A program made the translations under genes and the position numbers. The notes below the pieces were generated by a model. The model did not search any database, was not told the origin of the DNA, and saw only the letters and a program-made list of their open reading frames with translations. A stretch of 64,000 nt of DNA from an uncultured Pseudomonadota bacterium. Lineage in GTDB: Bacteria; Pseudomonadota; Gammaproteobacteria; Steroidobacterales; Steroidobacteraceae. The first letter of the stretch is position 1. Every line of letters starts with the position of its first letter. This document shows, one piece after another, positions 1 through 64,000 of the stretch. The DNA lies in assembly GCA_903838705.1 (NCBI GenBank), contig CAILZL010000038.1, positions 62,001 to 126,000 on the forward strand, read 5' to 3'.

Positions 1-985
1 CCAGCTTCAGCAGATCCTCCACTTTCAGACCCACTTTGGATTCACCACCAAAAACGGTACCAAGCTTGCCATTCTTGACGTGATCTTTGGCAGTCTGGTA
101 TGCAGCGGCAGCCAGCGGGACATACTTCACTTCCTTCACGAGGCTGGAAGCATTGCTCAGATAGAAGTCGACGAAATCCTTGACCTCAGCCTTTTTCAAA
201 CTATCGGCATTCACATAGATGAACAGGGGGCGTGACAACGGATTGTAAGAGCCATCCAGCACCGCAGCATCACTTGGCCCCACAGCCTGACCTGCGCTGT
301 TTACGACTTTCAGGGCTTTCATCTTACCGGCATTAGCTGCGTAATAAGCAAATCCGAAGTAAGCCAAGGCGTTCTGATTCTGGGTCACACCCTGAACCAG
401 CACGTTATCGTCTTCACTGGCAGTATAATCACCACGACTCGACTTGGCCTTGCCATTGACCGCTTCCGTGAAGTAATCAAAAGTGCCTGAGTCAGTACCA
501 GGACCGAACAGGTTCAATGGCTGTTTTGGCCACTTGGCATTTACCTGATTCCAAGTCTTGATGCTGCCCTGTGCAGCGGGTTCCCACATCTTCTTCAACT
601 CGGCAACGGTAATCTGATCAATCCAGGTAGCTTTTGGATTCACCACTACAGTCAGTGCATCATAAGCAATAGGCAACTCGATGTACTTGATGCCGGCGTC
701 TTTACACACTTGCATTTCAGCAGCGAGAATTGGACGTGAGGCATCAGAAATGTCGGTTTCACCTTTGCAGAACTTCTTGAAGCCGCCACCTGTGCCTGCG
801 ATACCCACCGTTACGTGCACCTTGCCACGCTTCTGAATCTGGAATTCCTCAGCCACCGCTTCGGTGATCGGGAACACAGTGCTGGAACCGTCAACTTTGA
901 CAGTCTGGGCCTGAGCGGCAAACGGCACGGCACTCAGTCCGATCGTTGCCATCGACAGCAGGGCTGCCAGGGATTTAATATTCAT
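1..985 (-). CDS. pstS: Phosphate ABC transporter substrate-binding protein PstS (C-terminal end cut by window edge)
   Basis: Periplasmic phosphate-binding protein that delivers phosphate to the PstCAB importer. The ATG at 985 follows a good ribosome site (AGAGGAAAG). Translation gives a signal peptide ending AQA near residue 26. It is followed by the PstS-like start [13 protein letters not shown], and by [21 protein letters not shown] and [10 protein letters not shown] phosphate-site segments. About 328 codons are present and the frame is open at base 1, so only a short tail is missing compared with family members of about 330-350 residues. The gene lies 81 bp downstream of the porin gene and has its own candidate Pho box. 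pstC and pstA are not in the window; they may follow beyond the left edge. Confidence 0.93.
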
Positions 986-1042
986 TGAGCTTTCCTCTAA
1001 ATTCGGTTGGAAATGGCGTCCCTGCCAGTGTGAATCCTGTGT

Positions 1043-1060
1043 ATTACAGTCAGATTACAT
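1043..1060 (-). promoter_or_regulatory. Candidate Pho box upstream of pstS
   Basis: Read on the minus strand, the half-sites ATGTAAT and CTGTAAT start 11 bp apart. They match the PhoB half-site CTGTCAT at 5/7 and 6/7. The site lies about 58 bp before the pstS start codon, between the porin stop and pstS. Seen by eye only; moderate support. Confidence 0.5.
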
Positions 1061-1066
1061 TGTGAA

Positions 1067-2347
1067 TCAGAACTTGTAGTTAAGGTCTAGCAGCAGGTTT
1101 GTAAAGTCAGTGTTCTTGCCTTCAGACATGAAACGCTTATTTACAAAATAACTCACGTTGACAGTCCAGTTAGTTAGCGGAACATATGCAGCCTTGAACA
1201 CACTTCCCTTAGTATCTGGTATTCCTCCAGCAAAATCAGAATCATGGAACTGACCGAAAACCGCATCTTTCTCAGCTTTCTGATATACGTATCCAACCTC
1301 CCAACTCTTCACATCGCTGGCTTTACCTAACATCAGGCCTGCCGCAGATGCATGATTCAGCGAAGTTGCCGCACTATTTTTCATGTAGTCATAAAACATA
1401 CTGACAGGCAGCTTGCCAATGACAAAGTCAGCCTGCAATAAGGCTTCACGTATATTGAAGTCATTAGAGAGCAGGAGGCACCCGTTCGAATCTTTATAAG
1501 TTGTATTATTAAGTGCATCTTTGTAGAAGGCTGGATTAGCATTACAGGCTGGGACCGCACTGGTTGTGGTAACCTGATTTTTAACACTACCTACGTCGAA
1601 ATAGCTCACCGCGCCTGTGATCATGACACGTCCAATCATCTGCTTCATACCCAGCTGTGCCCCGACTAGTGAAGGATCGGTATTAGCAGAAGAATCTTTC
1701 TTGCTGTCGAAACGTTCGCCCAACCAATACCCAAAAGTAGAAGCAAACATTGCTCCCTGATTATATTTTAGGGATATACCTTCCGGTGTAAGATCAGGAT
1801 CCCAAAGATGACTACCTGTACGCACCCAAGCCATTGGGACTTTTCCGAACTGCGTGGTCAAGCTTGAGACTGGCTTCCATTCAGCATAAGCGAGATCTAT
1901 AGCAATTCCTTTGCGATCCCAAGCAGCACCCAAGTCCTGATTAGCAGATCGTGGATCCGCCCCTACACCACTTGCACTACCTCCGCGGGAGGCCAATTGC
2001 AGTACGACATTGGTTTGGTCATTCACTTTAGCAGTCACGCCAAATCGAACACGTATGCGATCCCGAGTTCGACTGCTAAGCCATTCATCAGCATCCATTT
2101 GATCGTGTCGATAGCGGAAGTCACCCTTCCAAGTAAACTTATTAACCGTAGTGCTCAAGGCATCCAGAGTGACAGACTGATTGGCATCATCCTTTCGTTC
2201 AACCTTTGCATTTTCTTTCAAATAATCCACTTCGGCTTCCAGACGTTCGACCTTCTGGATCAGTTCTTCATTTGTGCCCACATTCTGAGCCATGACAGGA
2301 GCAGTCATCAGTGAGGCTATCGCGCCTGCAATTACGGTCTTTTTCAC
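1067..2347 (-). CDS. Putative outer-membrane porin, phosphate-regulated
   Basis: Predicted outer-membrane beta-barrel channel of 426 residues. It has a signal peptide (cleavage near VMA-QN, residue 20), then a short coiled-coil stretch at about residues 26-50 (EELIQKVERLEAEVDYLKEN). A long series of amphipathic strands follows, ending in a terminal aromatic residue (LNYKF) as expected for BAM-dependent porins. This layout fits the Porin_5/putative porin family. The gene lies between pstB and pstS on the same strand and is preceded by a well-formed PhoB-type promoter, so it probably brings phosphate or phosphorylated compounds across the outer membrane during starvation. The exact solute is not visible in the sequence. 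Confidence 0.8.
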   Translation of the reverse strand: MKKTVIAGAIASLMTAPVMAQNVGTNEELIQKVERLEAEVDYLKENAKVERKDDANQSVTLDALSTTVNKFTWKGDFRYRHDQMDADEWLSSRTRDRIRVRFGVTAKVNDQTNVVLQLASRGGSASGVGADPRSANQDLGAAWDRKGIAIDLAYAEWKPVSSLTTQFGKVPMAWVRTGSHLWDPDLTPEGISLKYNQGAMFASTFGYWLGERFDSKKDSSANTDPSLVGAQLGMKQMIGRVMITGAVSYFDVGSVKNQVTTTSAVPACNANPAFYKDALNNTTYKDSNGCLLLSNDFNIREALLQADFVIGKLPVSMFYDYMKNSAATSLNHASAAGLMLGKASDVKSWEVGYVYQKAEKDAVFGQFHDSDFAGGIPDTKGSVFKAAYVPLTNWTVNVSYFVNKRFMSEGKNTDFTNLLLDLNYKF

Positions 2348-2382
2348 AATCGTCTCCCCTATGGAGTGTTTAAGCTGGAGAC

Positions 2383-2416
2383 TTTATACGGCTGTCATAT
2401 GACAGAAATATTGCAG
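2383..2416 (-). promoter_or_regulatory. PhoB-dependent promoter of the porin gene
   Basis: On the minus strand the half-sites CTGCAAT (2416-2410) and CTGTCAT (2405-2399) start 11 bp apart. A TATAAA -10 element (2388-2383) begins 10 bp after the second half-site. Pho-box repeats replacing the -35 region at this distance from the -10 is the textbook layout of PhoB-activated promoters. CTGTCAT also forms a perfect palindrome with the following ATGACAG. Confidence 0.7.
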
Positions 2417-2582
2417 ACAGTTGTCTGTTTTGTGAAATACACCTGTATGACATCTTGAGCACAAATTGATCAAGCGGATCACAATCGAAAAATCATAGAA
2501 ACGACCACAGTGAATTCGATGACTCCGGCTGCCACCCGTTTCAGAAATGGCAGAACCGGGTAAATACAGGTCAGGGAAACAC

Positions 2583-3470
2583 TCAGCCGTAACGGCCGGT
2601 AATGTAGTCTTCAGTCGCTTTCTTGCTGGGGTTGGTAAAGATTTTGGTGGCCTCATCAAATTCCACCAGCTCACCCAGATACATGAATGCCGTGTAATCA
2701 GATACACGAGCGGCCTGCTGCATGTTGTGGGTCACGATCAATACCGTCACCTGATCGCGCAAAGTAGAAATCAGTTCTTCAATTTTTGCGGTAGCAATGG
2801 GATCCAGTGCTGAGGTGGGTTCATCAAACAGCAGGATTTCAGGCTTGGTAGCCAGTGCCCGTGCAATGCACAGACGCTGCATCTGACCACCCGACAACGC
2901 CAAAGCAGATTCCTGCAGGCGATCCTTTACTTCATCCCAGAGTGCAGCGCCACGCAGCGCCATCTCCACCTGCTCTGCAAGCTGAACCCGGTTGCTCAAG
3001 CCATGCAGGCGCAGACCATAGGCCACGTTTTCAAATATGGATTTGGGAAAGGGATTCGGTTTCTGAAACACCATACCGATACGCATGCGTACTTCGATGG
3101 GATCCACGCCCTTGCCAATGAGATTGATGTTGTCAGGCTGCAAAGTGATCGATCCTTCATACCGGGTATCTGCCTGCAAGTCGTGCATGCGATTGAAGCA
3201 GCGCAGGAAAGTACTCTTGCCGCAACCCGACGGCCCGATCAGCGCCGTCACCTGCTTATCGGCAATCGGCATATTGATATTTTTGAGGGCCGCTTTCTCA
3301 CCGTAGTAAAAGCTCACATCCTTGACCAGCGCTTTGACCTGCATGGCCCGCACACTGCGGGTGTCATTCTTCGGCATGCTGACCAGGGGTGCGGCATGTC
3401 GAACTGCAGGCGCAGATTGAGTAAGGGAGTCGGTTTCAGTTGCCAAGAGACACCTCATGCAAACGGTCAC
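2583..3470 (-). CDS. pstB: Phosphate import ATP-binding protein PstB
   Basis: ATPase subunit of the PstSCAB phosphate importer at the inner membrane. Walker [10 protein letters not shown] is at residues 79-87, the Q-loop ([10 protein letters not shown]) near 133-142, signature LSGGQ at 192-196, Walker B LLFDEP at 213-218 and the H-loop His near 248. The annotated GTG start gives about 45 residues before the ABC domain. An in-frame TTG at codon 9, with GAGGTG seven bases upstream, is an attractive alternative start. Unusually, pstB stands alone: the porin follows it, and pstC/pstA are not adjacent upstream. A Pho box and a small hairpin lie in its leader. Confidence 0.95.
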
Positions 3471-3480
3471 GGATCAACAG

Positions 3481-3499
3481 CAATAGCCTTTTGCTATTG
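3481..3499 (-). other. Small perfect hairpin in the pstB leader
   Basis: CAATAGC and GCTATTG pair perfectly around a 5-base loop, ending 11 bases upstream of the GTG start of pstB. It would sit between the Pho promoter and the coding sequence in the mRNA. No T-tract follows, so it is not a terminator. Confidence 0.4.
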
Positions 3500-3533
3500 T
3501 AAATGACGCCCGCGCCTATTGTGGGCTCAGCAT

Positions 3534-3551
3534 ATGACATTTTTGTTACAG
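3534..3551 (-). promoter_or_regulatory. Candidate Pho box upstream of pstB
   Basis: On the minus strand the half-sites CTGTAAC and ATGTCAT (5/7 and 6/7 to CTGTCAT) start 11 bp apart. A CACAAT -10-like element follows about 10 bp downstream. The site lies about 64 bp before the annotated pstB start and gives pstB its own phosphate-responsive promoter. Confidence 0.6.
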
Positions 3552-3679
3552 ACGGGATTTAGCCTCCTCAAGCCACTCCCTGAGGCCATGCTAATGGATG
3601 CCGGGGGCTCATATCCCCTTGCTGTCACTGGCCCTGTCCGTTATAAGTGCCGCCCATCTCTGATTGCCAGACAATACTC

Positions 3680-4834
3680 ATGGCCGCCAACCCCAACATA
3701 ATCGACCTTTCACCTGCCATCGCCCTGACTGCCGAATTGATTCGCCGTCCCTCGGTGAGTCCCGAGGATAAAGGCTGTCTGGATGTTATCGGTGAGCGTC
3801 TGGCCAGGGTGAAATTCAATAATGAGCGAATCGACTTCCCCCCGGTCGCCAATCTCTGGGCCAAACATGGCTCCGGCCACCCGGTGCTCTGCTTTGCCGG
3901 GCACACCGATGTCGTGCCTTCTGGTCCGCGCGAGGAGTGGCAGACTGATCCGTTTGAACCCGTCATCCGTGATGGCACCATGTACGGCCGCGGTGCCGCG
4001 GATATGAAAAGCGGTCTGGCGGCCATGACAATCGCTGCCGAACGCTTTATCGCCAATCATCCCGACCACAAGGGGACGCTCGCCTTCCTGCTGACCAGTG
4101 ACGAAGAAGGCCCCTCGGTTGACGGCACTCGCCGTGTGATGCAGGTTCTCGAAAGCCGTCCTGAAAAAATTGACTGGTGCGTGGTGGGCGAACCCTCCAG
4201 TGGTGACAAGCTCGGCGATACGGTCAAAATCGGGCGCCGGGGCTCGCTGTCAGGCAAGCTCACCGTGCACGGCGTACAGGGTCATGTTGCTTACCCGCAT
4301 CTGGCCGAAAATCCTGTACATCTGCTGGCACCGGCCCTGGCAGAACTGGCCTCTCGTGAATGGGACAAAGGTAACGCCTATTTCCAGCCCACCACTTTCC
4401 AGATCTCCAATCTCAGTGCCGGCACGGGCGCACCCAACGTTATCCCGGGGGAACTGAAAGCCCGGTTCAATATCCGCTTTTCGACCGAACAATCGGTTGA
4501 GAAGATTCAGGCCACCATTACTGAAATTCTGGATCGCCACAAAGTGAATTACACGCTGGAATGGTTTGTATCCGGTCTGCCCTTCTTCACCGCACCCGGA
4601 CCGCTATCCGATGCCACCCAGCAGGCCGTTAAGGAATTCACTGGCCTGACTCCGGTCCTGTCCACCACCGGCGGTACCTCAGATGGGCGCTTCATCGCCC
4701 CCACCGGCGCGAGTGTGGTGGAACTGGGCGTGCTCAATGCCACCATACACAAGGTCAACGAATGCGTACGTATCGCTGACGTCGATACTTTGGCACTGAT
4801 GTATGAACGGATGATGGAACTGCTGCTGACCTGA
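3680..4834 (+). CDS. dapE: Succinyl-diaminopimelate desuccinylase DapE
   Basis: Di-zinc M20 amidohydrolase that removes succinate from N-succinyl-LL-diaminopimelate in lysine and peptidoglycan-precursor synthesis. From the ATG at 3680 (384 residues, family-typical) the metal-site motifs are AGHTDVVP (His75, Asp77), GRGAADMKSG (Asp108) and TSDEEGPS (Glu142/Glu143). A longer frame begins at 3647, but the extra residues are not family-like. The ArsC-like gene follows 16 bp downstream on the same strand, a pairing found in many proteobacteria. Confidence 0.96.
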   Translation: MAANPNIIDLSPAIALTAELIRRPSVSPEDKGCLDVIGERLARVKFNNERIDFPPVANLWAKHGSGHPVLCFAGHTDVVPSGPREEWQTDPFEPVIRDGTMYGRGAADMKSGLAAMTIAAERFIANHPDHKGTLAFLLTSDEEGPSVDGTRRVMQVLESRPEKIDWCVVGEPSSGDKLGDTVKIGRRGSLSGKLTVHGVQGHVAYPHLAENPVHLLAPALAELASREWDKGNAYFQPTTFQISNLSAGTGAPNVIPGELKARFNIRFSTEQSVEKIQATITEILDRHKVNYTLEWFVSGLPFFTAPGPLSDATQQAVKEFTGLTPVLSTTGGTSDGRFIAPTGASVVELGVLNATIHKVNECVRIADVDTLALMYERMMELLLT

Positions 4835-4850
4835 GACAGGATAATCCTGC

Positions 4851-5201
4851 TTGAACACAATCTTCGGTATCAAGAACTGCGACACCATGAAAAAAGCCCG
4901 GCTATGGCTGGATGAACACGGTGTCTCTTATCAGTTCCACGATTACAAGGTATCCGGAATTGAGCGCGCCACTCTGAAACACTGGTGCGACCTGGTCGGC
5001 TGGGAAATTCTCCTGAATCGTGCAGGCACCACATTCCGCAAATTAGCCGATGCAGATAAAGCAAACATGGATGAACACAAGGCAATTGCCCTGATGCTTG
5101 CCCAACCATCACTGATCAAACGGCCGGTACTGGCCTGCGGAAAGAAATTACTGGTGGGATTCAAGCCTGACTATTACGCCGCACAGTTTGCGACCAGATA
5201 A
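4851..5201 (+). CDS. ArsC/Spx-family protein (YffB-like)
   Basis: A 116-residue thioredoxin-fold protein of the arsenate reductase/Spx superfamily. It starts with TTG at 4851 (MNTIFGIKNCDTMKKA). Cys10 in the NCDTMKKA motif is the conserved redox cysteine. The last third carries IKRPVLACGKKLLVGF, the usual ArsC-like substrate-binding strand with conserved Pro. Location directly after dapE matches the YffB subgroup, whose function is not established. Arsenate reduction should not be assumed. Confidence 0.88.
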   Translation: MNTIFGIKNCDTMKKARLWLDEHGVSYQFHDYKVSGIERATLKHWCDLVGWEILLNRAGTTFRKLADADKANMDEHKAIALMLAQPSLIKRPVLACGKKLLVGFKPDYYAAQFATR

Positions 5202-5237
5202 TCTGCATCAGCACATAAAACACTTTTCTACCCCAAC

Positions 5238-8200
5238 TTACTTGATGACCCGCAAGTAGCGCGCAGCGATCACTGGCAATATCCAGAGATTGAGCACTGT
5301 CGAGGAAATAAGTCCACCCAGAATCACCACCGCCATCGGTCCTTCTATCTCACGCCCTGCCTCACCACTACCCATTGCAAGTGGCAGCAAGCCCAGTGCC
5401 GTCACCAGCGCCGTCATCAGAATCGGCGTTAACCGTTCACGCGCACCCCGCAAGGCAAGTTGCAGCGACCATGTTTTGCCTTCCTCAGCCATCAGATGAT
5501 CGTAATGCGCCACCAGCATGATGGCATTACGCGCTGAGATGCCGAAGAGCGTGACAAAGCCTACCAGCGTTCCAATCGATAGCGAAGAGCTGGTCAGCGC
5601 AACAGCAATCACACCTCCGACCAGCGCAAATGGCACATTGACCAATATCAGCACCACACTGCGCCAGGCGCGGAAGGTTGCCACCAGCAACAAGACAATT
5701 CCCAAGACCGCCAGTGTGCTGTTCAGCAATAGCTGGCGACTCGCTTCCTGCGCCTCTTCAGCCACACCGCCAAACTGGTAATAGACTCCCTGCGGCAATT
5801 TGACTTTTTCACTGAGGGTTTGCCGCGCCAAACCTACAAATCCAACCACATCACTGGTAAGCGGATTCAGATTCACCACCTGACGACGCTGGCCGCTCTG
5901 ATGCGAAATGGCACCACGACTTGAAACCAGATCAATATCCGCAACTGCTGAAATCGGAATAGAACGACCACCAGGACTGTGCAAGATCAGATTGGCCAGT
6001 AATTCCGGATCACGCTGCTGTTGCGCCCCCAGATTGACGCGAACAGTCAATGCCTGATTGCCTTCATAAACTTGGCCAACGTTGTTGCCGGCATAAGCCA
6101 CCTGTACTGCATCAAGCACATCTACATCACGCAATCCCAGTGCGGCCAGTTTTTCTGGAATAGCTCTGACCTGCAAGGTCGGCAATTCCGATGCAGTATC
6201 CAGCTGCACTTCCCCCGCATCGGGCAGCTGTTCCAGTACAGCCTTGATCTGCTGCGCAGCAGCACCCAGTTGATCAAGATCAGAACCGAATACGCTGACA
6301 CTGACTGCTGCGGTCTCCCCGGAAATGGACTCGCTGATCCGGTCACCGAGAAAAGTCAGCACTTCAGACTGAAACCCGGTGAAACCAGCCAGCAGTTCAT
6401 GCATCGCATTCTGAATGTCAACTTCCTGCTTTGCAGTCAGGCCCGGCTTTAATTCAATATGAAACTCGGAACGGCTGGGTTCCCAGGTATCTTCACCGGC
6501 TTCGGCACGACCTGCCTGCTGAGAGACCGTCGCAACACCGGGTATTTTCAAAGCTTCTGCAGCAATGCGATCGCCGACTCGCGTGACTTCCATCAGCGAA
6601 GTGCCGGTGGGGCCGAACAGCTGCACCACCAGATGCCCTTCACGGAACATGGGCATCAGCTCCTTGCCGAACTGGTTGGCATAGACCAGGGCAGCCATAC
6701 CCACCAGTAGCGAAGCTATCAACAGAGCCGCACCGGTATTCTGCACACGCTTCAGCGCTGCACGTTGCCAGAGTTTAAGGCGTCGTAACCAGCGCGGCTC
6801 ATACTCATCAGCGTGCACACGAAGCAATAGCAAACAGAGCACAGGCGTGACCGTCAGGGCTACCAGCAGGGAACCGAATGTAGCCAGCAGAAATGCCGCG
6901 GCCATGGGCGCAAAAAAACTGCCCTGCAATCCCGGCAACATAAGAATTGGCAGAAACACCATACCGACAATCAACGTGGCCAGCACAATAGGCCGGCGTA
7001 CTTCTATCGAAGCATTCAATATCACCGCATCGAGTGGCGTGACACTGCGCAACCTCACTGCTTGCCGCAGGCGACGCACTATGTTTTCCACGTCAATGAT
7101 CGCGTCATCCACTACAACACCCAGTGCCACTGCCAGACCACTGAGGGTCATCGTGTTGATGGTCCAGCCGATACGGTTCATCACCAGCACTGCAAACAGC
7201 AGGGACAAGGGGATGGTGACAAACGAAATCAGTGCCGTACGCCAGTTACGCAGGAATACGATCAATACCAGCGCAACGAGCAAGGCGCCCATTGCCAGCG
7301 CATCACGCATGCTCTTCAGGGCAACTTCGATAAATGTCGCGGGTCGATGCAAGGCGGAATACACCGTGACACCACGAGACTCCAGCATCGGCTGCAATTC
7401 GGCCAGTGCCGCTTCGAGCCGTTGAGTGGTATCAAGAGTGTTGGACAGATACTGACTGCCCATAGACAACAGCACCTGTGGCTTGCCCTGCACATGCGCA
7501 TCACCGAATGCAGGCTCTGCTGCATAACTCACATCAGCCACATCACCGAGCGTGATGTTGCGACCTTCCCGCTGCGTCACCACCGTTCTGGCGATACTTT
7601 CGGGAGTATTGTTATCAGCGACAGCACGAATCAGTACGCGCTGTGTGGGAGTATCGACGAACCCGGAGCCCCGCAGTGAAATCGCATCACCCGCAGCCGA
7701 TAAAACCTCATTGATCCCCAGATGCAACGCTGTGAGTCTGTCCTGCCTGACTGCAATCTGAATCTCGCGTCGCCCGCCCCCATAAACGATGGCACGCGCC
7801 ACACCCGGTACCGACAGCAGGCGCGGGCGCACGGTCCATTCAACCAGACTACGCAACTCTATAGGACTCAGTTTGTCGCTGGTAAAGCCGACTTTAAGCA
7901 GATCCATTGTGGATGAAGTCATCGGCCCCAGAACGGGCGTACCCACATTTCTGGGCAATGAGCTGGCAGCTTCAGTAACACGTTCAGACAATAATTGACG
8001 ATCACGAAAAATGTCCGTGCCTTCCTCAAACACAACGGTGATGACTGACAACCCTTGAATGGAGTCAGAACGTACTTCAGCGATATTCGCGCCACCATTT
8101 ATGGCATTCTCAAGCGGCTGGGTAACCAGCCTTTCTACATCTTCGGCCAGCAAACCGGGTGCTTCGGTTTGCAGCGTTGCCTGTGCGGGTACGAACTCAG

Positions 8201-8318
8201 GAAAGACATCGTACTTGGCATGCAGCACGGTGATGCAGCCGTAAACCAGCAACAAGCTGGCAAATATCACCACCAGCGCAGGATGCCGCAGTGAACTGCG
8301 AATAAGCTTGACTAACAT
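5238..8318 (-). CDS. Heavy-metal RND efflux pump, inner-membrane subunit (CzcA/CusA family)
   Basis: Proton-driven tripartite efflux pump subunit of 1026 residues, the usual length for HME-RND proteins. TM1 is at the N-terminus (PALVVIFASLLLVYGCITV), followed by the first periplasmic porter domain (YDVFPEFVPAQATLQTEAPG). The TM2-TM6 block includes the charged TM4 segment GVVVDDAIIDVEN that relays protons. A second periplasmic loop and the TM7-TM12 block follow. The family exports divalent (Zn, Co, Cd, Ni) or monovalent (Cu, Ag) ions; the sequence does not tell me which. It is the last gene of an operon with the TolC-like and adaptor genes; 3 bp separate it from the adaptor. Confidence 0.92.
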   Translation of the reverse strand: MLVKLIRSSLRHPALVVIFASLLLVYGCITVLHAKYDVFPEFVPAQATLQTEAPGLLAEDVERLVTQPLENAINGGANIAEVRSDSIQGLSVITVVFEEGTDIFRDRQLLSERVTEAASSLPRNVGTPVLGPMTSSTMDLLKVGFTSDKLSPIELRSLVEWTVRPRLLSVPGVARAIVYGGGRREIQIAVRQDRLTALHLGINEVLSAAGDAISLRGSGFVDTPTQRVLIRAVADNNTPESIARTVVTQREGRNITLGDVADVSYAAEPAFGDAHVQGKPQVLLSMGSQYLSNTLDTTQRLEAALAELQPMLESRGVTVYSALHRPATFIEVALKSMRDALAMGALLVALVLIVFLRNWRTALISFVTIPLSLLFAVLVMNRIGWTINTMTLSGLAVALGVVVDDAIIDVENIVRRLRQAVRLRSVTPLDAVILNASIEVRRPIVLATLIVGMVFLPILMLPGLQGSFFAPMAAAFLLATFGSLLVALTVTPVLCLLLLRVHADEYEPRWLRRLKLWQRAALKRVQNTGAALLIASLLVGMAALVYANQFGKELMPMFREGHLVVQLFGPTGTSLMEVTRVGDRIAAEALKIPGVATVSQQAGRAEAGEDTWEPSRSEFHIELKPGLTAKQEVDIQNAMHELLAGFTGFQSEVLTFLGDRISESISGETAAVSVSVFGSDLDQLGAAAQQIKAVLEQLPDAGEVQLDTASELPTLQVRAIPEKLAALGLRDVDVLDAVQVAYAGNNVGQVYEGNQALTVRVNLGAQQQRDPELLANLILHSPGGRSIPISAVADIDLVSSRGAISHQSGQRRQVVNLNPLTSDVVGFVGLARQTLSEKVKLPQGVYYQFGGVAEEAQEASRQLLLNSTLAVLGIVLLLVATFRAWRSVVLILVNVPFALVGGVIAVALTSSSLSIGTLVGFVTLFGISARNAIMLVAHYDHLMAEEGKTWSLQLALRGARERLTPILMTALVTALGLLPLAMGSGEAGREIEGPMAVVILGGLISSTVLNLWILPVIAARYLRVIK

Positions 8319-8321
8319 GGC

Positions 8322-9248
8322 TTATTCTTCTTTCGCTTTTTCTGTTTCGGGCGGTGCCAGCTCTGCACCGAGAATCAACCCCGCACCGACCGTCACCACT
8401 TTATCTCCGGCCTTGATGCCCTTGCTGACCAGTACAGCATCATTCAGCCATTGAGAGACGGTGATAGCCACACGCTGGTAATGCCCTGCTTCATGCTCGA
8501 TATAAACCCACTGCTGTCCCTGCCAGCGCAGGACAGCGGCACGCGGCACACTGATGCCCGTCAAAGATCGTGCTGAGTCCTGCAATTCGGCAGACAGAAT
8601 CTGACCCGGCTGTAATTCGCCCTGCTCGCTTACTGGTGCGCTGAGCAGGTAAGCCTTGCCAAGGGACTGGCCATTGTTCTGTGGCATCGCACCCAGCAAT
8701 CTGGCAGTGACGGTGATGCCATCTGAAAGAAATTTCAACCGCACACTTTGTGCAGTTAATGTTGTCGGCGCATTTTCAAGCAGTTCGGCACGGATCAGCA
8801 CCAGCTTGCCACTCAATACAGACTGAGACAGGCGCTCACGTTCTACATCCGGCATCCTGCTGATGCTGGAGCCCCACATACTCAATAACTGGGACTGCAG
8901 AGTCTGTACATGACTGGCATCAACAACAGTCTGTGCGCGCGCAGCTTCAACGGTTTTCAACGCGGCGTTATTCCCAGCCTGGTACAGCGCTTCAAGTCGC
9001 TTCAATTCACTCGCAGAAGCTCCTGCTGCGGCTTTCGCTGCCTTCATCTCTGCCAGCGTACCGACCAGTGAGGAGGCATCCAGCACCTGCGCACTTGCCT
9101 GCCACTGACGTGATTGCTGGGAGGAGACCGCAGCCACCGAGGCTATACCAAAGTTTTCACGTACCTTCTCATCCAGTGCCACATCGGCAAATACCGGAAA
9201 CTGAATAGACAGCAGAAGGAATGCGATGGAAGTTTTATTCAAGTACAT
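8322..9248 (-). CDS. RND efflux periplasmic adaptor (membrane-fusion) protein
   Basis: Bridges the RND pump and the outer-membrane channel. A longer frame reaches back to a TTG at 9320 inside the upstream gene, but the ATG at 9248 starts a proper signal sequence (MYLNKTSIAFLLLSIQFPVFA), so 308 residues are preferred. An alpha-hairpin rich in Ala/Gln/Leu occupies about residues 50-110, followed by beta-barrel and membrane-proximal domains (LQPGQILSAEL, GDKVVTVGAGLILGAEL). It is short for the family and lacks the His-rich metal-binding N-terminal extension of CzcB. Gene order TolC-like, adaptor, pump supports the role. Confidence 0.85.
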   Translation of the reverse strand: MYLNKTSIAFLLLSIQFPVFADVALDEKVRENFGIASVAAVSSQQSRQWQASAQVLDASSLVGTLAEMKAAKAAAGASASELKRLEALYQAGNNAALKTVEAARAQTVVDASHVQTLQSQLLSMWGSSISRMPDVERERLSQSVLSGKLVLIRAELLENAPTTLTAQSVRLKFLSDGITVTARLLGAMPQNNGQSLGKAYLLSAPVSEQGELQPGQILSAELQDSARSLTGISVPRAAVLRWQGQQWVYIEHEAGHYQRVAITVSQWLNDAVLVSKGIKAGDKVVTVGAGLILGAELAPPETEKAKEE

Positions 9249-9270
9249 GGTGAATCCTGCGGAATCTTGT

Positions 9271-10707
9271 TCATTTGCCGGCACCTGACACTTCGAGCAA
9301 GGACTTTCTGTCCAGTTCAAGTTCCGGACCGGATAAAGGCGTACGCAATGCGTCCTCCAGCTGCCCGAGGGCTTGTTGCATCCGCTCTACGTTATCCAGC
9401 ACTGTCAGTGACTGAGTCGTGACCAGCAGCTGCGCAGCAATTACTTCAATCCTGTCAGCCGCGCCCAGTGTCATGGCTTGTTGCGCCTGCACTGACAATT
9501 TATCAGCTGCATCATGCTGCTTTATTGCTTCCTGCAGGGCCTGCACCGAAGTCAGATATGCCTGATGCGCAGACTCAATCTCGTTCAATATCTGAGATTG
9601 CACCTGCAATACCTGCTCACCCGCCAGTTCTCGGGCAGATTCCGCTTCGGCTATAGGCCCCTGATTGCGGTTGAAAACCGGTAATCCTACTGTCAGTCCC
9701 AGACTGATTTTCTTCACGCCATGATCCCAGCTGAATCCGGGGCCGATTGAAATCTGGGGATACTGATGCCGTACCGCCTGCTGTAGCTCCAGCTCTCGTC
9801 CCTGATAGTTACTCACTGCACGCTCAAGATCCGTTCTGGACAACAATGCCTTATCGCGCAAATGGTTCAACTGCACTTCATCTATAGAAGTTACATGCAA
9901 CACATCATCCCAGACCATCGACTGAGTCTGTAACGCAGTAATTGGCATGCCTGTAGCTGCTGCGATCTGAGCACATGCCGCATTCTGCAACCGTAAACTT
10001 TCCGCCAGATTACTGCGCTCGCGCGCCAACTCCAGCTCCACCTGCAGTGCATCACTGGCAACAGCTTCACCCTGCGTGATGCGTTGCCGATGCAGTTCCA
10101 GTAATTGCTCCTGATTATTGATCGTTCTGTTCAGCAACTGGATACGCTGTGAGCTAATGAAGTAACCAAGCAAGGCGGCGCGTAATTCGCTGCGCACACT
10201 CCAGAGTATTTCAGCATATTCCAGACGCGCAGCATTTAATCCGGTGTCCGCAAGATCCATACGTAATTGTCGATGCAATCCCGCATCCAGCAGCCAGTCC
10301 GTTGTGACAGACCACAGCCACGGAGATTCGGTGCTCTGTGACAGGTTATATTCACTGCCCAGACTCAATGTGGGATTCGGTAAGGCACCGGCGGTAGTTC
10401 TGGCGGCACTGGCCGCTTTCATCTGTGACCTGGCCATCATCAGCTTCGGATTGCGTTCACTTGCCACTACCAGCAACTGCGCACGATCCCATTTCCCAGA
10501 ATAGGCTGGATTCTGCAAATGCAGCGCCGCAAGTCGCGCTGCTAACTGCTCATCAGTCAGAGAAGCTGCTGCAAACTGTTGAGCACTTGAATGCAAATCC
10601 AGAGGCTTAGCCCGGTAATGGGCACACGCAGTCAGCCCGAGCAAGATACCCAGGGTAATGCACAAACGACTCTGACTTGGATTAGTTACCGGCATGCGAT
10701 TAATCAT
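9271..10707 (-). CDS. TolC-family outer-membrane channel of the metal efflux operon
   Basis: Outer-membrane efflux protein with two outer-membrane-factor repeats. The ATG at 10707 leads into a lipoprotein signal (LGILLGLTAC), so the mature protein is probably acylated like CusC/CzcC. The long open frame back to 10782 adds residues with no signal character. Coiled-coil regions typical of TolC are seen (ELARERSNLAESLRLQNAA, EIESAHQAYLTSVQALQEA), as is the repeat motif SLGLTVGLPVFNRNQGPIAEAE. It is first gene of the three-gene operon; the adaptor starts 22 bp after its stop. The start codon is not certain because no strong ribosome site is visible. Confidence 0.88.
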   Translation of the reverse strand: MINRMPVTNPSQSRLCITLGILLGLTACAHYRAKPLDLHSSAQQFAAASLTDEQLAARLAALHLQNPAYSGKWDRAQLLVVASERNPKLMMARSQMKAASAARTTAGALPNPTLSLGSEYNLSQSTESPWLWSVTTDWLLDAGLHRQLRMDLADTGLNAARLEYAEILWSVRSELRAALLGYFISSQRIQLLNRTINNQEQLLELHRQRITQGEAVASDALQVELELARERSNLAESLRLQNAACAQIAAATGMPITALQTQSMVWDDVLHVTSIDEVQLNHLRDKALLSRTDLERAVSNYQGRELELQQAVRHQYPQISIGPGFSWDHGVKKISLGLTVGLPVFNRNQGPIAEAESARELAGEQVLQVQSQILNEIESAHQAYLTSVQALQEAIKQHDAADKLSVQAQQAMTLGAADRIEVIAAQLLVTTQSLTVLDNVERMQQALGQLEDALRTPLSGPELELDRKSLLEVSGAGK

Positions 10708-10960
10708 ACCTGCATAGCTTATCAAGGCGCATCGAACGCCATAGGAAAGAAATGCAAAGTTAGAGAAAAAGGATTTGCCCAATTAGTTAAATCAGGGCTT
10801 TTAATGCTGCTACAGATCCAGATGGCATCTGGCAGAGCGTAGCTGCTCACATTAATTTCAAAAACCACTCAGCCAGCTCAGCTTGGCAGCTTTCCAAACA
10901 GAAGAATATGGGTCTTAGTGGTACCGATTTAATTTATTCTGCGAGTGACAGGTTAAAAAA

Positions 10961-11518
10961 CTACCGGTCATGAAGAAATACAGCGCGACTATCAATAAGC
11001 AGAGAAGGTGCAATCATGTTGACCCAGATAGTCCATAGCCCCAGACCTGCACAGGCAAACAGAACCCACCAGGGCATGGATAATCCAAGCAGAGTCCAGT
11101 TGATCTGGGCACACTCACCTGAACCGGTGAGTACCTTGGTAATAACATCCATAACCGGCAGGATGTCGAGCATGTAGTCAAGGGTTGCACCACAGGCAGC
11201 GACCGTGCCCGGAGGCTGCGCCTGAATCCATACATGTCGTGCGGCGATCAGGATTCCTGATAGTGCCGCCACAAACCCCAGCAAGCCGTAGATTCGGGCA
11301 CCCGTGACCCGCGGATTATGCAGTGCCGCCACCAGAAAAATGGCACCAGCCGCCATGACAGCTATACGCTGGAAGATGCATAACGGACATGGCTCAAAAC
11401 CAAGCCCATATTGCGAATACAGCGCATAGGCTATCAAGCCTGCACATACGAGAAACCCAGCAAAATTACCGATCCGACGATCAGTAATTATTCGTTTCAG
11501 CAGCGTATTCATCAGCAT
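10961..11518 (-). CDS. dsbB: Disulfide bond formation protein DsbB
   Basis: Four-helix inner-membrane oxidoreductase that reoxidises DsbA with quinone. The first redox pair is CPLC (Cys44, Cys47) after TM1. The second periplasmic pair is Cys109 and Cys136 (VAACGATL, GSGECAQ). Length 185 residues is close to the family norm. It follows phoU by 12 bp on the same strand, so it may be co-transcribed with the phoBRU genes, an uncommon neighbour. Confidence 0.95.
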   Translation of the reverse strand: MLMNTLLKRIITDRRIGNFAGFLVCAGLIAYALYSQYGLGFEPCPLCIFQRIAVMAAGAIFLVAALHNPRVTGARIYGLLGFVAALSGILIAARHVWIQAQPPGTVAACGATLDYMLDILPVMDVITKVLTGSGECAQINWTLLGLSMPWWVLFACAGLGLWTIWVNMIAPSLLIDSRAVFLHDR

Positions 11519-11530
11519 CGCTCAAAATAA

Positions 11531-12274
11531 TCATGAAGCAGCGCTGCTACTCCGGGCCTTCAGCTCTTCTTCTACATCTTCGATGCGAATGTGGCGCACA
11601 TCCTTGCCATGCACCATGTAGACCACATACTCACAAATATTCTTGGCATGGTCACCAATTCGTTCGATAGCCCGCGCCACCCACAGCACATCAATTGCAC
11701 GCCGGATTGACCTCGGATCTTCCATCATGAAAGTAATGCACTGACGCTGAATGGCTTCATATTCTTCATCGACCATCCTGTCACGCTTGGCCACAGCCAG
11801 TGCTGCGTCGGCATCCAGTCTTGCGAATGCATCAAGGGCATCATGAACCATCTGCTCAACGGCGCGACCCAGATGCTTGATTTCACGGTAGCGATCCGCA
11901 GGTCGTTCCATCGTTGCCAGCCTTGAACCGATGTAGCCGATTTTTTCCGCTTCATCGCCTATCCGCTCCAGATCAGTGATGGTCTTGATCACTGCCACAA
12001 TCAGTCGCAGATCTGAAGCCGCCGGCGAACGGGTGGCAAGAATGCGATTGCAGTCCTCATCAATGGACACTTCCATACCATTCACACGGTGATCATTGCG
12101 CACAACCTTTTCGGCCGCCGCAGTATCCCCGTTGACCAGGGCCAGCACGGCATTAGCCAGTTGTTCCTCTACCAATCCGCCCATTTGCAGAACACTGGTG
12201 CGCAGACGCTCCAGGTCGGCATTGAAACGACTGAGGATGTGATGTGATAGATCAGCTTTTTCCATTGTTCTCAA
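11531..12274 (-). CDS. phoU: Phosphate signalling protein PhoU
   Basis: Cytoplasmic negative modulator that connects the Pst transporter to the PhoR kinase. The 247-residue protein has the two PhoU three-helix repeats: the first near residues 15-100 (LRTSVLQMGGLVEEQLANAV, EDCNRILATRSPAASDLR), the second near 120-205 (ERIGDHAKNICEYVVYMVHGKD). The metal-cluster motif E-x-x-x-D is visible in DLERIGDEAEKIG and in AIERIGDHAKNI. The gene is 62 bp downstream of phoR. Usually phoU follows pstB; here it is tied to phoBR instead. Confidence 0.95.
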   Translation of the reverse strand: MRTMEKADLSHHILSRFNADLERLRTSVLQMGGLVEEQLANAVLALVNGDTAAAEKVVRNDHRVNGMEVSIDEDCNRILATRSPAASDLRLIVAVIKTITDLERIGDEAEKIGYIGSRLATMERPADRYREIKHLGRAVEQMVHDALDAFARLDADAALAVAKRDRMVDEEYEAIQRQCITFMMEDPRSIRRAIDVLWVARAIERIGDHAKNICEYVVYMVHGKDVRHIRIEDVEEELKARSSSAAS

Positions 12275-12336
12275 CTCCGGGAATGCAACAGGTATACCGA
12301 GTCATCAAAGGAACTGCAACCCTCTTGGCGTTACCG

Positions 12337-13692
12337 CTAATTACCAGCGACAGCCGGATAGGCGCGGGCAGTAATCCGTTCAGGGGGAAAATGGCAGGTA
12401 AATTTACTGCCCTTCCCTAGCTCGCTGTCGATAGTGAGGGTGGCATCATGACGCTGCAGGGCATGCTTGACTATCGCAAGCCCCAGACCGAACCCGCCAA
12501 GATCTCGAGACCGGCCTGCATCGACACGATAAAAACGTTCCGTCAGGCGTGGTAAATCTTCCGCCGCAATGCCGATACCGGTATCGGCTACTGATAAATG
12601 GGCGCCTTCGGAATCCCGCCACCAGCGAATATCCACTCTGCCCTCCGGCGGTGTGTATTTCACTGCATTGGAAATCAGATTGGCAAACACCGACTGCAGT
12701 TCAGTTTCAGCACCTGAGAGACAGACATCAGTGTCGAGTTGCAGATTGATTTCGGCAGGACGACGGGCCAGGCTGAGTACATCCTTGCGCAACAGGGACA
12801 ACAGACCACAGACATCAACGCGCTGGTTATCAGTAAGCTCGCCACTGTTTTCCAGCCTTGATAACTGCAACAGTTCATCAATCAGGATACGCATCCGCTC
12901 TGACTGGCGACGCATTTCGCGCACCGGTTCCTTCCATGTCTCTTCCAGCTCGGTGTCGTCAGCCAGCGCATCAAGATAGCCGGATATAACAGTCAGAGGA
13001 GAACGCAACTCATGTGAAGCATTGGCAACAAAATCCTTGCGCATGGCCTCGATACGGATTTCGTGGGTCACATCACGCACAATCAGCAGTTTCTGCTTGG
13101 ATCCTTCAGCCTGCACCAGGTGAATGGATAACCAGTGCTGCTGCACACCCTGTTGCAACACCGTAACCGAATGGGTGAAATCGCCTCGTTCCAGGTATTG
13201 AACAAATGCCGGATAACGCACCAGATTTTCTATCCGGATACCCACATCGCGTTTTCGCCGCAATCCCAGCCAGCGTTCCGCTTTCTGATTGAACCACAGT
13301 AGCTCGTTGTGCTGACCCAGCAGGGCTGCGCCATCGGGCATCCCTGAAGTCAGACGCCGGAATTCGCGTAACAGATTGGCGACCCGCTGCTTGTGAAATT
13401 GTTTGCGGCGATAGATGCGTGCAATGACCGCTGTCAGCTCACCCCATGGCCCACTGAAATCGGGTGGATGCAGCACACTCCGGAATCGAACCCAACGGTC
13501 CAGTTCCCAGAGATTACGCAGTTGCAGCAACAGGTAAGTTCCCAGACCCAGCGCAAGCCACCATCCCATATTTCCCGCTATCCAGCCAATCAGCAGCGAC
13601 AGGCCAACCACCAGACCCACCCGGCTTGCCAATTGCCAGACGATTCCTGAAAGGTGTGACCACTGATCCCGGGATGAACTTTCGCGACTCAT
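12337..13692 (-). CDS. phoR: Phosphate regulon sensor histidine kinase PhoR
   Basis: Membrane histidine kinase that phosphorylates PhoB under phosphate limitation. Two N-terminal transmembrane segments (about residues 24-40 and 43-58) are followed by a PAS domain (about 115-210, LGQHNELLWFNQKAERWLGL). The dimerisation domain has phospho-acceptor His227 (NASHELRSPL), and a HATPase domain follows with N, G1 and G2 boxes (LISNAVKYTPP, DTGIGIAAEDL, GFGLGLAIV). The 451-residue length fits. It is co-directional with phoB upstream (59 bp gap) and phoU downstream. Confidence 0.95.
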   Translation of the reverse strand: MSRESSSRDQWSHLSGIVWQLASRVGLVVGLSLLIGWIAGNMGWWLALGLGTYLLLQLRNLWELDRWVRFRSVLHPPDFSGPWGELTAVIARIYRRKQFHKQRVANLLREFRRLTSGMPDGAALLGQHNELLWFNQKAERWLGLRRKRDVGIRIENLVRYPAFVQYLERGDFTHSVTVLQQGVQQHWLSIHLVQAEGSKQKLLIVRDVTHEIRIEAMRKDFVANASHELRSPLTVISGYLDALADDTELEETWKEPVREMRRQSERMRILIDELLQLSRLENSGELTDNQRVDVCGLLSLLRKDVLSLARRPAEINLQLDTDVCLSGAETELQSVFANLISNAVKYTPPEGRVDIRWWRDSEGAHLSVADTGIGIAAEDLPRLTERFYRVDAGRSRDLGGFGLGLAIVKHALQRHDATLTIDSELGKGSKFTCHFPPERITARAYPAVAGN

Positions 13693-13751
13693 GTTGCAAT
13701 CAATTATTCGGATGCAGGCATTCTATTCCGGTTATACCGTGGCCTGCCCGT

Positions 13752-14444
13752 CTATTCTGGTTTGGTGGAGAAACGGTATCCGGAACCGCGCACTGTCTGG
13801 ATATATTGATCCACGCCAAACTCTTCAAGCGCCTTGCGCAGACGCCGGATATGTACATCCACTGTCCGTTCTTCGACATAGACATTACCGCCCCAGACAC
13901 GATCCAGTAACTGGCTTCGGCTATAAACCCGCTCGGTATGGGTCATGAAAAACGACAGCAGACGGTACTCGGTCGGTCCCAGCGACACCACTCTGTCCGC
14001 TACTGTGACACGATGACTGCTGCCATCCAGCTTGAGTCCATTCAATTGAATGATCTCTTCGTCATGACCGGGCGCGGCTCGTCTCAGTACCGCAGCAATA
14101 CGTGCCAGTAACTCACGCGGTGAGAATGGCTTGGTAATGTAATCGTCAGCTCCGCTATCCAGTCCGGTAACCTTGTCGTGTTCATCAGCACGGGCGGTCA
14201 GCATGATGACCGGCACATCCCTGGTTTCCTTGTCGCGCTTGAGCAACCGGGTCAGTTCCAGCCCACTCATGTCAGGGAGCATCCAGTCCACCAGAATAAG
14301 GTCAGGTCTTTTGTCGGCAATGCAGGAACGTGCGCGGCTGGTATCGGCTGCTTCACTTACTTCGTATCCACCACGGCGCAAACCAAACGCGATCATTTCG
14401 CGTATCGGCTTCTCGTCTTCTACTACGAGGATATGGGCTGACAT
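13752..14444 (-). CDS. phoB: Phosphate regulon response regulator PhoB
   Basis: OmpR-class transcription factor. The receiver domain has acidic residues near 10-11 and phospho-acceptor Asp53 (LVDWMLPD), with Lys in TKPFSPRE near residue 105. The C-terminal winged helix ends with RRLRKAL and VRGSGYRFS. Length 230 residues is typical. A candidate Pho box 58 bp upstream indicates the usual positive autoregulation. It is expected to bind the other Pho boxes found at pstS, the porin and pstB. Confidence 0.97.
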
Positions 14445-14501
14445 AAAATTGCTACTGTTATCACTCTTACAATTGGATGACAGTCATCACAGCAGTTATA
14501 T

Positions 14502-14519
14502 ATGACACATTCATGACAA
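14502..14519 (-). promoter_or_regulatory. Candidate Pho box upstream of phoB
   Basis: On the minus strand TTGTCAT and GTGTCAT (each 6/7 to CTGTCAT) start 11 bp apart. A TGTGAT -10-like element lies about 10 bp after the second half-site. A further CTGTCAT occurs nearby at about 14477-14483. The position fits PhoB autoregulation. Confidence 0.6.
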
Positions 14520-14544
14520 TCGGCACATTTCAGTGACTGGATTG

Positions 14545-15222
14545 TCATGAAGCTTTCACATGCGCAACCTGGTCACGCAAATAGACAGGCAATGCCAGCT
14601 CAGGTGCAACACCTAATCCAGCCTTATAATCACGAAGAGCAAGATACGCAATCTCGCGGGCACGGGGTAGTGCATTTTCTTCAATGACCATTCCTTCGCA
14701 AAGGTCACGTAATACAGGATAAGCACGGAACCCCGTTCCCATGCCTATCCTTGGTAGTGTTTCTTTAAGAACCAGATTTTCAGGCGCCAGCACCTGCTCT
14801 TCAGATGCAGGGATGACCAGTCCATCTACCGCCAAAGCAAAGGTGCCGCTATAAATCTCCGCCATTCGTGCATCCATACAAACCAGCACCCGCTCTGCCA
14901 ATTTCAACCTGCCGGCGGCTTGCTGCGCTACGGCAGCCAGATTGGAAACTGGCAGCAACTTCAATCCGAGGGCATATGCGAGTCCCTGAGCAACGCCTAT
15001 CGCAATACGAACACCTGTAAATGCCCCCGGCCCCCGGCCAAACGCAACGGCATCAAGCTGCTTCAGGCTATATCCGGATTCGTCCAGCAGCTCCTGAATC
15101 ATCGGTAATACCAGGTCGGTATGACCGCGTGGAGTCGGTATGCACCGGTCAATGCATTCTGAATCCTGCAACAAAGCAACTGAGCACTGCTCGGTCGCGG
15201 TATCAATAGCCAGTAACTTCAA
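14545..15222 (-). CDS. tsaB: tRNA threonylcarbamoyladenosine biosynthesis protein TsaB
   Basis: Partner of TsaD in synthesis of t6A37 on ANN-decoding tRNAs; an inactive ASKHA-fold protease homologue. The protein begins MKLLAIDTATEQCSVAL from a TTG at 15222, with GGAG seven bases upstream. It carries the hallmark FGRGPGAFTGVRIAIG loop. A longer frame to 15294 is not family-like. The TTG overlaps the stop codon of the upstream helicase gene (TTGA), so the two are translationally coupled. Confidence 0.93.
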   Translation of the reverse strand: MKLLAIDTATEQCSVALLQDSECIDRCIPTPRGHTDLVLPMIQELLDESGYSLKQLDAVAFGRGPGAFTGVRIAIGVAQGLAYALGLKLLPVSNLAAVAQQAAGRLKLAERVLVCMDARMAEIYSGTFALAVDGLVIPASEEQVLAPENLVLKETLPRIGMGTGFRAYPVLRDLCEGMVIEENALPRAREIAYLALRDYKAGLGVAPELALPVYLRDQVAHVKAS

Positions 15223-17240
15223 GACTCGACTCCAGCATCTACGGTTTCTTTGGACATCGTTACAACATTCAAATGGCGTTGCAGGAATGCACATGCCACA
15301 TCCGGGTCAGAAGTACGCGGCATCGGCGGCAGGCTGTTCAGAAATATGCGGCCATAACTACGTGTAGTCAGGCGACGGTCACATAGCATGATCACGCCAA
15401 AGTCTGCCCGATCACGGATCAGCCGCCCCACCCCCTGCTTGAGTGCAACTACTGCCTGGGGCACCTGCTCTTCCATGAATGCATTACCCCCGCGCTGTTC
15501 GATCATCGCCAGCCTCGCTTTCAAAAGAGGCTCATCAGGAACCGCGAAGGGCAGCTTGTCGATCACCACAACACACAGCGCATGGCCTTTCACATCCACG
15601 CCTTCCCAGAAGCTGCCCGTACCCAGTAACACCGCATTTCCAGCTTCGCGAAATTGCCTGAGCAATTCGTCACGTGGTGCCTCGCCCTGTACCAGCAATG
15701 GATATGGCGGTGCTGTGCCCCACAGGACTCGCAATCGTTCAGCCGCCTCGCGCAATGCACGGTAACTGGTAAATAACATGAATGCCCGGCCACCACTGGC
15801 ATTGATCACCGGCAATGCCGCTTCCACAACTTGTCGAGTGTGGTTTGGGCTGGATGGCATATCCAGCTTGGCAGGCAGATACAAGAGCGCCTGTTGCCTG
15901 AAATCAAAGGGGCTGCCAAGCAGTTGAGCATCCACCTCCGGCATGCCAATTTTTTGCGCAAAATGCTGCAAATCCTTGCTAATTGCCAGGGTGGCAGAAG
16001 TAAATATCCAGGCACCACCCTGCTTCCGGATGAAGTCAGATAACAGTGGCGCCACTTCCACAGGCACATGGTGCAAAACAAAGCCCGCCTTACTGATTGT
16101 CGACCAGCGTACTGCGGCTACCGTTTGAGTATCATTTTGCATTCCTTGTGCAAACAATTCGCAGCGTCCTGCCAGCTCCTCAGCCCGATCACGCAAATTG
16201 CGTAACTCATTCTGGTTTTCTGCATGCTGGTCAATACTCGACATGAAGGCTTTCAGCAAACGCTGAATTTCGTGCAGCGCATCCAACAGCAAATCGGGCC
16301 AGAGACTGGCATCGAGCGTTTCTGGCATACCGATCAAGGTCTCGGTCGCCAATTGTGTTTGCACTTCCACTGCCTGCATCAACTCAAACTGCACTTCAGT
16401 CAGACCAGCAATTTTTGATGACAACTGTTCCTGACACACATCACGTACCAGATCTCGCAATTGACGGGCACTCAGACTGGTACCGAATGCCTGTGATGCC
16501 ACCTCAGGCAACTGGTGTGCTTCATCAACAATCACTGCATCCGTACCTGGCAGCAGGTCACCAAAGCCGTGCTCTTTAAGCAGCAGATCTGCCATCAGCA
16601 AGTGATGATTGACAACCACTATGTCCGCTGCCAATGCCTCACGCCGAGCCGCCATCACGTGACAACGGTCAAAGGCACTGCATTCGGCGCCCAGACAATT
16701 GTCACGGGTGGAGGTGACCCAGGGCCAGATCGGATCACTTTCGCCCAGCGCGGATAATTCACTGATATCACCTTTGCGGGTTTGCATGGACCAGAGCTTC
16801 ACCTTGCGCAGACTCGTGGACAATTCACGCGTTAAACCACGCGCCTCGGCCTGACTCATAGTTGACGACAGTCGATGCTCACAAAGGTAATTGGCTCTGC
16901 CCTTGAGCAATGCCACCCGCACCGGACGCCCCAGAATGTCGGTGATGGTGGGAAGATCACGCCTGAATAGCTGATCCTGCAAGCTGCGTGTACCTGTAGA
17001 AATGATGACGCGTTTACCCGCCAGCAAAGCCGGTACAAGGTAAGCATAGGTCTTGCCGACTCCAGTTCCGGCTTCGACAATCAGGCTGCGTTTTTCAGCG
17101 ATGGCGCGCGCAACCCATCCGGCCATCTGTAATTGTTCATCACGCACGGTAAAACCGGGCAACTGCTCTACCAGCCGCCCATTTGCGCCGAGCAAATCCC
17201 GCAGGTCAAATCTGGAAGTACCCGTCTGCTCTACAGACAT
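15219..17240 (-). CDS. yoaA: ATP-dependent Fe-S helicase, YoaA/DinG family
   Basis: XPD-like superfamily 2 DNA helicase acting in replication-fork repair. From the ATG at 17240 (673 residues) Walker A EAGTGVGKT is at about 56-64. Candidate Fe-S cluster cysteines occur in YLCEHR, DNCLGAEC and DRCHV, and the DEAH box is VDEAHQLPE. Motif VI is seen near QGVGRLIRDRADFG. Length and the absence of an exonuclease domain fit YoaA better than DinG. The start overlaps the stop of the upstream gene (TAATG) and its end overlaps tsaB, forming a tightly coupled three-gene unit. Confidence 0.9.
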   Translation of the reverse strand: MSVEQTGTSRFDLRDLLGANGRLVEQLPGFTVRDEQLQMAGWVARAIAEKRSLIVEAGTGVGKTYAYLVPALLAGKRVIISTGTRSLQDQLFRRDLPTITDILGRPVRVALLKGRANYLCEHRLSSTMSQAEARGLTRELSTSLRKVKLWSMQTRKGDISELSALGESDPIWPWVTSTRDNCLGAECSAFDRCHVMAARREALAADIVVVNHHLLMADLLLKEHGFGDLLPGTDAVIVDEAHQLPEVASQAFGTSLSARQLRDLVRDVCQEQLSSKIAGLTEVQFELMQAVEVQTQLATETLIGMPETLDASLWPDLLLDALHEIQRLLKAFMSSIDQHAENQNELRNLRDRAEELAGRCELFAQGMQNDTQTVAAVRWSTISKAGFVLHHVPVEVAPLLSDFIRKQGGAWIFTSATLAISKDLQHFAQKIGMPEVDAQLLGSPFDFRQQALLYLPAKLDMPSSPNHTRQVVEAALPVINASGGRAFMLFTSYRALREAAERLRVLWGTAPPYPLLVQGEAPRDELLRQFREAGNAVLLGTGSFWEGVDVKGHALCVVVIDKLPFAVPDEPLLKARLAMIEQRGGNAFMEEQVPQAVVALKQGVGRLIRDRADFGVIMLCDRRLTTRSYGRIFLNSLPPMPRTSDPDVACAFLQRHLNVVTMSKETVDAGVES

Positions 17241-17695
17241 TACTGAAATACCACGCGAAAACGTGCCAGCACTACGACCTTGGGGGCCAGTGCATAAGGC
17301 AACTCCCACCGGATATGCGTGCAGGTCTTATCCTGGGCAGCGTTCCGCCCGGATGCGCTGAAAAACGTCTGCCCACCATCATAGGAAAGACTGATCAGCG
17401 CCCCTGCACCACTGGCGGATCCCGCAACATAATGCGTATTGACTGGCAAGGCCTGCACGACCCGCACCTCGCTCAATGGTTGATCGGTGGGGTTATGGAT
17501 ACGCAATGTGTAGAAAATCTCCTGCCCCTGCACCAGCTTTTCAGCAGGCACAAACTGATAACTATCGCCTGAAGAATCGACCGGAACTCGCGATTCGGCA
17601 ATTAACTCCAGCTCAGGCTGGCTGCTGGAGGCAGCCTGAGCAGAGCATGCTCCCCAGAAAACAAGGCCAAAGATCAGTTGCCGGACCAGTTTCAT
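17240..17695 (-). CDS. Secreted DUF11-like protein of unknown function
   Basis: I recognise the fold type but not a function. From the ATG at 17695 the 151-residue product has a signal peptide (MKLVRQLIFGLVFWGACSAQA). It is followed by one Ig-like conserved-repeat region (EIFYTLRIHNPTDQPLSEVRVVQALPVNTHYVAGSA) that matches DUF11-type domains of exported proteins. A longer frame begins at 17752. It precedes the YoaA helicase with a one-base overlap, so it shares that transcript, though no functional link is obvious. Probably periplasmic or surface-attached. Confidence 0.7.
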   Translation of the reverse strand: MKLVRQLIFGLVFWGACSAQAASSSQPELELIAESRVPVDSSGDSYQFVPAEKLVQGQEIFYTLRIHNPTDQPLSEVRVVQALPVNTHYVAGSASGAGALISLSYDGGQTFFSASGRNAAQDKTCTHIRWELPYALAPKVVVLARFRVVFQ

Positions 17696-17752
17696 GATCG
17701 GCGTATGACCCTGTAAATGCCTGCTCGCCCCTATTAATTTTCCAGTCGTCAT

Positions 17753-18076
17753 TGATCCTCTATGAATTCAACCCGAGTTCAGCCACACATTTTCACTTAA
17801 CACAAGCGCAACTTTACCGTAGATGCCCGGATGTCAGGTTTTATGGCGTGCAGCATATGCTTATGCATCAAACTTACACACAAAATTGATCTGATCGCTA
17901 TAATTCCCGGTCTTATAGTTTTCTGGTCGTGGTTTGCTCACACCCTATGTATGCGGTGCCGGGCGGCAGTGGAGCCGCATCTGCAACAGTATCGATCTGG
18001 CGTGAGACAGTAATTGGGGCTAAGCCCCCCGGTTCCCGACTGTTTTGTTTCATCATCCGTGGAGTAGACGGCCGAA
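17753..18076. promoter_or_regulatory. Intergenic region with probable pckG promoter and long leader
   Basis: This 324-bp divergent region holds no convincing gene. On the plus strand a perfect TATAAT occurs at 17899-17904, with no clear -35 at ideal spacing. Transcription from it would give a leader of about 165 nt before the carboxykinase start. The leader contains GC-rich self-complementary segments, including GGGGCTAAGCCCC near 18016-18028. I could not match it to a known riboswitch. Confidence 0.4.
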
Positions 18077-19819
18077 ATGACTACGACAAACGCAGCACTG
18101 AAGCAATGGGTTGAAGAAGTTGCCAAACTGACTCAACCAGACAAAATTCACTGGTGCAACGGCAGCGACGCTGAGAACAAGGCCCTGATTGAGCAGATGC
18201 TGGTCACTGGCGATCTCATCAAACTGAACCAGAAAACACATCCCAATTGCTATCTGCATCGTTCCAACCCCACTGACGTTGCGCGTGTCGAGCACCTGAC
18301 GTTTATCTGCACCAAGAACAAGGACGAAGCAGGTCCGAATAACAACTGGATGGATCCAGCCGAAGCCAACGCCAAGATGGATGCCCTGTTCGCAGGCGCC
18401 ATGAAGGGCCGTACCCTGTACGTTATTCCGTACTGCATGGGCCCGATCAACTCACCTTATGCACGCTGTGGCGTTGAAATTACCGATAGTCCCTACGTGG
18501 TCATTAACATGCGCATCATGGCCAACATGGGTGATGCAGCACTCAAGCGCATCGAACGCGATGGTGTGTTCGTCAAAGGTCTGCATTCCATCGGCGATCT
18601 TGACCCGAACAAACGTTTCATCATGCACTTCCCTGAAAACCTGACCATCAAGAGCATTGGTTCTGGTTATGGCGGCAATGCGCTGCTCGGCAAGAAATGC
18701 CATGCATTGCGTATTGCCAGCTATCAGGCCCGCACCGAAGGCTGGCTGGCTGAACACATGCTGATCATGGGCATCCAGAATCCTGCTGGTAAAACCCGTT
18801 ACATAGCTGCTGCATTCCCTTCTGCCTGCGGCAAGACCAACCTCGCCATGCTGATCCCGCCCAGCAATATTCCGGGCTGGAAGATCTGGACAGTGGGTGA
18901 TGACATTTGCTGGCTCAATGTGGGCAGTGATGGACAGATGCGGGCCATCAATCCTGAAGCAGGCTATTTCGGTGTTGCACCGGGCACCAACCTCAAGACC
19001 AACCCCAATGCTTACACGACCATCCAGCACGATACGATCTTCACTAATGTTGCATTGACTGCAGACAACCAGCCCTGGTGGGAAGGCATGAAGGAAGGCA
19101 CTCCGGTCATTGACTGGCGTGGCAACCCGTACGATCCCAAGAACGGCCCGGCCGCTCACCCGAATTCACGTTTCACCGTAAATGCGAAGCAGAACCCCTG
19201 CTATTCACCTCACGCCGACGATGCTGACGGCGTGCCCATCTCGGCCATTCTGTTCGGCGGCCGTCGTCGCGAACTGGCCCCGCTGGTTTATGAAGCCCGC
19301 GACTGGACTCACGGAGTGCTGGTAGGTGCCGGCATGGCCTCTGAAACCACCGCTGCCGCAACGGGCGCTGTGGGCGTAGTGCGTCGTGACTCCATGGCGA
19401 TGAAACCATTCTGCGGCTACAACTTCGGTGACTACTGGCAGCATTGGCTTTCCTTTGCCGATCGCACTGACAAGCTGCCGAAGATTTATCACGTCAACTG
19501 GTTCCGCCAGGACAAGGACAACAACTTCATGTGGCCGGGATTCGGCGACAACCTCCGCGTACTCAGCTGGATCTTTGATCGTTGCGAAGGCACGGTTGGC
19601 GCGCAGGAAACCGCCATTGGCAACCTGCCTAACGCGCAGGACCTGAATACTTCAGGCCTTGATATTCAACCCGACACACTCAAAGAACTGCTGTCAATCA
19701 ACAAGGATGCCTGGCGCACTGAGGTTGAGCAGATTGGTGAGTACCTGAACGAGTTCGGCACACATACCCCGGCCAAGCTGAAGGATCAGTTGAGTGATGT
19801 AAAGAAGCGACTGGCCTGA
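18077..19819 (+). CDS. pckG: Phosphoenolpyruvate carboxykinase (GTP)
   Basis: Converts oxaloacetate and GTP to phosphoenolpyruvate, CO2 and GDP, the first committed gluconeogenic step. The product is 580 residues. The kinase-1a P-loop is FPSACGKTNL at about 247-256, with the reactive-loop cysteine at 251. The substrate-site segment YGGNALLGKKCHALR and the metal-binding GDDICWLN are present, and GFGDNLRVLSWI is the C-terminal GTP-class motif. GTP-type PEPCK is less common than the ATP-type in well-known enteric gammaproteobacteria. A strong terminator follows the gene. Confidence 0.97.
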   Translation: MTTTNAALKQWVEEVAKLTQPDKIHWCNGSDAENKALIEQMLVTGDLIKLNQKTHPNCYLHRSNPTDVARVEHLTFICTKNKDEAGPNNNWMDPAEANAKMDALFAGAMKGRTLYVIPYCMGPINSPYARCGVEITDSPYVVINMRIMANMGDAALKRIERDGVFVKGLHSIGDLDPNKRFIMHFPENLTIKSIGSGYGGNALLGKKCHALRIASYQARTEGWLAEHMLIMGIQNPAGKTRYIAAAFPSACGKTNLAMLIPPSNIPGWKIWTVGDDICWLNVGSDGQMRAINPEAGYFGVAPGTNLKTNPNAYTTIQHDTIFTNVALTADNQPWWEGMKEGTPVIDWRGNPYDPKNGPAAHPNSRFTVNAKQNPCYSPHADDADGVPISAILFGGRRRELAPLVYEARDWTHGVLVGAGMASETTAAATGAVGVVRRDSMAMKPFCGYNFGDYWQHWLSFADRTDKLPKIYHVNWFRQDKDNNFMWPGFGDNLRVLSWIFDRCEGTVGAQETAIGNLPNAQDLNTSGLDIQPDTLKELLSINKDAWRTEVEQIGEYLNEFGTHTPAKLKDQLSDVKKRLA

Positions 19820-19844
19820 TTTCCTGCTGCTCGTGAAACATAGA

Positions 19845-19874
19845 CGGCAGGCTGATTTTTCAGCCTGCCGTTTT
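19845..19874 (+). terminator. Rho-independent terminator of pckG
   Basis: A perfect 11-bp stem (CGGCAGGCTGA with TCAGCCTGCCG), TTTT loop and TTTT tail lie 25 bp after the pckG stop. It also separates pckG from the convergent cyclase-FHA gene. Confidence 0.92.
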
Positions 19875-19941
19875 GTATTTGCTCTGTCCTGTTTAAGCTC
19901 TGCTCATGACAGGATCATGCAGAGTCCAGCAGTCGAATTAC

Positions 19942-20889
19942 TTATTCTTCGCAGCTGAACTGCAGGCTCTGCGCCGGATTGCTTTCCGCAGTACGCCCCA
20001 GACCGATTGTGCCCTTGCCCTTGAGTTGGAGACTGTCGCGTCTTACAAAAGAATCTTCGCCGCTTTCGCTGGTCACAAAAGTGCCGTTGGTACTCTGATC
20101 AATCAATAAAAACTTGTTACGGTCGAATTCGATACGGGCATGAATTCTTGAAATCAGATTACCCTTGATCACGATATCGTTCTCTTCAGCACGGCCCATT
20201 GTCAGGGTGGCATGGCCATTGGTCATCATGATTTCGTTGCCCTGATAGCTGACCCGCAATCGCAGTGGCTTCTGTTTGTCCCGCAACAACGACCCTAAAG
20301 CAAGCGATGGCAACATGCTGGTGGTATCTTCCTTCTGCCACAACACCTCATACAACTCATCTTCATTGCTCTTGCCCCTGAGCATGGTCACATCAATCTG
20401 CCGCACAGCTGACCGCCATTCTGGCGAGAGCTGATGCACCATGGCGCCTGTCGTCATGATCTGCCCTGCTTTGGCCTGACTGGTCATCCGGTTTGCGGTA
20501 TGAACCGCCGCACCAAAAATGTCACGATTTTCAACCACTACCGGACCATAGTGGCAACCGATGCGGATAGCGACAGGCTGGTTTTCCACTTTCAGGCTGG
20601 TGTGTGAACCGATCTCATGCTGCATCTGACTGGCAGCATTCAAGGCACTATCGGCTGTAGGGAAAGTAGCCATGATTTCGTCACCAATGGTCTTGATGAC
20701 ACTCCCGCCATGCGCTTCAGTAGCAGTGCGCATGATATCCACGCACATCAGAACCATGTTACGGGCCCGTAAATCACCCATCACTTCGTAGATGCGCGTA
20801 CTGCCGACCACGTCGGCGAATAAAATAGCGAGTTCGATATCCTTGCTCACAGCCCGATTATATACATAATCCAGCCGAATCTGAGGCAA
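19942..20889 (-). CDS. Class III adenylate/guanylate cyclase with C-terminal FHA domain
   Basis: The N-terminal half is a class III nucleotide cyclase. FADVVGSTR carries metal-binding Asp26 and KTIGDEIMATF carries Asp70. The C-terminal half is an FHA phosphothreonine-binding domain (TMGRAEENDIVIKG, SRIHARIEF, STNGTFV). It has no transmembrane segment, so it is cytoplasmic. The FHA domain suggests docking to a Thr-phosphorylated partner, and a Ser/Thr kinase with its own FHA protein is encoded 15 kb away. The annotated start is TTG; a GTG at 20850 is an alternative. Whether it makes cAMP or cGMP cannot be read with confidence. Confidence 0.85.
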   Translation of the reverse strand: MPQIRLDYVYNRAVSKDIELAILFADVVGSTRIYEVMGDLRARNMVLMCVDIMRTATEAHGGSVIKTIGDEIMATFPTADSALNAASQMQHEIGSHTSLKVENQPVAIRIGCHYGPVVVENRDIFGAAVHTANRMTSQAKAGQIMTTGAMVHQLSPEWRSAVRQIDVTMLRGKSNEDELYEVLWQKEDTTSMLPSLALGSLLRDKQKPLRLRVSYQGNEIMMTNGHATLTMGRAEENDIVIKGNLISRIHARIEFDRNKFLLIDQSTNGTFVTSESGEDSFVRRDSLQLKGKGTIGLGRTAESNPAQSLQFSCEE

Positions 20890-20908
20890 CCCTGCTTTAA
20901 GGGGCTAA

Positions 20909-21922
20909 TCAAGCCTGACCGGTGACAATTCGCAACGAATCAGAAAGCAAGCTGACCGAAGCTGGATTTCGCACCACGCCCTCACTCAGAAACCGTCGCC
21001 AGGAACGGGCGCCCGGCATCCCGTGATACAGGCCAAGCACATGCCTGATCATCTGGTTCAGCCGCTCCCCGACCTGAAGCTGCGTGGCCACATATTCACC
21101 ATAGGCCTGAAGCACATGGGCACGATCCGGTAACCAGCTAATGTCGTAATAATACTTGTGCAGCTCTGCAAGCAGGTAAGGATTCTGGTAAGCCTCCCTG
21201 CCAATCATGACTCCGTCATAGCCTGGTAACAATGTCGCCACTTGATCCAGGGCACGAATACCGCCATTCAGCACAAACGTCAGCGCAGGAAATACATGCC
21301 GCACCTGCTGCACCACATCGTAACGCAGGGGTGGCACTTCGCGATTTTCCTTTGGACTGAGCCCCCCCAGAACCGCACGTCGGGCATGTACTATAAAAAC
21401 CCTGCATCCAGCACTGGCAACCACATCGACAAAGTGGTGCAGAAAACTCAGATCATCTCGATCTGTCATTCCGGGTTCGATACCGATTCTGCACTTGACC
21501 GTGACCGGTATTTTTACTGTTGCGAGCAGAGTACTTACGCACTCAGCGACACGCTCAGGCTCAGCCATTAAACATGCACCAAACCGGCCGCTCCTGACTC
21601 GATCACTGGGGCAACCACAATTAAGGTTGATCTCTCGATATCCGTACTGTTCGCCCAGCTTTGCCGCGATGGCCAGTTCTTTGGGGTCGTTACCCCCCAG
21701 CTGCAAGGCAACAGGTTGCTCAGCGGCATCAAAAGCCAGCAGACGTGAGTGATCACCATGCAGCAATGCCTTGTCCGTCACCATCTCGGTGTACAACAAG
21801 GCACTGGGCGAGAGCAGCCGCATCAGATAGCGGCAGTGCCGATCTGTATAGTCCATCATCGGCGCAACACAGATACGGCGATCAAGTGCTGCGTCAGATG
21901 AGTTTTCTGTTACTGATGACAC
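20909..21922 (-). CDS. dusA: tRNA-dihydrouridine synthase A
   Basis: FMN enzyme that reduces uridines in the tRNA D-loop (U20/U20a for DusA). The 337-residue product opens with RRICVAPMMDYTDRHCRYLMR. It has the catalytic cysteine in NLNCGCPSDRV, then TVKCRIGIE and the FMN phosphate-binding LNGGIR and YDGVMIGREAYQNP. The long C-terminal helical domain and APMMDYTD opening are DusA-type. It lies 25 bp downstream of typA on the same strand. Confidence 0.95.
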   Translation of the reverse strand: MSSVTENSSDAALDRRICVAPMMDYTDRHCRYLMRLLSPSALLYTEMVTDKALLHGDHSRLLAFDAAEQPVALQLGGNDPKELAIAAKLGEQYGYREINLNCGCPSDRVRSGRFGACLMAEPERVAECVSTLLATVKIPVTVKCRIGIEPGMTDRDDLSFLHHFVDVVASAGCRVFIVHARRAVLGGLSPKENREVPPLRYDVVQQVRHVFPALTFVLNGGIRALDQVATLLPGYDGVMIGREAYQNPYLLAELHKYYYDISWLPDRAHVLQAYGEYVATQLQVGERLNQMIRHVLGLYHGMPGARSWRRFLSEGVVRNPASVSLLSDSLRIVTGQA

Positions 21923-21947
21923 ATCAATTCAGACTGGCACTGGATGG

Positions 21948-23777
21948 TCAATCGGCACTTTCTTCGGCACGACCCGGACGCTTACGCTCATGTTCCTTCA
22001 GGAAACGCTTGCGAAGACGAATTTCACCTGGTGTAACTTCAACCAACTCATCGTCATCGATGAATTCCATCGCCTGTTCCAGTGAATAACGAATCGGATT
22101 ACTGAGCACCTGATTCTCATCCTTGCCTGCAGCACGCATATTGGTCAGCTTCTTGGCCTTCAATGGGTTTACTACCAGGTCATTGTCACGGCTGTGAATA
22201 CCTACAATCTGGCCTTCGTATACTTCATCGCCGTGACTTACCATCAGGCGACCACGCTCCTGCAGGCTAAACAGCGCATAAGTCAGTGCTTTGCCCTGGC
22301 CGTTGGAAATCATCACACCATTCTGACGCTGCCCGATTTCCTTATCGAGTACAGGGCCGAAGTGATCGAAAATATGATGCAACAGTCCCGTACCTGAGGT
22401 CAGGGTACGGAATTCAGTCTGGAAACCGATCAGACCGCGTGATGGCATCATGTATTCAAGACGCACACGACCTTTGCCATCGGTCTGCATATTGGTCAAC
22501 TGACCACCGCGCTCACCCAGCGCCTGCATGACGGCACCCTGGTTATTTTCATCCAGGTCGATAGCCACTGACTCATATGGTTCAGACATCACGCCGTCTA
22601 TCTCCTTGACCACAGCGCGGGGACGTGACACCGCCAGCTCATACCCTTCGCGGCGCATGTTTTCCAGCAGCACGCCCAGGTGCAATTCACCACGACCGTA
22701 GACGATAAATTTATCGGGGTTGGGCGTATCTTCGACTCGCAACGCCACGTTATGCATCGTTTCACGCAACAGGCGCTCACGAATTTGACGACTGGTCACA
22801 AACTTGCCTTCACGACCGCAGAACGGCGAGGTATTCACTTCGAAAGTCATGCTGATCGTAGGCTCATCCACCACCAGAGCAGGCAATGCCTCAGGCGCAG
22901 CCGGGTCACAAATCGTGTCTGAAATCTTGGGATGCTCAATACCTGCAAAAGCCACGATATCGCCGGCACTGGCTTCATTAACTTCGACACGATCCAGCCC
23001 CATGAAGCCAAGGACCTGAATAATGCGTTCGTTACGGGTTTTGCCATCTGCGCCCACGACCGTTACCGCACCACCACGACGTAGCTGCCCACGCTTGATA
23101 CGACCGATTGCAATGGCACCCACATAGTTGGAGTAGTCCAGCTGACTGATCTGTAATTGCAATGGCCCATCACTGTCCACATCCGGCGGTGGGCAATGCT
23201 CAACGATCGCTTTAAATAACGGTTCCATGTTTTCTTGCAGATTCTTCGGATCAGTACCGGCAATGCCACGCAGAGCGGAGGCATAAACAACAGGGAAATC
23301 CAGCTGCTCTTCTGTGGCGCCCAGGCTATCAAACAAATCGAATGTTTGACCCAGCACCCAATCCGGGCGAGCTTCATCTCGATCAATCTTGTTGACCACT
23401 ACGATCGGGCGCAGACCATGTGAAAAGGCCTTCTGTGTCACGAAACGGGTCTGTGGCATCGGCCCATCAACCGCATCCACCAGCAATAACACGCAATCCA
23501 CCATCGACAAAACACGCTCAACTTCACCACCGAAATCAGCGTGTCCCGGGGTATCCACGATATTGATGCGATATTCACCCCAGTTAATGGCGGTGTTTTT
23601 TGCAAGGATGGTAATGCCTCGCTCTTTTTCCAGATCGTTCGAGTCCATGACGCGCTCGGTCGGCGCCTTGCGAACATCGAGGGTGCCAGATTGCCTCAAC
23701 AACTGGTCAACCAAGGTGGTTTTGCCATGATCGACGTGGGCGATGATGGCGATATTGCGTAACTTGGCAGTGCTCAC
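21948..23777 (-). CDS. typA: Ribosome-associated GTPase TypA/BipA
   Basis: Translational GTPase of the EF-G family that supports 50S assembly and growth under stress. It has 609 residues. The G motifs are [15 protein letters not shown] (switch I), DTPGHADF and [10 protein letters not shown]. Domains II, III and V follow, and a BipA-specific C-terminal domain includes [17 protein letters not shown]. The start is GTG at 23777. A candidate promoter overlaps a terminator hairpin just upstream. Confidence 0.97.
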
Positions 23778-23795
23778 AGGTAATGCTCTGGACTG

Positions 23796-23819
23796 AAAAA
23801 GGCCGCGGATTATACGGCC
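23796..23819 (-). terminator. Terminator-like hairpin overlapping the typA -10 element
   Basis: On the minus strand GGCCG and CGGCC pair around a 9-base loop and are followed by five T residues. It can end transcripts of the upstream lipoprotein gene. The loop contains a perfect TATAAT (23814-23809), 17 bp after a CTGGCA that matches the -35 consensus at four positions. Terminator and typA promoter would thus share the same bases. Confidence 0.5.
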
Positions 23820-23895
23820 CCTGACCGTCCATGCCAGCCTTAATTATTGCCCCACCGGACGATAGGCGGTTCGCAACAGTAAATTCCCTGCTTCT

Positions 23896-24465
23896 TCAGG
23901 TCTTGCCGGAAGATCCGGCACTTGTCCCGGCACTGCTCGATTCTGGAGTAGTAATGGCCACTGGAACTGAATACTTGTAGGTGCGGACTCCAGATTCCGT
24001 GGTTAACTGCAGGTCAACATTGAGCAGAAATAGTCCATTCTCCTTGCCAGTTATTTCCAGCGCTGGACTCCAGCTTTCACCCTGCTTGAGCGCTGCATAG
24101 GTTGCCTCAGCCCCTTTTGTCACTTCCAGACCGGAAGCAGCACTCACCTTCATCCCTAATGAAGTGACATCCTGCAAACCCAGCACATTCAGGTTGAGCC
24201 GTACCGGTGCTGCTACCTGTGGGGCAGTCGCAAACTCAAACCGCAGCTCGACCGGTTGCGCCTCCGTTGTTTCGCTGACCGCCTTGGACATATTCAGCAA
24301 GGGATCTGCTGATGACTGGGACGAGCTTGATTTCTGACGATTTATTGCACTAGCAGCATCTGAAGTATCTTCACTCTTGCTACAGGCGGACAAACCGACG
24401 ACTGCAATCATCACTACCAGAGTGCAAGCAGAGCGAAGAGCCAGATCCGGATTACGATTTCTCAT
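23896..24465 (-). CDS. Predicted lipoprotein of unknown function
   Basis: I do not recognise this family. From the ATG at 24465 the 189-residue product has a lipoprotein signal (TLVVMIAVVGLSAC) and a low-complexity Ser/Ala linker (SDAASAINRQKSSSSQSSAD). A beta-rich domain follows (PVELRFEFATAPQVAAPVRLNLNVLGL, LFLLNVDLQLTTESGVRTYKYSVPVAI) that looks Ig-like. It follows srkA on the same strand by about 44 bp. It is probably anchored in the inner or outer membrane facing the periplasm. Confidence 0.7.
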   Translation of the reverse strand: MRNRNPDLALRSACTLVVMIAVVGLSACSKSEDTSDAASAINRQKSSSSQSSADPLLNMSKAVSETTEAQPVELRFEFATAPQVAAPVRLNLNVLGLQDVTSLGMKVSAASGLEVTKGAEATYAALKQGESWSPALEITGKENGLFLLNVDLQLTTESGVRTYKYSVPVAITTPESSSAGTSAGSSGKT

Positions 24466-24509
24466 CAATGTTTCCACCTGTTGATCAATCCACACATAGC
24501 ACATCTATC

Positions 24510-25499
24510 TTATATCTCCAGCGGTGATTCTTGCACCGCCGCAAGCTGTTCACGCAGATCCAGCACATGTTGCTCCCAGAATTTACGCTCGGCAAACCAG
24601 GGGAATGCGCGCGGAAATGCCGGATCATCCCAACGTCGCGCCAGCCAGGCTGCGTAATGCATCAGGCGGAGCGTACGCAGAATTTCGATCAGGCCCAGCT
24701 CGCGATAGTCGAAATCAGCAAACTGCCCATAGCCCGTCAACAGTTCCCGCAATTGCTGTGCCTTGTCAAACCGGGCACCTGACAGCAACATCCACATATC
24801 CTGTATGACTGGTCCGGTCAGACAATCATCAAAATCAACAAAATGGGGTCCTGTCGTTTCAAGCCAGAGCAGATTGCCCAGATGGCAATCCCCATGCAAC
24901 CGCTGATAACGCAAATCATGGAATGCATCCCACTCGCCCTGCATCAACTCAATTAATTCGCTGCTGACTGAGCGATAGGCCGGCAGCAAGTGCTCAGGTA
25001 TCCAGTCGTTTTCAAGCAAGTAGCGACGCGATTCACCTGCCCATGCACCGACCGTCAAGCGTGGCCGGTATTGAAACTGGTATCGCCGCCCGATAAGGTG
25101 GATGCGCGCCAGCAACCTGCCTAACAGCTCACGATCCGCAGCCTGATTCAACTCCGGCCAGCGCCCACCTTGTCGCGGATAGATGGCGAAATTGAACCCA
25201 CTGCGCTTGAACAGGGTCAGTCTGTCAATCCTCATAGGCGCGACCACCGGTAACTCAGCCTCGCTCAGTTCGGACACAAATGCCTGTTCTTCCTGGATTG
25301 CGGTAACCGGCCAGCGACCCGGCCGATAAAATTTCACTATCAGAGGTTCACCCTGCTCCATGCCCACCTGATACACCCGGTTTTCGTAACTGTTCAGCGC
25401 CAGCAAGCGCCCGTCGGTTCGCAGGCCAAGGTCATCCAGCGCATCCAGGATAAAATCCGGGGTCAGCCGCTCGAATGGATGGAGGTCGATACGGGTCAT
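24510..25499 (-). CDS. srkA: Stress response kinase A (YihE/RdoA family)
   Basis: Protein kinase-like phosphotransferase with an APH/choline-kinase fold, linked in enterics to the Cpx response and protection from death pathways. The 329-residue product has the nucleotide-loop region NSYENRVYQVG and the catalytic loop HGDCHLGNLLW. The metal-binding segment is DFDDCLTGP and YPRQGGRWPE is a family-typical segment. Length and motif order match SrkA closely. It is divergent from galE. Confidence 0.92.
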   Translation of the reverse strand: MTRIDLHPFERLTPDFILDALDDLGLRTDGRLLALNSYENRVYQVGMEQGEPLIVKFYRPGRWPVTAIQEEQAFVSELSEAELPVVAPMRIDRLTLFKRSGFNFAIYPRQGGRWPELNQAADRELLGRLLARIHLIGRRYQFQYRPRLTVGAWAGESRRYLLENDWIPEHLLPAYRSVSSELIELMQGEWDAFHDLRYQRLHGDCHLGNLLWLETTGPHFVDFDDCLTGPVIQDMWMLLSGARFDKAQQLRELLTGYGQFADFDYRELGLIEILRTLRLMHYAAWLARRWDDPAFPRAFPWFAERKFWEQHVLDLREQLAAVQESPLEI

Positions 25500-25639
25500 T
25501 CATGCCTCAAAAGTAGAACCAGTCAGTGAAAAACAACAGATTGGGAACCAGTTCCGTGCTGATTACGGCACAATATTGTCATTATTGTTCAATCATTTCT
25601 GAACTCAATGATCAGTAAAGATCAACAAAGGATTTTCTA

Positions 25640-26635
25640 ATGAGCATTCTTGTAACTGGTGGAGCGGGATACATCGGCAGCCATGTCGTTCGTCAACTGG
25701 GTGAGCGCGGCGAGTCCGTCATAGTACTCGACAATCTCAGCACCGGTTACCGCAGTGCTGTGCTGCATGGCAAGTTGATCGTGGGCGATACCTCTGACAG
25801 CAAACTCGTGTCCAGCCTGCTCAAGGAACACGGCATTGAAACCGTCATGCATTTTGCCGCACATACCATTGTGCCTGAGTCGGTATCTGATCCACTCAAG
25901 TACTACGGCAATAACACGTCGGCCACTCGCACTCTCCTGCAATGCTGCCGGGATGCCGGTGTGAAACACTTTATTTTCTCTTCTACTGCAGCCGTTTATG
26001 GCCTTCCAGAAACTGGAGTTGCCAGTGAAGAGTCGCCCACCGCACCAATCAATCCTTACGGCTCATCCAAGCTGATGAGCGAAACCATGTTGCGTGACCT
26101 GTGCGCTGTTACTCCCTTGAAACATGTCATCCTCCGTTACTTCAATGTCGGTGGCAGTGATCCAGGCGGACGCATCGGCCATTCTGCCCCTACTGCAACC
26201 TTGCTGACGAAAGTAGCCTGCCAGCATGCAGTGGGCATTCGTCCGAAAGTAATGGTATTCGGAACCGACTACCCTACGGCAGACGGCACAGGTATTCGTG
26301 ATTACATTCACGTTGAAGACCTTGCCTCTGCACATCTGGATGCTTTGGGATACCTGCGAAATGGAGGCTCATCAACCACATTGAATGTAGGGTATGGACG
26401 CGGTTTCAGCGTACGCGAAGTGCTGGCTACAGTCGCTAAAGTAAGTGGCCGTGAACTGACCATTGTCGAAGAGCCTCGCCGTGCAGGTGATCCCGCTACG
26501 CTGGTAGCACGTGCAGACAAAGTCCGTAAGGTACTGGGATGGCAGCCCCGGTTTGACAATCTGGAAATCATTGCAAAATCGCAGCTTGCCTGGGAACAGC
26601 ATCTGCTGGCGCACCCGGAACTCATCAAGAATTAA
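25640..26635 (+). CDS. galE: UDP-glucose 4-epimerase GalE
   Basis: Interconverts UDP-glucose and UDP-galactose for surface polysaccharide synthesis and galactose use. An extended short-chain dehydrogenase fold is present. VTGGAGYIGSH at residues 4-14 binds NAD, SSTAAVYG contains the catalytic Ser/Thr region and NPYGSSK holds the Tyr-x-x-x-Lys pair. RYFNVGGSDP and YIHVEDLA are GalE-typical. Length 331 residues is normal. It stands alone between divergent srkA and the glrK operon. Confidence 0.94.
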   Translation: MSILVTGGAGYIGSHVVRQLGERGESVIVLDNLSTGYRSAVLHGKLIVGDTSDSKLVSSLLKEHGIETVMHFAAHTIVPESVSDPLKYYGNNTSATRTLLQCCRDAGVKHFIFSSTAAVYGLPETGVASEESPTAPINPYGSSKLMSETMLRDLCAVTPLKHVILRYFNVGGSDPGGRIGHSAPTATLLTKVACQHAVGIRPKVMVFGTDYPTADGTGIRDYIHVEDLASAHLDALGYLRNGGSSTTLNVGYGRGFSVREVLATVAKVSGRELTIVEEPRRAGDPATLVARADKVRKVLGWQPRFDNLEIIAKSQLAWEQHLLAHPELIKN

Positions 26636-26742
26636 CAGTGACAGTTGAATGAGGCCATCCGTAAAAACGGACGGAATGGCATAGCTGCAACCACCTGCAA
26701 CGATGAGTCCAATGCCGGGTCGCTACGCTACAATACATAAAC

Positions 26743-28200
26743 ATGCACCTCTGGCGCCCACGTTCCCTGACTGACCTGATGTTCATCGGCTTTGCGCTGG
26801 TGGCAATTCCCCTGCTATTTGCCGTTATAACTTCTGCGACCAAAGTGCGAAGCTTGGCTGACCAGAGTACCGCTCTGGTTCATAGCGGCGTTCAGGCAAC
26901 CGACGCCACACAACGTTTGTTTCAGCACATTGGCAGCATGGAACGCAATGCCCGTCTGTTCCAGATTGTGAATGATCCTGAATTCCTGAACAGCTATGAA
27001 TCTTCAAGGAATAATCTGCACGAAACACTCAACCAGTTCGCACACGGCGTGAGTATCAATAACGCACTTGATTCAGAGATAAATGCGATACGACAGGCAG
27101 ATAATGACCTGTACCAGCAACTTGAATTGCTTAAATCCGCTGACAACAAGGCCGACAATGCCAAGCTGAATGATGCATTCACATTACTGGAAAGCAGTAC
27201 CAGAAAGCTATCTGAACGGACCAGCCAGCTGATAGAAACAGGCTTGACCCAATTGCAGAGCACTACGGAAGAAACCCAGAATTACCTGATGTGGCAATCC
27301 GCAGGAGTGATTCTGCTGACTGCCCTGCTAGTCATCCTGTTCAGCATATTGATCATGCGTCCCATCCGTCACCTTGACGCGGCCATCAACCAGCTGGGTC
27401 AAGGAACATTTTCAACATCCATCTCGGTGAAAGGGCCTTCCGATCTGCGCAAGCTGGGCGAACAGCTTGAGTGGTTACGCACCCGGTTGCTGGAAATTGC
27501 GCAGGAACGTAATCGTTTCCTGCGTCACATGTCACATGAACTGAAGACACCACTGGCTGGTGTTCGCGAAGGTACCGAACTGTTGCTGGACGGTGCAGTA
27601 GGTGCACTGACCAGCGGACAGCGTGAAGTAGGCGAAATACTGCGTGATAACAGCATCCGCTTGCAGCAACTCATAGAAAATCTTCTGTCCTTCAGCGCCT
27701 GGCAAACCAAGCACAGCGGACTGGAAACAACTCAATTCAGATTGCGTCCCCTGATCAAGTCCGCACTGGAAACTCATCAGCTCACCTTGCTGGCGCAACG
27801 CATTCACCTTGAGCTGAAGGTCGATGATATCGAGCTGCAGGCAGATCGCGCCAAGATGAAGTTAATCCTTGATAATCTGCTTTCCAACGCGCTCAAATAC
27901 AGTCCCAGAGGGGGCACTATCTTTCTGTATGCCAAAGAAGAAGACAGGCAACTGGTTCTCGATGTGGCCGATACAGGCCCGGGAATACCCGCATCGGAAC
28001 GCACCGCAGTATTTGAGGCCTTCTTCTCAGGCAGAGCCCCTATCTCTGGACATCTCAAGGGTACTGGAATAGGTTTGTCTGTAGTTTCAGAATTTGTACA
28101 GGCACACGGTGGCAGCATTTCCATCCTTGATGGACAATTCCCGGGTGCTCACTTTCGTGTGATCCTTCCACTCAAACCGGTCCAGGTTGCTACAGCATGA
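26743..28200 (+). CDS. glrK: Sensor histidine kinase GlrK (QseE family)
   Basis: Membrane sensor kinase of the glrK-qseG-glrR system. TM1 lies at about residues 13-32. A helical periplasmic sensor domain spans 35-182 and TM2 about 186-205. A HAMP linker (RPIRHLDAAINQLGQG) follows, then the dimerisation helix with phospho-acceptor His265 (HMSHELKTPL). HATPase boxes are NLLSNALKYSP, DTGPGIP and GTGIGLSVV. The stop codon overlaps the start of qseG (ATGA). The signal is not evident from sequence. Confidence 0.9.
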   Translation: MHLWRPRSLTDLMFIGFALVAIPLLFAVITSATKVRSLADQSTALVHSGVQATDATQRLFQHIGSMERNARLFQIVNDPEFLNSYESSRNNLHETLNQFAHGVSINNALDSEINAIRQADNDLYQQLELLKSADNKADNAKLNDAFTLLESSTRKLSERTSQLIETGLTQLQSTTEETQNYLMWQSAGVILLTALLVILFSILIMRPIRHLDAAINQLGQGTFSTSISVKGPSDLRKLGEQLEWLRTRLLEIAQERNRFLRHMSHELKTPLAGVREGTELLLDGAVGALTSGQREVGEILRDNSIRLQQLIENLLSFSAWQTKHSGLETTQFRLRPLIKSALETHQLTLLAQRIHLELKVDDIELQADRAKMKLILDNLLSNALKYSPRGGTIFLYAKEEDRQLVLDVADTGPGIPASERTAVFEAFFSGRAPISGHLKGTGIGLSVVSEFVQAHGGSISILDGQFPGAHFRVILPLKPVQVATA

Positions 28201-28865
28201 TCCGTCATTCCGGAACATCAGTATGTATTGCTCTTAGCATGCTGCTGCTCTGCGCCTGTGAATCATTGAACCCATCTCAATCCAGATTACCGGATTCATC
28301 CCATACGGTTCGTGGTGAAAGTGATGTAAACGACTACATGGATATGCTTGCCAGACTGTCCAGTACTGACCCAGTACAACAAAGCGATACGTTTTATCAG
28401 GTTGAACAAGCCAGTCTGCAGGCACCCACCACAATGAATCAGCTGCGCTATGCCCTTGCCCTCGCGATGCCAGGCCACCCTGCCAGTGACCCGGTCAAGG
28501 CAAAGAAACTGCTTGATCAGGCTCTGCTTTATCCTGAAAGACTCAGCGTTAGTGAACTCGCTCTGGGTAAATCCATGCTGCATGTCACAGAACAATGGCT
28601 AAAGCTGCAGGCTGAAAATCGTCGTTTGCTGGCGACAGTCGACGATAGAACGCGCGCACAATCAAACTCCGAGCGTCGTTTACAAGCGCAATCTGAAGAA
28701 TTGATCAAGCTGCGCAAGGCACTCGACGCGGCCCAGCAGAAGCTGGATGCGATCAAAGACATAGAGAAATCCATCAGTGAACGCAGCACTACGCCCGCTG
28801 GGACACGTGACACAGGTAACCGTGACTCCACAAACCAGACGCAAACCACGCCTGCTGGTCGTTGA
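28197..28865 (+). CDS. qseG: QseG-like outer-membrane lipoprotein
   Basis: A lipoprotein signal (LSMLLLCACES) puts the protein in the envelope. A Tol/TPR-like helical region follows (residues 45-140). A coiled coil comes next (residues 145-200, rich in Leu, Gln, Lys, Glu) and then a Ser/Thr/Gln-rich tail. The position between glrK and glrR matches QseG/YfhG of enterics, which interacts with the kinase. It overlaps glrK by four bases and the following response regulator by several tens of bases, indicating strong translational coupling. Sequence similarity to QseG is weak by eye, so the name rests mainly on context. Confidence 0.7.
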   Translation: MIRHSGTSVCIALSMLLLCACESLNPSQSRLPDSSHTVRGESDVNDYMDMLARLSSTDPVQQSDTFYQVEQASLQAPTTMNQLRYALALAMPGHPASDPVKAKKLLDQALLYPERLSVSELALGKSMLHVTEQWLKLQAENRRLLATVDDRTRAQSNSERRLQAQSEELIKLRKALDAAQQKLDAIKDIEKSISERSTTPAGTRDTGNRDSTNQTQTTPAGR

Positions 28866-30171
28866 TGACGATCCAGGACTGCTCCGCCTGCTGACTATCC
28901 GGCTGCGGGCAGAAAACTATGATGTTGAAGCAGCAGACAATGCCCTGTCCGCACTTGCCGCAATGGCGCGTGTTCGTCCTGATCTTGTTATCACGGACCT
29001 GAAAATGGATCAGATGGATGGCATCGGCCTGCTCAAGGAAGTGCAGAGCCGCGCACCCGGACTGCGGGTGATCATTCTGACTGCACACGGTACTATTCCG
29101 GATGCGGTGCAAGCGACTCAAAGCGGCGCGTTTGCATTCCTTACCAAACCTGTAGATAAGCAGGAATTGCTTGATCAGGTACAGAAGGCGCTAAAGGTCT
29201 CAGGCTTTGCTGACAGCACTGATGAATGGCGCGCGGATATCATTGCTCGCAGCGCGATAATGGAGGAAAAACTTTCTCAGGCACACATGGTTGCCGGCAC
29301 TGATGCCCGGGTAATGATCACTGGCGAAAGCGGTAGTGGCAAAGAATTACTTGCTCGCGCAATTCACAAGACCAGTTCCCGTCGTAACAAACCATTTGCT
29401 GCCATCAATTGCAGCGCCATGGCCGAAAACATGCTGGAAAGCGAATTGTTCGGTCATGTCAAAGACGCATTCCCGGGCGTAACACGAGATCAGACAGGTC
29501 TGTTTCAAACCGCCGATGGCGGCACCATTCTCCTTGATGAAATTGGCGATATGCCGATGCGCCTGCAGGTCAAGTTGTTGCGCGCTCTTCAGGAAGCAGC
29601 TATTCGCCCGGTTGGCAGCACACAGGCGATACCGGTCAACGTGCGCCTGATCGCGTCAACCAACCATGATCTGAAACAATTGATCATGAGCGGCCATTTC
29701 CGGGAAGATCTTTTCTATCGTCTGAATGTCGTCAATATCGAGATGCCACCACTGAGCCGGCGACGGGAAGACATCCCGCTTCTGGTTACTCATTTTCTGG
29801 ATCGCATCGCAAAAGAAACAGGGCATCAACGATTCATCTATGCCCCTGAAGCTGTCGAACTGCTGGTCAGTGCAGACTGGCCTGGCAATGTGCGTCAACT
29901 TGAAAATGTTGTAAGGCAGAATGTCGCTCTGGCAACCAGTCCGATCATCAGTGTCGAGCTTGTTCAAACAGCTCTGGGCGTCGGCCCGGCACGACTGCCT
30001 TCTTTTGATGAAGCGCGTGACGAATTTACACGCAACTACCTTTCACAAATTCTGCAAATCACTGGCGGTAACGTCAGCCAGGCCGCCCGACTGGCAAAGC
30101 GCAACCGGACTGACTTTTACAAGCTGCTTTCCAGACATGCACTGACACCTGACGAATTCAAGCAACATTGA
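28822..30171 (+). CDS. glrR: GlrR-type response regulator with degenerate sigma-54 contact loop
   Basis: NtrC-class regulator of about 449 residues. The receiver has phospho-acceptor Asp59 (ITDLKMDQMDG) and Lys in TKPVDK. The AAA+ domain has Walker A GESGSGKE (168-175) and Walker B GGTILLDEI. The C-terminus is a Fis-type helix-turn-helix (GNVSQAARLAKRNRTDFYKLL). The loop that should read GAFTGA reads DAFPGV at about 215-220, so normal sigma-54 activation is doubtful. The start is uncertain: GTG codons at 28777, 28807 and 28822 are in frame, and 28822 leaves a typical 8-residue lead to the receiver. Confidence 0.9.
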   Translation: MTPQTRRKPRLLVVDDDPGLLRLLTIRLRAENYDVEAADNALSALAAMARVRPDLVITDLKMDQMDGIGLLKEVQSRAPGLRVIILTAHGTIPDAVQATQSGAFAFLTKPVDKQELLDQVQKALKVSGFADSTDEWRADIIARSAIMEEKLSQAHMVAGTDARVMITGESGSGKELLARAIHKTSSRRNKPFAAINCSAMAENMLESELFGHVKDAFPGVTRDQTGLFQTADGGTILLDEIGDMPMRLQVKLLRALQEAAIRPVGSTQAIPVNVRLIASTNHDLKQLIMSGHFREDLFYRLNVVNIEMPPLSRRREDIPLLVTHFLDRIAKETGHQRFIYAPEAVELLVSADWPGNVRQLENVVRQNVALATSPIISVELVQTALGVGPARLPSFDEARDEFTRNYLSQILQITGGNVSQAARLAKRNRTDFYKLLSRHALTPDEFKQH

Positions 30172-30240
30172 ATCGTCAGGGACACAAACAGGTCTGGAAC
30201 TATCAACAGAACGGCTGACTTGACGTTCAGCATCAGTCAC

Positions 30241-31593
30241 TCAGAACAGCTTGGGCATACGGCCGGCAAATGTCCTCATTAATTTACCCATGCCCCCATT
30301 GGACATGAGTTTCATCATTTTCTGCATTTCCATAAAGCTCTTTAGCAGCTTGTTGATTTCAGACACAGGCACCCCTGACCCGGCTGCGATACGCCGCTTG
30401 CGCGAGGCATCCAGCAACTTCGGAAATCGCCTTTCCCTGGAAGTCATGGACCGGATGATGGCAATCTGACGCGTGATTTCACGGTCATTCGGCATCTGCC
30501 CCTGGGCCGCCTTGCTGGCGAGCTTTGCGGGCAATTTATCCATCATGGCCGACAAGCCACCCATTTTTTCCAGCTGCTGCAATTGCTCATGCAGGTCATT
30601 GAAATCGAATTCCTTGCCCTGCTTCAACTTGGCAGCCAGCTTTTCCGCCTGCCGGATATCAACCTGTCGGGAGACATCTTCCACAAGAGACAGCACATCA
30701 CCCATTCCCAGAATGCGCGAAGCAATCCGTTCAGGATGGAAGACCTCCAGCGCTTCGGTCTTTTCACCGACACCGATAAACAGAATCGGCTTGCCTGTTA
30801 CCTGCCGTACCGATAGCGCTGCACCACCCCGGGCATCACCATCCGCCTTGGTGAGAATCACTCCGGTCAGTTCAAGTGCCTCACCAAATGCCTTGGCGGC
30901 ATTAACAGCGTCCTGACCTGCCATGCTGTCCACCACAAACAGGGTTTCCAGCGGGGAGACGGTCGATGCAATCAACTGCACCTCTTTCATCATCTCGTCA
31001 TCAATATGCAACCGGCCAGCGGTATCAATGATCAGAACGTCATAGAGCGCACTCCTCGCTTCGGCCAGCGCTTCCTGCGCCAATCTGACCGGTGACTGCT
31101 TGGGGTCAGATGACTTGAACCCCACTTCCAGTTGAGCAGCCAGTCGTTCAAGCTGCAGGATTGCAGCAGGTCTGTAAACGTCTGTACTGGCCAATAAAAC
31201 CCGCTTCTTTTCCTTTTCTTTCAGATATTTGGCGAGCTTTCCTGCGGTAGTTGTTTTACCCGCGCCCTGCAAGCCAGCCAGCAGGATTACCACGGGCGGC
31301 TGAGCACGAAGATTGATCGGACGAACACCCTCGCCCAGCACCCGGACCAGCTCCTGATGGATGCTGCGTACCAGAATCTGACCCGGCGTAAATGCCTTAT
31401 CGAACTCGGTGCCGACCAGACTCGCCTTGATTGATTCAATCAGTGACTTGACCACAGGCAGCGCCACATCAGCTTCCAGCAGCGCCATACGCACCTGCCG
31501 AAGCGTATCGGCAATATTGTCGTCAGTCAGACGACCTTTGCCGCGCAAGCCATCCACTACGCCCTGCAGCCGTTCAGTCAATTTGTCAAACAC
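30241..31593 (-). CDS. ffh: Signal recognition particle GTPase Ffh
   Basis: Protein part of the bacterial SRP, which targets nascent membrane proteins to FtsY. The N domain (residues 1-95) is followed by the G domain with GLQGAGKT at 107-114, DTAGRL, TKADGDARGG and the GVGEKTEALEVF closing motif. The Met-rich M domain near the C-terminus (KSFMEMQKMMKLMSNGGMGKLM) binds 4.5S RNA and signal peptides. Length 450 residues is typical. It is divergent from the ypjD-like gene, as in enterics. Confidence 0.97.
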   Translation of the reverse strand: MFDKLTERLQGVVDGLRGKGRLTDDNIADTLRQVRMALLEADVALPVVKSLIESIKASLVGTEFDKAFTPGQILVRSIHQELVRVLGEGVRPINLRAQPPVVILLAGLQGAGKTTTAGKLAKYLKEKEKKRVLLASTDVYRPAAILQLERLAAQLEVGFKSSDPKQSPVRLAQEALAEARSALYDVLIIDTAGRLHIDDEMMKEVQLIASTVSPLETLFVVDSMAGQDAVNAAKAFGEALELTGVILTKADGDARGGAALSVRQVTGKPILFIGVGEKTEALEVFHPERIASRILGMGDVLSLVEDVSRQVDIRQAEKLAAKLKQGKEFDFNDLHEQLQQLEKMGGLSAMMDKLPAKLASKAAQGQMPNDREITRQIAIIRSMTSRERRFPKLLDASRKRRIAAGSGVPVSEINKLLKSFMEMQKMMKLMSNGGMGKLMRTFAGRMPKLF

Positions 31594-31735
31594 GGAGTAT
31601 TCTCGCAGTTATCCGGAACCCGCCCATGTTAACGACATGAGGCCCGGACGTCACATACAGCTCGCTTTAAGCACAAGCGTAGACTGTGACATTATCCCAA
31701 CTACAGTTAACTCAAGAGCTGCCCGAGCCCTCCCT

Positions 31736-32548
31736 ATGCTTGCAATCATTGTTCTGGTCATCTATCTGAGTGCGTGCCTGTGGTTTTTTGCCAGCGCCTT
31801 GCGGGGTATCAGCGAGTCCGATGCCCATGTCAAACATATGGCCGGACTGATGATGGGCGCTCTGGGCTGGCTTATTCATGGCTACAGCCTGTGCCGCGCA
31901 CTGTTTCGTGGCCCGGCTCTTGCGCTGAACAGTACCGATGTTGCCTCGCTGATCGGCTGGATAACTGCCGCCATCACCTTGGCCAGAGTCTGGAACCGTC
32001 CCCGCTTCGCCGGAATGGCCGCCTTAGCATTACTGTGCGTCGGCATTGCCGCTGCACTGACAGACGACGGAGCACGCACCTTTTACACCAGCCAGTCAGG
32101 CTGGGAACTCACTGCACACATTCTGGTGGCAGCAGTCGCTTACTCACTGGTAGCAGTGGGCGCCTGCCTGGCGCTGGCTTTGTATGGCCTTGATAGACGC
32201 CTTCATAGCCACCAACCACTGGGCTGGATGAAAACACTGCCATCAATTGAAGGTCTTGAAACCGGGATGTTCCAGGCCATTTCCTCTGGCTTTGCCTTAC
32301 TCACTCTCACCCTGTTCAGCGGCTTTGTATTTGTACAGGATCTGGTCGCACAACATCTGATCCACAAAGTCGCTCTTTCATGTCTGGCCTGGCTGATTCT
32401 GGGAATTTTACTGTGGGGACGCTGGCAGCTGGGTTGGCGCGGACGCGCTGCCGCCCGCTGGGTGCTAAGTGGCTTCACTTTATTGGGACTGGCGTACTTC
32501 GGTTCAAAATTTGTGCTGGAAGTATTGCTTGGCAGGCACTGGGGCTGA
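31736..32548 (+). CDS. Cytochrome c assembly-family membrane protein (YpjD/CorE-like)
   Basis: Integral membrane protein of 270 residues with about eight hydrophobic segments (MLAIIVLVIYLSACLWFFAS, LMMGALGWLIHGYSLC, ILVAAVAYSLVAVGACLALALYGLD and others). It belongs to the CcmC/CcsA-like superfamily. The ATG at 31736 is preferred; the open frame upstream to 31409 runs antisense through ffh. Context ffh / ypjD / CorB-like gene reproduces the Escherichia ffh-ypjD-yfjD arrangement. The molecular role of YpjD is not settled; haem handling is possible but not shown here. Confidence 0.85.
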   Translation: MLAIIVLVIYLSACLWFFASALRGISESDAHVKHMAGLMMGALGWLIHGYSLCRALFRGPALALNSTDVASLIGWITAAITLARVWNRPRFAGMAALALLCVGIAAALTDDGARTFYTSQSGWELTAHILVAAVAYSLVAVGACLALALYGLDRRLHSHQPLGWMKTLPSIEGLETGMFQAISSGFALLTLTLFSGFVFVQDLVAQHLIHKVALSCLAWLILGILLWGRWQLGWRGRAAARWVLSGFTLLGLAYFGSKFVLEVLLGRHWG

Positions 32549-32648
32549 TTGGCAAGACATTGCTTAATAAGAAAATCCCGGCTTCCTTGCCACCACCCTG
32601 CCGGTGGTGCGACGATAGACGCTGATCAGGTTACGAGGCTCCTTCCCG

Positions 32649-33908
32649 TTGAATGACATTCCCATAGGTCTACTGCTTCTGGCAGTGATCCTGATGATCG
32701 TGATCTGCGCGTTTTTCGCCAGCACTGAAACAGCTCTGATGAGCATCAACCGCTACCGGTTGCGCCACAAGGCTCAATCAGGCAACCGGAGCGCCAAGCT
32801 GACCGAGCGACTGCTCGCCAGACCCGACCGCCTGATAGGAGTCATACTGCTAGGCAGCACCTTTGCCAACGTCGGTATCGCCACACTCATTACGATACTG
32901 ACTCTCCAGCTGTACGACGAATCCGGCCTGGTGGTAGCCAGCGGCGTTGCTTCAATCCTGATGTTCATATTTGGCGAACTCGCACCCAAGACCTTTGGTG
33001 CCCTCCACCCGGAACGACTCGCCCTGACTTCTGCATGGGTGTATGTCGTACTCGACAAGGTGCTTTACCCGATCATCTGGAGCGCCAACCTGATTGCGAA
33101 TAACTTATTAAGGTTATTTGGCATTACAAGTCAACAGGTTAGCAATCATTCCTTAAGTAGCGACGAAATAAGAACCATAGTCGCAGAGGCCAGCAGCCTG
33201 ATTTCAAAAAGCCACCAGCGCATGCTGGTCAGCATCCTCGACCTCGAAAAGATCACGGTCGAAGACATCATGATTCCGCGTAACAGCATCGCAGCCATCA
33301 ATGCCGACGACGAGTGGGACGATATTCTGGAACAACTGCGATCCAGCCCGCATACCCGCCTGCCGGTCTATGAAGACACCATTGATAACGTCATCGGCAT
33401 CCTGCACCTGAAAACGGTTGCCCAGAACCTTGCCCATGGTGATCTGGACAAGGAAACACTGATTGGACTGGCACGCGCCCGTGAACCACTGTTCGTGCCC
33501 GCAGGCACTACACTGAATACACAACTGCATAACTTCCAGAGTAACCGGCGGCGCATCGCTATCATCGTCAATGAATATGGCGACGTTCAGGGTCTGGTCA
33601 CGTTAGAAGACCTGCTGGAGGAAATCGTCGGTGAATTCACCACAGACCCCGCCACCCTTTACCGCGACATTCATCAGGAAGCCAATGGCAGCTATGTTGT
33701 GAGCGGGAGTATCAATATCCGCACCTTGAACCGTCGCCTCGGATGGAACCTGCCTACCGACGGTCCACGCACGCTAAATGGCTTAATTTCCGAGCACTTG
33801 GAATCCATTCCTGAACCCGGAACCAGCCTGAAGCTGGGCAGTTATACCGTGGAGATCATCCAGATCGGAGACAACGTGGTAAAAATGGCGCGCCTGCGCG
33901 ACCTTTAA
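32649..33908 (+). CDS. CNNM/CorB-type transporter with CBS pair and CorC_HlyC domain (YfjD-like)
   Basis: The N-terminal CNNM transmembrane domain (DUF21; residues 1-180, FFASTETALMSINRYRLRH, FGELAPKTFGALHPERLAL) is followed by two CBS domains (about 195-325, VEDIMIPRNSI, VNEYGDVQGLVTLEDLLEEIVGE). A CorC_HlyC domain (about 340-415) ends the protein. This is the architecture of CorB/MpfA/YfjD magnesium-efflux-type proteins. It starts with TTG at 32649. It ends one base before the convergent radA stop codon, leaving no room for a terminator. Confidence 0.92.
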   Translation: MNDIPIGLLLLAVILMIVICAFFASTETALMSINRYRLRHKAQSGNRSAKLTERLLARPDRLIGVILLGSTFANVGIATLITILTLQLYDESGLVVASGVASILMFIFGELAPKTFGALHPERLALTSAWVYVVLDKVLYPIIWSANLIANNLLRLFGITSQQVSNHSLSSDEIRTIVAEASSLISKSHQRMLVSILDLEKITVEDIMIPRNSIAAINADDEWDDILEQLRSSPHTRLPVYEDTIDNVIGILHLKTVAQNLAHGDLDKETLIGLARAREPLFVPAGTTLNTQLHNFQSNRRRIAIIVNEYGDVQGLVTLEDLLEEIVGEFTTDPATLYRDIHQEANGSYVVSGSINIRTLNRRLGWNLPTDGPRTLNGLISEHLESIPEPGTSLKLGSYTVEIIQIGDNVVKMARLRDL

Positions 33909-35270
33909 TCAGGCTCTGAAAGCGCTGGATAACGCCTCGGGCAATCGCTCGACCGGAATTATTTCCAGACCTTCAATACCCCGCCGTGGCGCATTTGCAG
34001 TCGGCACAATAGCCCGCCGGAAACCATGCTTTGCCGCCTCACGTAATCGCTCCTCTCCAAATGGCACAGGCCGCACTTCGCCCGCCAAACCCAACTCCCC
34101 AAAACAAACCAATCCCGGGAGCAAAGGCCGGTCTTTCAAGCTCGAAGCAGTGGCCAGCATCACCGCCAGATCTGCTGCTGTTTCCGCAATTCTGACTCCA
34201 CCCACAACATTCACAAAAACATCCTGCCCCTGCGTGGCCACCCCACCGTGCCGGTGAAGTATTGCCAGCAACATCGCCAGTCGATTTTGCTCCAGCCCCA
34301 ACGCCAGCCGCCGCGCATTCATACCCTGACTCTGATCAACTAGTGCCTGTACTTCTATCAGCATGGGACGACTGCCTTCGCGGGCGACCAATACAGCGCT
34401 GCCAGCAATAGGCTCAGCATGCTGCGACAGGAAGATCGCGGAAGGATTCTTAACCTCCTTGAGACCCTGGTCAGCCATCGCAAAGACGCCTACTTCGTTG
34501 GCGGCACCAAAGCGATTCTTGACTGCACGGATCAGGCGATAGCGACTGCCCGCATCGCTTTGGAAATACAGAACGGTATCCACCATGTGCTCAAGAATAC
34601 GTGGTCCGGCTATGGTGCCCTCCTTGGTCACATGTCCAATGATCAACACTGCCGTGCCCTGATCTTTAGCGTAGCGAACCAGCTGTGCTGCTGTTTCTCG
34701 CACCTGCGAGGCCGACCCCGGCGATGACTCCACTGAGTCCAGATACATGGTCTGAATAGAATCAATTACCAGCACCTTGCAATGCAATCGACCGGTTTCA
34801 GCCAGCACCGATTCAACATTGGTCTCCGCCATCAGATTCAGTTCCTTACCGGCAGCTTCCAGACGTCTGGCACGCAGACTGACCTGCTGCAGGGACTCTT
34901 CACCAGTGGCATAGAGAGTGGTCACGGAGACGCTCAACTGATCTGCTGCCTGTAACAGAAGCGTCGACTTGCCAATCCCGGGATCGCCACCCAGCAGTAC
35001 GACTGATCCGGGCACCAGACCACCGCCCAGAACTCTGTCGAATTCTCCTGAGCCGGTAGAAATACGAGGCTCATCACGTTCATTGATTTCATGGATGCGT
35101 TTGCTGCCGGTACTTCCCGCAGTTAATGGCACCCTGCCAGCTCTTGCCGTCTTACCCGGATTGAACTTCACCAATGAGTTCCATGCAGCGCAGGACGGGC
35201 ATTGCCCCTGCCACTTCAGGGTTTCTGCCCCGCATTGATCACACAGGAAAATTTCGCGGGTTTTAGACAT
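33909..35270 (-). CDS. radA: DNA repair protein RadA
   Basis: RecA-like ATPase that extends branch migration in recombination. It has a four-Cys zinc finger (Cys10, Cys13, Cys24, Cys27), Walker A GGDPGIGKST at 94-103, Walker B LVIDSIQTM, and the RadA-specific KNRFGAANEVGVF motif. A Lon-protease-like C-terminal domain (ALEQNRLAMLLAILHRHGG, FGELGLAGEVRPV) follows. Length 453 is typical. It is divergent from the CHASE2 kinase gene and convergent with the CorB-like gene. Confidence 0.97.
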   Translation of the reverse strand: MSKTREIFLCDQCGAETLKWQGQCPSCAAWNSLVKFNPGKTARAGRVPLTAGSTGSKRIHEINERDEPRISTGSGEFDRVLGGGLVPGSVVLLGGDPGIGKSTLLLQAADQLSVSVTTLYATGEESLQQVSLRARRLEAAGKELNLMAETNVESVLAETGRLHCKVLVIDSIQTMYLDSVESSPGSASQVRETAAQLVRYAKDQGTAVLIIGHVTKEGTIAGPRILEHMVDTVLYFQSDAGSRYRLIRAVKNRFGAANEVGVFAMADQGLKEVKNPSAIFLSQHAEPIAGSAVLVAREGSRPMLIEVQALVDQSQGMNARRLALGLEQNRLAMLLAILHRHGGVATQGQDVFVNVVGGVRIAETAADLAVMLATASSLKDRPLLPGLVCFGELGLAGEVRPVPFGEERLREAAKHGFRRAIVPTANAPRRGIEGLEIIPVERLPEALSSAFRA

Positions 35271-35427
35271 CTGTGCAGTTTACAAATCAGTCGGTGAAAA
35301 GGGTGAGCTAATTCACTATCGGGTGCATGTCCAAGTACCGCAGACGCTCCAGATGTGACGGAGCCTGCAATTTTACAAAACCTGTTTCCCTATACTGGCG
35401 GGTATTAAAACCCGGACCAGATGGATC

Positions 35428-37872
35428 GTGTTCAAAAGCCTTTTAAACCAGCCGCCAAAAATTATCAGTGCAGCGCTCGCCTGTCTGACGCTGGCAATCT
35501 GTACCTTGCTGGTATCTCCCACTGATAACCCAGTTCAGCACTGGCTCGGTGACCTCGCGCAACGTCATGCTTCTGTAGGTCTGGACAAAAGTCAGGTCAT
35601 TGTTGTCGCGATTGACGATGAAAGCCTGTCAAAACTGGGACCATGGCCGTGGTCAAATCGCATTCACGCCCGATTGATTGACCAGCTGCGCAGCCTTGAA
35701 ACCGGCGCAATTGCGTTTACAACTCCTGTCACCGCACAGATTGACAACGAGACCGGCCAGGCAAGCGATGCAGAAGGCGACCATCTGCTGGCGCAAGCCA
35801 TGCGTAGCCAGGGCCAGGTGGTGCTTCCCATCGCTGTTTCGACACGATCTGGTACTGCGCCTGATCGTTCACTGGTATCAGCACTATCAAGGTCAGAACG
35901 GCATTTTTCCAGTGAGGCTGCAGATCAGTCAGTTCCTGTAAAAGCACTTGCCACTGTCAGCCCGGAATTACTTGGTGCCGCCGCCGGATTAGGACAAACA
36001 CTTACACCCTTCGATTCGGACGGCGTTGTCAGACGTGAGTATGCAACTGTCAAACTGGGTACACAGGCAATACCCAGTCTGTCTCTGGCGCTGGCCAACC
36101 TGATGTCCGAACAGAAAATCAGTCTGGTTGTTACCGCTGAGCAATTACAACTTACGCCCACATCGGAAGCTATCAGGCTGGGCAAAGATTTAAGTTTCCC
36201 AGTTCGTCATGGCAACACACAGGCGATCAGCATTCCGTATTGGCAAGTTCTGGAAGGACAAGTCGACAGGCAACTCTTCAAACACAAGGCTGTGCTGATC
36301 GGAGCTACCGAAGGGGCAGAAGCGGATCGCATACAGACTCCAACCGGTCCATTGCCAAGGGTAATGGCTGTGGCAGCCAGTACCCATGCAGTGCTGGATA
36401 ATCAGACTTATCGGCATCCGGCCTGGATGACACTGCTGGAATTGTTACTCTCTGCATCAGTCGTGCTGCTTGCAGCAACCGCTTTCGTGAAGCTGACTCT
36501 CAGACAGAATCTGCTCATCATCGGGGCGTTAATTACTCTCGTCATGCTGGCTTCATTCCTGTTAATGAACCTGAGTACGTTGACGCTGCAAGCCGTACCA
36601 CAGCTGACAGCCATGGTGACCTGCTTTGCTCTCACCTTTGCGATGAAACATCACGGAACATCGAACAAAGCAAAAGCACACTCACCTGCCATCAGCATGG
36701 ACACACTGAAAACTCTGGCACTGACGCTGCATGGCCAGGGCCAGCTTGATCTGGCTTACCAGACGCTATGTCGCTGCCCACCCAATCACGATACCCTGGA
36801 TCTGCTGTACCGTCTTGCCGCCGACTTTGAAAGACGCCGCGAACTGCTGAAGGCTGCACAGGCTTACCGGCACGTCGGTGAAATTGATCAAGGCTACAAA
36901 GATGCCACTCAGAAAGCACGGCAACTGCAACAGGAACTTGAACGACCAAAGCCCGTTGAAACCCCTGCTCTCAAACCTCGATCCAATCCGGAAACACCGA
37001 AGCCAGCACCGCAGCAGGACATTGAGCCGTCTCTCGCGAATGGCCAGCAAAGTCTGGGCCGATATGTGATTGAACGCCAGATTGGCAAGGGCGCGATGGG
37101 AGTCGTCTATCTGGGGCGCGACCCGAAAATCAACCGCGTGGTGGCGATCAAGGCCATTCCACTTGCCGATGAGTTTGAAGATCAGGATCTGGTCGAGGCT
37201 CGTGAACGTTTCTTCCGTGAAGCTGAAATGGCAGGGCGGCTGAATCACCCCGGCATTGTCACAATCTTTGATGCTGGCGAGGATCATGGCCTGGCCTATA
37301 TCGCCATGGAATACATCCGGGGCGAACATATCAGCTACTATTGCGAGCCGCATCGCCTGCTTCCGGTGCGAAAAACCCTGACCATGATCATCCGTGTTGC
37401 CGAAGCATTGAACTACGCGCATTTGCAGAATGTAGTCCACCGTGACATCAAACCCGCTAATATAATGTTCAATATTGAAACTGATGCGCTGAAAATTACC
37501 GACTTCGGAATTGCGCGTTTATCAGATGTAAGCAGAACAAGAACCGGCATCGTACTTGGAACGCCCTCATTCATGTCTCCTGAACAACTGGAAGGCAGAC
37601 CACTGGATGGACGTTCTGATCTGTTCAGCCTGGGCATCACCATGTATCAGATGCTCACAGGACAACTGCCATTCAGAGCCGACTCAATGACCAGATTGAT
37701 GAACAAGATCGCAACCGAGCCTCATACTCCGCTGCGATCATTACGACCTGATCTTCCGGAATGTCTTGACCCGATCATTGATCGCTGTCTCGCCAAGTCA
37801 GCCGAGGACCGCTATCAGACCGGTATTGATATGGCAGATGCCATTCGCAATTGCCTGCGTGGCCTGAGCTAA
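35428..37872 (+). CDS. CHASE2-domain transmembrane Ser/Thr protein kinase
   Basis: Large sensor kinase of 814 residues from a GTG start. TM1 lies at about 12-30. An extracytoplasmic CHASE2 domain (about 35-330, VIVVAIDDESLSKLGPWPWSNR) is followed by three further membrane helices (about 335-405). A TPR-like linker (430-495) and a Pro-rich spacer come next, then a C-terminal Hanks-type kinase. The kinase has the Gly loop IGKGAMG at 552-558, Lys575, the HRD loop at 671-673 and DFG at 692-694, so it looks active. The PP2C phosphatase and FHA genes follow at once, forming a kinase-phosphatase-reader unit. Confidence 0.9.
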   Translation: MFKSLLNQPPKIISAALACLTLAICTLLVSPTDNPVQHWLGDLAQRHASVGLDKSQVIVVAIDDESLSKLGPWPWSNRIHARLIDQLRSLETGAIAFTTPVTAQIDNETGQASDAEGDHLLAQAMRSQGQVVLPIAVSTRSGTAPDRSLVSALSRSERHFSSEAADQSVPVKALATVSPELLGAAAGLGQTLTPFDSDGVVRREYATVKLGTQAIPSLSLALANLMSEQKISLVVTAEQLQLTPTSEAIRLGKDLSFPVRHGNTQAISIPYWQVLEGQVDRQLFKHKAVLIGATEGAEADRIQTPTGPLPRVMAVAASTHAVLDNQTYRHPAWMTLLELLLSASVVLLAATAFVKLTLRQNLLIIGALITLVMLASFLLMNLSTLTLQAVPQLTAMVTCFALTFAMKHHGTSNKAKAHSPAISMDTLKTLALTLHGQGQLDLAYQTLCRCPPNHDTLDLLYRLAADFERRRELLKAAQAYRHVGEIDQGYKDATQKARQLQQELERPKPVETPALKPRSNPETPKPAPQQDIEPSLANGQQSLGRYVIERQIGKGAMGVVYLGRDPKINRVVAIKAIPLADEFEDQDLVEARERFFREAEMAGRLNHPGIVTIFDAGEDHGLAYIAMEYIRGEHISYYCEPHRLLPVRKTLTMIIRVAEALNYAHLQNVVHRDIKPANIMFNIETDALKITDFGIARLSDVSRTRTGIVLGTPSFMSPEQLEGRPLDGRSDLFSLGITMYQMLTGQLPFRADSMTRLMNKIATEPHTPLRSLRPDLPECLDPIIDRCLAKSAEDRYQTGIDMADAIRNCLRGLS

Positions 37873-37884
37873 AGGACTACTTGA

Positions 37885-38706
37885 ATGCTACGCGGAAAAA
37901 TCAACTCATTTGGTTCAAGCGATGTCGGCAAGGTGCGTGAGCACAACGAAGACACGATCGGTATCGACAACGACATCGGCTTGCTGGTACTGGCTGATGG
38001 TATGGGAGGCTACAAAGCCGGTGAAGTAGCAAGCGGCATTGCCGTCAAGACCATCATGAGTCTGGTCAAGGAAGCTTATGAACATCAGGACATGTCAGCA
38101 CCAGATAACGAGTCGGGCCTGTCCAGGCCCAGCATCGTGTTGCGAGATGCAATTACGCGGGCAAACAAGATTATCTATCAGACCGCCAAGACCCAGCCCC
38201 AATGTGAAGGCATGGGTACCACTGTTGTAGCGTGTCTGTTTAGAAACAACCGGATATCAGTTGCCCACGTGGGTGACTCACGCATGTACAGATTGCGCGC
38301 CAATCGCTACGAACAGATCACGCTCGATCATTCATTGCTTCAGGAACTGGTTGATCGAGGCTTCTATTCTCAGGCCGAGGCCCAGCGGGCATCAAACAAG
38401 AACTACGTTACCCGGGCATTGGGTGTGGAAAACACCGTAGATGTGGAAATCCACGAATACCCGGTCAACAAGGGTGACTACTACCTGCTCTGCTCTGACG
38501 GACTGTCAGACATGGTCGAGGATGAAGATATCCACTTAACCATCAACACCTTTGGTGATAACCTCGAAACAATTGCAAAGCAGCTGATTCAGTTATCCAA
38601 TGATAATGGTGGCCGCGACAACATCTCGGTCATACTTGCGCAGGTGATGGATTCTTTCGCAGAGCGCAAGGGCCTGATCGAAAAGTTACTAAGCTGGTTC
38701 AACTAG
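37885..38706 (+). CDS. PP2C-family protein phosphatase
   Basis: Mn/Mg-dependent Ser/Thr phosphatase (Stp1/PrpC type) of 273 residues. The metal-binding motifs are REHNEDT, LADGMGGY, HVGDSRMYRL, CSDGLSDMVED and GGRDNISVIL, all intact. It has no membrane segment. It starts 12 bp after the kinase stop and probably reverses its phosphorylation. The FHA gene follows 27 bp later. Confidence 0.93.
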   Translation: MLRGKINSFGSSDVGKVREHNEDTIGIDNDIGLLVLADGMGGYKAGEVASGIAVKTIMSLVKEAYEHQDMSAPDNESGLSRPSIVLRDAITRANKIIYQTAKTQPQCEGMGTTVVACLFRNNRISVAHVGDSRMYRLRANRYEQITLDHSLLQELVDRGFYSQAEAQRASNKNYVTRALGVENTVDVEIHEYPVNKGDYYLLCSDGLSDMVEDEDIHLTINTFGDNLETIAKQLIQLSNDNGGRDNISVILAQVMDSFAERKGLIEKLLSWFN

Positions 38707-38733
38707 GGTTTCTGAAGGAATCGAGGCACAACA

Positions 38734-39453
38734 ATGGCACGCTTAATCCTGAGTCTTGATAACCAGGTACTCGCTGAGTACAACATGAACAAGGAGCGCT
38801 ACACCATCGGGCGCCTTCCGGACAATGATGTTCGCATCGACAATCCTGCTGTTAGCGGCCACCACTCACTGATTATCAATATCCTCAATGATTCCTTTCT
38901 GGAAGATCTGAATAGCACCAATGGCACCTACGTCAACGGCAAGCTCATCAAGAAGCACGCCATGCAAAATGGCGATGTCATCACCGTAGGTCATCATCAG
39001 CTGCGTTTTGTTGACATACAGAGCAGCGACACCGTTCAGGATGAATTTGAAAAAACCATGGTGATAACACCTGGTTCCGCCATGGCAACACAGGCAGCGG
39101 TGCGAGCAACTGCTCAGCCCGTCAGCAGTGCACCGCCAGCTTCGACCGATGCAAGTGCTTCAGGCGTTCGACCCGTCGCACTGCAGAAAGCCAAGCTGCA
39201 AGTACTGAGCGGGGCTTTTGCCGGCCGTGAACTGGAACTCAACAAAGCGCTCACCACGCTTGGCAGACCCGGCGTACAGGTAGCGGCGATCAGCCGACGC
39301 GCCGACGGCTTCTTCATCATCCATGTGGACAGCGGCACTGCTGGCGACTATCCGCTGGTAAATGGCCAAGCCATCGGTCAGCAGGCATGCAAGCTGGCCA
39401 ACAATGATGTCATCCAGCTAGCTGGCGTAAAAATGGGCTTTTTTGAGAATTAA
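38734..39453 (+). CDS. FHA-domain protein, two FHA-like modules
   Basis: The N-terminal FHA domain (about residues 20-95) has the phosphothreonine-pocket motifs IGRLPDNDVRID, SGHHSL and NSTNGTYVNG. A Ala/Ser/Pro-rich linker (110-150) contains EKTMVITPGS, a plausible Thr phosphorylation segment like those in OdhI/GarA-type proteins. A second, degenerate FHA-like fold (about 155-239, TTLGRPGVQVAAISRRADGFFI, PLVNGQAI) follows. It is the third gene of the kinase-phosphatase-FHA operon and is likely the phospho-reader. Targets are unknown. Confidence 0.88.
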   Translation: MARLILSLDNQVLAEYNMNKERYTIGRLPDNDVRIDNPAVSGHHSLIINILNDSFLEDLNSTNGTYVNGKLIKKHAMQNGDVITVGHHQLRFVDIQSSDTVQDEFEKTMVITPGSAMATQAAVRATAQPVSSAPPASTDASASGVRPVALQKAKLQVLSGAFAGRELELNKALTTLGRPGVQVAAISRRADGFFIIHVDSGTAGDYPLVNGQAIGQQACKLANNDVIQLAGVKMGFFEN

Positions 39454-39473
39454 CGGGTAACAGACCTGAATCC

Positions 39474-39501
39474 CTGTGCAGCAATGGATGCTGCAACAGG
39501 T
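39474..39501. terminator. Bidirectional hairpin between the FHA gene and alr
   Basis: CCTGTGCAGCA and TGCTGCAACAGG pair with one bulged base around a 5-base loop in the convergent gap. There is no clear T-tract on either strand, so it may act with Rho or as a transcript-end stabiliser. Confidence 0.4.
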
Positions 39502-39513
39502 GAGGAAGCGGGC

Positions 39514-40638
39514 TCATACATACTTCATCGCCACTCGCTGACTGATTGCACACACCAGTTCATAGGGAATGGTGTCTGCATGCATCGCAACCTGTTCAGC
39601 AGGTAAAGACTCGCCCCAAAGCGTGACCGGTGCACCAACTGAAATTGCACCAGCTTCGCCAGACCGCAACAGTTCAGTCAGATCAATTGCGATCATATCC
39701 ATCGACACCCGACCGATCAGCGGCGCAACTTTTCCCGCCACAGAAACCGGCGTACCCGTTCTGGCATGCCGTGGATAACCATCCGCATATCCTACTGCTG
39801 CAATACCAATGCATGAGTCATGTCGGGCGCGCCAGGTGCCTCCATAACCAACTTCATCTCCCTTATTAAGCCGGCGAATTGCAATCAAGGGTGCAACCAG
39901 CGTCATGGCAGGACGCAGCCCCAGATCAGGGCCCGCAGTACTGGCAAAAGGTGACATGCCATACAGCATCAGACCGGGACGCACCCATTCCACCCTTGCT
40001 TCGGGCCACGCAATCAGACCCGCCGAATTGCCGATGCTGCGCTCCACCCCCAGATCATTTGCCAGCCGCATAAAACGACTGATCTGATCCGGTGTCCTCA
40101 CCTGCTCTCGATTATCCGCATCAGCCAGATGGGTCATGATTCTCAGTTGCTGCACTTTTGAACTGCCACTCAATCGTAACCAGGCAAGCGCAAATTCATC
40201 CGTCCTGAATCCCAGTCGATTCATACCGGTATCGACTTTGCACCATACAGACAACTTTGCATTGCCCGACCAGGTCTCCAGAGCCTGCAGCTGTTCAAAT
40301 GAATGAATGACCGGCTCAAAACCATGCTGCGCGACCAGGTCCAGATCTGCATGTGAGTACACGCCTTCCAGCAGCACGATTGATTGCCTGATACCGGCAT
40401 CACGCAGCGCCAGCGCTTCTTTCAATCTTGCAACACCGAATGCATCCGCTTCAGACAACGCATTGGCCGCCTGCACAATGCCATGACCATAGGCATTAGC
40501 CTTGACCACTGCGAGTATTTTCGAATCCGGTGCGGTGTTGCGCACTACCTTGAAATTATGACGCAGAGCAGCCAGATCGATAATTGCACAGGGGCCACCA
40601 TGCAACTCCGGCGTTCGTGTGTGCAAAGACTCGATCAT
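39514..40638 (-). CDS. alr: Alanine racemase
   Basis: PLP enzyme making D-alanine for peptidoglycan. PLP-Lys46 lies in VVKANAYGHG. The fold-III barrel contains MTHLADAD, NSAGLIAWPEA and VRPGLMLYGMSPF. The second catalytic tyrosine lies in VGYGGTWRA, and the beta-domain has GRVSMDMIAIDLT. Length 374 is somewhat above the usual 355-365. It starts 10 bp after the dnaB stop, the gene order also seen in Pseudomonas. Confidence 0.95.
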   Translation of the reverse strand: MIESLHTRTPELHGGPCAIIDLAALRHNFKVVRNTAPDSKILAVVKANAYGHGIVQAANALSEADAFGVARLKEALALRDAGIRQSIVLLEGVYSHADLDLVAQHGFEPVIHSFEQLQALETWSGNAKLSVWCKVDTGMNRLGFRTDEFALAWLRLSGSSKVQQLRIMTHLADADNREQVRTPDQISRFMRLANDLGVERSIGNSAGLIAWPEARVEWVRPGLMLYGMSPFASTAGPDLGLRPAMTLVAPLIAIRRLNKGDEVGYGGTWRARHDSCIGIAAVGYADGYPRHARTGTPVSVAGKVAPLIGRVSMDMIAIDLTELLRSGEAGAISVGAPVTLWGESLPAEQVAMHADTIPYELVCAISQRVAMKYV

Positions 40639-40648
40639 GAAGTTTTAA

Positions 40649-42091
40649 TCAGCGAAATACGCCTTCGCCATATGACTCAGATACCAGATTCTCGAACTTG
40701 GTGTATTCACCAAGGAAGGTCAGACTCACTTCTCCGGTAGGACCATTGCGCTGCTTGGTGATGATGATGTCTGCGATGCCCTTGCGGGTCGTGTTCTTGT
40801 CATACACTTCTTCGCGATAGATCATCATGATCACATCGGCGTCTTGTTCAATTGCACCCGATTCACGCAAGTCGGACATCAATGGCTTTTTATCCTGCCG
40901 CTGTTCCAGACTGCGATTCAACTGCGACAGCGCAATCACCGGCACCTTGAGTTCTTTGGCGAGCGCTTTCAGCGATCGGGAAATTTCCGAAATTTCGGTA
41001 GCGCGGTTTTCCTTGTTACCGGGCACCTGCATCAGCTGGAGATAATCAACAATGATCAGACCGAGACCATGCTGGCGCTTCAGGCGACGGGCACGGGCAC
41101 GCACCTCAGTAGGAGTCAATGCACCGGTATCGTCAATAAACATTGGTGCGGTTTTCATCATGTTGATCGCACCATTGATGCGCGACCACTCTTCATCACC
41201 GAAATTTCCGGTGCGGAGATGGCTCTGATTAATGCGCCCCAGTGAGGAAATCATGCGCAGACCCAGCTGATCGCGCGACATTTCCATGCTGAATACGGCG
41301 ACCGGCACTGCATTGCGCCCGAGTGCAGCGTTTTCACCGATATTCAGAGCAAAACTGGTCTTACCCATCGATGGGCGACCTGCTACCACCACCAGATCAC
41401 CGGGCTGCAAACCTGCGGTCATGCGATCAAGTTCGGTAAATCCGGTACTGACACCGGTCAGACGCCCCTGATTCTGGTGCAGCATGTCGAGCTTATCGAC
41501 CATGTCACCCAGCATGTCGCGTATAGGCACAAATCCGGAACCTGCCTTGCGGCCGGATTCTGCAATCTCAAATACCTGGCGCTCAGCATCATCAATCAAT
41601 TCACTGATTGAACGGCCTTCGGTATTGAATGCATTGGAAGAAATTTCACCGCCAACATGTATCAGGCGACGCAGCTGTGCGCGCTCGCGGACGATGTCAG
41701 CATAGGCACGGATATTGGCAGCACTGGGTGTTTCACGAGTAAGCGTTGCCAGATAGGCAAGACCGCCGCCCGCTTCCAGCTGGTCATTACGTTCCAGCTT
41801 TTCAGCCAGCGTCACCGCATCCAGAGGCTCGTTATTAGCGGCAAGATTGGTGATCGCTTCAAAGATCAGCTGATGATCACGACGGAAGAAGTCTTCGGCG
41901 GTCAGACGATCCGCCACTGCATCCCAGCTGCTGTTATCCAGCATCAGCCCACCGAGCACGGCCTGCTCGGCTTCTACTGAATGTGGCGGCACGCGCACAC
42001 CTGAATCGGCAGCGAAGCTCACAGGCGCATATTCTCCATAACTGGAGTCTTTTGAGCGATCTGAGCGCTTGCGCGGCATGCCAGCCATCAT
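40649..42091 (-). CDS. dnaB: Replicative DNA helicase DnaB
   Basis: Hexameric fork helicase. The N-terminal DnaB_N domain (about residues 35-140, PPHSVEAEQAVLGGLMLD) is followed by a linker helix. The RecA-like domain has Walker A AGRPSMGKTSFALN, Walker B LIIVDYLQLM and the arginine-finger region LSQLNRSLEQR. No intein is present. Length 480 residues is normal. It sits between rplI and alr on the same strand. Confidence 0.97.
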   Translation of the reverse strand: MMAGMPRKRSDRSKDSSYGEYAPVSFAADSGVRVPPHSVEAEQAVLGGLMLDNSSWDAVADRLTAEDFFRRDHQLIFEAITNLAANNEPLDAVTLAEKLERNDQLEAGGGLAYLATLTRETPSAANIRAYADIVRERAQLRRLIHVGGEISSNAFNTEGRSISELIDDAERQVFEIAESGRKAGSGFVPIRDMLGDMVDKLDMLHQNQGRLTGVSTGFTELDRMTAGLQPGDLVVVAGRPSMGKTSFALNIGENAALGRNAVPVAVFSMEMSRDQLGLRMISSLGRINQSHLRTGNFGDEEWSRINGAINMMKTAPMFIDDTGALTPTEVRARARRLKRQHGLGLIIVDYLQLMQVPGNKENRATEISEISRSLKALAKELKVPVIALSQLNRSLEQRQDKKPLMSDLRESGAIEQDADVIMMIYREEVYDKNTTRKGIADIIITKQRNGPTGEVSLTFLGEYTKFENLVSESYGEGVFR

Positions 42092-42130
42092 TTGCGGCGA
42101 ATGACAGCGTCAGCCGTCATTCGCTTGTCA

Positions 42131-42586
42131 TCAGGCCTGCTCTTCAGCAGTGACGACCACAGGCACTTCCAGCAGTACATCAGCATGCAGCTGCAACTGA
42201 ACCGCATGTTCACCGATGTTGCGGATCGGGCCTGCGCCCAAACGCACTTCAGAACGCGTCACAACATGACCATGCTTGGCAAGCGCGTCGATGATATCGG
42301 AATTGCCGATAGAGCCGAACAGCTTGCCTTCGCTGCCCGCTTTGGCGGACAGGCTCAGCTTGAACCCTTCCAGCTTGGCGGCACGTGCCTGGGCAGCAGC
42401 AAACTCTTCATGAGCCTGCTTTTCCAGCTCAGCACGGCGAGCTTCAAACTTTGCAATGTTTTCAGCGGTAGCAACCGTGGCCTTGCCCTTGGGCAGCAGG
42501 AAGTTACGGCCATAGCCGGATTTCACATTGACCCGGTCACCAATGTTGCCGAGGTTAGTGACCTTCTGCAGCAGAATGACATCCAT
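42131..42586 (-). CDS. rplI: 50S ribosomal protein L9
   Basis: The N-terminal domain begins [28 protein letters not shown], the L9 signature with its conserved Gly/Lys residues. A long connecting helix (residues 41-75) and the C-terminal rRNA-binding domain ([14 protein letters not shown]) follow. The 151-residue length is normal. It belongs to the rpsF-rpsR-membrane gene-rplI unit. Confidence 0.97.
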
Positions 42587-42642
42587 CTTGACACCTATAA
42601 AAACTAATAAAATTGATTAACAAGCAAACCAGAATCACATCA

Positions 42643-43539
42643 TCATACACGCAGGCTGGTAATCCGCATGTTTCGCCAGAAATCCGCCAGACCCCAACCC
42701 GCCAGCAATGCCACGGTAATGAACGAAAAGATCGGTACCATCAACATCACGTAAATCACCATCAACCAGCCGCGTGGCAACTGCCCTTCTGCCTTGCGGC
42801 GATGGGCGCTTGCCAGCCCCTGCAGGGCCAGTCCCAGCATCGCAACCCAGGCCATACTGTCCAGCCAGGCCTGATCGGCAAACAGAGCGGCCACCGAGAT
42901 CAACACCAGCACTACGCCCAATACCATGCCGGTGCGCAGCTCGCGAAACTCGCGCCCGAATGCACCCGCCTCATGAATCAGTGATTGCCACCACCGCGCC
43001 AGAAACAGAATGCTCAGAATCGCCATCAGCAATACTGCAACCATTGCGCCCCACAGGGTTCGCGCCAGTTGCGGCACCAGAGCCGAATCCAGCTGAATCC
43101 CGGACTGCGACAAGGCATCAAACGCACGTCCCAGAAATCCTTCCCAGAATTCACCCGGTTGCGGCACCAGCATGAAGACCGATGCAATCACGATCAGGGC
43201 AACCAGCAGGGTCAACTGGAACACAAGGTTCAATGAACCGGTGCGTCGCATCAACTCAGCCAGCAGCATCGGCAAACCAAACAACACCAGTGCATAACAA
43301 ATCGCAAACCAGGTCGATTGCTGATACCACATCAGGCAACCGATCATGGTTGCGCTGACTGCTAGCATCAGATTAGCACCCGTTCGCGGCCCGTGTTCCA
43401 GTGTCAGTAACACCGGTACTGCACTGGCCAGCACCACAAACAGCACTGCTCCTTGCAGCGACAACACACCAAGACAGGCTGCCAGCACTGCGGCCTGCCA
43501 TGGGTGCCTGGTCAACCAGTTGGCCAGAAGTAGATGCAT
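42643..43539 (-). CDS. DUF2232-family membrane protein
   Basis: About 298-residue integral membrane protein with roughly eight hydrophobic helices (WQAAVLAACLGVLSLQGAVLFVVLASAVPVLL region, LTLLVALIVIASVFML, AMVAVLLMAILSILFLARW, GWLMVIYVMLMVPIFSFITVALLAGWGLADF region). The ATG at 43539 is preferred over an upstream TTG at 43554. A DUF2232 gene between rpsR and rplI is the conserved layout in Pseudomonas-like gammaproteobacteria. Function is unknown; a link to the ribosomal operon is positional only. Confidence 0.85.
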   Translation of the reverse strand: MHLLLANWLTRHPWQAAVLAACLGVLSLQGAVLFVVLASAVPVLLTLEHGPRTGANLMLAVSATMIGCLMWYQQSTWFAICYALVLFGLPMLLAELMRRTGSLNLVFQLTLLVALIVIASVFMLVPQPGEFWEGFLGRAFDALSQSGIQLDSALVPQLARTLWGAMVAVLLMAILSILFLARWWQSLIHEAGAFGREFRELRTGMVLGVVLVLISVAALFADQAWLDSMAWVAMLGLALQGLASAHRRKAEGQLPRGWLMVIYVMLMVPIFSFITVALLAGWGLADFWRNMRITSLRV

Positions 43540-43597
43540 GCTCAAGCTCCGCAATTACAACATTCTGTCACCAGATGCTGCATGCGGCGCACCCCGG

Positions 43598-43822
43598 TTA
43601 ATGCTGATCTGTATAAGGCAGCAATGCCAGGTAACGAGCACGCTTCACGGCAGCTGACAGCTGACGTTGATAGTTGATCTTGGTACCTGTGATTCGGCTT
43701 GGCACTATCTTGCCGGTTTCAGTGATGTAGGCCTTGAGCGTGGCAAGATCCTTGTAATCAATCTTGTCAACGCCTTCAGCAGTGAAACGGCAGAATTTAC
43801 GGCGACGGAAAAAACGGGACAT
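43598..43822 (-). CDS. rpsR: 30S ribosomal protein S18
   Basis: Small basic protein of 74 residues, [13 protein letters not shown] followed by [26 protein letters not shown], the S18 signature; it pairs with S6 on the 30S platform. Starts 44 bp after the rpsF stop. There is no priB gene between rpsF and rpsR, unlike enterics and betaproteobacteria. Confidence 0.98.
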
Positions 43823-43866
43823 GGAGTTCTCCTGAAATCTTTAGCTTACTGAGCAGCAAGGTGGGG

Positions 43867-44244
43867 TTACAGACCCATTCCAAGGCCGTCTTCATCTTCA
43901 TCAAAGCCAATTGGACGGGCGCTTTCTTCACCCTTGGCCATTGCAGAAGGTTCAGTTTCGGCGGCATCCATCTTCATCACCAGGTGACGAATCACTGCAT
44001 CGCTGAAACGGAATGCACCGGTCAGTTCGGCCAGCGCCTTCTGATCGCACTCCACGTTCAACAGGATGTAGTGAGCTTTGTGGATCTTGTTGATCGGGAA
44101 AGCCAGCTGACGGCGACCCCAGTCCTCAACACGATGAATGTGACCACCACCATTGGTGATCATGCCCTTGTAGCGTTCCAGCATGGCCGGAACCTGTTCG
44201 CTCTGGTCAGGATGAACCAGAAATACAATTTCGTAATGACGCAT
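43867..44244 (-). CDS. rpsF: 30S ribosomal protein S6
   Basis: S6 of 125 residues from the ATG at 44244 ([21 protein letters not shown]), with GGAG seven bases upstream. The frame stays open to 44466, but the extra residues are not S6-like. The signature [21 protein letters not shown] and an acidic C-terminal tail (GFDEDEDG), as in species with modified S6 tails, are present. First gene of the S6-S18-DUF2232-L9 unit. A good promoter lies about 88-116 bp upstream. Confidence 0.97.
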
Positions 44245-44331
44245 CGAAATGCTCCCTATGGATAAAGCCACCCTGTTTACTGGTGTGGCAAGGAGTGATT
44301 CATCAGGGCCCACCCCCGACGAAGGGCGCGA

Positions 44332-44360
44332 ATAGTACTGGAGGCCACCTCCGCAAGCAA
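44332..44360 (-). promoter_or_regulatory. Predicted sigma-70 promoter of the rpsF operon
   Basis: On the minus strand TTGCTT (44360-44355) and TACTAT (44337-44332) are separated by exactly 17 bp. A leader of about 80 nt follows before the rpsF start. It contains a bulged hairpin (GCCACACC with GGGTGGC, about 44262-44285) just upstream of the ribosome site. S6:S18 is known to bind rpsF leaders in many bacteria, and this hairpin is a candidate site. Confidence 0.6.
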
Positions 44361-44450
44361 CCAAAGGAAGGTCGAGGGGGGTAGATCTGCGCGATAAAAC
44401 CGCCGGATCCCGACAAAAATCCCGATTAACCCGGCGTGAAAACCCGGTGC

Positions 44451-45167
44451 CTACCGCTCCAGCCACTTTTCCAGCTGGGCATTGACCTGCTCAGGCCGCT
44501 CCAGGGGAGACATATGGCCGCACTGCGCCAGAACACATAACTGCGCCCCCGGAATGGCATCCGCCATTTCCTGATTCACAGCAGGGGGTGAGTTAACGTC
44601 CTCCTGACCGGTCAGCACCAGCGCCGGACAACGGATACCGGCCAACAGCGCATAGGCTTCGGGTCGTTGCAGCAGCGCCCTGATCTGCGCCTCGTAGACT
44701 TCCACCGGCTTGCGGGCAAACATGCTGACGATGCCCTCGATCAGAGCTGCATCCTGCAATCGTGCCGGATGCACCATGTTCCGCACCCAGCTGCGGGTCA
44801 TCGCAGCCACGCCCTGTTTTTTTGCGAGATTCAGAAAACCCAGCCTCAGGGTACGCTCCTTCTCAGCCGCTGTTCCCTCGGGCAAGGCGTGACACCCAGA
44901 ATTCAGCAATGCCAGATGCGACACCCGCTCCGGAGCAAGTCGTACCACTTCCAGGGCGACCCGGCCGCCCATGGAATGGCCCGCCAGCGCGAAGGTAGGT
45001 GGCGCGTGATCAAGTATGTGTTGCGCCATGCCGCTGAGCGAATCCAGTTCGCCGTGATCGACAACCCGCACATCAATTCGCCCGCTCAACGCATCAACCT
45101 GCGACTGCCACACGGCAGCATCACACATCAACCCGGGCACCAGCACCAGTGAACTTGCCATCATCAT
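44451..45167 (-). CDS. Alpha/beta-fold hydrolase of unknown substrate
   Basis: A 238-residue hydrolase with the nucleophile elbow GHSMGG (Ser65), a candidate acid in [10 protein letters not shown] and the catalytic His in [13 protein letters not shown]. The N-terminal [13 protein letters not shown] forms the oxyanion strand. The cap region is short. The ATG overlaps the uvrB stop (ATGA), so it is translated with uvrB. Family members include esterases and enol-lactonase-like enzymes, and the substrate cannot be named. Confidence 0.88.
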
Positions 45168-47203
45168 ATGGGTAACCCGAGCTCCACTCTGCGCAGCACA
45201 TTGATTTCATCACGTAGGACAGCAGCTGCTTCAAACTCCAGATTGCGTGCATGCTGCTGCATCTGTGCCTCAAGCTTCCGTATGCGCTTGAGCGCTGCCG
45301 CCGGCGACAGTGATCGATAGTCAACGCGCGGCTCCGCAACTTTCAACCGCTTGCCTTCACGGGTCTTTTCCGCACTGCTACGCCCGCTCTGCATGATGTC
45401 GGTAATCGATTTGGTAATACCACGCGGAACAACGCCATACGCAGTGTTGAACTCGATCTGCTTATTGCGACGCCGGTCTGTCTCGGCCAATGCGCGCTCC
45501 ATCGAGCCGGTGATGCGATCGGCGTACAGAATGGCACGCCCGTTAATATGCCGCGCGGCACGGCCAATCGTCTGAATCAGTGAACTCTCGGAACGCAGAA
45601 AGCCTTCCTTGTCTGCATCCAGTATCGCCACCAGCGAAACCTCCGGCATATCCAGACCTTCACGTAACAGATTGATGCCCACCAGCACGTCGAACTTGCC
45701 CAGGCGCAGATCACGAATGATCTCGGTCCGTTCCACCGTATCCACATCCGAATGCAGGTAACGCACCTTGCTGCCATGCTCATCCAGATATTCAGTCAGA
45801 TCTTCCGCCATGCGCTTGGTCAGTGTCGTAACAAGTACACGTTCATTCAACGCCACACGCAGACTGATTTCCGACATCACATCATCCACCTGAGTGCGCA
45901 CCGGTCGAATCTCAACCTGTGGATCCACCAGGCCGGTCGGACGCACCACCTGCTCTACCACCTGCCCCTGATGCTGCCGCTCATAGTTGCCGGGCGTGGC
46001 CGAGACAAAAATCATCTGCGGTGCAAGCCGCTCCCACTCTTCCATTCGCAATGGCCGGTTATCCAGTGCCGATGGCAGACGGAAACCATATTCCACCAGT
46101 GTTTCCTTGCGTGACCGGTCACCTTTGTACATCGCACCCAGTTGCGGAATGGTCTGATGGCTTTCATCCACAATCAGCAATGCATCAGCGGGCAGATAGT
46201 CATAAAGACACGGCGGCGGCTCACCTGCATTACGACCCGAAAGATAGCGGGAATAGTTTTCGATACCCGAGCAGTAACCCATTTCATTCATCATTTCCAG
46301 ATCAAAACGCGTGCGCTGCTCCAGGCGCTGTGCTTCCACCAGCTTGCCGGCCGCCTGTAATTCACGCAGACGATTGCCCAGTTCTTCACGGATTTCATCC
46401 ACCGCCTTGATCAGGCGTTCCTTGGGCGTGACGTAATGTGATGAGGGATACACCGTCGCGCGCTGCACCTTGCGCAATACCTCGCCGGTGAGCGGATCAA
46501 ACCACTGAATGGAATCAATGCACTCATCAAACAATTCAATGCGCAACGCCTCGCGCTCGGACTCTGCCGGAAAAATATCAATCAGATCACCGCGGACCCG
46601 ATAGGTACCCTGCGTGAGATCAATTTCATTGCGGGTGTACTGCATGTCTGCCAGTCGGCGCAGCATCTTGCGTTGTTCAAGCTGCTCACCCTTCACCAGA
46701 TGCAGCATCATCGACATGTACGCTTCGGGATCACCCAGACCGTAAATGGATGACACGGTTGCAACGATGATGGCATCGGGCCGCTCCAGCAACGCCTTGG
46801 TGGCTGACAAGCGCATCTGTTCAATGTGTTCATTGATGGAGGCATCCTTGTCAATGAACGTGTCTGACGCAGGCACATACGCTTCTGGCTGGTAGTAGTC
46901 GTAATACGAAACGAAGTACTCCACCGCGTTATCGGGAAAAAACTCCCGGAATTCGCCATACAACTGCGCCGCAAGCGTTTTGTTATGTGCCAGCACCAGC
47001 GCTGGTCGCTGCATCTGCTGGATCACATTCGCAATCGTGAAAGTCTTGCCCGAGCCCGTCACACCCAGCAAGGTCTGGTGTGACAACCCCGCCTGCAACC
47101 CCTCCACCAGCTGAGCAATGGCCCGGGGCTGGTCACCTGCCGGCGGGAACTCGGCCTGCAGACGGAACGGCGCACTGGTTTTGGACAATATCTGGCGGGG
47201 CAT
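45164..47203 (-). CDS. uvrB: UvrABC system protein B
   Basis: Damage-verification helicase of nucleotide excision repair. Walker A GVTGSGKT is at 47-54. The damage-probing beta-hairpin [12 protein letters not shown] lies near 99-110, DESHQT is the DExH-type motif and [14 protein letters not shown] is motif VI. The C-terminal UVR motif binds UvrC. Length 679 is typical. No clear LexA box was seen upstream. Divergent from the aminotransferase gene, an arrangement shared with Pseudomonas. Confidence 0.97.
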
Positions 47204-47363
47204 GCAGGTTCTTGAATAAATCGGTGGCGGGAATGATAGAGGAATCCATCCTCGCTGCGGGCTTGAACGCCACCGGACAGAAACGATGACGCAAACGTGC
47301 GTGGTTATTTGTTGCCCGGCACACTAAAATGGCCGGTCTGTTCATTCAAAGCGGTGCCCTACT

Positions 47364-48554
47364 GTGAGCGTAATTGTTTCCCGTCGCGTCCAGCGCGTTA
47401 AGCCCTCTCCCACCCTCGCCCTGACCAGTCGCGTTGCCCAGCTGAAAGCCGAAGGCAAGGACATCATCGGGCTCGGCGCAGGCGAACCTGATTTTGATAC
47501 GCCCGTGCACATTGCCGATGCCGGCGTGGACGCCATCCGCAAAGGCTTCACCCGCTACACCTCAGTGGAAGGCATTCCTGAACTGAAAGACGCGATCATT
47601 GCCAAGTTCAAGCGTGACAACAACATTGAATACAAGCGCAACCAGATTCTGGTTTCTACCGGCGCCAAGCAGACCATTTACAACCTGATCATGTCTGTGA
47701 TTGATGCTGGCGATGAAGTCATCATTCCTGCGCCTTACTGGGTGTCGTATCCGGACATGGTCGAACTGGCCGACGGCAAACCTGTGATGCCCTATGCCGG
47801 CCCTGAACTGGGTTACAAGCTCACCGCCGCACAGCTCGAAGCCAGCATCACACCGAAGACCAAGCTGTTCATTCTGAATACTCCAAGCAACCCAACCGGC
47901 GCAGCCTATACGGCAGCCGAATTGAAGGCGCTGGGCGCGGTACTGAAGAAGCATCCGCAGGTACTGATCTGCACGGATGACATGTACGAACACATTTTCT
48001 GGGCACCGGAGCCTTTCGTCAGCCTGCTGACGGTATGCCCGGAACTGTATGACCGCACCGTGACCGTCAACGGCGTTTCCAAGGCCTATGCCATGACCGG
48101 CTGGCGCATTGGTTACTGCGGTGGCCCGGCAGCCATCATCACTGCCATGGGCACCATCCAGGGCCAGAGCACCTCCAACGCCTCATCCATCTCCCAGAAG
48201 GCTGCACTGGCCGCTCTGAACGGCGACCAGACCTGCGTCGCCGAAATGAACAAGCACTTCAAAGCGCGTCACGACTTTCTGGTGGATGGTCTGAACAAGC
48301 TGCCCGGCGTCACCTGCCTGCCCGGTGCCGGCACCTTCTACGCCTTTGCCAATGTAGAAGGCGCCATGAAGCTGCTCGGCTCCAAGGATGACAACGCCTT
48401 TGCCAAATACCTGCTCACCGAAGGCGGTGTGGCCGTGGTGCCCGGCTCCGGCTTCGGCGCACCGGGCCATATGCGCCTGTCATTCGCCTGCAGCATGGAG
48501 ACTCTGACCGAAGCACTGAAGCGCATGGACAAAGCGCTGCGCAAGGCTTCGTAA
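47364..48554 (+). CDS. Class I pyridoxal-phosphate aminotransferase, probably aspartate aminotransferase
   Basis: Fold-type I PLP enzyme of 396 residues, subgroup I-gamma/AspB type. PLP-Lys240 lies in NGVSKAYAMTGWRIGY. NTPSNPTGAAY and DDMYEH (Asp and Tyr contacts to PLP) are present. The substrate-carboxylate Arg lies near the C-terminus in FGAPGHMRLSFA. Aspartate/2-oxoglutarate is the most likely pair, but AspB-type enzymes can also take prephenate or alanine. A terminator follows 16 bp downstream. Confidence 0.92.
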   Translation: MSVIVSRRVQRVKPSPTLALTSRVAQLKAEGKDIIGLGAGEPDFDTPVHIADAGVDAIRKGFTRYTSVEGIPELKDAIIAKFKRDNNIEYKRNQILVSTGAKQTIYNLIMSVIDAGDEVIIPAPYWVSYPDMVELADGKPVMPYAGPELGYKLTAAQLEASITPKTKLFILNTPSNPTGAAYTAAELKALGAVLKKHPQVLICTDDMYEHIFWAPEPFVSLLTVCPELYDRTVTVNGVSKAYAMTGWRIGYCGGPAAIITAMGTIQGQSTSNASSISQKAALAALNGDQTCVAEMNKHFKARHDFLVDGLNKLPGVTCLPGAGTFYAFANVEGAMKLLGSKDDNAFAKYLLTEGGVAVVPGSGFGAPGHMRLSFACSMETLTEALKRMDKALRKAS

Positions 48555-48569
48555 GGCAACTGTGAGAGT

Positions 48570-48606
48570 GGACGCTGGTTTTCATCAGAATCAGCGTCCC
48601 TTTTCT
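48570..48606 (+). terminator. Terminator of the aminotransferase gene
   Basis: Stem GGACGCTG/CAGCGTCC (8 bp, perfect) with a 14-base loop, followed by CTTTTCTT. Located 16 bp after the stop codon. Confidence 0.8.
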
Positions 48607-48634
48607 TGACACTGTCATCCTCATTCATCACAAT
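48606..48634 (+). promoter_or_regulatory. Promoter of tRNA-Asn
   Basis: Perfect TTGACA (48606-48611), 17-bp spacer, CACAAT (48629-48634), and a GC-rich discriminator CGCGCGCC. This is the pattern of growth-rate and stringently controlled stable-RNA promoters. About 40 nt of leader precede the mature tRNA. Confidence 0.65.
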
Positions 48635-48682
48635 CGCGCGCCTTCGATTTGCAGGAGCCACTTCAATCGGCTCCACAGGTAT

Positions 48683-48757
48683 TCCCCGGTAGCTCAGCGG
48701 TAGAGCGACGGACTGTTAATCCGTTGGTCGGCGGTTCGAACCCGTCCCGGGGAGCCA
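48683..48757 (+). tRNA. tRNA-Asn (GTT)
   Basis: A 75-nt cloverleaf. The acceptor stem TCCCCGG pairs with CCGGGGA, followed by discriminator G and encoded CCA. The D-arm is GCTC/GAGC with AGCGGTA loop. The anticodon stem ACGGA/TCCGT has loop CTGTTAA (anticodon GTT), and the T-arm loop is TTCGAAC. Its 3' end is repeated at 62321-62347 and appears to be the attachment site of a genomic island. Confidence 0.98.
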
Positions 48758-48764
48758 TTTCAAA
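48736..48764 (+). repeat. Left attachment core (attL) in the tRNA-Asn 3' end
   Basis: A 29-base segment from the T-loop of tRNA-Asn to seven bases past CCA. It matches 62321-62347 in full except for two fewer G residues in the GGGG run. Such tRNA-end duplications mark integration by tyrosine recombinases. Confidence 0.75.
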
Positions 48765-49286
48765 CCCGCATTTTTCCGTGACTTCGAATTCATCGAAGTA
48801 AAAGCCACTATGCCCCCACTGCTCTCGATGCTAGGCCGGTGCTAGGCTGCGCCTCATTCAGCAAGTGAGGAAAAAGTGCAAATAACGATATCTGCCGCTG
48901 GCAATTTATTTCGGTACTCGACATACAGGCAGACTAAGCAACATGAGCAACACTCCCTACAAGAAACTCTCGAAGTCATGCGCAATTGAGCCCAATGCTA
49001 AGCACCCAAATTCACATTGGGTTACCTGAGCCCTTTGCAGTACGAATAACAGAGACAATCAGACTAAGGTCGGCGTCAACGGAATCGTGAGCAGGCCAGT
49101 CGGGTCGTCACTGGGGTACCACAGCCAGACCATAGCGAGCTTGCGTGATTTCGACTGCTTGGTCAGCCCTCAATGCAGTACCTGAACTTGCGGTGATTTG
49201 ATCCGTCTATCTGGCCTATATAGACAATCTAATGGCAAGGATGAGTGTAACTACCTAGAGTAACTCCACATAGAACAGGAGTATTT
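48758..49286. other. Non-coding left end of the island
   Basis: About 530 bp without a supported gene. It holds a 7-bp inverted repeat (ACTTCGA/TCGAAGT, 48781-48799), possibly ending the tRNA transcript, and the inverted 10-mer at 48810-48819. Nothing resembling an integrase coding region was found in six frames. The right part should hold the katG promoter; no strong -35/-10 pair is evident. Confidence 0.5.
48810..48819 (-). repeat. Inverted 10-mer near the left island end
   Basis: On the minus strand this reads GTGGGGGCAT, identical to 62247-62256 on the plus strand. Its location close to both attachment cores suggests an integrase arm-type binding site. Inference from position only. Confidence 0.45.
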
Positions 49287-49364
49287 ATGAGTTACCTCAA
49301 CACGCAATTGAATCCGCAACCACACTGGCTAGATGCTTTTGCAACCCTGGCGCTGGTGTATTAA
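49287..49364 (+). CDS. Small ORF (25 codons) upstream of katG
   Basis: ATG at 49287 preceded by AGGAG with a 5-base spacer, the best ribosome site in this region. It encodes MSYLNTQLNPQPHWLDAF followed by ATLALVY and stop. I do not recognise it. The hydrophobic C-terminal half faintly recalls the start of DUF1127-type small proteins. It may be a genuine micro-protein, a leader peptide of katG, or a truncated remnant. Confidence 0.4.
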   Translation: MSYLNTQLNPQPHWLDAFATLALVY

Positions 49365-49385
49365 CGCTTGCCCCTGACCACCTAA

Positions 49386-51629
<2,244 letters not shown>

Positions 51630-51712
51630 GGTTCTGTGATGACGCTGCCAATTCATTGCTAAGATCACAAACTGCAAAGCCCTTCGACCGATTTGTTGAT
51701 GGGGTTTGTTTT

Positions 51713-51741
51713 GCTGGGCACTGGCGACAGCTGGGCACTGG
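51713..51741. repeat. Tandem 12-bp direct repeat after katG
   Basis: GCTGGGCACTGG occurs twice with a 17-bp period in the katG-tspO gap. No known site is recognised. Confidence 0.5.
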
Positions 51742-51840
51742 ATGCATCCAGCAATCTCAACTGGATGAGGTACTGATATGAATCAGTCATTTATGCCTGC
51801 TCTGTTCCCATCACCAAACACTTAAGGCTTTACGTCCCCT

Positions 51841-52338
51841 ATGACACATCCTCCTTTGAGACGAGCTCTGTTCGGTCTGATTGGCTGGCTCATTGCTTCA
51901 TTCGCCACAGGCGGGGTGGGAGCCTTTGCATCTGTCAGTGCAGCTTCGTTCTATGGCTCGATCATGCAGCCATCATGGGCACCGCCAGCCTGGGTATTCG
52001 GTCCGGTATGGACTGCACTGTATGTATTGATGGGCATCGCAGCCTGGTTGGTCTGGCGAGAACATGGCTTTGGTAAAGCGGGCATCGCACTGAAGTTATA
52101 CATAGCCCAGTTGTTAGCCAATGCTCTGTGGTCCTGGCTGTTCTTTGCCTGGCACCTGGGTGCGATTTCTGTACTGGAGATCATCGTTCTGTGGCTGCTG
52201 ATCGGCAGTACGCTCCTGGTATTCTGGAGGCTGCACAAAGTGGCCGCGCTCATGCTCGTCCCTTACGTTGTATGGGTCAGCTTTGCGGCCGCTTTGAACA
52301 TTGCATTGTGGCGTCTTAACCCAGTCGCGCTGGGTTAG
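51841..52338 (+). CDS. tspO: TspO/MBR-family membrane protein
   Basis: Five-helix porphyrin and cholesterol-type ligand-binding protein of 165 residues. Family marks are the FYGSIMQPSWAPPAWVFGPVWTALY segment (Trp/Pro-rich, helix 1-2 loop), LYIAQLLANALWSWLFF and WVSFAAALNIALWRLN. TspO proteins bind or degrade tetrapyrroles and are tied to oxidative and light stress, so location beside katG is sensible. A weak AAGG ribosome site lies well upstream. Confidence 0.93.
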   Translation: MTHPPLRRALFGLIGWLIASFATGGVGAFASVSAASFYGSIMQPSWAPPAWVFGPVWTALYVLMGIAAWLVWREHGFGKAGIALKLYIAQLLANALWSWLFFAWHLGAISVLEIIVLWLLIGSTLLVFWRLHKVAALMLVPYVVWVSFAAALNIALWRLNPVALG

Positions 52339-52381
52339 TGCCTGACAGCCGGTTTCTGCACAGAGGGTCTGTCGCTTAGCG

Positions 52382-53644
52382 TCACCTTGCTACTCTGCGC
52401 CCAGCCGTATCTGGTAGCAGAATGGTGAGTACACCTAGCAACGGCAGGTATGCGCAGATTGAATACACGTATTCAATACCGTGCACATCTGCAACCTTAC
52501 CCAGTATCGCCGCACCGATGCCACCCATGCCGAATGCAAAGCCAAAAAACAGCCCGGACACCATCCCCACTTTGCCAGGTAATAACTCCTGAGCAAAGAC
52601 CAGAATAGCTGAGAATGCGGACGCGATGATAAATCCAATGATGAAAGTCAGCGTAATCGTCCAGCGCAACTCCATATGTGGAAGTAGCAACGCAAATGGA
52701 GCAGCGCCGAGGATGGATCCCCAAATGACTCTTCTACGGCCGATACGATCGCCGATCGGGCCACCGAGAATGGTGCCCAACGCCACTGCGAATAGAAATA
52801 CAAACAGTGGGCCCTGCGCGGCCTGAGCTGTCAGATGGAATTTGCTCATCAGGTAAAACGTGTAGTAACTCGTCAGGCTGGTTAGATAGAAGTACTTGGA
52901 GAATATCAGCACCAATAGTACCAATATGGCACCAGCAATTCTTCGGTTTGAGAGTGCAGAATTGGTCTTCTTCTGTGCATGGTGTTTGCGAATATGCAAG
53001 GCTTGTGCGTGTGAATACCAACCGGCAATCCGCACCAGAATCAGCATCGCGAGCAGTGCGGCAATGGAAACCCAACCCACGCCACGCTGTCCGTTAGGGA
53101 TGATTAACCAGGCCGCCAGTACCGGCCCAAATGCGCTGCCGGCATTGCCACCGACTTGAAAGAAGGACTGAGCGAATCCATACCGTCCGCCTGAAGCAAG
53201 GCGGGCCACGCGTGATGCCTCCGGATGAAATATCGAGGACCCGCTGCCTATGAAAGCTGCAGCCAGCAACAGCACGTGGTAATTAGGTGCAAAGGCAAGC
53301 GTGAGCAATCCGATGAAAGTCAGACACATTCCCATCGCGAGTGAATACGCTTGCGGTCGGCGATCCGTATAGATGCCTACCAGCGGTTGCAGCAGCGATG
53401 CGGTGATTTGATAGGTCAGGGTGATCAGGCCAATTTGTGAGAAGCTGAGCGAAAACCCGCCCTTCAGCAGCGGATATATGGCCAGCAATATCGACTGCAT
53501 CAGATCGTTCAGGAAGTGCGAAAAGCTGATGGCGCCAAGGATGCGGTAGCGAACCCGCTCACGTGCGTTAGTTGAGTCGTCTGCACTCAAGACAAGCGGC
53601 TCTAACAGTGGCGATTCAGGTATGGGTGAGGTTTTGGTTTGCAT
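52382..53644 (-). CDS. MFS exporter, fosmidomycin-resistance (Fsr) type
   Basis: Twelve-helix major facilitator of 420 residues. The N-terminal segment RILGAISFSHFLNDLMQSILLAIYPLL, the TYQITASLLQPLVGIYTDRRPQ loop and the GSGSSIFHPEASRVARLASGGRYGFAQSFFQVGGNAGSAFGP region match Fsr. An extended polar C-terminus is absent. Drug specificity should not be assumed. It lies downstream of the LysR gene on the same strand, with a 131-bp gap carrying repeated motifs. Confidence 0.88.
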   Translation of the reverse strand: MQTKTSPIPESPLLEPLVLSADDSTNARERVRYRILGAISFSHFLNDLMQSILLAIYPLLKGGFSLSFSQIGLITLTYQITASLLQPLVGIYTDRRPQAYSLAMGMCLTFIGLLTLAFAPNYHVLLLAAAFIGSGSSIFHPEASRVARLASGGRYGFAQSFFQVGGNAGSAFGPVLAAWLIIPNGQRGVGWVSIAALLAMLILVRIAGWYSHAQALHIRKHHAQKKTNSALSNRRIAGAILVLLVLIFSKYFYLTSLTSYYTFYLMSKFHLTAQAAQGPLFVFLFAVALGTILGGPIGDRIGRRRVIWGSILGAAPFALLLPHMELRWTITLTFIIGFIIASAFSAILVFAQELLPGKVGMVSGLFFGFAFGMGGIGAAILGKVADVHGIEYVYSICAYLPLLGVLTILLPDTAGRRVAR

Positions 53645-53775
53645 AAGATTTCTTAGTCTATCCAGCTTCTTTGCAAAGTGACATCACTCGAGTTCCTTCG
53701 ATGACTTGCAAAGTGGATCACCGAGAATAGATTAGAGTCGGTCAATATGGAGCTTTCGGTAACATAAGAAATCAT
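53645..53775. promoter_or_regulatory. Intergenic repeats between the LysR and MFS genes
   Basis: TTGCAAAGTG occurs at 53671-53680 and 53706-53715 in the same orientation. GATTTCTTA (53647-53655) and TAAGAAATC (53765-53773) form a 9-bp inverted pair at the edges of the gap. These may be operator sites for the MFS gene, but no regulator can be assigned. Confidence 0.35.
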
Positions 53776-54684
53776 TCAGCGGGAACGACGCGCCGAAATG
53801 AGCGTCTGAACCAAAGAAGATGGACTGCGACGGAATGCTGTAATTGCATAGAAGTTCTCGAAGACCCCCGGCACTGAACAGTAACGCTGCAACCGACCTT
53901 CGCGCAGCTCATCTTGTACCACGACCTCGGGCAGCACAGTGATCGCATCGGAGTCACGCGCCAATAGCCGCAGCATGGCCATGTCATCTACTTCCGCCAC
54001 GATGTTTATCTGTACGTGATTCTTTTCGCACCACAGGTCGAACTGGCTGCGGATATCACTGCTCGGACCTGGCACTACAAAACGAGCGTTGTCGACATCT
54101 GCTGGTACCCGGAAGCGTCTGCCTCGCGGACGTGGCCTGCCAACCAGGCACACGGATTGCTGATCAATTTGCATGCAGCGCCAGGGTTTTCCTGCTTCAG
54201 TGACAACCGGCCGATTCGATAGCACCACGTCAAGGTTGTGCATCTGCAGACGCCCCAACAACTCATCCAAACTGCCAGACTCGAGCCGCAGGCTCACCAT
54301 GTTCTTGCCCAACAGTGGACGAAGCAAGTTCTCCAGGAAGTTGCGAGAGAGAGTCGCGACCGCACCGACCCGCACTTGTTGGACACGTTGGTTGTCACCG
54401 CCACGCGCCAACGCCATTAACTCCTGCCCCAACCCGAAGATGCTGTCCGCGTAATCGAGCACCGTGGTACCAAACTCGGTAAGTACCAGCGTGCGTCCGG
54501 TCCGGTCGAACAGCGGTCTACCGAGATAGTTCTCCAACTGGCGGATCTGCGCCGACAGTGCTGACTGTGAAACCCGTAAAAGCTGAGCTGCACGCGTCAG
54601 GTGACCGAGCTTGGCAACCTGCCAGAAGTAAAGCAGATGTCGAAAGTTCAAGTTGCGCACGTTCTCTCCAATGGAACAATTCAT
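53776..54684 (-). CDS. LysR-family regulator, NhaR-like
   Basis: The 302-residue activator has an N-terminal winged helix-turn-helix (NFRHLLYFWQVAKLGHLTRAAQLLRVSQSALSAQIRQLE region) whose HLLYFW opening is typical of the NhaR branch. A LysR substrate-binding domain (VRVGAVATLSRNFLENLLRPLL onward) follows. It is transcribed divergently from dabB with start codons 76 bp apart, the classical layout for a LysR regulator and its target. LysR genes also accompany DAB operons elsewhere. The co-inducer is unknown; pH, Na+ or CO2 limitation are plausible. Confidence 0.88.
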   Translation of the reverse strand: MNCSIGENVRNLNFRHLLYFWQVAKLGHLTRAAQLLRVSQSALSAQIRQLENYLGRPLFDRTGRTLVLTEFGTTVLDYADSIFGLGQELMALARGGDNQRVQQVRVGAVATLSRNFLENLLRPLLGKNMVSLRLESGSLDELLGRLQMHNLDVVLSNRPVVTEAGKPWRCMQIDQQSVCLVGRPRPRGRRFRVPADVDNARFVVPGPSSDIRSQFDLWCEKNHVQINIVAEVDDMAMLRLLARDSDAITVLPEVVVQDELREGRLQRYCSVPGVFENFYAITAFRRSPSSLVQTLISARRSR

Positions 54685-54760
54685 TCACATCATTCTATTT
54701 TACGCCAGTCCAGGTCAACCCCATACTGGCGTCCATCTTCAACTGCCATCCCGGTGTCTG

Positions 54761-56335
54761 ATGCAAAGTGTCACAAGTTGGCTTGCCTGGTTGCCATCCG
54801 GTATTTATCTGGCTGCAGCATTGCTCTGCGTTGGCACGACGAGCGAACCGGCTTGGCGCGTTGTTGTTACGTCAACCCGCTTCTCGCTGGTCGCTGCGAT
54901 ATTCAATACCTGCGTCGTGCTGCATGCGGCATGGCATACAACAGACTCTTCAGCGCATCCCGTCCCAGCCATTGTCATGATGTTGGTCGCCTTCCTCGGC
55001 TGGATCATTGGCGACTTCTCTCGCCGTTATTTGCGCGGCGAGGCCGGTCAGCTCCGTTTCATCATCGCGTTTCTGGTGACGCTTGCCGCCATTGCCTCCG
55101 TTATCGCAAGTACTAATCTGGCGCTCATGATCATTGGCTGGGCGGCGAGCAGTGCAGCTCTGCATCATCTGCTGACTTTCTACCGTGATCGTCCCGCAGC
55201 GATTCTCGTAGCACACAAGAAGTTTCTTGCGAGCCGATTGGCAGAGGTGTGTCTCATCGTTGCGTCGATCTTGTTATTTCGTGAATGCGGATCGCTTGAG
55301 CTAACAACCATTGTTGAACGAGCCACATCAATGCAGACCTTGAGCTGGACGCTCAGTGCCGCTGCCATACTCATCTCCTTCGGTGTGCTCATCAAGAGCG
55401 CGCAGCTACCACTGCATGGCTGGCTTATCCAGGTGATGGAGGCGCCCACCCCCGTATCCGCGTTGCTGCATGCCGGAGTGGTAAATCTAGGCGGCTTTGT
55501 GTTGATACAGTTGTCGCCGCTGATCGGCGCGTCCCCGCCTGCCCAGACATTGCTAGTTGTAGTGGGTAGCTTGAGCGCCGCCATAGCAGGACTTGTGATG
55601 CTGACGAGAATCACAATCAAGGTACGTCTCGCCTGGTCGACGTGCTCACAGATGGGATTGATGGTGATGGAGTGCGGCCTGGGCCTCTACGATCTGGCGC
55701 TTCTGCACCTTGTAGCGCATGGCCTGTACAAGGCAAATGCGTTTCTCACTTCCGGAGAAGTGGTGCGCAACAGTATTGAGCGCGAGATCGTCACCGGTAG
55801 CCAGCATGCAGTGATAACTGCGCCGTTCGTAGCTGCGGCGCTCGCACTCCCCATCACGGCGCTCATCACGCTTGCATCCGCAGCAGTGTGGCACAGGGTG
55901 TTCGATGTGCCAGCGCTGCCCTTCATCAGTATCACAATCCTGTCGTGTGGACTTGCCACCCTGGTGTGGGCATCCTTTGCCGGCCGTCGAGTTGATGCCA
56001 TGGCGATCGCGATGGTGTTCGGCGCGGTACAACTTTATCTGGGCTGGCACTGGCTATTCTCTGCGACTCTGCATATCAGCGCCTTGCCTACCTCCTCCCT
56101 GGCCCTTGCTGTGTGGTCATGCCTGATCTTCGTTGGCCTTTACTTCATGCAGGCCTGGGCGGTCACAGCAACATCAACCCTCTCCCGCAGTCGTCTGTAT
56201 GACTGGATTTATGCCGGTCTTTATCTCGATGAACTTTTTACACGACTGACTTTCCGTCTCTGGCCACCAAATGTCGCGTCCTATTCCACTGAATTGACGA
56301 ACCAGAACATCGCACGTAACCGGAGTCCATCCTAA
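54761..56335 (+). CDS. dabB: DAB inorganic-carbon accumulation subunit DabB (NuoL-like)
   Basis: Membrane subunit of the DAB complex, related to NuoL/Mrp antiporter proteins. It couples a cation gradient to CO2 hydration by DabA. The ATG at 54761 starts a hydrophobic helix (WLAWLPSGIYLAAALLCVG); the frame open from 54653 overlaps the LysR start. About 14 helices are predicted in 524 residues. The proton-antiporter core motif (LPLHGWLIQVMEAPTPVSALLHAGVVNLGG region) is intact. It lacks the long lateral C-terminal helix of true NuoL. Its stop overlaps the dabA start (TAATG). Confidence 0.93.
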   Translation: MQSVTSWLAWLPSGIYLAAALLCVGTTSEPAWRVVVTSTRFSLVAAIFNTCVVLHAAWHTTDSSAHPVPAIVMMLVAFLGWIIGDFSRRYLRGEAGQLRFIIAFLVTLAAIASVIASTNLALMIIGWAASSAALHHLLTFYRDRPAAILVAHKKFLASRLAEVCLIVASILLFRECGSLELTTIVERATSMQTLSWTLSAAAILISFGVLIKSAQLPLHGWLIQVMEAPTPVSALLHAGVVNLGGFVLIQLSPLIGASPPAQTLLVVVGSLSAAIAGLVMLTRITIKVRLAWSTCSQMGLMVMECGLGLYDLALLHLVAHGLYKANAFLTSGEVVRNSIEREIVTGSQHAVITAPFVAAALALPITALITLASAAVWHRVFDVPALPFISITILSCGLATLVWASFAGRRVDAMAIAMVFGAVQLYLGWHWLFSATLHISALPTSSLALAVWSCLIFVGLYFMQAWAVTATSTLSRSRLYDWIYAGLYLDELFTRLTFRLWPPNVASYSTELTNQNIARNRSPS

Positions 56336-58812
56336 TGAACAATGCCTTGCTCCATACACCCATTGAGCCCGATGAGTTCAATGCAGCCATTGAAGCTGCT
56401 TGCCGTGTGATTGCACCCAGTTGGCCACTAGATCGACAGATTGCTGTCAACCCTTATTGGGGATTCATAGCACAACCTTTTGCGCAGACCGCTGCCAGCG
56501 TGCGCCGCCTTGTCGGGGGACGGATTGCTTTACCTACGGATGTCTACCTTGCTGCGTGGCGTTCCGGCGAGATCACACCATCCGCACTACATCGCGCGTT
56601 GGCCGAGACTTCGGCTGCTGTCACGCCAGACGACGCCGTCGCGGCGTTGCAACGTCAGCAGGACACTACGAGAGGATTGCCGCTGTTATCGGATGTCATT
56701 GATGAGCACTCGCCATCAAAAGCTGGCCCGCGCTGGCAGGACACGATCACCCAGCAGGTCAGTCAGTATTGCGCATCGTATTTCGATTCGCATCAGGCCG
56801 AGTGGCATCGCAACCGGACTGCCGGACTGTACGCAGGATGGCGCGCGGCTTTGCTAGTTGATCATGCAGTGAAGCCATTGATGCAAGCCCCGCAGATCAG
56901 CACGCGCGCACGCGAACTTCCACATTCCCCTGAGGCAGCGATAACGTGGGCGCTGCAGCGTCTTGAAGTACCGTTGCAAGAGGCAACGGAATTCCTGCAA
57001 GTGTGCTTGCTACGCATCAATGGTTGGGCGTCGTGGTGCGCCTATCTTGGCTGGCAAGCCAGCCTTGAAGGCACTAAGGATTCTCACCTGCGTGAATTGT
57101 TGGCGATCCGCGCCTGTTGGGAAGCGTTACTTCATGATGGACAGCAGACGGTCGGATCTCATATAGCTCAGTGGCGCGAGCACTGGTCGCTCGCACGACG
57201 CACACCAGCAAGCGCTGGCGATGCATGCGAGCTCATCTGGCAGCGGGCGCAAGAGATCAGCTACCAGGACCAGCTCATTGCATTGTTACATGGGGCGCAA
57301 TCTCAAGCGGTGGTTACACCAGCTGCATCGCGTCCCGGCGCACAACTCATCTTCTGCATTGATGTGCGATCCGAACGCTTTCGGCGTGCACTTGAAGCGA
57401 CTGACTCGAATCTTGAAACCAAGGGATTTGCTGGCTTCTTCGGTCTGCCCATTCAGCGCCGGCTGATCGGTACGCAGCTATTGCGCCCACAACTGCCGGG
57501 ATTGCTCGGTGCATCACTCGAAGTCAACGAATCGACCGGTCAGCCCGCAACAGATGCGCTGATCGCGGCCCGACGCAACAGCCAGCTGCAAGCCATCGGA
57601 CAGCGGCAGTCATTCCATCGATTACCGACTGGCGCGTTCTCACTCGTGGAGACCATAGGCCTAGGCTACGCCGCTGCCATCTTGCGTCGCCATTTTGGCA
57701 GCCCGGTCGCACCGCCCGAGTCCTTTGCGCTGACACAGCCTGATGCCCGGGCGTTGCGTCCACAACTTACCGTCATTGGCCCAGACGCAATCGGCCGCAA
57801 GGCCGATCTTGTTGCCTCCATCCTGCGTGCGATGAGCCTTACCTCGGGCTTCGCACGCTTGCTGGTACTGGTCGGGCATGGCTCTCAAAGCGCCAACAAT
57901 CCCCAGGCCGCAGCGCTTGACTGCGGTGCGTGCGGTGGACAGACCGGAGAGGTCAACGCTCGCGTACTTGCCGGTCTGTTGAATGATTCGGCCATTCGTG
58001 CCGCACTGCATGCACGCGGCATCGCAATCCCTGCAGACACTGTGGCGATTGGTGCACTACACAACACCACCACCGATGAATTGTCATTGCTGGATATCGA
58101 CCTTTGCCCCGCGACTCATGCGCGGGATATTCAAAGCCTGCAAGTAAGCCTGCAAACGGCGGGACATCGAACACGCGTCGAACGCGCGCCGGATCTCGGC
58201 TTGCGCGAATACATGTCTTCGCCCAAAACCCTGCTCAAGCGTCTGCGAGCACGCGCATGCGATTGGGCTGAAACCCGTCCTGAGTGGGGGCTGGCGAACA
58301 ATGCCGCCCTCATCATCGCTCCGCGAGCTCGAACGCGTGGTCTCGATTTGGCTGGCCGTAGCTTCTTGCATGACTATGTTGCAGCCGACGATCCCGATGG
58401 CAAGGTGCTGGAACTCATCATGACTGCGCCGATGATCGTCACGCACTGGATCAATCTGCAGTACTACGCTTCGACGGTGGACCCCGAACGCTTCGGTAGT
58501 GGCAACAAAGTACTGCATAACGTCGCTTGCGGAATGATCGGCGTGTTCGAGGGCAACACCGGCGATCTGCGCATCGGGTTGGCACGCCAGTCGCTGCATG
58601 ATGGAAAGCGCTGGATGCACACGCCATTACGCCAGTCGGTAGTCATCGACGCACCACGCGACCGGATTGAAGCAATTCTGGCGCGCCATGAGACGGTCCG
58701 CCAACTGGTCGCGAATCAATGGCTGTATCTGTTCCGCTTCGCCGCGAGTGGTATCGAGTGGCATTGTGATGGACAGTGGCGCGCGTGGACCGCAGGAGGG
58801 CAAGCATCATGA
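56335..58812 (+). CDS. dabA: DAB inorganic-carbon accumulation subunit DabA (DUF2309)
   Basis: Zinc-dependent beta-carbonic-anhydrase-like subunit of 825 residues that converts CO2 to bicarbonate vectorially at the membrane. Candidate zinc ligands and active-site residues are all present: Cys341 and Asp343 in FCIDVRSERFRRALE, His515 in VGHGSQSANNP and Cys530 in LDCGACGG. The opening AACRVIAPSWPLDRQIAVNPYWG and HDYVAADDPDGKVLELIMTAPM near the end are family-typical. It is translationally coupled to dabB and to the following cysD. In heterotrophs DAB supports growth at low CO2. Confidence 0.95.
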   Translation: MNNALLHTPIEPDEFNAAIEAACRVIAPSWPLDRQIAVNPYWGFIAQPFAQTAASVRRLVGGRIALPTDVYLAAWRSGEITPSALHRALAETSAAVTPDDAVAALQRQQDTTRGLPLLSDVIDEHSPSKAGPRWQDTITQQVSQYCASYFDSHQAEWHRNRTAGLYAGWRAALLVDHAVKPLMQAPQISTRARELPHSPEAAITWALQRLEVPLQEATEFLQVCLLRINGWASWCAYLGWQASLEGTKDSHLRELLAIRACWEALLHDGQQTVGSHIAQWREHWSLARRTPASAGDACELIWQRAQEISYQDQLIALLHGAQSQAVVTPAASRPGAQLIFCIDVRSERFRRALEATDSNLETKGFAGFFGLPIQRRLIGTQLLRPQLPGLLGASLEVNESTGQPATDALIAARRNSQLQAIGQRQSFHRLPTGAFSLVETIGLGYAAAILRRHFGSPVAPPESFALTQPDARALRPQLTVIGPDAIGRKADLVASILRAMSLTSGFARLLVLVGHGSQSANNPQAAALDCGACGGQTGEVNARVLAGLLNDSAIRAALHARGIAIPADTVAIGALHNTTTDELSLLDIDLCPATHARDIQSLQVSLQTAGHRTRVERAPDLGLREYMSSPKTLLKRLRARACDWAETRPEWGLANNAALIIAPRARTRGLDLAGRSFLHDYVAADDPDGKVLELIMTAPMIVTHWINLQYYASTVDPERFGSGNKVLHNVACGMIGVFEGNTGDLRIGLARQSLHDGKRWMHTPLRQSVVIDAPRDRIEAILARHETVRQLVANQWLYLFRFAASGIEWHCDGQWRAWTAGGQAS

Positions 58813-59759
58813 GTACACAACTACCTCATCTTCTTTCACAAAACACACGCAGCATGGAACTGATGATGTCGCATCTCGATCATCTCGAGGCTGAGGCGAT
58901 ACACATTCTGCGCGAAGCGGTCGCGGAATCAGAAAACCCTGTGCTGCTGTTCTCGGCTGGTAAAGACTCAACCGTGCTGGCACATCTCGTCATGCGGGCC
59001 TTCTATCCCTCACCGCCGCCGATGCCGTTATTGCATATCGACTCGACCTGGGAATTTCAGTCGTTGCTCGACTTTCGTGACCGGTTCGCAAGCCAGTATG
59101 GGTTCCGGCTCATCGTCAGAGCCAATGAAGCCGGGCGTGCTTCCGGCATCAACCCCTTCGATCATGGCGACCGCTACACCACCATCATGCGCACTGAGCC
59201 ACTAAAGGCAGCACTTGATGAGGGGCGATTCGATGTCATTATCGGCGGCGCCCGTCGCGACGAAGAACGATCCCGCGCGAAAGAACGGATCGTGTCGATT
59301 CGTGGTACGAATCACACTTGGGATCCGCGCAACCAGCGCCCTGAACTTTGGAACCTCTACAATCTGAAGCTGAATAAAGGCGAGACAGCAAGAGTCTTCC
59401 CGATCTCCAACTGGACTGAACTCGATGTTCTCAGCTACGCACTCGTCCGCAACATCGAATTGGCGCCGCTGTACTTCGCACAGCAACGTCCCACCGTGGA
59501 ACGAGATGGCACGCTGATCGTCGTGGATGAAGCCGAACGGATGCGGCTTCGCAAGTCGGAGTCGGTGGTCGAACGATCCGTGCGCTTTCGCACGCTGGGT
59601 TGCTGGCCGGTGACTGGCGCCATCGAATCTGATGCCACGGATGTCGCGGGCGTGCTGGTGGAGACCTTGAGCTCCGCACGCTCCGAGCGACAGGGCCGAA
59701 TCGGCGACCAGGAAGCAGGTGGATCGCTTGAGCAGCAGAAGCGCGAGGGTTACTTCTGA
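58809..59759 (+). CDS. cysD: CysD-like sulfate adenylyltransferase subunit 2, without CysN
   Basis: PP-loop ATP pyrophosphatase of 316 residues. SAGKDST at 49-55 is the PP-loop. GGARRDEERSRAKERI, HTWDPRNQRPELW, VFPISNWTELDV, FRTLGCWPVTGA and the C-terminal EQQKREGYF are CysD hallmarks. In the usual enzyme CysD adenylylates sulfate with help of the GTPase CysN. No cysN, cysC, cysH or cysIJ is present here. The ATG overlaps the dabA stop (ATGA), so it is part of the dab operon. The position reading HVDTGWKF in E. coli CysD reads HIDSTWEF here, a change worth noting. Confidence 0.9.
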   Translation: MSTQLPHLLSQNTRSMELMMSHLDHLEAEAIHILREAVAESENPVLLFSAGKDSTVLAHLVMRAFYPSPPPMPLLHIDSTWEFQSLLDFRDRFASQYGFRLIVRANEAGRASGINPFDHGDRYTTIMRTEPLKAALDEGRFDVIIGGARRDEERSRAKERIVSIRGTNHTWDPRNQRPELWNLYNLKLNKGETARVFPISNWTELDVLSYALVRNIELAPLYFAQQRPTVERDGTLIVVDEAERMRLRKSESVVERSVRFRTLGCWPVTGAIESDATDVAGVLVETLSSARSERQGRIGDQEAGGSLEQQKREGYF

Positions 59760-60191
59760 CTGATCACTACTGTAGACGGGAAACATAGTCGGCAACATAT
59801 TTATCCGCCAAGCTCTCGAACTGGATTCTTGATGCACCGCTGACTATGACATAGCCAAATCGATCAGCGTTTTCAAAGGATGATCTCACGGGATCACCAG
59901 CGCCTTTCAATATCTCTACGCAGCGAATTCATAAATCCTGCCATGCTCGGGAAAAGATACTGGCTACGACCCAGGATTGACCCACCCCACCCTTTATCGT
60001 TGTCACAGATTTCTGGTGCCTCTGTCAGTCAAATAGTCGCAGAGCCGGAACCAGGCAATGGCATACAGGGCAAAATCAACACCCTGCACCGATCGCAACA
60101 GTCTGCCGTAGCCAAGTTAAGCACTAATAACCACTAACTCAGTTACTAATTAGCTACGCAGTAACCTTAGTGACACATGAATAACTAACGG
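59760..60191. other. Intergenic region after cysD, with a possible gene remnant
   Basis: No intact gene is supported in these 430 bp. A plus-strand frame of 85 codons (59880-60137) has a composition unlike a protein and no ribosome site. On the minus strand 59889-59767 reads SFENADRFGYVIVSGASR and continues IQFESLADKYVADYVSRL before a stop; this looks protein-like and may be the 3' end of a decayed gene. Confidence 0.4.
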
Positions 60192-60294
60192 TTGCCCACA
60201 TAGTCCACAGCCCGAAGTTCGGACTGGGCCACTCCATAAGTGGCCCAGAAGTCCGAAGCAGCCGGAAGCAGAGGCTGTGGACCCGTGTGGGCAA
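60192..60294. repeat. Large near-perfect hairpin (103 nt)
   Basis: TTGCCCACA pairs with TGTGGGCAA at the ends. Next inward GTCCACAGCC pairs with GGCTGTGGAC. The apex has CGGAC/GTCCG and CTGGGCCACT/AGTGGCCCAG around a CCATA loop. Small asymmetric bulges separate the blocks. It lacks the RYYYAAC and GTTRRRY core boxes of attC. It may be a miniature element, a recombination hairpin or a structured RNA. Confidence 0.6.
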
Positions 60295-60454
60295 TTGATT
60301 ACAGCCCTGAGCCCCTTCCACCTTATGCGCGATTATTCGGGCTACCTTTGTCTTCCAATCATCCTTTCATCCTAATTCCTAAGTCCTACTTGCTGTTTTC
60401 CAATATTGCATGCTACAAAGATGCAACCATCTGAAAACAAAAGGAGACAGTGGA

Positions 60455-60535
60455 ATGGCTGATAATCCATACAGTACTAAGTCCCTTTGTAAAGGGACAT
60501 GTGGTCCCATAACACTGTCGTCTATTTCTAGTTAG
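60455..60535 (+). CDS. 26-codon ORF ending in the first cassette core site
   Basis: ATG at 60455 with AGGAG about nine bases upstream encodes MADNPYSTKSLCKGTCGP followed by ITLSSISS. Its TAG stop lies inside the GTTAGGT core at 60531-60537. It could be the N-terminus of a gene interrupted when cassette 1 was inserted, or a small peptide. The DNA also contains GTCCCTTTGTAAAGGGAC (60481-60498) and a competing GGGAC/GTCCC pair (60494-60508), so two exclusive hairpins can form in its mRNA. Confidence 0.35.
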   Translation: MADNPYSTKSLCKGTCGPITLSSISS

Positions 60536-60940
60536 GTGGCTCTGGATGCGGCGTCTTACGTTCTGGTATGCGACGGTGAACGGTTTGTGTCTTCTACTGT
60601 ACGTCCTCGGCTCGCTCAGACTGCTCCACTCCATGGCAAAGGACAGCCTCGAAGGTGGGGATGTCAGCGTTGCTCTAGCCTATGGGCTGACGGTCCTTCC
60701 GTTTGCAGTTATGGCCATTGTGTATGACATTGGCTTAGGGGTCTGGGCCGCGGTCCGTCGCGTTGCGCCAACTTCAAAACTTGCTTCCTTGCTAAGTATT
60801 GGTGGTGTAGCTACATGGGTCGCGGTGTGGGTCTTAATCCGAAACCTTGGCGCTTGAGCCACCTAACCCGTCGTTGGAGCGGCCGTGAACGATAAACTGC
60901 CCTGTCATGTGCTCCGGCGCGCGGCCGCTCAACTAGGTCG
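60532..60940 (+). mobile_element. Integron gene cassette 1
   Basis: Starts at the recombination point G/TTAGGTGGCTC and ends with its own attC. The first bases are the exact reverse complement of GAGCCACCTAAC at the start of that attC, as expected because both come from the circular cassette. One ORF nearly fills the cassette. Confidence 0.85.
60546..60857 (+). CDS. Cassette-encoded small membrane protein
   Basis: Unrecognised 103-residue protein with three or four hydrophobic segments: LTFWYATVNGLCLLLYVLGS, ALAYGLTVLPFAVMAIVYDI and LLSIGGVATWVAVWVLI. A cytoplasmic basic loop (VRRVAPTSK) and an N-terminal MRR suggest a topology with the N-terminus inside. The ATG is eight bases after the cassette core site, whose AGGTGG may serve as ribosome-binding sequence. 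The stop is three bases before the attC. The snug fit between boundaries is typical of genuine cassette genes. Confidence 0.75.
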   Translation: MRRLTFWYATVNGLCLLLYVLGSLRLLHSMAKDSLEGGDVSVALAYGLTVLPFAVMAIVYDIGLGVWAAVRRVAPTSKLASLLSIGGVATWVAVWVLIRNLGA

Positions 60941-60946
60941 TTGGGC
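60861..60946 (+). other. attC recombination site 1
   Basis: An 86-bp site. R'' box ACCTAAC (60861-60867) and R' box GTTGGGC (60940-60946) match RYYYAAC and GTTRRRY. Inner arms GTTGGAGCGGCCG and CGGCCGCTCAAC pair with one extrahelical G, the hallmark that sets strand choice for IntI. The apex is variable. Confidence 0.88.
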
Positions 60947-61453
60947 GTCCCCATTGAAACTCCTATCGCTCTCTCTGGTTGGGCTTCTAATGCTGCCCCC
61001 ATTGGCGCATTCGTCGGGATGTTCGGTTGCCGACGCGAAAGCACTTCAGGATAAATTGCCTCGACTGAAAAACTGGAAAGCTATTCATCAGTCGTTTCGA
61101 GAATACGCGCCTCGCTGTGACGACGGCGCCATGGCAGAAGGCTTTAGTGAAGCGGTCGTTTCTCAGCTTGCACATCGCTGGTACTCTCTGGCCGAGTTTG
61201 ATCGAAAATCAAAAGGCGATGCGGTGTTCCGCTCCTTATGTCTTAAGACACATCGATGCAAGCGCCAGTGAAAGTGATCTCAAGTTGCTTTTGAGTAATG
61301 TCACAAACCGCTGCCCCAAAACTCTCTCCGCTCTTTGTAGTGAAATTCAATCGACTACCCAGCTTGCAGTCAAGGCGCTATGACCTACCGCCCAACTATT
61401 CATTCCACCCGACTGCCAACGGCGTTGCCGTTGTCGTCGCGTGAATTCTCACG
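60941..61453 (+). mobile_element. Integron gene cassette 2
   Basis: Begins TTGGGCG after the recombination point. Its first bases complement CGCCCAAC at the start of its own attC, so it is a true circularisable unit. The single gene inside is frameshifted. Confidence 0.83.
60954..61383 (+). pseudogene. Frameshifted cassette gene for a secreted protein
   Basis: A TTG at 60954, 14 bp after the core, gives a convincing signal peptide (MKLLSLSLVGLLMLPPLAHS). The mature region is Cys-containing (GCSVADAKALQDKL, YAPRCDDGAMAEGFSEAVV). That frame stops at 61271 after DAVFRSLCLKTHRCKRQ. From about 61230 the next frame continues sensibly as YVLRHIDASASESDLKLLLSN and NRCPKTLSALCSEIQ, ending at 61383 just before attC 2. 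Removing one base near 61237 (within CTCCTTATG) joins them into FRSYVLRHIDASA. Function unknown; periplasmic. Could be a sequencing error. Confidence 0.7.
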
Positions 61454-61459
61454 TTAGGC
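61390..61459 (+). other. attC recombination site 2
   Basis: A 70-bp site. R'' box GCCCAAC (61390-61396) and R' box GTTAGGC (61453-61459) fit the consensus. ATTCA/TGAAT and GAC/GTC arms pair, with an apical CAACGGC/GCCGTTG hairpin. Different in sequence from attC 1, so the cassettes come from different pools, as in mobile or sedentary arrays with mixed attC. Confidence 0.85.
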
Positions 61460-61564
61460 GGCAACCGCCTACTCCGCGAAAATACCCATATCAATCTCAT
61501 CAGTAAGCCTCTAGGTTAGAGATCAGCGGCAGATGTGCCGCGTCTCTTTCGCAGGTGAGAACTT

Positions 61565-62170
61565 ATGAATACCTCAGTAGGAAATGCTGGTATCGGAGAG
61601 TCTGTAAGCACGATGGATGTGATTCACCATCGCCGCGCAGTGAGGGACTACTTGCCAGACAAAGTCGATGCAGCGGTGATCCATCAACTGCTGGATGCCG
61701 CCGTGCATGCACCTACAGCCATTCATGAGGAACCATGGGCTTTTGTGATCATTCAGGACAAGGTCATCCTGGATAGGTTGTCAGATAAGGTTAAGGAAAT
61801 GCTCGTTAAGGGCACTGACCCCATTCATCCATTGTTCAAGAGCCACGGGGCAGATCGATTCACGCGCCCGGACTTCAATGCCTTTTACAACGCCGGGACG
61901 CTGGTGGTGATCTATGGAAAGCCGCTAGGGAACTTCGTGGTTGCTGATTGCTGGCTGGCAGCTGAGAACCTGATGCTGGCCGCCTGCTCATTAGGCTTTG
62001 GGACTTGCCCCATTGGTCTGGCAGTCGCGGCCCTTAATACGCCGCAGTGGAAGCAGGCGTTGGGAGTGCCCGCTGAGCTAACAGCCTATGCACCGATCAT
62101 TGTAGGCAAGCCGGCGGGTGCTACACCTGTCGTGCCGCGCAAGCCACCAGAGATTCTCCGTTGGAGCTGA
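61565..62170 (+). CDS. Nitroreductase-family FMN protein
   Basis: A 201-residue FMN oxidoreductase. HHRRAVRDYLPDKV is the N-terminal FMN-binding Arg motif, HAPTAIHEEPWAFVII the Ser/Pro-rich phosphate-site loop, and AAENLMLAACSLGFGTCPIG the hydrophobic helix typical of nitroreductases. IVGKPAGATPVVPRKPPEIL closes the fold. The substrate is not predictable. It follows the second attC by about 105 bp. No third attC was found, so it is not assigned as a cassette gene. Last gene of the island. Confidence 0.9.
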   Translation: MNTSVGNAGIGESVSTMDVIHHRRAVRDYLPDKVDAAVIHQLLDAAVHAPTAIHEEPWAFVIIQDKVILDRLSDKVKEMLVKGTDPIHPLFKSHGADRFTRPDFNAFYNAGTLVVIYGKPLGNFVVADCWLAAENLMLAACSLGFGTCPIGLAVAALNTPQWKQALGVPAELTAYAPIIVGKPAGATPVVPRKPPEILRWS

Positions 62171-62194
62171 CCACACTCTCCTATTACGATGCGG

Positions 62195-62298
62195 CTATAA
62201 CAATTCAATACATAAAGCCCCCACCCATTAACCAAGCTGACGACTTGTGGGGGCATCTTTGGGGCACCACTTAATTAACAAGCAAACAATTGTTATAG
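62195..62298. repeat. Inverted-repeat region at the right island end
   Basis: CTATAACAATT (62195-62205) and AATTGTTATAG (62288-62298) form a perfect 11-bp inverted pair. Inside it GCCCCCAC (62217-62224) and GTGGGGGC (62247-62254) form a second stem, and TGGGGGCA is followed at once by TGGGGCA. The cluster lies 23 bp from the attachment core and could be an integrase-binding region; the inner stem may also terminate nitroreductase transcripts. Confidence 0.5.
62247..62256 (+). repeat. Inverted 10-mer near the right island end
   Basis: GTGGGGGCAT, the same word as the minus strand at 48810-48819. Candidate integrase arm site. Confidence 0.45.
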
Positions 62299-62307
62299 AT
62301 CATGCCC

Positions 62308-62577
62308 TTATGAAGGCTGATCGAACCCGTCCCGGAGCCATTTCAAATCTTCGTTACCATCCCAATCGGGCAACACAAGATTACGTCGCTTGATGCGCCA
62401 TGCGTGTTCGCACGCCGTGCATTGTCGCTCTGGCGCACCAAATTCAGCATCGCAGCCTCCCAGCACCACGTCACCTGCCTGAGCCGCCGTGAACAACTCA
62501 GGCCCGGGCATGCCATAGATAATCGCAACCCCCGTTCGCAACCCACACGCTGGACAACGATACTTGCGGAACATCAT
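62308..62577 (-). CDS. Small zinc-ribbon protein
   Basis: An 89-residue protein with two CxxC pairs (YRCPACG and QCTACEH) that should bind one zinc. The central segment YGMPGPELFTAAQAGDVVLGGC is typical of a widespread uncharacterised zinc-ribbon family. The ATG at 62577 overlaps the stop of the upstream nuclease gene (ATGA). A longer frame reaches 62676 but is not needed. The last codons (KWLRDGFDQPS) read through the attachment core, so the C-terminus may have been changed by the island insertion. Confidence 0.75.
   Translation of the reverse strand: MMFRKYRCPACGLRTGVAIIYGMPGPELFTAAQAGDVVLGGCDAEFGAPERQCTACEHAWRIKRRNLVLPDWDGNEDLKWLRDGFDQPS
62321..62347 (+). repeat. Right attachment core (attR), partial tRNA-Asn 3' end
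   Basis: 27 bases identical to 48736-48764 apart from a 2-base deletion in the G run. Only the T-loop and acceptor end of the tRNA are present, so it is not a functional tRNA. Confidence 0.75.
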
Positions 62578-63347
62578 GTCAGACCAAATCGGGTCTTCTC
62601 CAGCAACGACAGCGTGTTGCTGTACCACGCACCGCCACCTCCGGCGATATATCCATAGCGACGTGCACCTTCCCAATCGCGATCACCACCAAATGAAACG
62701 TAATACTCACTGTTCCATATGCCATTTTTCGAGTCAGGCTCAGGCTCTGATACTGTGGCGGCGGGTTCTCGCAGCCAGACACGTGACAGATACTCACGGC
62801 CTTCCTCGCGGAAGAACCTGAAGAACACCGCATTGATACTGACATCGTGATGCTCAGCCAAATAGCCAACTATTCGCTCAGTACTTGGATCAAGGCTCGC
62901 CGCGACGATAATCAGCTCGTGACCTCCATTGAGTTCCTCAGGCATGGCGTTGACCTTGAACCGAGTACAGAACGCCTCGTTGATTGATACGGCATGACGG
63001 GTTGGCTGCCATCGTTTCAGATAGTCATTATAGATACGCGCAATATCTTCATCGCGAAGTGACTTCACCCACGATCCATAGTCCAGCACTTGAGCAACAA
63101 TGTCGCGATAGGTTTTATCTCGCTTGAGCTCCAGTACAGCAAGATTCCCTTCCACATCGATAGCCAGCAGATCAATAACTTTGTCAAACGACGTACGTAC
63201 TTGACGCCCGATCACCATCAGATGCGGCGCAGCAATGGATATATCCTGTTCCAGCAACGATTCGAGCCGGGATTCCTGCTCCATGGGTTCAAAAACAACT
63301 TCACGCACGTCGCCGTCAATCCGCCAGATGCCCAGCTCAACCGGCAT
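62574..63347 (-). CDS. DUF91/NucS-like PD-(D/E)XK nuclease
   Basis: A 257-residue protein with an N-terminal nuclease-type core. VIDLLAIDVEGNLAVLELKRDK supplies Asp59, Glu73 and Lys75 of the D-x(n)-E-x-K centre. The preceding ESRLESLLEQDISIAAPHLMVIGRQV is the common NucS/DUF91 opening. The C-terminal part (KNGIWNSEYYVSFGGDRDWEGARRYGYI) is not recognised. The ATG overlaps the stop of the upstream gene by 11 bases. Translational overlap on both sides suggests a single functional unit. Confidence 0.8.
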   Translation of the reverse strand: MPVELGIWRIDGDVREVVFEPMEQESRLESLLEQDISIAAPHLMVIGRQVRTSFDKVIDLLAIDVEGNLAVLELKRDKTYRDIVAQVLDYGSWVKSLRDEDIARIYNDYLKRWQPTRHAVSINEAFCTRFKVNAMPEELNGGHELIIVAASLDPSTERIVGYLAEHHDVSINAVFFRFFREEGREYLSRVWLREPAATVSEPEPDSKNGIWNSEYYVSFGGDRDWEGARRYGYIAGGGGAWYSNTLSLLEKTRFGLT

Positions 63348-64000
63348 AATGATTCCCCTTCAACATCAAGCTGCTTAATGTAGCGCTATGCGTTACTTCA
63401 TCATGTGGAATCAGCAAATACTTCCACGGCTTCCCACCATTCTGCTTTGTGTAAGCAGAGGCATGCTGACACCAAAGCCTGGCTTTCTCGGCCTTGGCTT
63501 GTACTTCTTCACTCTCCATGTCGCGCACCGCTTTGGTTTCGATTATCAGATTGACGTCGTGAGTTAACGCCACAAAATCCGGTATGTACTCCGCTTCGAA
63601 TGGGCCCTTGCGATAATAAATATTGAACTGACCAGCCACTGGACGGAACCAGCGCAGTGATTCACGTTCCAGAATCAGCGCCATCACTCGTTCGGTGTCG
63701 CTCTGGAATTTCTGGTGGCTATAAGCGCACTTGCTGAAGTGACCAAACACCAGTTGAGTAATACGCGACTTATCCGGTGGTGTCTGACTGATGGGCAACA
63801 CCTCACCTTCAGCATTCAGGCCACTGTGTTTCAGTGCAGTAAAACCCTGACTCACCACCACTTCTGATTCACTGATATCTTCGTAGTAGTGAGCGATCAT
63901 CTGCGCATGAATGTTCTCGGCGACATCACGCGCGTGGTGACTCAGAACATTGTGCAACGACTCCTCATCTTTCAGGTATGAACGGAAGTGCGTCACAGCC
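63337..64000 (-). CDS. Type III restriction/helicase-like protein, C-terminal part (5' end beyond window)
   Basis: The frame is open to the right edge; an internal ATG at 63996 need not be the true start. About 219 visible residues form the C-terminal nuclease region. YIPDFVALTHDVNLIIETK gives Asp140, Glu153 and Lys155 (counted from 63996). FQSDTERVMALILERESLRWFRPVAGQFNIYYRKG upstream and GGKPWKYLLIPH downstream match Res subunits of type III restriction-like DEAD helicases. The helicase part lies outside the window. No methyltransferase is visible. Confidence 0.8.
   Translation of the reverse strand, partial: AVTHFRSYLKDEESLHNVLSHHARDVAENIHAQMIAHYYEDISESEVVVSQGFTALKHSGLNAEGEVLPISQTPPDKSRITQLVFGHFSKCAYSHQKFQSDTERVMALILERESLRWFRPVAGQFNIYYRKGPFEAEYIPDFVALTHDVNLIIETKAVRDMESEEVQAKAEKARLWCQHASAYTKQNGGKPWKYLLIPHDEVTHSATLSSLMLKGNHYAG

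Follow-up and report, generated by a model that had tools for sequence, protein, structure and literature searches.

What is a gene for CysD, the catalytic subunit of ATP sulfurylase, doing as the third gene of a bicarbonate-supply operon that lacks cysN? The question arises in the window, by which we mean the whole stretch of 64,000 nucleotides analysed here, from an uncultured bacterium of the Steroidobacteraceae. In this stretch dabB (54761..56335, forward strand), encoding a membrane subunit, is followed by dabA (56335..58812, forward strand), encoding a zinc beta-carbonic-anhydrase-like subunit, and by a gene for a CysN-less CysD paralogue of 316 residues (58809..59759, forward strand). 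The first two genes meet in TAATG, with the end of dabB and the start of dabA both at 56335; the dabA/cysD junction is ATGA, with cysD starting at 58809 and dabA ending at 58812. A LysR-type regulator gene (53776..54684, reverse strand; PF00126 and PF03466) is divergent from dabB. Translation of dabB probably begins with the ATG at 54761, which leaves 76 bases between it and the LysR start; the frame is open from 54653. No cysN is present downstream of cysD, and a tblastn search of the window for CysN gave a single match, a distant one of 26% at 23088-23735. The third gene of this DAB operon for bicarbonate supply encodes a CysD of a separate clade, without a neighbouring CysN gene. The arrangement is more than chance, because it recurs in other genera.

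A preliminary description, made from the sequence alone, had reported dabB, dabA and cysD overlapping through TAATG and ATGA behind a divergent LysR gene, and the coordinates and family matches bear this out. Its label 'NhaR-like' is fair as a statement of likeness: the best NCBIfam match of the LysR protein is NhaR (NF008284), at 146.2 bits and below the model cut-off of 219. That all three genes are made together, as it also stated, is inferred from the overlaps only and rests on no measurement. The term orphan holds for the locus, where no cysN adjoins; the genome carries a canonical cysD-cysNC elsewhere. The identification of DabA and DabB as the carbon-accumulation complex holds at the level of family and zinc site, and transport itself is inferred.

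The family evidence for the pump is strong. DabB matches PF00361 (150.8 bits) and NF006029 (514.7 bits), and the PF10070 match of DabA spans the whole profile (1-747, 852 bits). DabA contains the zinc-site pattern C341-x-D343-x-R345, within CIDVR at 341, and H515-x14-C530. The zinc-site residues of DabA2 are C351/D353/R355/H524/C539 (PMC13144422), and the residue spacing of the two motifs is identical. Both motifs are present in 60 of 61 DabAs from loci with cysD; H-x14-C is a loose pattern that matches elsewhere too.

Regulation of the operon is less defined. A LysR homologue is divergent ahead of dabB in most related loci whose sequence extends far enough. The region between LysR and dabB contains a perfect inverted repeat, ACGCCAGT-N15-ACTGGCGT (54702..54732), which was equalled by none of 60 shuffles. 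It is possibly an operator, a function that is only inferred. An operator common to the relatives was rejected, as this repeat differs from the ATCGTTCT-N7-AGAACGAT type of several of them, and most loci scanned have no repeat that clearly beats shuffles.

The rest of the genome suggests what the pump is for. No RuBisCO match was found in the window's own genome, and there is one match to beta-carbonic anhydrase; the pump therefore most likely feeds biosynthetic carboxylation. Supply of carboxylations in a heterotroph is a likely role for this DAB pump, by inference. MpsAB of staphylococci is a relative of DAB, and in S. aureus it is crucial to heterotrophic growth at atmospheric CO2 (PMC6689103). 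In the main text of the paper on the S. aureus low-bicarbonate response, a word search found none of cysteine, sulfur and sulfate.

The same genome encodes a second, canonical CysD with cysNC directly after it. Judged by eye, except for the PF01507 matches, the surroundings of this pair resemble polysaccharide synthesis genes, and CysH is elsewhere. We surveyed 39 host genomes of loci like that in the window (the host of one locus, L066, was not included). A full-length canonical CysD is also present in 35 of them, and CysN is above cut-off in 37. In two metagenome-assembled genomes, G441 and G444, the dab-type protein is the sole full-length CysD and CysN was not found; no Sat-type sulfurylase was found in these or in two further genomes examined. 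In G441 and G444 the dab-type CysD may serve as the sulfurylase, or else the assemblies may be incomplete.

How widespread is the pairing? A scan of species genomes with four dab-linked CysDs as queries gave 155 confirmed matches, with the best 80 returned. Among 355 plasmid records, the best three CysD matches are all dab-linked: plasmids of Mesorhizobium sp. INR15 and M. terrae carry dabB-dabA-cysD-DUF6671, and a Methylocystis rosea plasmid carries dabB-dabA-bioD-ccrA-cysD-bioA. Adding these three to 79 of the confirmed matches (L132 was excluded, as it groups with canonical CysDs) gave a set of 82 dab-type loci, whose CysDs are 60-81% identical to that of the window. DabA ends no more than 350 bases upstream of cysD in 55 loci, is otherwise nearby in 10, and is absent from the available stretch in 17; in 45 the cysD start could overlap the dabA stop. 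Since the loci were picked by likeness to dab-linked CysDs, 55/82 should not be read as a population rate. CysN is absent from all 82, in available flanks of up to 10 kb.

To compare neighbourhoods within 5 kb, near-copies were removed, leaving 73 dab-type loci against 21 canonical CysD loci. DabA is enriched at the dab-type loci (57/73 versus 0/21), and CysN shows the opposite distribution (0/73 versus 21/21). At least one listed CO2 or bicarbonate gene is present in 66 dab-type loci and 2 canonical ones; seven dab-type loci have none of these genes, and 14 have neither DabA nor SbtA. The CO2-related families were chosen after the loci had been inspected. Canonical CysDs lie beside CysN in 29/30, 21/21 and 30/30 cases in three sets, the first two of which share genomes; the third consists of the 30 best-scoring CysDs among 262 genomes with CysD.

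The pairing is not a general feature of DAB operons: that idea was rejected, as none of 63 other informative DabA loci has CysD. CysD is absent from the available stretch of 36 other DabA loci of the window's class, order and family, comprising the 29 best-scoring loci (83/369 class genomes have DabA) and seven from the family and order; three of the 36 had less than 500 bases of room after DabA and are not counted among the 63. It is likewise absent from the 30 best-scoring DabA loci in the class of genome G834 (42/337 genomes). Among the loci sampled, which were the best-scoring rather than a random draw, the dab-cysD variant is rare. In a FastTree phylogeny of DabA, from which seven short rows and eight duplicates were left out, CysD-bearing loci are clustered without forming one clade (9 changes versus a shuffled mean of 28.7), indicating repeated gain or loss of cysD next to DabA.

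We then asked whether the dab-type CysDs differ from canonical ones. The window protein is a clear family member (PF01507, 157.3 bits; TIGR02039, 419.4 bits against a cut-off of 396.6), and a divergent relative, L126, falls below the same cut-off at 380.2 bits. The dab-type protein keeps the PP-loop and most residues that are invariant in a small CysD alignment, and S[AG]GKDST is retained in 78 of 79 clade rows. In an unrooted tree with near-copies removed (78 to 52), and with plasmids of other groups among the comparison sequences, a single branch separates 53 dab-type CysDs from 40 others (support 100/99; 100% of 200 bootstrap trees). An earlier CysD tree had dropped L075, L094, L124 and canonical L152, which have a stop in the stretch, and L131, which is short. 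The separate branch and the absence of CysN from all 73 loci exclude a recent loss of a neighbouring cysN.

The clade is marked by particular residues. The window CysD has F48, T55, A58, E82, R128, W266 and V268; in window numbering, T55, E82, R128, W266, V268 and L307 are invariant in 75 distinct clade rows, and F48 and A58 nearly so. Of the 40 other CysDs, 37 have K82; the exceptions are L132 and L171 with E and L170 with N. Position 55 is occupied by S, A, G, M, I or N in all of them but L132, which has T. Thirty further best-scoring CysDs, all adjoining CysN, have K82 without exception and S or A at 55. E82 is not exclusive to the clade, as L171 has it beside a gene annotated cysC whose length fits CysNC. 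Pairwise distances in 22 genomes show that dab-type CysD follows DabA (rho 0.63) more closely than it follows each genome's canonical CysD (0.30); for canonical CysD versus DabA, rho is 0.21.

These results bear on two outcomes, either of which would have refuted the preliminary description. Uniqueness of the pairing to one genome is not met, with DabA directly upstream in 55 of the 82 loci. Nor does the window CysD group within the canonical CysND lineage, as sampled, with a recently lost cysN, since it falls on the separate 100/99 branch.

The transporter can change while cysD stays. SbtA, a sodium-bicarbonate transporter family unrelated to DabAB, replaces dab directly upstream of cysD in L086 and L105, sister rows of the earlier CysD tree; the L105 protein matches PF05982 at 335.7 bits in a profile search, and that of L086 is 74% identical to it. 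The dab-type clade recurs mainly beside bicarbonate transporters (DabAB and, twice, SbtA), with the PP-loop intact and fixed changes nearby.

Other neighbours vary. TsaC/Sua5 lies between dabA and cysD in L087, L099, L108 and L109 (by profile models for L108 and L099). Crotonyl-CoA carboxylase/reductase (TIGR01751, 599 bits in L059), BioD, isocitrate dehydrogenase or dihydroorotase is found near CysD in Methylocystis-type and other loci. None of TsaC, BioD, BioA, PccB, ccr, PyrC, IDH, SbtA, PEPC and SulP is significantly enriched singly (p 0.21-1), their numbers being too small for it, and PccB-like genes are commoner at canonical loci (2/21 versus 2/73); single CO2-enzyme neighbours were dropped as statistical evidence. 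A small protein of about 80 residues follows in many relatives and has no Pfam match; its best match in the window, with E 0.063 across 20 residues, is not convincing. The operon of L069 adjoins TrbI, CagX, TrbL and TrbE/TraG-type conjugation genes, which have homologues in seven other loci. The CysDs of L065 (a Sphingomonas MAG) and L066 (Bradyrhizobium) are identical, and in L016 a gene annotated as cysteine desulfurase-like is about 7.5 kb from cysD.

Three CysDs that group with the canonical ones occur in similar settings. L132 lacks CysN and stands in the row SulP-PEPC-TsaC-CysD-BioD; in L183 and L184, CysD and DUF6671 lie next to a dab operon, TsaC is nearby, and CysN is absent from the surrounding 5 kb. 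T55 and E82 are present in all three CysDs; L170 and L171 were excluded from the later tree behind this comparison. The shared pair is suggestive of parallel change, an inference from sequence alone. Because the peptide patterns KDSTVLAH and LLHIDSTW were used to retrieve L132, the HIDSTW in it cannot count as separate evidence.

A frequent companion is DUF6671 (PF20376), which is enriched within 5 kb of dab-type cysD (35/73 versus 0/21) and gave no match in the genome of the window. Of 398 genomes drawn evenly from the phylum, seven have it above cut-off. Two of these seven stretches have dabBA-DUF6671 without CysD (L180 and L185), two have DUF6671 and CysD beside dab (L183 and L184), and one has SbtA-DUF6671 (L181); in L182 and L186, tblastn finds no DabA, SbtA or CysD. 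A structure model built with 31 sequences (mean pLDDT 92.4) is closest to YjjX, HcgB and ITPase types (Foldseek E 9.8e-5; against 1u14, VIA Z 12.2 and rmsd 3.3 over 136 aligned residues). An ITPase/Maf-like fold is predicted, on comparisons that scarcely probed the zinc-ribbon end. Eight cysteines in the C-terminal part are invariant and, by inference, likely bind zinc.

What might this CysD do? We infer that the operon would help a heterotroph with scarce CO2 by increasing the bicarbonate available to carboxylation and carbamoylation reactions. With less assurance, we infer that the window CysD no longer takes part in sulfate assimilation; without CysN, the GTPase drive required for sulfate activation would be missing. 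PP-loop enzymes commonly adenylylate an oxygen, releasing PPi. Our favoured reading, which is ahead of its rivals but below even odds and is inferred without substrate, binding or expression data, is that CysD carries out an ATP-dependent activation of bicarbonate or carbamate. Its PP-loop chemistry (ATP to AMP and PPi) would be directed at bicarbonate, or at a carbamate derived from it, by analogy with TsaC adenylylating N-carboxythreonine; the T55 and E82 changes would retune the pocket, and DUF6671, where present, would act on the nucleotide product or a by-product. In favour of this reading are the association with DabA, the two swaps to SbtA, TsaC/Sua5 in some of the operons, the T55/E82 pair in CysN-less CysDs of the canonical side and the bicarbonate demand of the t6A pathway. 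Against it, a carboxy-adenylate would be very short-lived, seven loci lack every listed gene, the dab-type CysD may be the sulfurylase of G441 and G444, and E82 also occurs in L171. Of the functions raised in the preliminary description (another anion, a nucleotide signal, or tuning of sulfate assimilation), the evidence leans to another anion, and the others are not excluded.

A bolder form of the favoured reading is possible. The CysN-free CysDs would be a bicarbonate-activating PP-loop branch whose substrate for adenylylation is bicarbonate itself or a carbamate that forms spontaneously. The activated one-carbon unit would then be put to use, or DUF6671 would clear or convert the nucleotide product. 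At least two CysD lineages would have arrived separately at the same T55/E82, always inside operons for bicarbonate uptake and use.

The main rival, also possible, is a specialised sulfurylase isoform that still makes APS, borrowing the housekeeping CysN from another locus, and that has adapted to the high bicarbonate of the cytosol, for instance through weaker inhibition by it, hence its co-expression with the pump. The TIGR02039 score above cut-off, the retained PP-loop and most invariant CysD residues, and the CysN (37/39) and canonical full-length CysD (35/39) of host genomes support it. Against it, duplicating the catalytic subunit alone has no evident reason, CysN is found in none of the 73 loci nor in G441 and G444, and K82 is lost, though kept in 37/40 and 30/30 other CysDs. 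Among the open-access titles and abstract openings searched, we found none that deals with inhibition of ATP sulfurylase by bicarbonate.

It is unlikely that CysD is a regulatory subunit that binds ATP or AMP and gates the bicarbonate transporter, stopping the pump at low energy. Retention of cysD when DabAB is swapped for SbtA (L086 and L105), the possible cysD/dabA overlap in 45 loci and the CysD distances that follow DabA fit this idea. However, 78 of 79 rows retain the PP-loop, a degree of conservation that a sensor may not call for, and 14 of 73 loci have neither DabA nor SbtA within 5 kb.

Less likely still is extra sulfur activation at low CO2, in which induced carboxylases raise the demand for biotin and cysteine and a sulfurylase subunit with ordinary sulfate chemistry joins the regulon. 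BioD and BioA near CysD in Methylocystis loci, BioD in L132 and the desulfurase-like annotation in L016 speak for it; the objections to the isoform (no CysN in 73 loci or in G441 and G444, K82 lost) apply equally. A hitch-hiking cysD, merely carried along by a mobile dab cassette and functionally unconnected with it, has in its favour the conjugation genes at L069 and seven other loci and the identical CysDs of L065 and L066, but is very unlikely given the 60-81% identity to the window maintained with fixed residues and often overlapping frames, and the CysN-less canonical-side CysDs found in similar places.

The recurrence of dab-type CysD with pumps in unrelated bacteria, together with its own signature residues, suggests that it may have an unrecognised job in CO2 supply and not in routine sulfur assimilation. 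In databases, these proteins go by the name of sulfate adenylyltransferase. The window, L014 and L105 score above the cut-off of the NCBIfam equivalog NF009214 and L126 below it, and canonical CysDs are included too; as this model spans canonical and most dab-type CysDs tested, a CO2-supply enzyme may be mis-annotated in many genomes. NF009214 was rejected as a marker of the clade, since canonical CysDs score higher on it. If CysD handles bicarbonate, this would be a new way of using inorganic carbon; if it regulates, it would be a regulator of DAB pumps that we did not find described in the literature searched. Under either reading, the gene opens a direct route to studying how heterotrophs live at the CO2 level of air.

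The open-access literature searched, outside which most subscription papers lie, yielded no link of DabA/DabB, DUF2309 or SbtA with CysD or ATP sulfurylase, and no mention of DUF6671 by name. The preliminary claim that a coupled CysD is undescribed holds only within those limits. Within them, the DAB operon and the CysD family are known kinds, and their CysN-free combination is new.

Comparison with known systems places the locus. With the DAB complex it shares a PF10070 DabA with the zinc-site pattern, a PF00361 DabB and the order dabB-dabA; it differs in adding CysD in one overlapping operon, as none of the 63 informative DabA loci sampled elsewhere does. In the relevant passages on the DAB1 locus a small membrane protein is mentioned and CysD is not (PMC13144422). 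The window CysD is homologous, from residue 19 to its end, to the CysD of CysDN (structure 1zun_A; phmmer 366 bits), with the PP-loop SAGKDS; unlike that protein, it has no adjoining CysN, belongs to a separate clade with T55, E82 and other changes, and sits in a bicarbonate operon. The cyanobacterial SbtA-SbtB system likewise pairs a bicarbonate transporter with a nucleotide-binding companion, SbtB, which gates SbtA. SbtB is PII-like, whereas CysD is a PP-loop enzyme, and the usual transporter here is DabAB. TsaC/Sua5 shares operons with some dab-type CysDs and adenylylates a bicarbonate-derived carbamate (PMC5951830), the chemistry proposed for CysD; the human t6A pathway requires bicarbonate, with a Km of 31 mM, or 13 mM for the TC-AMP step (PMC5951830). 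TsaC/Sua5 belongs to an unrelated family (PF01300), whereas CysD, whose function is only inferred, would bring a PP-loop to the same task.

In the window, the genes next to the dab-cysD operon encode a peroxidase that reads like the catalase-peroxidase KatG (49416-51629, PF00141), a TspO/MBR protein (51841-52338, PF03073) and an MFS transporter (52382-53644, PF07690). Between lysR and dabB lies a perfect inverted repeat (54702-54732). A second type of repeat, ATCGTTCT-N7-AGAACGAT, which is unlike that of the window, is located immediately before lysR in several relatives; the upstream regions listed for it are those of loci L054, L060, L079, L082, L102 and L128 (L-numbers denote loci in other genomes and plasmids). 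This second repeat is possibly a LysR operator.

A block of conjugation genes adjoins the dab-cysD-DUF6671 operon at L069, where Pfam identifies TrbI, CagX, TrbL and TrbE/TraG-type proteins, and likewise adjoins it at L057, L058, L062, L065, L066, L072 and L073, all of which contain homologues of the L069 genes. Furthermore, CysD is identical between L065, from a Sphingomonas MAG, and L066, from Bradyrhizobium. The shared block and the identical CysD suggest that, at loci with the conjugation genes, the operon is cargo of an integrative conjugative element.

Copies of DUF6671, the frequent companion of CysD, directly adjoin a dihydroorotase at L057 (1264-2148), L059, L067 and L126 (TIGR00856 match at L126), and some of these copies are away from any CysD. 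Of the 73 dab-type loci, 5 have a dihydroorotase no more than 5 kb from CysD. At the Phenylobacterium-type loci L114, L120 and L122, where no DabA was found near CysD, a bacterial isocitrate dehydrogenase (NF006673 match at L114) is directly followed by CysD. Proteobacterial transporters of the SbtA type, a sodium-bicarbonate family unrelated to DabAB, are paired with CysD or DUF6671 at L105, L086 and L181.
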